From: a virus | Strand: one strand, 5' to 3' | Virus record (IMG/VR): IMGVR_UViG_3300013018_000075 | Location: 1 to 26,480 of that record | DNA: 26,480 nucleotides | Shown: positions 1 to 26,480 of the stretch, piece by piece | Layout of the letters: each line of letters starts with the position of its first letter | Numbering within the stretch: position 1 is the first letter of the stretch | Translations under genes and position numbers: made by a program | The notes under the pieces: generated by a model | The model's database searches: none | What the model saw: only the letters and a program-made list of their open reading frames with translations | What the model was told of the DNA's origin: nothing

Positions 1-435
1 CTGGTCCGGATCAAAGTCATCCTCCTGGGCATCGGGTTCACCAAAGAGCTCATTGATTTCTGCCAGATCAAAACCGGTCAGGGAAAGATCAAAGCCGCTA
101 TCATCAAGATCCTTTAGCAGATCCGTTAACAGCGGCATATCCCAATCTCCGGAGACCTTATTTAGAGCAATATTCAATGATTTCTCTTTTTCTTCATTCA
201 TATTCACTATAACGCAATCCACTTCTTTTTCGCCCAGCTGGGTCAGTACCTTAAACCGCTGATGACCACCGACGATGTTGCCGGTGCGCTGGTTCCAGAT
301 GACTGGTTCCACGTAGCCAAACTCTTTAATCGAGCGCTTGAGTTTCTCATACTCGGCATCGCCGGGCTTAAGGTTTTTCCGGGGATTGTATTTAGCGTGT
401 TTAATTTTCTTTACGGGTATCTTTTGAATTTCCAA
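1..435 (-). CDS. ParB-like nuclease-domain protein, probably phage DNA methyltransferase (N-terminal part, runs off left edge)
   Basis: The first 145 codons are visible and the frame is still open at the window edge, so the 3' part is missing. The start is a TTG at 435 placed 7 bases after AGGAGG; no ATG fits. The N terminus reads MEIQKIPVKKIKHAKYNPRK, followed at residues 57-62 by the GGHQRF box, the ParB/Sulfiredoxin-fold signature. The end is acidic. In tailed phages a ParB-like domain in this slot, directly after the small terminase, is usually fused to an N6-adenine or N4-cytosine DNA methylase that modifies phage DNA. That fusion is inferred, because the methylase motifs would lie outside the window. 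It follows the small terminase gene by 17 bases and should be part of the late operon. Confidence 0.8.
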   Translation of the reverse strand, partial: MEIQKIPVKKIKHAKYNPRKNLKPGDAEYEKLKRSIKEFGYVEPVIWNQRTGNIVGGHQRFKVLTQLGEKEVDCVIVNMNEEKEKSLNIALNKVSGDWDMPLLTDLLKDLDDSGFDLSLTGFDLAEINELFGEPDAQEDDFDPDQ

Positions 436-452
436 TCAGATTCCTCCTAATT

Positions 453-995
453 CTATTCGCCGCGCCGGGCCGTCAGCAGCCGTTCCATCACGTCATCGTG
501 GGGATTGCTGCCTTTAAATTCCTGGGCGCAGTTCTCTTTGACTACCTGGTATATCTGATACCAAAGGTTATTTGACAATTTCATAAAGCTTTGGGACATG
601 GCCACAAAGGGTGATGGGATTGCATTGCCTGTGGTAGGGTGTTTGGCCAGAAAGCCAAACTCAGTAATTGATTCTTCACACTGAATCCATCGGGATACCG
701 CCATGGCATACTGCTCGATGAGTTGTGTTGAGACATGTTGAGCACAACCCCGTTCGGCCAGCCATTGCCAGGTGATTTCATAAACATCCGCTGCCATCAG
801 CGGTTTGCCGTTTTTCTGTGTGGCGCTGAGATAGTCTTTTGGCGGGGGCATGTCCTGACCTTCCAGCTTGGCGGTGTCAGAAAATTCCAATACCGTCAGC
901 TTACGTTTACCGGGGTTACCATCCATCAGTTTATCAACAAGAGCTTTCTTCTTTTTTCCGGCTCCGACTCGGGAACCGCCGTGACCGTTGGCCAT
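453..995 (-). CDS. Phage terminase small subunit, P27-like family
   Basis: A 180-residue protein whose N terminus (MANGHGGSRVGAGKKKK), NPGKRKL box and central helical region match the P27-type small terminase family. This protein recognises phage DNA at the packaging site and loads the large terminase. The reading frame extends 9 codons further up to 1022, but the ATG at 995 is preferred: an AAAGGA ribosome site precedes it, none precedes the upstream ATG, and related proteins begin MxxGxGGSRxGAG. It follows HNH in the usual cos-phage order, although two accessory cassettes now separate them, and it precedes a ParB-like gene. The large terminase gene is expected beyond the left edge. Confidence 0.85.
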   Translation of the reverse strand: MANGHGGSRVGAGKKKKALVDKLMDGNPGKRKLTVLEFSDTAKLEGQDMPPPKDYLSATQKNGKPLMAADVYEITWQWLAERGCAQHVSTQLIEQYAMAVSRWIQCEESITEFGFLAKHPTTGNAIPSPFVAMSQSFMKLSNNLWYQIYQVVKENCAQEFKGSNPHDDVMERLLTARRGE

Positions 996-1032
996 AAAAC
1001 ACACCGTCCTTTCTTTAATCATTTTTTACAAT

Positions 1033-1060
1033 AAAAAAACAACCACATAATTTGCAGTTG
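1033..1060 (-). terminator. Intrinsic terminator after the 1096-1638 gene
   Basis: On the minus-strand RNA, positions 1060-1053 pair with 1047-1040 in an 8-bp stem (two G-U wobbles) around a 5-base loop, followed by seven U (1039-1033). It closes the accessory gene just upstream and lies between that gene and the small terminase, so late transcripts must read through it or start after it. Confidence 0.7.
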
Positions 1061-1095
1061 CTTTGATAGAATTTTGCTTATAGATATATCAGCTC

Positions 1096-1638
1096 CTACC
1101 GTGTTTGCCACAAGATCAAATCGATTTTTTTTATTTTTGTGATTTCTGCATTAGGATAGACTTGATCGAAACATTGAATCATTTTTTTTGCATCATCTGT
1201 TTTTAAATACGTCGAGTACCAATCAGAAACATCGTCATACAACTTCACGGTTTTATTAAATCGGTCCTTCGCATATGTGTACGGTAATTTCAGTCCAATA
1301 TTCTTCAAAACATACTGGTCTATTATTGGTTTATTTGGATCGATTGTCGCTATTAGTTTACTGGCAAAAGAAGCTTCTAGTCGTCCAAAGGTTTCAAGAT
1401 ACTTTAATACATCAGGATATTCAAGAGCTTTGTTTTTATTATCCTCAAGCAGATTAAAAAAGCCATTAGAAAAATCCTTAACGTTCGGATGTCTAAAGCC
1501 ATAGAACTTTTTATAGTCATTTTGAAATTCTTCATCTTCTTTTACATTAACTTCATGAAACCTTCTCATGATTTTTTGATACTTTGCCAACCCCTGCTGT
1601 AAATCTGAAATTGCTTTTTCAAATCTAGCATTATCCAT
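1096..1638 (-). CDS. Hypothetical protein, phage accessory gene (moron-like)
   Basis: A 180-residue protein I cannot assign firmly. It is mostly helical and charged, and ends KKIDLILWQTR. The central stretch at about 105-125 (SFASKLIATIDPNKPIIDQY) followed by conserved-looking aromatic positions suggests a helical DNA-glycosylase-like fold, but this is a weak impression only. The frame opens at 1728, but I chose the ATG at 1638: GAGG lies 6 bases before it, and the longer version would run across a good promoter (1687-1715). It has its own promoter and its own terminator and sits between the packaging-site region and the small terminase. This is the layout of a phage moron expressed independently of the lytic programme. 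A defence or superinfection role is inferred only from position. Confidence 0.6.
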   Translation of the reverse strand: MDNARFEKAISDLQQGLAKYQKIMRRFHEVNVKEDEEFQNDYKKFYGFRHPNVKDFSNGFFNLLEDNKNKALEYPDVLKYLETFGRLEASFASKLIATIDPNKPIIDQYVLKNIGLKLPYTYAKDRFNKTVKLYDDVSDWYSTYLKTDDAKKMIQCFDQVYPNAEITKIKKIDLILWQTR

Positions 1639-1686
1639 TTTCATCCTCAATTTTCTATCAGAATTATGGGCGTTTCTTTTATTTCT

Positions 1687-1715
1687 ATCATAACGGCATT
1701 GGATTAAAAGAGCAA
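1687..1715 (-). promoter_or_regulatory. Promoter for the 1096-1638 gene
   Basis: On the minus strand: -35 TTGCTC (1715-1710), a 17-base spacer and -10 TATGAT (1692-1687). Transcription would begin near 1680, leaving a leader of about 42 bases before the ATG at 1638. The promoter overlaps the upstream in-frame extension of the gene and so supports the shorter start. Confidence 0.55.
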
Positions 1716-1791
1716 CTATTTCATGCAACTGAGATGTGATTTTTTCTAATTACTTTTTCTGAGCAGTTATGCTTCCCTATACGACCTCTTG

Positions 1792-1853
1792 AAATCGCGA
1801 CTTTTAACGCGTTGCCCCCTACCCGTTGCATTTGCAACACGTTTTAGCGATTT
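1792..1853. other. Candidate cos / packaging site (dyad-symmetric region)
   Basis: This non-coding block has imperfect dyad symmetry. AAATCGC (1792-1798) and GTTGC (1811-1815) are mirrored by GCAAC (1834-1838) and GCGATTT (1847-1853) around a C-rich centre, and a second small hairpin, GTTGC/GCAAC, lies at 1825-1838. In cos phages that carry an HNH protein next to a small terminase, the cohesive-end site lies between these two genes. Here this is the only unassigned sequence between them. Cutting has not been shown, so the call is positional plus symmetry. Confidence 0.35.
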
Positions 1854-1861
1854 GACTACCC

Positions 1862-1869
1862 CCACCGGC
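1862..1869. repeat. Left copy of 8-bp direct repeat flanking the toxin-antitoxin cassette
   Basis: CCACCGGC here is repeated exactly at 2521-2528. The two copies enclose the 651-bp toxin-antitoxin cassette and nothing else. Read on the minus strand, the sequence after this copy (GGTGGGGGTAG) would give the HNH gene an alternative ending W-G-stop, suggesting the original HNH 3' end lay here. Confidence 0.55.
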
Positions 1870-1877
1870 TATTTTTA

Positions 1878-1922
1878 TTGTTAATCTAAAGATATTCTGG
1901 TATAATATCTTTAGATTAACAA
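1878..1922 (+). promoter_or_regulatory. Toxin-antitoxin promoter embedded in a 19-bp inverted-repeat operator
   Basis: -35 TTGTTA (1878-1883), a 17-base spacer and -10 TATAAT (1901-1906), preceded by TGG as in an extended -10. The same stretch forms a perfect 19-bp inverted repeat, 1878-1896 against 1904-1922, with a 7-base centre. The operator therefore covers the whole promoter. This is the arrangement expected for conditional autorepression by the antitoxin-toxin complex. A GGGGG ribosome site (1924-1928) follows and leads to the ATG at 1937. Confidence 0.85.
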
Positions 1923-1936
1923 AGGGGGACAATCAA

Positions 1937-2209
1937 ATGCCTAATATTAAATCCAGTACGGATCTAAGAAATAATTACAATGAAATCTCTAAATTCTGTC
2001 ACGAACACGAAGAACCCATCTTCATCACTAAGAATGGTCAGGGGGACTTGGCTGTCATGAGCATCGAGGCATACGAAATGTTAAACGGCAAGGTTGAACT
2101 TTATCGTGCTCTTGATGAAGGTCGTGCCGCCATCAAAGCCGGAAAAAAACGTCCACTGGCTGATGTCATGAAGGACCTGCGACAAGAGATAACCAATGGC
2201 AACGTATAG
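1937..2209 (+). CDS. Antitoxin, Phd/YefM family
   Basis: A 90-residue protein with the Phd/YefM layout. The N-terminal DNA-binding half (STDLRNNYNEISKFCHEHEE, PIFITKNGQGDLAVMSIEAY) matches the family's conserved beginning, and a charged flexible C terminus should wrap the toxin. It neutralises the RelE-like toxin encoded next and should repress its own promoter through the 19-bp inverted repeat directly upstream. Its end overlaps the toxin start by 14 bases, giving coupled translation. It is the only operon on the plus strand in a window of minus-strand genes, and is bounded by an 8-bp direct repeat, consistent with a separately acquired cassette. Confidence 0.9.
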   Translation: MPNIKSSTDLRNNYNEISKFCHEHEEPIFITKNGQGDLAVMSIEAYEMLNGKVELYRALDEGRAAIKAGKKRPLADVMKDLRQEITNGNV

Positions 2210-2510
2210 CATTGAGGTCTCAGAGCCAGCCGAACACGACCTTCGTGATATTATCCTGTACATATCTTCACAATTGTCATCGCCAATGACGGCCATGAAT
2301 ATGATGGACACGATTGAAGAAGCACTGCTTGGGTTATCCGAAATGCCGCAGAAATGTCCGGCAGTTCGTGATGACCGGCTGGCTTCAATGGGGTACCGAA
2401 AACTCTTGATTAAGAACTATGTCGCTTTCTTTACCATCGATGAACAATCCAAAGTTGTCAACGTTGAACGAATCCTTTACGCCCGTCGTGATTGGCTTCG
2501 CATCTTGTAG
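2196..2510 (+). CDS. Toxin, RelE/ParE family
   Basis: A 104-residue protein of the RelE/ParE superfamily. Visible signatures are the opening strand YSIEVSEPAEHDLRDIILYI, the central MPQKCPAVRD region, the GYRKLLIKNYVAFF strand pair and the closing VVNVERILYARRDW. RelE-type members cut mRNA on the ribosome, whereas ParE-type members inhibit gyrase. The RILYARRDW ending occurs in both branches, so the target is open. It is translationally coupled to the Phd/YefM antitoxin. It ends 4 bases before the stop codon of the oppositely oriented HNH gene, a very tight convergent junction. Confidence 0.9.
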   Translation: MATYSIEVSEPAEHDLRDIILYISSQLSSPMTAMNMMDTIEEALLGLSEMPQKCPAVRDDRLASMGYRKLLIKNYVAFFTIDEQSKVVNVERILYARRDWLRIL

Positions 2511-2514
2511 CCGT

Positions 2515-2877
2515 TCATTTCCACCGGCCACCTTCACGAGCGGTAATGGTGGAGTGGCAGCTACTGCACAGGGCCATGAGGTTTTCTTCATCATGATTCC
2601 CGCCCATAGACAGAGGTTTAATGTGATGAACTTCCTGAGCCGGGGTCAACTTGCCACTCTCCTGACACATCTCACAAAGCGGGTGGGCTTTGATGTAACG
2701 ATCGCGGATGCGTTTCCATGCCCATCCGTAGCGTTTCCGGGTCTCCGGATCACGCTGATACTTTTCATAGCGTTTTGCTTCTTGCTTGGCATGCTCGTCA
2801 CAGTACCGTTCAGATGTTAGATTTGGACATGCTTGGTGTGAGCACGGCCGTAGGGGTTTCTTTGGAATATCTCTCAC
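2515..2877 (-). CDS. HNH endonuclease (phage packaging-associated)
   Basis: A 120-residue protein with two Cys pairs near the N terminus (CSHQACPNL..RYCDEH), then HPLCEMCQ, the VHHIKPLSMGG catalytic ββα-metal core and LMALCSSCHSTIT with the final zinc ligands and histidine. Proteins of this type sit beside the small terminase in cos-type siphophages and are needed there for cleavage and packaging of the genome. The start is a GTG at 2877 with GGA a few bases upstream. The protein ends GGRWK; relatives I know of often end GGRWG. Its last codons coincide with one copy of the repeat that flanks the inserted toxin-antitoxin cassette, so its C terminus was probably rewritten by that insertion. Confidence 0.88.
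   Translation of the reverse strand: MRDIPKKPLRPCSHQACPNLTSERYCDEHAKQEAKRYEKYQRDPETRKRYGWAWKRIRDRYIKAHPLCEMCQESGKLTPAQEVHHIKPLSMGGNHDEENLMALCSSCHSTITAREGGRWK
2521..2528. repeat. Right copy of 8-bp direct repeat flanking the toxin-antitoxin cassette
   Basis: CCACCGGC is identical to 1862-1869. This copy lies within the last codons of the HNH gene (minus-strand CGG TGG, then AAA TGA). Confidence 0.55.
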
Positions 2878-2892
2878 CTCATTTCCAGCATT

Positions 2893-2924
2893 AAAAAAGC
2901 CCTCACAGGTTTTCCTGTAAAGGC
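2893..2924 (-). terminator. Intrinsic terminator in the leader of the HNH/late operon
   Basis: The minus-strand RNA forms an 11-bp stem: 2924-2914 (GCC, UUU, ACAGG) pairs with 2909-2899 (CCUGU, GAG, GGC), two of the central pairs being G-U. The loop is AAAA and six U follow (2898-2893). It lies 16 bases before the HNH start and about 50 bases after the candidate late promoter start point, so it would end late transcripts early unless overridden. Confidence 0.75.
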
Positions 2925-2979
2925 ATCAATCATTTCATATATGTTTTTATTTGTTTTGACAATTTATTCTATTTTGGCA

Positions 2980-3008
2980 ATTATAATATTACCACATCTA
3001 AAATGAAA
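2980..3008 (-). promoter_or_regulatory. Candidate late promoter (activator-dependent type)
   Basis: On the minus strand: perfect -10 TATAAT (2985-2980), a 17-base spacer (3002-2986) and a poor -35 TTTCAT (3008-3003). Five 11-bp repeats begin 5 bases upstream of the -35. A good -10, weak -35 and upstream repeats are typical of promoters that need an activator. The start point would be near 2973, reading into the HNH and terminase genes. Confidence 0.5.
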
Positions 3009-3012
3009 AAGC

Positions 3013-3067
3013 AGTACACCATTAGTACACTCTTAGTACACTCTTAGTACACCTTTAGTAAACCATT
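3013..3067. repeat. Five tandem 11-bp repeats upstream of the candidate late promoter
   Basis: Units start at 3013, 3024, 3035, 3046 and 3057 and follow the pattern AGTACACYMTT. Units 2 and 3 are identical (AGTACACTCTT), and the last reads AGTAAACCATT. An 11-base period is close to one helical turn, so bound proteins would line up on one DNA face. The repeats sit in the 246-bp gap between PemK/MazF and HNH. Confidence 0.8.
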
Positions 3068-3090
3068 TAGCGTTAAGGTGTTCAAATAAT

Positions 3091-3118
3091 AAAAAAACAG
3101 CCAGATTTTTTCTGACTG
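3091..3118 (-). terminator. Intrinsic terminator ending the early/replication operon
   Basis: The minus-strand RNA pairs 3118-3111 with 3105-3098 in an 8-bp stem (one G-U), a 5-base A loop and seven U (3097-3091). It lies 5 bases after the PemK/MazF stop codon and just upstream of the 11-bp repeats, so it separates the early from the late transcription unit. Confidence 0.8.
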
Positions 3119-3123
3119 CAAGT

Positions 3124-3492
3124 TTAATTATACTGTTCAAAAACGCCGATCTGGATCTGAATAGCTTTGGTTATTTTCTCCATCACGTGATCATCGGTAA
3201 TCTGGCCGATCTTACACATGAGTTTTTCTTTATCAATCGCTTCGACCTGCTCAGCAAGTGCCACGCTGTTTAATCTTAAACCGCTTTCAACCGATGCTTG
3301 AATAAAAACATGGGTTGGTTGAAAACGTTTTTTACTTGTTCTTGAGGTCAGTGGCACAATTGTAATCACCGGTGAATGGGTATTGGCTTTATTATTACTA
3401 ACAACAATTACTGGTCGAATCCCACACTGTTTCTTGCTCTTCGGATCATGACCAAAATCAACAGAATAAATGTCTCCTCTTTTACAATCCAT
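3124..3492 (-). CDS. PemK/MazF-family RNase-like protein
   Basis: A 122-residue protein with the family's landmarks: KRGDIYSVDFG at the start, the KQCGIRPVIVVSNN strand with the conserved Arg-Pro, TIVPLTSR, and ALAEQVEAIDKEKL near the end. Members are sequence-specific endoribonucleases. The frame allows a TTG at 3504, but I prefer the ATG at 3492, which has GAGGGTGG just upstream. It starts inside the end of the preceding regulator gene region (9 bases after that stop) and is the last gene of the early operon. No MazE-like antitoxin is next to it, which is unusual if it acts as a classic addiction toxin. Confidence 0.85.
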   Translation of the reverse strand: MDCKRGDIYSVDFGHDPKSKKQCGIRPVIVVSNNKANTHSPVITIVPLTSRTSKKRFQPTHVFIQASVESGLRLNSVALAEQVEAIDKEKLMCKIGQITDDHVMEKITKAIQIQIGVFEQYN

Positions 3493-3500
3493 GACCACCC

Positions 3501-3992
3501 TCAACTTAACATATAATCAGCCAGTTGCTGATCACGAAGGTTATATAATTCTTCTAATTCGCAAATGGCTTTTTTACGATGTTTAGCAATCATGTTCCGA
3601 CTGATATCATATTTATCAGCAATCTCATCCCATGTCAGATCATTTATGATCATGTCAGTGATTATTTCGGGTAGTCTGCCACTTAGCGATTGCATGGATA
3701 ATTCAAAAAAATTTAATTCCTCCTGCAATGAGTCGTGTTTTCTGATCAAATGTCTGTACCAGCCATCATTTATGCGATTCATTTTGTTTTCATAGGAGAG
3801 CGCAATTCCAGCTGTTTTATCAGATATATTACTGGTTTGCACCCTTTCCCCTTCAGGCTTCGCAAACTGCATAGTTTCAATGAATTCTTTGTCTGAGATA
3901 CCTGTAAATGTCTTGATCTGGTTTTTCAGGCATCTCAATTCTAAGGTTCGCTGCGGATATTCTTTCATTATTTTCTCAATTCTTTTACTCAT
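3501..3992 (-). CDS. Sigma-region-4-like phage regulator (candidate late-gene activator)
   Basis: A 163-residue protein. The N-terminal half is charged and helical, and residues 119-143 (LTWDEIADKYDISRNMIAKH and the following basic residues) form a clear helix-turn-helix of the sigma-70 region 4 type. Small proteins of this kind close the early operon in many Firmicute phages and act as late-transcription regulators (RinA/ArpU-like); which subfamily this belongs to I cannot tell. It overlaps the SNF2 gene by 4 bases (ATGA type). Its gene lies less than 500 bp from the five 11-bp repeats in front of the packaging genes, which makes those repeats its natural candidate target. That link is inferred. 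Confidence 0.7.
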   Translation of the reverse strand: MSKRIEKIMKEYPQRTLELRCLKNQIKTFTGISDKEFIETMQFAKPEGERVQTSNISDKTAGIALSYENKMNRINDGWYRHLIRKHDSLQEELNFFELSMQSLSGRLPEIITDMIINDLTWDEIADKYDISRNMIAKHRKKAICELEELYNLRDQQLADYMLS

Positions 3993-5335
3993 GGTTCACA
4001 CTCAATTCTGGCTTTCACCGCCTCAATCAGCGATGCCTGCTGGATATCCTTATTTTCCAAAGCCTTTATCACATCTTCGTCGTGGGTTCCTTTGGTAACC
4101 AGATGCTGGATCACAACAGTATTTTTCTGTCCTTGGCGCCAGAGCCTGGAATTAAGTTGAAGATATAGTTCTAATGACCAGGTGAGTCCAAACCAAATAA
4201 TCGTGGACCCACCATCCTGTAAATTCAAACCATGACCGGCGGATGCCGGATGGATCAAAGCCACTGATATTTTCCCAGCATTCCAATCTTCTATATCTTT
4301 TGCTGAATCGATGCATCGGGTACTGAAGCGTTCGCTGATTCGAGAAAGGTCATGCTTGTACCAATAGGCGACCAACAATGGTTTGCCATTAGCAGCTTCG
4401 ATTAAGTCTTCCAAGGCATCCAGTTTTTTATCGTGCACGTAATGAACTTTATGCTCATCACCATAAACCGCACCGTTGGCCATCTGCAAAAGCTTGTTTG
4501 ATAAACCCGCTGCATTCATCGCATCCACTTCACCAGATTCCAGGGTAAGGACCATCTCCTTTTGCAACTGGCCGTATTGCTTCTTTTCTTTTTCACTCAT
4601 CGAAACCTCAATCACGTTGGAGATTTTTTCTGGCATATCAAGGAAATCAACGGCCTTCATGGAGATGCAAACATCTGAGATCAGATCATAAATGGCTGCT
4701 TCAGCACCATCTCTGGGCTTGTAAGAGTAGATGATTTCGCGATTGCGGCGATCTGGCATAAAAAAGCGTTCCCGGTAACCACCGATAAATCGGCCCAATC
4801 TTTTTCCCATATCGATCAAATACAATTGGGACCAAAGATCCAAGAGTGAGTTCGGGGCTGGTGTCCCGGTTAAACCGATGATTCGTTTTACTTTTGGCCT
4901 AACTTTTTTTAACGCTTTGAACCGTTGGGCTTGATTGGATTTAAAGCTGGAGAGTTCATCAATGACTAAGGTATCAAAATCCCATTCATGGTTGTCAACT
5001 AACCATTTAACATTTTCCCGATTGATAATATAGATCATAGCTCTTTTTCTTAATGCTTCTTCCCTTTGAGTCTTGCTACCTAGAACCAATGAATAGGTAA
5101 GACCGGTCAAATGCTCCCATTTCGTTAGTTCTTTTGGCCAGGTATCTTCAGCCACACGCTTCGGTGCGATTACCAGAATTTTCCCAGATTCAAAGGTATC
5201 CAGTGATAAAACCCAGAGTGCGGATAAAGTAATGATCGTCTTGCCAAGCCCCATATCTAACATAAGGCAACAAGCCGGATGTTCAAGAATAAAGTCTTTT
5301 GCATACACCTGATAATTATGAGGTTTGTATTTCAT
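3989..5335 (-). CDS. SNF2-family DNA helicase/translocase (phage replication)
   Basis: A 448-residue superfamily 2 ATPase. Walker A is LMLDMGLGKTI (24-34), the Walker B variant is VIDELSS (124-130, DEL rather than DEAH), motif III is GLTGTPAPNS (about 154-163), and the C-terminal arginine-finger motif is SRLWRQGQK (396-404). At this length it is a core SNF2 motor without large insertions. It is encoded directly after the VRR-NUC nuclease, overlapping it by 20 bases, which is the standard pair in clostridial siphophage replication modules. The two may work together on replication or recombination intermediates. The ATG at 5335 has GGGGTG 7 bases upstream. Confidence 0.92.
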   Translation of the reverse strand: MKYKPHNYQVYAKDFILEHPACCLMLDMGLGKTIITLSALWVLSLDTFESGKILVIAPKRVAEDTWPKELTKWEHLTGLTYSLVLGSKTQREEALRKRAMIYIINRENVKWLVDNHEWDFDTLVIDELSSFKSNQAQRFKALKKVRPKVKRIIGLTGTPAPNSLLDLWSQLYLIDMGKRLGRFIGGYRERFFMPDRRNREIIYSYKPRDGAEAAIYDLISDVCISMKAVDFLDMPEKISNVIEVSMSEKEKKQYGQLQKEMVLTLESGEVDAMNAAGLSNKLLQMANGAVYGDEHKVHYVHDKKLDALEDLIEAANGKPLLVAYWYKHDLSRISERFSTRCIDSAKDIEDWNAGKISVALIHPASAGHGLNLQDGGSTIIWFGLTWSLELYLQLNSRLWRQGQKNTVVIQHLVTKGTHDEDVIKALENKDIQQASLIEAVKARIECEP

Positions 5336-5597
5336 TCAGAATCACCCCAATTTCCTCTTCGTTGTCGAGCACAAAACATATGAAGCCAAGTGCAGACAAT
5401 TGTTTCATTCTTTTTATTTGCAAAGGTCTTAGTTTTTCACCTGGTGCTTTTATTTCCACGAAAGCCATTTTCTTTTCTGGAAGAAGCACCAGTCTGTCTG
5501 GTACTCCATTCATCCCGGGGGATATAAACTTTATGCAGCAACCACCTACCGACTTAACTATTTTTACAAGTTTTTGTTCTACTTCTTTTTCTCTCAT
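5316..5597 (-). CDS. VRR-NUC domain nuclease
   Basis: A 93-residue stand-alone VRR-NUC protein. The catalytic core of this PD-(D/E)XK branch is visible as GVPDRLVLL and FVEIKAPGEKLRPLQ, followed by the conserved Gln-rich helix and a final strand. Members resolve or cut branched DNA; phage copies accompany the SNF2 helicase. The frame extends to 5627, but the ATG at 5597 has a GGAGG 8 bases upstream, so the shorter version is chosen. It ends within the start of the SNF2 gene. Confidence 0.9.
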   Translation of the reverse strand: MREKEVEQKLVKIVKSVGGCCIKFISPGMNGVPDRLVLLPEKKMAFVEIKAPGEKLRPLQIKRMKQLSALGFICFVLDNEEEIGVILNEIQTS

Positions 5598-5712
5598 TTT
5601 TTGCACCTCCATCAGGTATAATTTCACGTGTATGACACCTTATGCCATGTATCTATATACTTTATATATAGGTAGTTATTTTTTTCTTCTTATAAAAAGA
5701 GTAGTAAAAAAC

Positions 5713-5732
5713 TGTCATAAAGTGTCATAAAG
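5713..5732. repeat. Tandem pair of a 10-bp repeat downstream of the primase gene
   Basis: TGTCATAAAG occurs twice head to tail (5713-5722 and 5723-5732). TATGACA, the same core in the other orientation, recurs at 5631-5637 across the AT-rich gap between the primase and VRR-NUC genes. On the minus strand the block also allows a 5-bp CTGTC/GACAG stem followed by six T. It may be a regulator site or a weak terminator. Confidence 0.4.
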
Positions 5733-5738
5733 ACAGAA

Positions 5739-7994
5739 TCAATCGGCTGGAAAAAATTCCGTTTTGAGTCTTAAACCCTTGATATATCTGCCTTTCGTGT
5801 TTCTGAATCGTTCAAATTCAGCCGATTCCAAAGCAGTATAGAAATCAGCTGTACTCCTGATAAACTCCCCTACCTGCATACAGAAAGTACGATATGCATT
5901 ATAGACCTCGCCCGATTTTTCAGTGTATGAATCATCAACATCACAACACTCCATTAAAAAATGCGACAACCAATCATTAGCATCTTTATAATGTTCGATG
6001 GCATCACGGACTTTTTGGGGTGGTGCAACTTTGTACTCATCGTCAATTACTTTCATTGCGCCTTCAATAACCCAAGCAAGGATCGCTCCCCCCGCATTTT
6101 CATACAAATAATCCGCATAATTTTTGATATCCACACTGCCTTCAATCTTTGCGTCAAACGGAATTACAATCAATCGTCGCCAAATTCCTTTATCGATTGC
6201 CCCAACCTTTGGCAGGTGATTGGTATACAGAACGAGTGTATGTGAAGGAATATAACTGAATGGATCTTTATATTTTTTCTCTGCATAAATTTCATCGGTC
6301 GAACAAAGCTGCTTGACATTAGATGTATTCAGTCTCATCCCTTCTTCCAGCTCCGCGGCAATCAGCATTCTTTTTCCTTTTGCCTCCGCAAGTTCGGGTT
6401 TCACATTTCTACGACAACCAACAGTAAGCATATCGGCAGAAATATTCCCACTATATGTTCCAAGTACTCTAGAAATAGCATTCCAGAATGTAGATTTTCC
6501 GTTTCGCCCATCACCGTATGCAATTATTAATGCTTCAACGTACACCTTTCCAATTGCAGAGAGACCGACCATTCTCTGTACATATTCAATAAGATCTTTA
6601 TCAGTTAGAAAAAAGGTATCAAGTGCAGACTGCCAAATATCACTCCCATTAAAATCCGGATCAACGGTAGTCTGTTTTGTAATGAAGTTTTCAGGGTTGT
6701 GCTCCAATGGGAAATTTACGCCTATTCGAAGATCGAAAGTATATGTTGGTGTATTTAATAAAAATTCATCCGAATCAAGATTGCACTGTTCAACTTCAAG
6801 CATTGGCCTCGCCTCTTTTAATGTTGCGCCAATGTACTTTGAATCCCGACGTTTGATGGCATATTTCTTATAATCAAATGCTGCTTGATACAAATCAAAG
6901 GCATGTGCTTGCTGTTTATTAAACATCTGCTCAGCTTTTTTGGGTCCAACTGATGCCAGAATTTCCATGCCACCATTTTTCACCAGCTCATCCATCGCTT
7001 TTTTCATTTCAACTTCAGCCTCACCGAGCTGACGTTCTGTTAAATTCTGCGATATGCCCTGAGATTTTGGTTTTGATTCTTCCCAAAAACTATCATTATA
7101 GACAATATAATCCGTTGCAGGAGAATAACGAAGAACCTCTTTATATTCTTTTGCCAGAACAATTGCCTGACCGACGTCAGAAAAATCATCAGGTTTCAAT
7201 TTATAATCCGCGTTATATTTTTCTGGGGAAATATACCCCTCCTGGGAAAATACCTTACCTCCAAATTTTACTGCGCTGTTCCAGATCACTTTTAACTCAC
7301 CTTCAGGTAATGGTGGATTACATTTTTCAGCTTGTTTTATAAACAACTCATAGGCTTCGTCGTTATTGCCATATCGCTTGATGAGTTTCCCTGCAATATG
7401 GCTCATGGTGCTGTTTCTCTGCCCTTCCTCTACTGTTTCCATTTGAGCGTCAAATTCAGCAAAATCCTCTACCTCAAGAAAATCTACAATATTCTTATCA
7501 CCTGCATAAAATTCCACTTCTTTTGAATCGTTACCGAAAAGAAATCGTGCACTGTCGAGGGCTTTTTTATCAAAGAATGGAAAAAAAGTTGTAATTCTTT
7601 TTTTAAGAGCTACGTATGCTACTGAATCCGTCATAGGTGGAATAGCAAAAAATATATGAAATCTCGGTCGCGGCGATTTAGCACCTTTTTGTTTCATATT
7701 ATTTCTGCTGTAAGACGCCACGAATGCTACATTTGGCATAGACAGTGCGACATCAAGAGGCGTCACCCAATCTTTTGGATTGTCTGAGTGATCATTATCG
7801 CAATCAAATGGAATATTATCAGCTTCTTCAAAATTATCTGCACTCCGGTAATTATTTTTGTATCTTGCCGTCACATGATCATTTTTGATTGCTTCTAGAA
7901 AAGACTCTTTATCGACAATTAACGCTTTATTGGGATACAGGCAGTTTGCGCTGTTTCCAACGCAATCTGCCGTATACAAAGTAAATTTAATCAT
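5739..7994 (-). CDS. Phage primase-helicase (AEP-type primase plus superfamily 3 helicase, VapE/P4-like)
   Basis: A 751-residue two-module protein. The N terminus carries the archaeo-eukaryotic primase motifs: PFDCDNDH with the metal-binding DxD at 64/66, RPRFHIFF with the motif II His at about 113, and ALDSARFLFG for motif III. The C-terminal part is a superfamily 3 helicase: Walker A GDGRNGKST (about 494-502), Walker B region IAAELEEG (about 545-552) and motif C LVLYTNHLPKV (about 587-597). Such proteins open the phage origin and lay primers. The TTG at 8003 is in frame, but the ATG at 7994 has GGAGG 9 bases before it. It overlaps the preceding gene by 8 bases. Confidence 0.92.
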   Translation of the reverse strand: MIKFTLYTADCVGNSANCLYPNKALIVDKESFLEAIKNDHVTARYKNNYRSADNFEEADNIPFDCDNDHSDNPKDWVTPLDVALSMPNVAFVASYSRNNMKQKGAKSPRPRFHIFFAIPPMTDSVAYVALKKRITTFFPFFDKKALDSARFLFGNDSKEVEFYAGDKNIVDFLEVEDFAEFDAQMETVEEGQRNSTMSHIAGKLIKRYGNNDEAYELFIKQAEKCNPPLPEGELKVIWNSAVKFGGKVFSQEGYISPEKYNADYKLKPDDFSDVGQAIVLAKEYKEVLRYSPATDYIVYNDSFWEESKPKSQGISQNLTERQLGEAEVEMKKAMDELVKNGGMEILASVGPKKAEQMFNKQQAHAFDLYQAAFDYKKYAIKRRDSKYIGATLKEARPMLEVEQCNLDSDEFLLNTPTYTFDLRIGVNFPLEHNPENFITKQTTVDPDFNGSDIWQSALDTFFLTDKDLIEYVQRMVGLSAIGKVYVEALIIAYGDGRNGKSTFWNAISRVLGTYSGNISADMLTVGCRRNVKPELAEAKGKRMLIAAELEEGMRLNTSNVKQLCSTDEIYAEKKYKDPFSYIPSHTLVLYTNHLPKVGAIDKGIWRRLIVIPFDAKIEGSVDIKNYADYLYENAGGAILAWVIEGAMKVIDDEYKVAPPQKVRDAIEHYKDANDWLSHFLMECCDVDDSYTEKSGEVYNAYRTFCMQVGEFIRSTADFYTALESAEFERFRNTKGRYIKGLRLKTEFFPAD

Positions 7995-8427
7995 AAGCTT
8001 CAACCTCCTTCATTTCCCAGTTGAACCACCTTATTTTCATTCTTCGTTTTTTTGCAATACCAATTTCATGGGCCATCCTTTTCGTAATGACTCCACCAAA
8101 CACCCATAACTCTTGACATTTTCCAAGAAGTACATAATTAAAATGCTTCGCCATTTCACATTCTTCCGGATTGGTATCATCCATAAACTGTGGATACAAA
8201 AGATGGGTCGTTATTGGAATCCCGCTTTGTTCAAATGTAAAGCGACTATATTTACATGCATTCTTGACGTTGTTTGAAATATCACCAGCATAGGGACTAC
8301 AAACATACACTAAAGGGCGGTAGACAGCCTTCAGATCGGCTGCAATCTCCACGCAATTAATATTGGAAATCTCTACATCTGAAACCAAGCCATTATTTCT
8401 TTCATGGTTTAACTTTTTAATCTCCAT
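7987..8427 (-). CDS. DUF4406-like protein (nucleoside 2-deoxyribosyltransferase-like fold)
   Basis: A 146-residue protein with the core LVYVCSPYAGDISNNVKNAC, then GIPITTHLLYPQFMDDTNPEE, and WVFGGVITKRMAHEIGIAKK. This matches the small phage family related to nucleoside 2-deoxyribosyltransferases, whose members exchange bases on deoxynucleosides. The enzyme activity is not shown for most phage copies. About 35 residues precede the conserved core; their role is unknown. The ATG at 8427 has GGAGG 8 bases upstream (an in-frame TTG directly before it is not needed). It overlaps the primase start, so both are probably co-translated. Confidence 0.8.
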   Translation of the reverse strand: MEIKKLNHERNNGLVSDVEISNINCVEIAADLKAVYRPLVYVCSPYAGDISNNVKNACKYSRFTFEQSGIPITTHLLYPQFMDDTNPEECEMAKHFNYVLLGKCQELWVFGGVITKRMAHEIGIAKKRRMKIRWFNWEMKEVEAYD

Positions 8428-8430
8428 CAA

Positions 8431-9189
8431 TCATCCCTCCTGTTCAATTAAAGGAACAATGCTTTCTGATTTCAGCAAATCGTAAATAAATAATCTTCCG
8501 GCCTGTGTCCAGTAAGTGTGAACATGGTTATGCTGTTTGCCATCCTTACCGGAAGTACTAAAGGTCTTTGTGCTGGTGTATCCTTTTTGGGCGTATTGTT
8601 GATAGAGTAACCAGATTTTCCCCTGTTTGTACTGCACACCTTTTTCATGCAGGTAAATGTTCATCCGATTCGGACTCCAGCCATAATCCTTTGAAATAAT
8701 CGAAATAGCGACAAGATCTTTACAGTTAAGTACTACATCATAGTAGGATACCTTTGGCTTCATTTCAGCAATTTGCTGATTCTGTATTGCAATCGTCCCT
8801 ACCAACTCAGTATTCTGATTTTTCATTAAGACAAGCTGATTATTTGCAAACTGCAAGGCTCTCGCCATTACTGATTCCGGAGAATTCCACGCTTCTTCGA
8901 TTTTGATGAAATACTGCCGAAATTCTCTGCCAATTTCAGAACGTTGAAGCATACAAAGTTCTTTTGCCATCGCAATCGTCAATTGATGATGTATTGATCG
9001 TTTGCCTGGAAGTCCATCAGACCTATTTCTCATTTTTGAGAAATAGTCGATATCCTCTGAGAAACCATATTCACACATTCTTGGAAACCAATCTGCATAC
9101 TTTGTGCTGATTCCTAAAGCCGCGTGTAATTCTCGTCCATTCACCGTCGGACGTTCACTGTCAAAATTGATGTTGATTAATTCGTTCAC
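8431..9189 (-). CDS. Phage antirepressor, AntA plus KilAC domains
   Basis: A 252-residue protein. Residues 1-95 carry an AntA/AntB-type domain (RPTVNGRELHAALGISTKYA, then MAKELCMLQRSEIGREFRQY). A short coiled region follows (about 110-135), and residues 135-245 form a KilAC C-terminal domain (PKVSYYDVVLNCKDLVAISI, the GWSPNRMNIYLHEKGV winged-helix segment and HTYWTQAGRLFIYDLL). Antirepressors of this class push a prophage from lysogeny towards lytic growth. The matching repressor is not in this window. The start is a GTG at 9189 with GGAGG 9 bases upstream. A terminator-like hairpin lies between this gene and DNA polymerase upstream, so its expression may be tuned separately. Confidence 0.9.
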   Translation of the reverse strand: MNELININFDSERPTVNGRELHAALGISTKYADWFPRMCEYGFSEDIDYFSKMRNRSDGLPGKRSIHHQLTIAMAKELCMLQRSEIGREFRQYFIKIEEAWNSPESVMARALQFANNQLVLMKNQNTELVGTIAIQNQQIAEMKPKVSYYDVVLNCKDLVAISIISKDYGWSPNRMNIYLHEKGVQYKQGKIWLLYQQYAQKGYTSTKTFSTSGKDGKQHNHVHTYWTQAGRLFIYDLLKSESIVPLIEQEG

Positions 9190-9243
9190 TACGAATTACC
9201 TCCTGAAATTTATTTAGAGACCCTTGCCTCCTAAATCTCAGTC

Positions 9244-9275
9244 AAAAAAAATAGCAGGATTTTTAAGTCCTGCTA
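9244..9275 (-). terminator. Intrinsic terminator between DNA polymerase and antirepressor (copy A of a repeated element)
   Basis: The minus-strand RNA pairs 9275-9268 with 9259-9252 (8 bp, loop 9260-9267), followed by eight U (9251-9244). It starts 8 bases after the polymerase stop codon. The hairpin and both its flanks (9240-9284) are nearly repeated at 13860-13904, with base-pair-preserving differences in the stem. Confidence 0.75.
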
Positions 9276-9282
9276 AAAATAT

Positions 9283-11271
9283 TTAATCTTTTTTGTAAAA
9301 GTCACATTCATAACCGTCAGCACGAAGCAGTAATCCTTGTGCCCATGGTGGAGTTTGACCCATTTGCTCACATACAGCATCAAGCGACATCTCTTTATCG
9401 CATTCTATTATTATTTCATCGTGGACATGAGCCACAATTGAACAATTCCTTAATGTTTGCATAGCAAACATTAAAATATCTCTGGCAATTGCCTGTATGA
9501 CGTTCTCCACAAATTTAGGGCCATAGCTTTCCAGGCGTTCCCACTTTTTTGTAGAGCCAATACCCTCATAAGTTACAGACTCACCTCCAAATTGGTTCAC
9601 TCCTAAGCGCGGTTTTACATAAGCCAGTCTTCGTCCAGACGGAAGAATAATAAACAGAAATCCACTCTGATACGTAAATCTTATGCCATGCGTTTCAGTT
9701 GAAATTCTTTGCTTTACACAGGTTTTAACAGCACTGTCTACATCCCACCATAAAGCTGTAATCATCGGATTGGAGTTTCTCCATATATTAACAAGCGGTT
9801 TTAATTCTTCTTCGGTAAGACCCATATCCAGTGCCCCCATCGCTTTCAATGCCCCTACTGATCCGCCGTAACCAAGTGCCAGTTCTGCAATTTTGCCCTT
9901 CTGGCGAAGATGTCCATTGATGCCGTATTTTTCAACTGGAACTCCAAACATCTGACTTGCTGAACTACAATAAATATCTTTGCCTTCCTCAAATACCTTC
10001 ATCCGCCATTGTTCACCTGCAAGCCAAGCAAGAAGACGAGCTTCAATTGATGCCATGTCAGCTACGATAAATTTCTTATCTCCTTGTGGTACAAACGCAG
10101 TTCGAATTAGCTGTGAAAGTGTATCCGGGATATCATCATACAAAAATTCCAGTGCATTATAATTACCGCTACGTACTAATCCACGAGCTTCAGCAAGATC
10201 AGACATATGATTTTGTGGTAAATTTTGAAGTTGTATAAGACGTCCCGAAAATCTACCGGTTCGATTTGCACCATAAAACTGGAACATTCCTCGGGCACGG
10301 CTATTTTTGCAAACTACATTTTCCATAGCAGTATATTTACGAACAGATGATTTTGAAAGAAGCACTCTGAGCTGTAAAACTTCCAATGGTTTCCCAGTTG
10401 CTTTCTTCATAAGATTGGCTACCTCTGCCTTTGTCAGGCTATTCACCCTAACTCCCTGAGACGTTAACCATTCCTTAAGCTGTATTGGTGAATTTGGATT
10501 TTCAAGACCTGTAAGCTTCTGCGCCCTTGCAAGGCACTTACGCCTGATTTCTTCATCAAAAGCAATTGCATGACTGACTAACTGCATATCCATACCAACG
10601 CCCCGATCATTTATCTCCTGATCAAGATGATATTCATTCCAAATGCTTTCTGGAGCCGGAAAACGTGATAATTTATTCTGAATTCCCATCTCAGTTTCAA
10701 TATCTCTGACATTATAGGCCACGAACTGCCGCCACTTATCGATATCATGATCAGGCATATTTCGGGTTCGACCATCATTTGCATTGGTTTTTGAACAGGG
10801 AATACAAAAATATTTTATGAGTTTTTTGCCCTCCTGCAATTTCTGCTTTTCTAAGTTTAAAACCGCCCCAACCCCTTCCAGTGATAAAGGGAGACCAAGC
10901 GTTGCTGCCCATACCATCGTGCAGCACCATGATGATGGATTTAAGTATCTTGCACAATGATCAGATAATGGATGATTATCATAGAACGGATCAAAGCTTA
11001 TACCAAGATCTGATAAATATCTGGACAAGCATATTCGCTCAAACTGCGCATTAAATGCCCACTTAATAACAGATTCGTCAATAATAGCCTCAATAATTTG
11101 TTGCGGTATCTTTTCACCACATGCGATGTCAATTACCTTTACATCGCCGCCATCTATCGAGTATCCAAACAGCAAAATTTCAAAATCATCGCTTTCAGCA
11201 TAACGATAAACTCCAGATTTTTGAAGATTAACACTTGAAAATGTTTCTATATCGATTGATATTGATGTCAT
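9283..11271 (-). CDS. Phage DNA polymerase, family A (pol I-like with 3'-5' exonuclease)
   Basis: A 662-residue family A polymerase. Exonuclease motifs: I, ISIDIETFS with Asp7/Glu9; II, WAFNAQFE (71-78); III, YNVRDIETE (186-194). Polymerase motifs: A, VADMASIEAR with Asp405; B, KGKIAELALGYGG (458-470); C, AHVHDEIII with His617-Asp618-Glu619. All catalytic acids of the polymerase site are present, so it should be an active, proofreading replicase. The 5' nuclease domain of bacterial Pol I is absent, as in other phage polymerases of this group. The ATG at 11271 follows an AAAGGA site at a slightly long distance. It is central in the replication operon. Confidence 0.95.
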   Translation of the reverse strand: MTSISIDIETFSSVNLQKSGVYRYAESDDFEILLFGYSIDGGDVKVIDIACGEKIPQQIIEAIIDESVIKWAFNAQFERICLSRYLSDLGISFDPFYDNHPLSDHCARYLNPSSWCCTMVWAATLGLPLSLEGVGAVLNLEKQKLQEGKKLIKYFCIPCSKTNANDGRTRNMPDHDIDKWRQFVAYNVRDIETEMGIQNKLSRFPAPESIWNEYHLDQEINDRGVGMDMQLVSHAIAFDEEIRRKCLARAQKLTGLENPNSPIQLKEWLTSQGVRVNSLTKAEVANLMKKATGKPLEVLQLRVLLSKSSVRKYTAMENVVCKNSRARGMFQFYGANRTGRFSGRLIQLQNLPQNHMSDLAEARGLVRSGNYNALEFLYDDIPDTLSQLIRTAFVPQGDKKFIVADMASIEARLLAWLAGEQWRMKVFEEGKDIYCSSASQMFGVPVEKYGINGHLRQKGKIAELALGYGGSVGALKAMGALDMGLTEEELKPLVNIWRNSNPMITALWWDVDSAVKTCVKQRISTETHGIRFTYQSGFLFIILPSGRRLAYVKPRLGVNQFGGESVTYEGIGSTKKWERLESYGPKFVENVIQAIARDILMFAMQTLRNCSIVAHVHDEIIIECDKEMSLDAVCEQMGQTPPWAQGLLLRADGYECDFYKKD

Positions 11272-11295
11272 AATAAAACTCGTCCTTTCTTAAAG

Positions 11296-11324
11296 AAAAA
11301 CGGTGGAGGATAAACCTTCACCGT
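11296..11324 (-). terminator. Intrinsic terminator between the 59-aa membrane protein gene and DNA polymerase
   Basis: The minus-strand RNA forms a CGGUG/CACCG stem (11323-11319 with 11305-11301, extendable by one A-U) plus an inner AGG/CCU stem, followed by UUUUU CUUU. The outer arm and its flank repeat in inverted form at 11543-11552. Confidence 0.6.
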
Positions 11325-11333
11325 CAGCTACAT

Positions 11334-11513
11334 TTATTCTTCAGTAATATTATTTTTTTCGGTTTTCTTTTCTTTAAGTTTCTTTCTTTGCTTCTTGATC
11401 CAGTGAATAATCCCCATTATTAGAGATCCGATCGTATTAACAACCAGTACATAAATAATGGCGAAAATAAAGAAAACATCAACCTGTTTAGCAAATTCAT
11501 ATAATTCGTTCAT
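11334..11513 (-). CDS. Small single-span membrane protein (59 aa)
   Basis: A 59-residue protein not recognised as a named family. It begins MNELYEFAKQ, then has one hydrophobic segment at about 12-37 (VFFIFAIIYVLVVNTIG and onward), followed by a strongly basic tail (HWIKKQRKKLKEKKTEK). This predicts one membrane helix with the positive C terminus in the cytoplasm. GAGGTG lies 9 bases before its ATG. The gene sits between the DUF2815 protein and DNA polymerase. Hairpins that share a 10-base inverted repeat flank it on both sides. It could be a membrane anchor for replication, a holin-like or a toxic small protein; nothing in the sequence decides this. Confidence 0.7.
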   Translation of the reverse strand: MNELYEFAKQVDVFFIFAIIYVLVVNTIGSLIMGIIHWIKKQRKKLKEKKTEKNNITEE

Positions 11514-11541
11514 ATCGTTTCACCTCATATTTTCGTTTTAA

Positions 11542-11570
11542 GGCTGACGGTGGTATTTCACACCGTAGCC
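11542..11570. repeat. Hairpin upstream of the 59-aa gene
   Basis: GGCT (11542-11545) and ACGGTG (11547-11552) pair with CACCGT (11561-11566) and AGCC (11567-11570), leaving one bulged G. No U tract follows on either strand, so it is probably not a terminator. GCTGACGGTG (11543-11552) is the exact inverse of 11319-11328 on the other side of the gene. Confidence 0.5.
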
Positions 11571-11589
11571 AAAATCATATTTTCTTTTC

Positions 11590-12141
11590 CTATGCTAGAA
11601 AATCGTTATCTTCAACAGTTGAAAAATCATCAGCAGCATTAGTCCGATTTCCCATCACTTCCCCATTTTTTATTTTTTGAATATTTCCAAGTCCACATGC
11701 CACACCCTTATTTCCGTTTGAATTAAAAGCATAAAAATTTAATGATACTCTTGCATAACATCCGCTATAAACTTCATCCCGGTCAAGAATTGGTTTCACA
11801 TCTTTGTCAACAATTTGTGGTGCTGTTTTGCTATTTGCATTGATAAACCAGTGTCCCTGATATGCCTCATCATCACGTTCAACATCGCCATCTCTTAATG
11901 GCAATTTGATCGCGGCTTTATTTGGCTTCTTACCACCAAATTTAGCAACACCTTCTTCAATCGCAGCATCAATCGCCTGATTGATCGCATCGACCGTTTC
12001 TGTATCTTCTTTGGGAATAAGAACACATACACTAAATTTTGGTTGAGAATCATTATTTATAGATACGGGTTCCCATCCATGAAAATAAGAGAGCCTTGTG
12101 TTTTTGCCTGTGATAACCTTTGTTTTATTTACGTTTGCCAT
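11590..12141 (-). CDS. DUF2815 single-stranded DNA-binding protein (Enc34 SSB-like)
   Basis: A 183-residue protein of the DUF2815 family, which has the OB-fold of the Enc34-type phage single-strand DNA-binding proteins. Visible landmarks are VITGKNTRLSYFHGWEPV near the N terminus, KFSVCVLIPKEDTET, GHWFINANSKTAPQIVD, and YSGCYARVSLNFYAFN. The acidic end (STVEDNDFLA) is typical of single-strand binding proteins, where the tail recruits replication partners. It should coat the displaced strand for the family A polymerase encoded shortly after. The ATG at 12141 follows GGAGG by 10 bases. Upstream is the DUF2800 nuclease, 5 bases away. Confidence 0.88.
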   Translation of the reverse strand: MANVNKTKVITGKNTRLSYFHGWEPVSINNDSQPKFSVCVLIPKEDTETVDAINQAIDAAIEEGVAKFGGKKPNKAAIKLPLRDGDVERDDEAYQGHWFINANSKTAPQIVDKDVKPILDRDEVYSGCYARVSLNFYAFNSNGNKGVACGLGNIQKIKNGEVMGNRTNAADDFSTVEDNDFLA

Positions 12142-12146
12142 ATTAA

Positions 12147-13277
12147 TTAATCCTCCATTATTTCGTTAAATTCGTTTTTTGCATTTGATACGTTTATTGC
12201 CGGTCTTTTATCCGTACCTGGAACCAAGACAGGTTTTCCAACCGGTTTGAAAATAAGATCCCCAAGGATATTTTCAAATTGTTTTTTGCCCATTAATTTT
12301 TGCATTACCGTTAAGGAAATTAAGTTCTGTTGGTAAATCTCAGTATAACCGTGTGCTATAGCTGTTTTTGCAACCAGATCTTCATCCTTATATTTACGAA
12401 CAGAGCGACCTGATACAATCTTGAACCCATTCCATTTTTTACCATGATTAATTGCTGAATCTGTGGCATATGCCATAATTTCATTAGCCCATTTTGTCAG
12501 ATCCGGAATAACAGATAAAAATTCTTCAATCTCTTCGTCTGTTAAAAGTGATGGAGATTTGAATTCATCCTGAGCCAGTTTCAGCTTTTCTTCGGCTCTT
12601 GCTCTACACCTGACTGCCGCACGACAGAAGGTACACCACTTACCAGGACAATAATTACCTTCACTATTTTTTGCCATTTGAGCTTTCGGTTTCAGTTCAT
12701 TTTCAGCCCATTCCATTAGATCAGAAACAGAGATCATCCATGTACTGACATTCTCTCTTCGTGGTTGAAAAATTGTCATTGCCACCTCTTCAAAGTCAAA
12801 CAAAATGCTATAAACAAGGGCCCCAATCGCATAACATTTCAGCTGCGGATTATCGAAGGCTTCTATCATTGTCATGCCAAATTTGAAATCAATGACATGC
12901 AACTTATTATCTGAAACAATGATACAATCAGCGGTACCATAGCCGCCAGGTACATAATCTGAAAAATCAACACGCTGTTCAATTAATACTAATGGATCCT
13001 TACAATTTTGCTTTTCAATTTCATACTGTTCCATAACAAAAGCCACATAGGCATCTGTATGTTCCTGCATTTCATCATTATCGTAATCCAAAGTTGGCTT
13101 TTTACTTTCCCGATGTAACATCGCCTTCAGCTTATACTCACATAATGCATGAGCTGCAGTACCTTCTTCCGCAGCTTGACTTGTCCTATTCTCGAATTCC
13201 GATTCCAGCAAAGCACTGGGTGCACAATTCAACCATCTGAATGAACTTGACGGCGAAAGCAACGCATGTTTACTCAC
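12147..13277 (-). CDS. DUF2800 protein, PD-(D/E)XK nuclease with Cys cluster (RecB/Cas4-like)
   Basis: A 376-residue protein. A RecB-type nuclease core is visible: His43 in GTAAHALCE, Asp117 in GTADCIIV, and Asp130-x-Lys132 in LHVIDFKFG. It is followed by QLKCYAIG, a QxxxY-like motif. Cysteines at 210, 215, 218 and 224 (CPGKWCTFCRAAVRC) resemble the iron-sulfur or zinc cluster of Cas4 and AddB nucleases. The family is a constant part of clostridial phage replication modules next to DUF2815, and a role in DNA end processing or recombination is inferred. The start is a GTG at 13277 with GGAGG 6 bases upstream, overlapping the previous gene by 8 bases. Confidence 0.88.
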   Translation of the reverse strand: MSKHALLSPSSSFRWLNCAPSALLESEFENRTSQAAEEGTAAHALCEYKLKAMLHRESKKPTLDYDNDEMQEHTDAYVAFVMEQYEIEKQNCKDPLVLIEQRVDFSDYVPGGYGTADCIIVSDNKLHVIDFKFGMTMIEAFDNPQLKCYAIGALVYSILFDFEEVAMTIFQPRRENVSTWMISVSDLMEWAENELKPKAQMAKNSEGNYCPGKWCTFCRAAVRCRARAEEKLKLAQDEFKSPSLLTDEEIEEFLSVIPDLTKWANEIMAYATDSAINHGKKWNGFKIVSGRSVRKYKDEDLVAKTAIAHGYTEIYQQNLISLTVMQKLMGKKQFENILGDLIFKPVGKPVLVPGTDKRPAINVSNAKNEFNEIMED

Positions 13278-13614
13278 CTAAGACCTCCGCCTCTGTGATG
13301 ATATTTCCATAATTAACCGGGTCTATCTCGGATAACCGACTACCGCCATATTTCTGAATTAAATCCCTGACTTCAGTCGTAAATCCATTCTGGCTTTTTT
13401 GAGCCAGGATCACCCGAACATCTTCCAATGAGAATTCGCTTTTAGTAGTGGAATTTTTATTATGCAGTTTATCTTCCTGCGCAGTTTCCTTTTTCTTATT
13501 TACTTCAGCTGGTTCAGATTTATCCTCAATCATTGCATCTGCTATCGCCTGCAAACTGTCAGCCAATGTACGAACATCGGAAATTACATCAAGTAAAAGT
13601 TTTACCCTGCTCAT
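13270..13614 (-). CDS. Conserved phage hypothetical protein (114 aa)
   Basis: A 114-residue protein. It has an N-terminal helix (KLLLDVISDVRTLADSLQAI), a charged low-complexity linker (about 33-58) and a C-terminal domain that reads FSLEDVRVILAQKSQNGF and YGGSRLSEIDPVNYGNI. That C-terminal pattern recurs in phage proteins that precede DUF2800 in clostridial elements and are sometimes labelled rRNA-biogenesis-like; the label has no functional basis I can see. The start ATG at 13614 overlaps the preceding stop (ATGA), and GGAGGG precedes it. Probable small accessory factor of replication. Confidence 0.65.
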   Translation of the reverse strand: MSRVKLLLDVISDVRTLADSLQAIADAMIEDKSEPAEVNKKKETAQEDKLHNKNSTTKSEFSLEDVRVILAQKSQNGFTTEVRDLIQKYGGSRLSEIDPVNYGNIITEAEVLGE

Positions 13615-13814
13615 ATCGTCCCTCCTTCCTTAAGCTCTTTAACATCAACGGATTCAACCGTCTGACCAGGTGCAAGCAGATACACTTGTGTGAAATCGCC
13701 AAATAGAAATTTTATGATTCTCGATGGCAATCGCATATTCGCACCTCTCAATACAGTCGATTTTTTTCCGCTTGGGTCCGAGACATTAATAATGATCTTA
13801 TGTTTTAATGCCAT
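13611..13814 (-). CDS. Hypothetical phage protein (67 aa)
   Basis: A 67-residue protein, MALKHKIIINVSD at the start and VESVDVKELKEGGTI at the end. It is rich in beta strands, with a basic middle (RLPSRIIKFLFG). No family is recognised. The reading frame continues up to a TTG at 13865, giving 84 residues, but GCGAGG lies 8 bases before the ATG at 13814, and the longer form would begin in the U tract of a terminator, so I prefer the short form. It is translationally coupled to the following gene by an ATGA overlap. Confidence 0.55.
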   Translation of the reverse strand: MALKHKIIINVSDPSGKKSTVLRGANMRLPSRIIKFLFGDFTQVYLLAPGQTVESVDVKELKEGGTI

Positions 13815-13863
13815 ATCGACAACCTCGCTTTCTGTAAGGTATTCTCCCTTACAAGTCTTAGTC

Positions 13864-13896
13864 AAAAAAATCAGCGGAATTTTTAAGTCCCGCTGA
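13864..13896 (-). terminator. Intrinsic terminator after the sigma-like gene (copy B of a repeated element)
   Basis: The minus-strand RNA pairs 13896-13890 with 13877-13871 (7 bp, loop 13878-13889), followed by seven U (13870-13864). Both flanks match copy A at 9240-9284. It stands between the sigma-like regulator and the rest of the replication operon. Confidence 0.75.
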
Positions 13897-13906
13897 AAAA
13901 TATTTT

Positions 13907-14470
13907 TTAAAAATTTTCTTTTATGTATTCTTTTGCCTTGTTAATATGAATAGTAATATTTGCTGGACTAGTTTCCATTATTTTCGCTGCTTCGGTCTTG
14001 TTGTACCCTTCGATTACGACAAGCAGATAGGCTTCTTTTCTTTTTTGCGGCATTGTCTCAACGATCTCTCGCAACCGTTCAACATCGCTAGGAATATCCT
14101 GATGCATTTCACAATATGCATCTGCTAAAATTTTACTTTTATCAGTGAAATCTTCACCGTCATCATTTTCGCAAAGTCCCTCTAGCGAAAGATTCCAGTT
14201 CTTTGGAGCATTTTCATCGAGGTGCTCATCCTCCCAGATTTTATTAGCGATCTTTTCTTCTTCTGTAAATGGCGGATGTCCATTTTTACAATTATAATAA
14301 ACTTCACTGTCATCCAATGAATGCAGTGTTTTAATGTTCGTCTCAGTAACGCCATCTTCTCCAGGATGGATTATGATATACTCGGTTCTGTAACCACCCT
14401 TTCCCTCTGGTACACTAATTGGGTAACGATACACGTTACGGTCTTCCTGTCTTGTTTTACGAAATTTCAT
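13907..14470 (-). CDS. Sigma-70-like phage regulator (early operon)
   Basis: A 187-residue protein. The C terminus (about 138-187) is a clear sigma region 4 helix-turn-helix: PQKRKEAYLLVVIEGYNKTE followed by AKIMETSPANITIHINKAKE. The N-terminal 130 residues are acidic and aromatic, with no region 2, so this is not a complete sigma factor and probably acts on transcription through region 4 alone. Its ribosome site AAGG, 7 bases before the ATG at 14470, lies in one arm of an 18-base stem in the leader, so translation is probably controlled. A terminator hairpin follows directly after the stop. It is the first large gene of the early operon and the likely regulator of what follows. Confidence 0.8.
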   Translation of the reverse strand: MKFRKTRQEDRNVYRYPISVPEGKGGYRTEYIIIHPGEDGVTETNIKTLHSLDDSEVYYNCKNGHPPFTEEEKIANKIWEDEHLDENAPKNWNLSLEGLCENDDGEDFTDKSKILADAYCEMHQDIPSDVERLREIVETMPQKRKEAYLLVVIEGYNKTEAAKIMETSPANITIHINKAKEYIKENF

Positions 14471-14763
14471 TAAATTTCCTTACCTTTCTGCCTATTTAGC
14501 AGAAGGGCAAGGAAATCAAATAAAGTCGGTGCCTATGAAGTACACCGACCATTTGCCTGAAAATTAAGCATAAGGAAATAAGGGTACTTCATATTGCACC
14601 CATCACTTTTTTCACAGTGACGGTCAATATTTGTATCCATGCCCTTATAGCTAAATCAGGCTCTCGAATATTAATTTTGGGTATTAAATAATTTTTCTTT
14701 CCCCCATAAAGGTGGGATAGGCAATTCGCTTTCTAACACGTTAGCACCTATCGTTATGTAACA
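14471..14763 (-). promoter_or_regulatory. Structured 5' leader of the sigma-like gene (candidate cis-regulatory RNA)
   Basis: A 293-base gap with no convincing gene. In minus-strand RNA order it holds a GATAGG/CCTATC-closed structure (14752-14747 with 14721-14716) containing a CTAA/TTAG stem; a hairpin GTCGGTG/CACCGAC (14549-14543 with 14531-14525) followed by a broken U tract; and a long hairpin, 14516-14499 with 14491-14474, 18-base arms with one mismatch and one G-U, that buries the AAGG ribosome site of the sigma-like gene. The loop of the middle hairpin (14534-14543) is perfectly complementary over 10 bases to 14584-14593, allowing a pseudoknot or alternative pairing. No known riboswitch class was recognised. 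Confidence 0.55.
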
Positions 14764-14904
14764 TTATTTTTTCTTGCTTTTTCTCGTCTGCGCTAAAGCA
14801 CTTCCAGCTACAGACTTGGCTTTTAAACTATAACGTGCATCTCTCAAAATCTTACTTGCTTTAGAAGCTACTGATTTTGATGTTTGTTTTGAATTCTTTG
14901 CCAT
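14764..14904 (-). CDS. Small basic Ser/Ala/Lys-rich protein (46 aa)
   Basis: A 46-residue protein, MAKNSKQTSKSVASKASKIL at the start and SVAGSALAQTRKSKKK at the end, very basic and without hydrophobic segments. It has an excellent ribosome site (GGAGG, 8 bases before the ATG), so it is certainly worth calling despite its size. The pattern SVASKASKxLxDxRxS...KSVAGSALAQT is one I recognise as a recurring uncharacterised small protein of bacteria and mobile elements; its role is unknown to me. Its composition suggests nucleic-acid binding. It is the first gene after the defence block and may share a transcript with the sigma-like gene that follows. Confidence 0.75.
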   Translation of the reverse strand: MAKNSKQTSKSVASKASKILRDARYSLKAKSVAGSALAQTRKSKKK

Positions 14905-14989
14905 ACTAATCACCTCCATTCATCCAAAATTTCAGGCTTATTTAATGCCTGTACTTAATTTACTTCAAAATAAGAAATCTGTAATCAAC

Positions 14990-15022
14990 TTGAAATATAG
15001 CTGAAATACAGTTGAAATATAT
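14990..15022. repeat. Three tandem 11-bp repeats upstream of the early operon
   Basis: Units TTGAAATATAG (14990), CTGAAATACAG (15001) and TTGAAATATAT (15012). The last unit runs into a perfect 14-bp palindrome, TGAAATATATTTCA (15013-15026). The 177-bp gap 14905-15081 has no gene. The repeats lie 86 bases upstream of the 46-aa gene, where the early promoter and its operators would be expected, although I see no convincing -35/-10 pair. Confidence 0.55.
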
Positions 15023-15033
15023 TTCATGACAAT

Positions 15034-15067
15034 AAAAAAAGAGCCACTCACATAATGTGAGTGACTC
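15034..15067 (-). terminator. Strong intrinsic terminator of the ABC-3C-type operon
   Basis: The minus-strand RNA pairs 15067-15056 with 15052-15041 in a 12-bp stem (one G-U) with a 3-base loop and seven U (15040-15034). It starts 15 bases after the stop codon of the ATPase gene and separates the defence operon from the phage early region. Confidence 0.9.
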
Positions 15068-15081
15068 CACAATAAACCTTA

Positions 15082-16878
15082 TTAATCTCTATAATCTTTT
15101 ATTAGACCATACCGTCCGATATTTTCATCTTTAGTAAATTTGATGAGATGGGCCGATGTATAATCTAGATTTGGAATCTCATTTTCAATAATAATCGTTT
15201 GGCGTGTATTTTGGTTATCTAATAAATAACTAAAAAGACCACTTTTCATTGTATCTGAAGTGTGTTCTTCTCCAATATGATCTTCTTTCTCTTTTAATGA
15301 AAGAATTGGGGAATCTACAACTAAAATTTGAGGCCTGTAAAGATTATATTCATCAAGACATATCTGAATTGCAATTGCCAGTATTGTATTAAGATAAGCT
15401 CTAAAGCCTTTTCCCTGACTTTTTTTCAAATGACCATTTACAACAATATCACAATCATCGGTATCAAATCTTACCCCTGCAAAACGTTGATAATTACAGA
15501 CTTCTAACAAATCCTTTAATATACGATCTAATTTATCATGAAAAACTTCGTTAAACTTTCCAGGCATATTTATGTTAAGGGTTGATGATTCTTCTTTTTC
15601 CGTAATCTTTAATTCTCCAACTAAAACATTGCTAAACACGTCTATCATTTCTTTCGCTTTATATTGATTTAAAGCCATTGTATAATCTGCAAGGTGTGAA
15701 CGCAACTGCAAAATCTGTGGTCTAAGCTCTCCTCTAATCATGGAATCAACTTGTCGCCTCTCATCGATAAGCGAAAGCCTTGTTGATTCAAGTTCTTCTA
15801 TCTCCTCAGTTATAGATTCTTGAACAGATTGCAAATCCCTAATTTGTACTTCGATTTTTTCAACCTCAGTGACTGCAGCATCTATACAAGATTCTGTCTT
15901 TTCTTTTGGTAGTTCTCCATTGCAGAAAGGACAATGATCTAATTTTACAATACTGTCGCTGTGAATATCACCATCAACAATAAATGTTAATCGTTTAATA
16001 TCCGATTCATACTGTGTCATAAGAGAAATATTTCGATTTCGTAATACACGACATTCAGCGCTTTGCTCATCAATACTGATTATTTTATCAGCAATATCTC
16101 GACTTTTGTCTGTTGCCGCATCTAAGGCTCCTTCTGCTGCCCCGATTTCATCAATTACAGAAGTTATCATTTTTTCTAATTGAGCTGGTGTTTCTTTTGA
16201 AAAGTTTTGGAGTTCTTTCACTTTTTGTTCCGCTAATTTTGACATACTCCTATCAACAAATTTTTTGACAGCATCCTTGCGTTCATTTTTAGTTCGTTTA
16301 TTTTTTTCTGCTTTTTCTGGAAGAAAATTCTTTCCGGTGGCAAAAAATACCAGAGATGACATAACTGGTGTTTCAACTTTTTTATTAAAACCAATACCAG
16401 ATGATAAAATACTACTGATAGACTGTACGCGTTGTTCATCAACAAGTAAAATATGATAAAAAGTTCTTAAAGTTAACCTCTGTGGTTGTCCTGTTGTAGT
16501 TTGGACAATCTTAACTTTGTCCTCAATTCCCATTAGTCGAAGCCATACAGTGTTGATACAATTTTTAGTATTTCCGATTTTATATGTGCCGCTATTTATA
16601 TAGTTAACTGAACTAGAAACAGCAAAATCATTACTATCTATTTCTCTTCTCATAGTCAAGTTTTGGCCGTCAACATCTAAAACTAATGTTATTTGTTTTA
16701 TCTGAAGTTTAGAATCAAATCGATGATCCTTCGCCCCAAACATATAATCAATACAGTCTACAATTAGACTTTTCCCGGTATTTGATTCTCCATATATGAT
16801 GTTTAGCCCTGAATCAAGCTCCAATACCGAAATCTCATTGTTTCCGGTAAGCAAGGATATTTTTTTAATATAAAACAC
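15082..16878 (-). CDS. ABC-3C-type ATPase (DUF3732-like, Rad50/SMC-type)
   Basis: A 598-residue SMC/Rad50-like ATPase. Walker A GESNTGKS is at 30-37. A Rad50-like zinc hook CPFC (316-319) lies between two coiled-coil stretches (about 190-290 and 330-410). A signature-like motif SQGKGFRAYL is at 487-496, Walker B ILVVDSP has Asp522 (no following Glu, typical of the DUF3732 form), and IIIENE (about 562-567) occupies the switch position. Such ATPases are the motor of ABC-three-component systems, proposed anti-phage sensors. The start is a GTG at 16878 with AAGGGA upstream; the preceding stop is 2 bases away, so the three genes form one unit. No nuclease domain is visible in it. Confidence 0.85.
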   Translation of the reverse strand: MFYIKKISLLTGNNEISVLELDSGLNIIYGESNTGKSLIVDCIDYMFGAKDHRFDSKLQIKQITLVLDVDGQNLTMRREIDSNDFAVSSSVNYINSGTYKIGNTKNCINTVWLRLMGIEDKVKIVQTTTGQPQRLTLRTFYHILLVDEQRVQSISSILSSGIGFNKKVETPVMSSLVFFATGKNFLPEKAEKNKRTKNERKDAVKKFVDRSMSKLAEQKVKELQNFSKETPAQLEKMITSVIDEIGAAEGALDAATDKSRDIADKIISIDEQSAECRVLRNRNISLMTQYESDIKRLTFIVDGDIHSDSIVKLDHCPFCNGELPKEKTESCIDAAVTEVEKIEVQIRDLQSVQESITEEIEELESTRLSLIDERRQVDSMIRGELRPQILQLRSHLADYTMALNQYKAKEMIDVFSNVLVGELKITEKEESSTLNINMPGKFNEVFHDKLDRILKDLLEVCNYQRFAGVRFDTDDCDIVVNGHLKKSQGKGFRAYLNTILAIAIQICLDEYNLYRPQILVVDSPILSLKEKEDHIGEEHTSDTMKSGLFSYLLDNQNTRQTIIIENEIPNLDYTSAHLIKFTKDENIGRYGLIKDYRD

Positions 16879-16880
16879 TT

Positions 16881-17330
16881 TTATCCCTTGAGTGACTTTA
16901 AGGAAAAATATTGAATTAAAGCCAACACTTCCTCGTCACTGTCCTTTCTGTATTTTTTTACAGCAGCTTTTGCAATAGTCTTATAATCTTTCGCATAGGT
17001 GTTTTCTAATTTTTTTATAAACATTTTCCCTTGTTCTGAAATTGAAAATAGATATCCCCTACCGATGACTACATTGACCAAACCCTTAAGAACTAAAGCC
17101 TTAACTGCTTGCTGAACGAGCAAACGCCTGTTCGATATTTCACCGTACTTATAGTTGTTTTCCCCGTGTAAATTTCCGTGGGGCAAACTAAAATCCGCCG
17201 CATAACAAGAAATAAAATCAAGCGCTACAATTCTTTCTATTGCATATGGATTTTTCACATCTACTGAAAGAAGTAATAGTGTTCTTAATTCCATCTCAAA
17301 CAAAGAATTAAATAATCCATTATTATTCAT
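16881..17330 (-). CDS. ABC-3C middle component (MC-type small protein)
   Basis: A 149-residue protein, N terminus MNNNGLFNSLFEMELRTLLL. The central region (AIERIVALDFISCYAADFSL, then RRLLVQQAVKALVLKGLVNV) has a winged-helix look, followed by a basic C-terminal helix. Position and size match the middle component of ABC-three-component systems, which links the ATPase to the effector-bearing subunit. The frame extends to 17363, but the ATG at 17330 has GGAGG 6 bases upstream. It overlaps the preceding gene by 8 bases and is 2 bases from the ATPase. The exact middle-component subtype is uncertain. Confidence 0.75.
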   Translation of the reverse strand: MNNNGLFNSLFEMELRTLLLLSVDVKNPYAIERIVALDFISCYAADFSLPHGNLHGENNYKYGEISNRRLLVQQAVKALVLKGLVNVVIGRGYLFSISEQGKMFIKKLENTYAKDYKTIAKAAVKKYRKDSDEEVLALIQYFSLKSLKG

Positions 17331-18318
17331 CTTCATCCTCCAACCACGTAAGTCGCATGTCATTCACCAACATATGGCAAACACCTTTTTTTTCTCCAGG
17401 GCTTACCCAATCTAACATACGATCTTGTAAATTGTGAGAAATGGGAACAGCTGTAGCATGCTCCATAACAGCGGTTAGGCGTTTATAACTACAATCATAA
17501 TCCTTCTCACAAGTTGTTATAACGCCATCGTACATTTCATCCTTCAAAATGTTAAATCCATCAGTTTCGTCCAGTCTAATCGTGTCTCGCAATTCTCGAT
17601 GAATCGTTTCAGCACAATAATAATCTTTACGTTGACGATTAAAATTTTTCTTCAACTTTGGCTGTGAATCTAAATCTTCCGGACGTACATAGTATTCACC
17701 TGTCTCCTCATGATAAACACGATATAACTCTTGTACATATCCAAGCTCGTGATCTTCAATATCATCTGGGGGGATAATGCTGATCGGTTTTTTATGATTT
17801 TTTTTAATCATTTCTTTAAAGGTTCGAATATCCGCATCTACAGGCGTTTCAAAAGGAATCGCGTCCTTTTGCAAATTATCTTTTGAGACAGCATAGAGGA
17901 AAGCTCGTCCGAGAAATTCATCTTTTTCATTCGATTCATAATATTGCATCAGTTCTTCAATTTGATCTTTTTGCAAATCAGAATTTCTAATCAGTGTAAC
18001 CATTGCAGAGTACATTTGTGATTCTTGTAATGGATTAACTAAATCATCAATTATATGATTATAAAAGTATTCTCCTATGTTGTTAATTAACTCTAGACTT
18101 CCGGTTGCTATTTTTAAATTCTCAGGTATATCTTTTTTCTGTTCCCACAACGCTTTAGCCATCGTCGAGGTAATTGTATATGGATTTCCATTCCGATTTA
18201 AAACCCCCTCTAAGTTAATTATTGGCTCGAACAATGCTATAGCAATTTTTGTCATATTCGGTTTTGAAATTCCTAGTTCAAGAGTCTGGGCATATGAAGC
18301 GTAGTTGAATACATGCAT
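17323..18318 (-). CDS. ABC-3C C-terminal-domain component with unassigned N-terminal region
   Basis: A 331-residue protein. The last ~110 residues (DYYCAETIHRELRDTIRLDE, DEMYDGVITTCEKDYDCSYK, VPISHNLQDRMLDWVSPGEK, GVCHMLVNDMRLTWLEDEDE) look like the conserved C-terminal domain that assembles with the middle component in ABC-three-component systems. In most such systems the N terminus carries the effector (nuclease, protease or other). Here residues 1-210 are helical and acidic, and I see no catalytic motif, so the effector is either new, remote or absent. First gene of the operon: GGAGG 9 bases before the ATG at 18318, candidate promoter at 18367-18395. Confidence 0.75.
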   Translation of the reverse strand: MHVFNYASYAQTLELGISKPNMTKIAIALFEPIINLEGVLNRNGNPYTITSTMAKALWEQKKDIPENLKIATGSLELINNIGEYFYNHIIDDLVNPLQESQMYSAMVTLIRNSDLQKDQIEELMQYYESNEKDEFLGRAFLYAVSKDNLQKDAIPFETPVDADIRTFKEMIKKNHKKPISIIPPDDIEDHELGYVQELYRVYHEETGEYYVRPEDLDSQPKLKKNFNRQRKDYYCAETIHRELRDTIRLDETDGFNILKDEMYDGVITTCEKDYDCSYKRLTAVMEHATAVPISHNLQDRMLDWVSPGEKKGVCHMLVNDMRLTWLEDEDE

Positions 18319-18366
18319 AACCGCGTTCCTCCCTCAATTCAAATTCTTAATAGGACCACTATTCTG

Positions 18367-18395
18367 TTAATATATTAATTTCTTTTTCCAGTAAA
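18367..18395 (-). promoter_or_regulatory. Candidate promoter of the ABC-3C operon
   Basis: On the minus strand: -35 TTTACT (18395-18390), a 17-base spacer and -10 TATTAA (18372-18367). The start point near 18360 would leave a leader of about 42 bases before the first gene. The sequence is very AT-rich, so chance matches are possible. Confidence 0.4.
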
Positions 18396-18734
18396 TTGCT
18401 TGTGAATAAAAATTTAATTTGGTTTTTCACATGTTTCATTTTAATATAACATGATGCTTTTATGCTTCTACACTTCATATTAAACGAGACTTTTTAATTC
18501 AAAAAATCATGATTATTTATAAATTTATTCTACCTTAAATCAGCACAATCCTACAAGTATTTGCGTTGGATATGCAAATATTTGTATAAAATATACGTAT
18601 ATATCTGAATATATATGTCGATATATTATGAAAATATAGGAATCAATTTCCTCCTGAGCATTGAACTAATTCTCTTTTTAGCTCGTATTTATTTTGTTTT
18701 GTGCCAAGTTTTTTCTCCATTTCTATTTTTCATC
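18396..18734. other. AT-rich intergenic stretch between hsdM and the ABC-3C operon
   Basis: No gene is seen. It holds an imperfect 12-bp inverted repeat (18553-18564 against 18574-18585, 11 of 12 paired) and runs of alternating TATA. No U tract follows the hairpin on either strand, so it is not an obvious terminator for hsdM. No recombination site or tRNA was recognised, though the marked AT-richness could mark a junction between the two defence loci. Confidence 0.5.
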
Positions 18735-20336
18735 CTAGATTTCAACCCCTAGAAGTTTAAGCTGCTCATTGATTTCTTTTTCCAACTGCTCAATTTCGGC
18801 ATTGTCCTGCTGAAGTAGACGATTCACTTCATCCAGATCAATCGGTGCTTCTTCTTCAAAGGTATCGACGTACCGGGGAATATTCAAGTTATAATCATTG
18901 GCTTGGATTTCGTCAATTGAGGCAACATGAGCATATTTTTCAATATCCTGGCGGGTTTTAAAGGTCTCGATAATCTTATTGATATGGTCGTCACTGAGAT
19001 TATTCTGATTTTTGCCTTTTTCATAGTCATTGCTGGCATCAATGAAGAGAATATCTTTGGTTTGGCGGTTTTTCTTAAAGACCAGAATCGTCGTCGGGAT
19101 GCTGGTGCCGTAGAATAAATTAGCTGGCAGACCGATTACCGTATCGAGAACGTTCTTTTCAATCAGGGTCTGTCGGATTTTACCCTCAGCCGCCCCCCGG
19201 AACAAGACCCCATGGGGTAAGACAATCGCCATCGTGCCGGTGCTGTTAAGGTGATAAAGACTATGTAGGATAAAGGCAAAGTCGGCCTTTGAAGCTGGAG
19301 CCAGTTTGCCATATTCGCTAAAACGGGGGTCTTTTAATTTGCTTTCCGGATTATCCCATTTGGCCGAGTAGGGCGGATTCGCCACCACCGCATCAAAGCT
19401 GCGGGGCTGATCAATCCCTTTGGCATCCGGGCCATCGGGCCAGTCACTTTCTAAGGTATCAGCATTATGCAGGGTCATGTTATTAAACGAAACCCCATGC
19501 ATCATCAGATTCATCCGAGCCAGGTTGTAGGTGGTGGTGTTTAATTCCTGGCCGTAAAATTTGATGGCCCCGGTGTGATCGCCGCCTGGCAATTCACTGC
19601 GGACGGTTAAGAGCAGCGACCCGGAGCCCATGGTCGGGTCATACAGGGTAAAGGCTGTATCGGAGGCCGTCACATCTGCTGTCACCAGCTTGGCCAGAAT
19701 CTGACTGACCTGATGGGGGGTGTAGAATTCGCCCCCTTTTTTTCCAGCTGAAGCGGCAAATTGACCGATTAGGTATTCGTAGATTTCGCCCAGTACATCT
19801 TTTCCGTCAGCGCCATGATAATCAATCGCATCAACCAGCTTGACGATATTATTCAGCGATTTGGCCCGGGCGGTAGTGGATGCTCCCAGCCGGGAATCGC
19901 CGAGGTTGATATCATTGAAAACGCCGCTAAAATCCTGAGCCGCTTCTTTATTTAACTCGGTATTGCGGTTAAAGTTGTCAAAAATCGTCTGATAATCGCT
20001 GGGTATCACCTGACTGTCGGCAATTTTTTCGGTCAACGAGACCCAGGTGTCATCCGGGGCAATGGCATAGCCTAGGCTTGCCGAGATATCATCGAGGTAA
20101 TCAGCCAGATCCGCTTCGCTGGCCTGTTCCTTAAAGGCTTCGTTAACGGTTTGCCCCGCCATGACATCAATGACATGGTTGGAAACCAGATAGTCTTCCT
20201 GGTGTTCCGATAAATAGCGGTAGAACATGAAGGCCAGGATATAGTTTTTAAATTCGCCGGCGTCCATATTGCCCCGCAGCTCGTTGGCCATGGCCCAGAG
20301 TTTACTGGTGATGGATTGTAAAGTGTTATTTGACAT
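18735..20336 (-). CDS. hsdM: Type I restriction-modification methyltransferase subunit HsdM
   Basis: A 533-residue N6-adenine methyltransferase subunit. The N-terminal helical HsdM domain (SKLWAMANELRGNMDAGEFK and on) is followed by GGEFYTP (201-207), SAM-binding motif I YDPTMGSGSLL (232-242) and catalytic motif IV NPPY (320-323). The C terminus carries a coiled segment for contact with HsdS. All motifs needed for activity are present. The HsdM N terminus and the HsdR active-site spacing both fit the EcoR124I-like (type IC) branch. It pairs with HsdS to protect host DNA and with HsdR to cut foreign DNA. Here it is the last gene of the operon. The ATG at 20336 has AAAGGA upstream, 24 bases after the hsdS stop. 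Confidence 0.96.
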   Translation of the reverse strand: MSNNTLQSITSKLWAMANELRGNMDAGEFKNYILAFMFYRYLSEHQEDYLVSNHVIDVMAGQTVNEAFKEQASEADLADYLDDISASLGYAIAPDDTWVSLTEKIADSQVIPSDYQTIFDNFNRNTELNKEAAQDFSGVFNDINLGDSRLGASTTARAKSLNNIVKLVDAIDYHGADGKDVLGEIYEYLIGQFAASAGKKGGEFYTPHQVSQILAKLVTADVTASDTAFTLYDPTMGSGSLLLTVRSELPGGDHTGAIKFYGQELNTTTYNLARMNLMMHGVSFNNMTLHNADTLESDWPDGPDAKGIDQPRSFDAVVANPPYSAKWDNPESKLKDPRFSEYGKLAPASKADFAFILHSLYHLNSTGTMAIVLPHGVLFRGAAEGKIRQTLIEKNVLDTVIGLPANLFYGTSIPTTILVFKKNRQTKDILFIDASNDYEKGKNQNNLSDDHINKIIETFKTRQDIEKYAHVASIDEIQANDYNLNIPRYVDTFEEEAPIDLDEVNRLLQQDNAEIEQLEKEINEQLKLLGVEI

Positions 20337-20360
20337 AAGTTGATCCTTTCGTTTGGGTAT

Positions 20361-21581
20361 TTAAACAAACATTTGTTGCAATAAGGCTTTTTTTCGGTTT
20401 TGGAGATGGTCCAGTTTGCGTTGGTGGAGGGTGATAAGGTTGTCGAGGTTACTAAAGTAGTCCCCAATTTTGATTTGTTCTTCTTCATTTGGAAACATAA
20501 AATGCATATTTTTAAACATACCGTTTGTGATTTGATTAATTGTTGCCCCAAGATTTTTTTCCACTTCTTTATCAAAAACTGGTGTACTTAATAATGCATT
20601 TGTGAAAGCAGTGTTTGATGATCTCATTCCCATCATAAATGCTCCTATAACAGTATTGTCCATTTTAGCCTTGATTTGACCGTGTTTTCCTATTAATGAA
20701 CGCGAGCCATTTCTTACAACGACAATAACATCTCCCTCATGTACATTGTCCACATTAACAACCTCTGATTTTACATAGATATTATCTGCATTAATAACCT
20801 CTCCATTTTTTACATTGGATGAACGAAGTACAAGTGTACCTCCTCCTTTAATAACATCGTTAGGAGAGTATGTTAATCCACTATATAATTCTACTTCATC
20901 AGTTAACTTACGCTGTTCCCAGGCATCCGTAAATCCCGGAAAACGCAGCTCCGGAAAAAGCTCGCCAGCTTTGGGGAACATTTTTTGCAGCAGCCCTTTT
21001 TTTCGGACTTGCAAATGGGTAAGCTTACGCTGATGAAGGGTGATTAAGCGATCGAGTTGTTTAAAGAAATTAGTGATTTTCTCCTGTTCAGCTACCGAAG
21101 GTATGCAGCACAAAACGTCAGTAAACGAATCCCAATATAATCGTTTCCTGAAGTCCGTAACCCCATAAGACAAATTGTCAATCTGACCAATCGTTTCATC
21201 ACGTCGCAAACAATAATCCATAAATGGAGGATAAAGTTGCGCACTGGGAATCGCTGTAATATATGCAGGACTTACCATCCCTTCTGTCTGTACAACGCCG
21301 ATCGCCCCTTGCCATGCACGCATCATGTTTAGAACAAGATCTCCAGCATATACATGTTTATAGAGTGACTTATCCTCACTTCTTCGCACTTTTTTTCCTA
21401 AAGTGTCACTGTCCAATTCTTCGTTTGATACACCATGGTGAATCGAGACGGAAAGAATCTGTAACGAATCAAAACCGCGTTCATTTCTCTGAGTGTAAAC
21501 TTCCCCCAATTTCCGCTCTTCCCACTCCCCGCTAAACCCCGGGAACCGTAACTGCGGCACCATCTTCTTTTTTTTACTCAT
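20361..21581 (-). CDS. hsdS: Type I restriction-modification specificity subunit HsdS
   Basis: A 406-residue subunit with the classic two-fold internal repeat. Each half begins with LRFPGF...W(E)ERKL or EQRKL, carries a variable target-recognition domain and ends with a conserved coiled coil (LITLHQRKLTHLQVRKKGLL in the first, LITLHQRKLDHLQNRKKALL in the second). The two target-recognition domains define a bipartite DNA target that cannot be read from the sequence. The frame opens at 21662, but the ATG at 21581 (MSKKKKMVPQLRFPGF) has AAGGGGG upstream and matches how relatives begin. It overlaps the rhuM-like gene by 8 bases. Both repeat halves are intact, so it should give a functional enzyme. 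Confidence 0.94.
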   Translation of the reverse strand: MSKKKKMVPQLRFPGFSGEWEERKLGEVYTQRNERGFDSLQILSVSIHHGVSNEELDSDTLGKKVRRSEDKSLYKHVYAGDLVLNMMRAWQGAIGVVQTEGMVSPAYITAIPSAQLYPPFMDYCLRRDETIGQIDNLSYGVTDFRKRLYWDSFTDVLCCIPSVAEQEKITNFFKQLDRLITLHQRKLTHLQVRKKGLLQKMFPKAGELFPELRFPGFTDAWEQRKLTDEVELYSGLTYSPNDVIKGGGTLVLRSSNVKNGEVINADNIYVKSEVVNVDNVHEGDVIVVVRNGSRSLIGKHGQIKAKMDNTVIGAFMMGMRSSNTAFTNALLSTPVFDKEVEKNLGATINQITNGMFKNMHFMFPNEEEQIKIGDYFSNLDNLITLHQRKLDHLQNRKKALLQQMFV

Positions 21582-22578
21582 TGCCGCCCCCTTGGATCTT
21601 TCTGATTTCCTCATCAAAATCAGAAACAATCTTTTGATGTTGATTAAATTCTTTGTATTCACCGATCGCCTTTTGCTTGGCCGTATTGTGTGAGATATGG
21701 CCGTGTCTTTTTAGAATTTCATACCGGTTGAATTTAAGGAATTCATCAATACTCGTCGCAAAATCCTGCATCGATAAGAGGGTTTCATCTTCAAGAAGCC
21801 GTTCCACATAGTCAAAATACGCCGAAACATTACGCTCCAAACTTCTGATTTCTTTTTCTGATAAATAGTTTTTAGCAACCGTCACATCGGACTGTAAAAT
21901 TCGACCATCCGGGGCGTTTTTCCAGGTCGTCAGTCCCATGTGTTCTTTATCCTGATCAGCGCTGTCATAAATAATTTCAGCGGCTGTTTTACCGGTTATG
22001 GCAAAATGAAATTTGTTTTGAACGGTTGCATAGAAATTTTTGGTAATATCTGATTTCTTATCATAGTCGTAAGAAATCTCGGCAAACACATCGGTGATTT
22101 GTTGCCAAATTCTGCGTTCGCTGGCTCTGATGGAGCGAACCGTTTCCAGCAACTCACGGAAATAATCTTTGCCAAAGACCGCTTCACCTTGTTTCATTCG
22201 CTCGACATCGATCTTAAAACCTTTTTTTATATAGTCCTTTAAGACATCGGTCGCCCAGATTCGAAATTTCGTGGCCTTTTGGGAGTTAACACGATAGCCC
22301 ACCGAAATAATTGCATCAAGATTATAAAATTTAACGTCTTTGGTCTGAGTTTTTCCTGCAATTGCGCCATGCTGCGTGGTATTTTCCAAAATGGAAACAA
22401 CCACTTTTTCGTCTAGTTCGCCAGACTCAAAGATATTCTTAAGGTGCTTACTTATTGCCGGAACACCAACATCGAATAAACCAGCAATCGCTTTTTGGGT
22501 CGCCCAGATCGTTTCATCTTTCATTACGACTTCAATTTTCTCATCGGATTCATATAGTAAAAATTGTATCTCGTTCAT
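21574..22578 (-). CDS. RhuM-family protein
   Basis: A 334-residue protein of the RhuM family. Its start EIQFLLYESDEKIEVVMKDE, the ETIWATQKAIAGLFDVGVPA helix-turn-helix, and KFYNLDAIISVGYRVNSQKA are the N-terminal signature shared with Fic/DOC-associated and phage antirepressor-like N-terminal domains. The second half (from about 145) contains FHFAITGKTAAEIIYDSADQ and a helical end. RhuM-like genes are often found inside type I restriction loci; their biochemical role is unknown. It sits between hsdR and hsdS, is translationally coupled to hsdS, and has AAGGAAGG before its ATG. No Fic motif (HxFxxGN) is present. Confidence 0.9.
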   Translation of the reverse strand: MNEIQFLLYESDEKIEVVMKDETIWATQKAIAGLFDVGVPAISKHLKNIFESGELDEKVVVSILENTTQHGAIAGKTQTKDVKFYNLDAIISVGYRVNSQKATKFRIWATDVLKDYIKKGFKIDVERMKQGEAVFGKDYFRELLETVRSIRASERRIWQQITDVFAEISYDYDKKSDITKNFYATVQNKFHFAITGKTAAEIIYDSADQDKEHMGLTTWKNAPDGRILQSDVTVAKNYLSEKEIRSLERNVSAYFDYVERLLEDETLLSMQDFATSIDEFLKFNRYEILKRHGHISHNTAKQKAIGEYKEFNQHQKIVSDFDEEIRKIQGGGNE

Positions 22579-22637
22579 TGTACCTTCCTTTTCATAATCG
22601 TCCTGATCCAGTCATTCGAAAATTCCAATGTTTTTCC

Positions 22638-25600
22638 CTAGCTTTCTGTCAGCTCATCCGCTAATTCATACAGAGCTTCCCGCAAGCCATTGCGGTACTT
22701 GATCTTGGACAAACCCTGGACTTTTTCATCGTGGGCCAGGGTCTGATAATCGCCGCTGGCATTGGCAATGATGTCCCGAATCTGTCCATTATCATCGAGA
22801 TCCTGCTGGCCATAGCGGTGACGGCTGAATAGTTCCCGCATCTGAGCGCTGGTGATGACGTCAATGATGCCCCATTTAATGCGAAAATCCTGAAACTGGC
22901 GATCGAGACTAACCGCATTGGCGGCTTGAATGACGGGATCACTCTCACTTAATCGGGCCGGATAGTTTTCAACGGTGTAATGGCCGTTAAAAATGGTTTT
23001 GGCGGCATTTTTAATCTTGCTGGCATAGTTTCGGTCATCCAGACCATTGGCAAACTGATCGATTTTTGCTTTGGTATCAACCGCTGCCTGGTGCTCTTTG
23101 TCATGGACCTGGTTGAGTAATTTTTCTAATAGTTCAGTCAAATAATCATAGTCGATCTTAACATCCTTGACATGGGTCATCCGCAGCTCGATCTGATAGA
23201 AGGAAACTTTTTTTTCTTTGGCGATTTGTTGCCGCAACTCATTGCTTAACACCGTGGTCAACATCGTTTCTTCGGTCGAGGTCATCCCCAGGGCTGCGAT
23301 TAAATCATCCGGCGCATCGTAATTAAAGCCGATTTTTTCACCGTCTACGGTTTCCGGATCATATTGTTTCAGCTTGGACATCCCCATATTATACTGTCTT
23401 AATAGCGTAAGCATTTGCTCTTTCTGCTTTTCGCTGGGAGGTAGCGCCTGAAAGGCGTCGGTCAGCTCTTTTAATTGTCCCACCACATCTTTGACCTCTG
23501 TAAACACGGTTTCAAAAGGCTTGGCGATGATCCCATCATCTTCGATGGTTTTTTTACGTTCATCTTCAGACAAATTGGCTGAATCTTTATTGGCATAGAT
23601 GGCCAGGGCCTTGTTCATCAGTTGTTCGTTCTGGGCTGGCCAGCGGTAATTGACAATCCGGCCCCAGGGTTTTTCCTGCATATCGGCAATCCGATTGGTG
23701 CGTGAATAAGCTTGAATCAAGGCGGCCCCTCTTAAGGTCCGGTCGACATAAAGGGTATTTAACTCTGGGGCGTCAAAACCGGTCAGCAGCTGATCAACCA
23801 CAATCACCAGGTCGAGATAGTTCTTGTCGGTGGCGGTGCGGTTTAAGCGGCTGGTAACATCCTGGGTATAACTGGCCACATCATCCATCCCGAAGCTGGT
23901 ACCGAATTCCTGATTGTAGGCCGTTATCGCTTCACATAAGCCTTTGTTGGTGGCCAATTGGGTTTCATTATTTGAGGTGTTCAGGCTGAAGGTTACAGCG
24001 ACTTTGAGGGTTTGTTTGCCTTTTTCCTTGTTTACTAAATTAACCCGCTGGAACTCATGGAAATAGAGCATTGCCATCGGGGTGCTGGCTTTGCCGCCGC
24101 CGACATGGGTGGTGAAGATGGCGTTATATTTGCCTTCATTGGAGCGGTTGCGCCAGTTTTTAAAAATATCCTCAACGACTAAAGCAATGTGCTCGGGATT
24201 CTCATCATAAAAGCTGGGTTTGATGGTATCATCAATATCTTCGTCAGTCAGATTGTCAATTTTCAACTGAATCTGGGCATCGGTCCAGTGGGGATAAAGG
24301 TTTTGATAAAAGGCCGGTAAATACTCCGTCTTCATTTGCGTTTCATTGATAGTCGTTTCAAAATCGACTTTAAAGCCGAGTACATTACGATCGGCTATCG
24401 CTTCCCGGATGGTGTAGGCATGCAGCAGCGGCCCGAAAATATCCTCGGACCTGAGACCCGTCGTGGTTTCATCAAACATCGGTGTCCCGGTATAACCGAC
24501 CCAGGCGGATCGCTTAAAGGCCTTTTGAATCGTCGCAAAATTCTCGCCCCCGGTACTACGATGTGCTTCATCAACAATAAAGACGATGTTTTTATCAGGT
24601 GCCTTGAAGGTCTTACGATTAACCAGAGTCCCCAGTTTTTGAACCGAGGTGACAATAATATGATTGTCTTTGCTTTTTAATTTACGGCTAAGATCGTTAG
24701 TATTTTCGGTGCCCTGTACCGTTCCTGATCGAGTGACATCGCTGACATCGCCATCCGGATCATAGGCCTGATAATTTTCATCGGTCTGTTTAGTCAGAGC
24801 AATCCGGTCGACTACAAAGACGACTTTATCGACCTTCGGCATCCGGGAAGCCAGCCAGGCCGTCTTAAAACTGGTGATGGTTTTACCGGAGCCGGTGGTA
24901 TGCCAAATATAACCCACTTTTTTATTGCCGGCATCAAAATCAATCTGCTTGATGCCATCAATCACCTTTTGGGTAGCATAGACCTGATAAGGGCGCATCA
25001 CTTTAAGCATCTGTTTGTTCCTGGTGCCATCTAAAATCATATAGTTGGTGGCCATTTGATGCGCCATGGGGATGCTCAGCATCGCATCGGCAAACTCTTT
25101 CCAGTTGCGGACAATAGTATTATCTTCTTTGCGCTGCCAGTTAAAGGCAAAATCCTTATTAAACTTATCGGCGGTGGTATTGGCCATATACTTAACGTTG
25201 TTGGGCGTTATCGCCACCAAAATTTGTAATGTGGAGAAGATATCTCGAAACTGATTTTCGTCCGCATATTGATGCATCTGGTTTAAGGCTTCATTGACAT
25301 CATGGGTATCACATTTTTCTTCAATTTGAATAATCGGCAGCCCATTGATCAGTAGGGTTGTATCAAAACGCCGCTTCTGCTTGCCGGTGATCACAGCTGG
25401 ACGCTCAATCTGATTGACCACCTGATAAACCGTATCGCCGGCACCGATTTGCTTTTGGTCAAAAACTGTTAGAAAAACATGACGGCCATCGTCTAAATCA
25501 ATTTCAATTTGTGAGACCCCGTTTAATCCGTATAAAAATTGACCGCCTTCGTAGGGAGTCCGAAGCTCCGAAATGATTTTCTTGACCTGACCAAATTCCA

Positions 25601-25844
25601 CCGCACTGAGGGGCAGATTCAGGGTTTTCTGATTGTGCTGCTCAAGAATTGTTTTGAAATTATCCCACAATGCTTCGGTCGTTTTGATATCTTGTTCGTA
25701 TTTCCACAGTTTCGTTTTCACCACATAATGAGCCGGCTTTTCTTCCACCCCATTTGCATCAATGGTACTGTTTTTTTCAGGATTGGTGATTGTTCCGCTG
25801 GTGATATACTCGATTAATTCTGTTTCAAACTGATTCTCTGTCAT
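22638..25844 (-). CDS. hsdR: Type I restriction-modification restriction subunit HsdR
   Basis: A 1068-residue motor-nuclease. The N-terminal nuclease core is FDTTLLINGLPIIQIEEK with Asp161, Glu175 and Lys177, the same 14-residue and 2-residue spacing as Asp151/Glu165/Lys167 of EcoR124I. The superfamily 2 translocase follows: Walker A TTGSGKT (316-322), DEAH (425-428), GYTGTP (450-455), then the second RecA-like domain with the arginine motif in YSRTNR. The C terminus is helical, as needed for docking on the methylase. All catalytic residues are present. The ATG at 25844 has GGAGG 9 bases upstream and overlaps the upstream half-HsdS gene by 20 bases. HsdR translocates and cuts unmethylated DNA. 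Confidence 0.96.
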   Translation of the reverse strand: MTENQFETELIEYITSGTITNPEKNSTIDANGVEEKPAHYVVKTKLWKYEQDIKTTEALWDNFKTILEQHNQKTLNLPLSAVEFGQVKKIISELRTPYEGGQFLYGLNGVSQIEIDLDDGRHVFLTVFDQKQIGAGDTVYQVVNQIERPAVITGKQKRRFDTTLLINGLPIIQIEEKCDTHDVNEALNQMHQYADENQFRDIFSTLQILVAITPNNVKYMANTTADKFNKDFAFNWQRKEDNTIVRNWKEFADAMLSIPMAHQMATNYMILDGTRNKQMLKVMRPYQVYATQKVIDGIKQIDFDAGNKKVGYIWHTTGSGKTITSFKTAWLASRMPKVDKVVFVVDRIALTKQTDENYQAYDPDGDVSDVTRSGTVQGTENTNDLSRKLKSKDNHIIVTSVQKLGTLVNRKTFKAPDKNIVFIVDEAHRSTGGENFATIQKAFKRSAWVGYTGTPMFDETTTGLRSEDIFGPLLHAYTIREAIADRNVLGFKVDFETTINETQMKTEYLPAFYQNLYPHWTDAQIQLKIDNLTDEDIDDTIKPSFYDENPEHIALVVEDIFKNWRNRSNEGKYNAIFTTHVGGGKASTPMAMLYFHEFQRVNLVNKEKGKQTLKVAVTFSLNTSNNETQLATNKGLCEAITAYNQEFGTSFGMDDVASYTQDVTSRLNRTATDKNYLDLVIVVDQLLTGFDAPELNTLYVDRTLRGAALIQAYSRTNRIADMQEKPWGRIVNYRWPAQNEQLMNKALAIYANKDSANLSEDERKKTIEDDGIIAKPFETVFTEVKDVVGQLKELTDAFQALPPSEKQKEQMLTLLRQYNMGMSKLKQYDPETVDGEKIGFNYDAPDDLIAALGMTSTEETMLTTVLSNELRQQIAKEKKVSFYQIELRMTHVKDVKIDYDYLTELLEKLLNQVHDKEHQAAVDTKAKIDQFANGLDDRNYASKIKNAAKTIFNGHYTVENYPARLSESDPVIQAANAVSLDRQFQDFRIKWGIIDVITSAQMRELFSRHRYGQQDLDDNGQIRDIIANASGDYQTLAHDEKVQGLSKIKYRNGLREALYELADELTES

Positions 25845-26415
25845 GCTTCATTACCTCCCCCAGTTGGTGCAATCGTATCATCGTTTCCTGCTTAGCTGCC
25901 CTATTTTTTAATGCCTGCAACCGCAATTGTTTAAAATATATTTCGCCAATTATTTTTTGCTTCTCTATAAAGGGTAATGTTGGGATTTCGAGATCTTTTA
26001 TTTGTTTAAGTGTGTATTTTAGAACTTTCGACCCTTGTAAACCGTTAAGCAATTGTTTTTTGATGGCGCTGTTTTCATTTAATAAATAAACAAGAAATTG
26101 TCCGTTGAGTTTCTCTTTTGGAACCAATTTGACATAGTTTTGAGTATATAGATAGCCTCTATGTTCTTCCCTGATGACTGAGGCACTCCCAGAAATCAAA
26201 CTGAAAAGAACATCACCTGTAAAAAGTGTGTTTACATCATCCCTCGTACGAAGGCGTTTTTTACCATCATCTTCAGCTGGGATACCAACTAAATCCTCCA
26301 ATAAATCGGTCTGACTATACAAGTTGTAGATCGGCGACTGTTTATCAATGCTCTCGGTAATTCTAAATTGAGGTGTTCCACTGACAAAATCAACAAGCAT
26401 ACTTAACTTTTTCAT
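25825..26415 (-). CDS. Half-length type I specificity subunit (single target-recognition domain)
   Basis: A 196-residue HsdS-like protein, about half the usual length, with one target-recognition domain (VDFVSGTPQFRITE near the N terminus, LFTGDVLFSLISGSA, GYLYTQNYVKLVP, LKYTLKQIKDLEIPTLPFIE) and one terminal helix. The LRFPGF anchors of the full HsdS are absent, so it is not a fragment of that gene. Half-size specificity proteins can dimerise to give a symmetric target, and it may offer a second specificity. The ATG at 26415 has AAGG 7 bases upstream (the in-frame ATG at 26430 lacks one). It is the first gene of the operon, ends inside the hsdR start, and has a good promoter just upstream. 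Confidence 0.82.
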   Translation of the reverse strand: MKKLSMLVDFVSGTPQFRITESIDKQSPIYNLYSQTDLLEDLVGIPAEDDGKKRLRTRDDVNTLFTGDVLFSLISGSASVIREEHRGYLYTQNYVKLVPKEKLNGQFLVYLLNENSAIKKQLLNGLQGSKVLKYTLKQIKDLEIPTLPFIEKQKIIGEIYFKQLRLQALKNRAAKQETMIRLHQLGEVMKHDRESV

Positions 26416-26450
26416 TTTTGTGCCTTTCATAAATTACTTTTATATTTAGG

Positions 26451-26479
26451 ATTATATCAGAATTGAGATCGGATTACAA
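26451..26479 (-). promoter_or_regulatory. Promoter of the type I restriction-modification operon
   Basis: On the minus strand: -35 TTGTAA (26479-26474), a 17-base spacer and -10 TATAAT (26456-26451), preceded by TGA. The start point near 26444 leaves a short leader of about 28 bases before the half-HsdS start. No later promoter of this quality was seen inside the operon, so all five genes probably depend on it. Confidence 0.7.
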
Positions 26480-26480
26480 C

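Follow-up and report, generated by a model that had tools for sequence, protein, structure and literature searches.

The DUF2800 RNA (RF02960) is a cis-regulatory candidate of Firmicutes phages that lies directly 5′ of a sigma-like gene in loci L013, L016, and L024. The window analyzed here, a 26,480-nucleotide stretch of viral DNA (IMG/VR record IMGVR_UViG_3300013018_000075), carries a leader RNA at the same site, at the start of a DUF2800/DUF2815-type phage operon, which is also the location of RF02960. In both RNAs a core strand is able to pair with the anti-Shine-Dalgarno (anti-SD) strand in place of the SD. They differ in the order of their helices, and whereas the pseudoknot strand of the DUF2800 RNA is itself the anti-SD, the window RNA uses a separate segment, D, together with a terminator-like hairpin, T (segments and helices are located below). 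Riboswitches with translational expression platforms (anti-SD/anti-anti-SD) likewise combine a core with exclusive helices that hide or expose the SD, but the window RNA occurs so far only before regulators of phages or mobile elements. Transcription attenuators are similar in that segment C of the window RNA is common to the terminator-like hairpin and to an upstream pairing; in the window family, however, some members have an imperfect terminator or none, and the A:D/P6 layer works at the ribosome site. Antitermination by RNA is documented in phages and in mobile elements of Gram-positive bacteria (PMC8955417). The processive antiterminators put, EAR, and conAn2 are, like the window RNA, structured RNAs that start a long mobile-element operon; the window RNA differs from them in that helices which expose or hide the SD link it to a single start codon.

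The sequence-only reading of this DNA recognized no known riboswitch class, and Rfam 15 indeed gives no match at gathering scores; at relaxed thresholds, only chance or microRNA-model matches on the hairpin over the ribosome binding site (RBS) were returned, and these were discarded. RF02960 has no match in the window at its gathering score, none at E up to 5 in 14300-15000, and none in the loci carrying the window-type RNA. Conversely, R1, a covariance model of the P1-P4 core of the window RNA, yields no match in L009, L013, L014, L016, L024, and L034 up to E = 10. Membership of the window RNA in RF02960 was rejected by both models, neither of which recognizes the other's loci. A literature search returned no description of the window RNA, which could be present as an unnamed candidate in the 2017 survey of 224 candidate RNAs or in the supplementary tables of PMC8040213.

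The 293-nt leader (14763-14471, minus strand) was read directly. Its last hairpin, P6 (14474..14516, minus; -26.3 kcal/mol), joins 14516-14499 (AUUUCCUUGCCCUUCUGC) to 14491-14474 (GCAGAAAGGUAAGGAAAU) with 17 of 18 positions paired; there is one G.U and one C.A. Both AAGG copies 5′ of the ATG at 14470 lie inside this hairpin, as had been claimed, and the SD candidates within it are 14487-14483 and 14481-14477 (minus). None of 300 dinucleotide shuffles of the leader produced a hairpin of this kind, and the leader extended by the first codons has a folding energy of -102.5 kcal/mol, compared with -68.4 ± 4.9 kcal/mol for shuffles (z = -7.0). The hairpin T (GGUCGGUG..CACCGACU; 14524..14550, minus) precedes P6. 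Its 14549-14525 portion, GUCGGUG/CACCGAC, was already described in the sequence-only reading, as was the broken U tract directly 3′ of it (UUUAUUUG, 14523-14516, minus). The loop of T, segment C (14543-14534, GUACUUCAUA), is exactly complementary over 10 bases to segment B (14593-14584, UAUGAAGUAC), also as described; some 10-base complement at least 30 nt apart appears in 47 of 1000 shuffles, so that in the window sequence alone this pseudoknot is only mildly unusual.

Comparison with relatives makes this weak single-sequence case for a predicted switch a strong one. The leader DNA matches four Ruminococcus phages and one Terrisporobacter phage at 74-79% identity. A search with the sigma-like gene yielded 36 IMG/VR loci, many with the same leader, and a short motif pattern found 41 viral and 39 genome stretches, which come from Lachnospiraceae, Anaerococcus, Veillonella, Gardnerella, Atopobium, and others. 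Two further patterns brought in another 54 viral stretches; among these, a few overlap contigs already in the set, such as that of L007. Plasmid records gave no match. R1 had matches in 9 genomes of one class (391 searched), 6 of a second class (300 searched), and 1 of a phylum (296 searched), where each count includes the center genome, chosen for carrying the RNA. The six also include L145, the weakest match, which has no GATAC motif and appears to have been matched by chance. Dozens of Firmicutes (pro)phages or mobile elements, and a few from Actinomycetota, carry the core RNA. By reading, L045 and L107 have the region 3′ of T, including P6, broken or replaced, apparently by deletion.

The core (about 14663-14516, minus) is conserved in these relatives, and an alignment of 47 loci (A1) bears out the closed multi-stem element that had been noticed further 5′, which we resolve into P1-P4. 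The closing stem P1 joins GCCUGA (14656..14661, minus) to UCAGGC (14555..14560, minus); 97.5% of its cells are paired, mostly by invariance. P2 pairs AGCUAUAAGG (14643..14652, minus) with CCUUAUGCU (14567..14575, minus), shows double changes in A1, and is fully compensated as GCAAUAAGG/CCUUAUUGC in other subgroups. P3 pairs GGAUAC (14638-14633, minus), inside segment A, with GUACCC (14587-14582, minus), which is overlapped by segment B. P4, with a hairpin between its strands (14625..14631 and CAAUAU at 14591..14596, both minus), has double changes in 7 of 8 pairs in the 47-locus alignment and ranks first in the segment scan described below. Together, P1-P4 and T have 89.4% of their cells paired, falling to 30-43% when the partners are slid, and contain 81 double-change cells versus 27.5 in shuffles; P1 and half of P3 scarcely vary and add nothing to the covariation evidence. 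Because RNAalifold on the full alignment recovers only part of P1-P4, we counted the named helices and scanned all pairs of segments instead. Conservation and covariation of the stems in related phages, whose absence had been set beforehand as grounds for refutation, are therefore present. A leader peptide was considered and, on inspection of the sequences, rejected: the ATG frame at 14640 in the window is not kept, relatives mostly having UUG or another triplet, and L038 has an early stop.

The unbiased scan covered all 595 pairs of 18-column segments in 23 non-redundant sequences below 80% identity. P4, T, B:C, A:D, and P6 take the top ranks, T being second, with P2 somewhat lower and little else; A:D reaches -3.6 kcal/mol per locus against a mean of -0.18 over all pairs. 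The two competing partners of D thus coevolve with it, as do those of C. Hairpin T has double changes in 6 of 7 pairs. In B:C (B at 14584..14593, overlapping the P4 and P3 3′ strands; C at 14534..14543, both minus), 96.6% of cells are paired, four pairs have double changes, and double-change cells number 10 versus 0.9 in shuffles across the 47 loci. The cognate score of B:C is 427.5, compared with 350.9 ± 8.0 (maximum 372) for non-cognate partners in 300 permutations. The helix is typically 8-10 pairs long, for example UUUUAGUAC/GUACUAAAA in L007 and UUGAUGUAC/GUACAUCAA in L012, and full pairing of C with B and with the 3′ arm of T is mutually exclusive.

That T and B:C both covary while overlapping at C is what would be seen if the leader were a transcription attenuator only, with B:C as the antiterminator opposing T and the RBS hairpin merely blocking translation of read-through from outside. 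We hold this to be very unlikely, since it leaves the coevolution of A with D (below) unexplained and several relatives are without a convincing T. T covaries in most relatives but is weak or lost in L046, L053, L095, and L109, and its U tract is often broken; these observations suggest that transcription control at T may not be general across the family. In the window, a consensus terminator scan did not report T as a terminator.

A long-range helix, A:D, which connects the sensor-like part with the ribosome site, had been overlooked in the sequence-only reading, as had the DUF2800 RNA that occupies this site in relatives; the reading was otherwise right about the hairpins, the 10-base complement, and the multi-stem part. 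Segment A (AGGGCAUGGAUACAAA; 14630..14645, minus) pairs either within the core or with segment D (AUUUGAUUUCCUUGCCCUU; 14503..14521, minus), the 5′ arm of P6 and hence the anti-SD arm; in the window the helix (14645-14630 with 14521-14503) is worth -15.3 kcal/mol. The core strand A (AAGGGC..GGGAUACAAA) is complementary to D with compensatory changes, as in L086 (GGCGAUGGAUAC/GCAUCCAUCGCC), L046 (UGAGGAUACGC/GCGUGUCCUCA), L109 (ACGCAA/UUGCGU), and L025 (GAG/CUC). Across 52 loci, the cognate total is -1093.7 kcal/mol, compared with -902.4 ± 15.2 when partners are exchanged (best of 500, -938.3) and -540 when D is shuffled, with the exchanged-partner controls leaving some shared ancestry in these and the other coevolution comparisons. 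Segment A came to attention while some of the 52 loci were being inspected, and 29 further IMG/VR loci from the two further patterns serve as the independent test. They are non-redundant among themselves and have mostly other core sequences, although L180 and L007 share a contig and a few are similar to L132-L138 from the 52-locus test. With A defined by rule, from 13 bases before GATAC to 7 after the GATAC start, the mean for A:D was -21.65 versus -18.96 ± 0.38 with exchanged partners, and that for B:C was -10.49 versus -8.14 ± 0.35; 0 of 2000 permutations reached the cognate value in either case. The whole-genome loci L142 and L143 also fit, and L144, without GATAC, shows GGCAAAGGA/UCCUUUGCC by eye. 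A subgroup formed by L139, L192, and L194 has a weak or no T and B:C and a strong A:D (GGGCCGGGAUAC/UUCCGGCUC) before short sigma-like proteins, possibly from conjugative elements; the related L193 has kept T and B:C.

The coevolution of A with D across T also requires one molecule or a trans interaction, which bears on a simpler account: an ordinary RBS hairpin beside an unrelated conserved RNA, such as a trans-acting phage RNA ending at T, with no switching at all. A separate small RNA could have its 3′ end at T, and the energy model favors the fold with P6 (fold 1, below) in most loci, yet A and D, which flank T, coevolve in two sets of loci, and we regard this account as most unlikely. No promoter-like site was found within 14471-14525, where a transcript start would have spoken against the leader; elements 5′ and 3′ of this stretch coevolve, so one RNA must contain both.

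We return to the two-state switch. P6 is predicted in all 47 aligned loci (mean -18.6 kcal/mol, mean z -3.9) and coevolves in the segment scan. The SD is thus paired in one conserved helix, P6, and a second conserved helix, A:D, excludes P6 and frees the SD, as is looked for in a translational switch; the pairings of D with A and with the SD arm are mutually exclusive. When the folds are forced, the SD is open at 0.32 in fold 1 and 0.84 in fold 2, with a mean energy gap of 5.6 kcal/mol, or 7.5 kcal/mol with B:C enforced, where these energies leave out pseudoknots, proteins, and ligands. Fold 2 is the minimum-free-energy (MFE) structure in 8 of the 47 loci, and the MFE structures of L041 and L073 are the putative ON state. 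The window has one of the weakest A:D helices (-15.3 kcal/mol) and one of the strongest P6 hairpins (-26.3 kcal/mol), and nearest-neighbor energies there accordingly favor fold 1 by about 11 kcal/mol. In constrained folds of the window, the P1 5′ stretch 14661-14650 can pair with the P6 loop 14500-14490 in fold 2 (GCCUGAUUUAGC with GCUAAAUAGGC). The covariation shows that the RNA keeps two mutually exclusive sets of predicted helices under selection, because A:D rules out the hairpin that hides the SD, and B:C is a competitor of T and P3.

These observations suggest to us that the leader is probably a two-state RNA switch acting in cis on the first gene of the early operon, in line with the RNA switch proposed earlier from a sensor-like part, an alternative pairing, and a hidden ribosome site, which the conserved, covarying stems and the pseudoknot support. 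In fold 1, the core P1-P4 would be closed, T formed, and the SD masked by P6, made of D and the SD arm; this would be the OFF state, with translation blocked and transcription perhaps attenuated at T. In fold 2, A would pair with D so that P6 cannot form and the SD is free, and B would pair with C in competition with P3 and the upper part of T, giving the ON state. The choice between the states would be made by stabilizing or opening the core through a metabolite, a phage or host protein, an RNA, or folding kinetics. That the leader senses something and decides on the fate of the prophage, we infer. From these comparative data, we conclude that the leader represents a putative new class of two-state RNA switch that works on translation and perhaps on transcription as well.

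The gene that would be regulated encodes a 187-aa sigma-70-region-4-like protein (13907..14470, minus; PF08281, E 7e-8; PHROG 1740, RNA polymerase sigma factor). In relatives, too, the gene 3′ of the RNA is nearly always sigma-70-region-4-like by Pfam, PHROG 1740/11138, or resemblance; several of these proteins fall below the Pfam cutoff, and a few are without a Pfam match. This association would fit a feedback site, at which the sigma-like protein or another operon product would repress translation of its own gene on binding the leader. The N-terminal parts of the sigma-like proteins vary widely, however, and in L091 the gene after the RNA (2919-3103, minus) is that of a Rha antirepressor; A:D and P6 are retained there, and B:C is replaced by a GGGAUAC/GUACCC hairpin. 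We judge feedback unlikely as a full explanation; such binding could also be the trigger of the two-state switch and is hence only partly a rival to it.

The early operon encodes the sigma-like protein, a DUF2800 nuclease-like protein (12147-13277, downstream of the leader; PF10926, E 3e-149), a single-stranded DNA-binding/annealing protein, and a PolA-like polymerase. Upstream of the RNA lies a small ORF for a basic, Lys/Ser-rich 46-aa protein (14767..14904, minus; PHROG 5079), which in most loci having it is about 75-120 nt 5′ of the RNA and in two is 218-298 nt away. It is possibly cotranscribed with the leader and may be the true first gene of the operon. The gene upstream of the small ORF is closed by a strong terminator-like hairpin at 15040-15068 (minus), which probably places the start of the operon transcript between 15040 and 14904. 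Elsewhere in the window, methylase-, specificity-, and helicase-like entries in the ORF list read as a type I restriction-modification-like cluster (18735-26430, minus), which has the same strand as the phage operon and is upstream of it, and two adjacent small ORFs at 1937-2510 (plus), opposite the phage operon, resemble a RelB/RelE-type toxin-antitoxin pair.

An RNA at the start of so long an operon, adjoining a terminator-like hairpin, might instead be a processive antitermination RNA like HK022 put, EAR, or conAn2, which would let polymerase read through T and other terminators of the operon and make the RBS hairpin secondary. The phage and Gram-positive mobile-element precedents cited above (PMC8955417) favor this idea, but it explains neither why A coevolves with the anti-SD arm, D, nor why the RBS hairpin is kept at the start codon, and L046 and L109 have lost T while keeping A:D. 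We consider it quite unlikely.

The two-fold reading of the window RNA extends to the DUF2800 RNA. In six DUF2800-type loci (L013, L014, L016, L024, L034, and L009; three of the six were scanned with Rfam and reach RF02960 gathering), the strand just 5′ of the SD has two alternative partners, the SD arm (-15 to -22 kcal/mol) and an upstream core strand (-20 to -25 kcal/mol), giving exclusive B:C and C:SD helices. The RF02960 match ends 5′ of the SD-hiding strand in DUF2800 RNA loci. A short string, CCUACUAGCUA, is common to L006 and L016 and makes a distant homology of the two RNAs possible.

At its fullest, our reading, to which we give slightly less than an even chance, is that of a new ligand- or protein-sensing RNA class in gut Firmicutes phages and mobile elements, in which a core strand mimics the SD arm and one refolding both antiterminates and exposes the ribosome site of an early regulator. 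The little-studied DUF2800 RNA gains a likely mechanism, because its anti-SD strand is common to a core helix and the SD, as in the window RNA. If the reading is true, the window RNA and the DUF2800 RNA would form a group of distinct RNAs with the same operon position and the same logic. The timing of the early replication operon in phages of anaerobic gut Firmicutes is largely unexplored, and the two-fold RNA would offer a concrete, testable control point.
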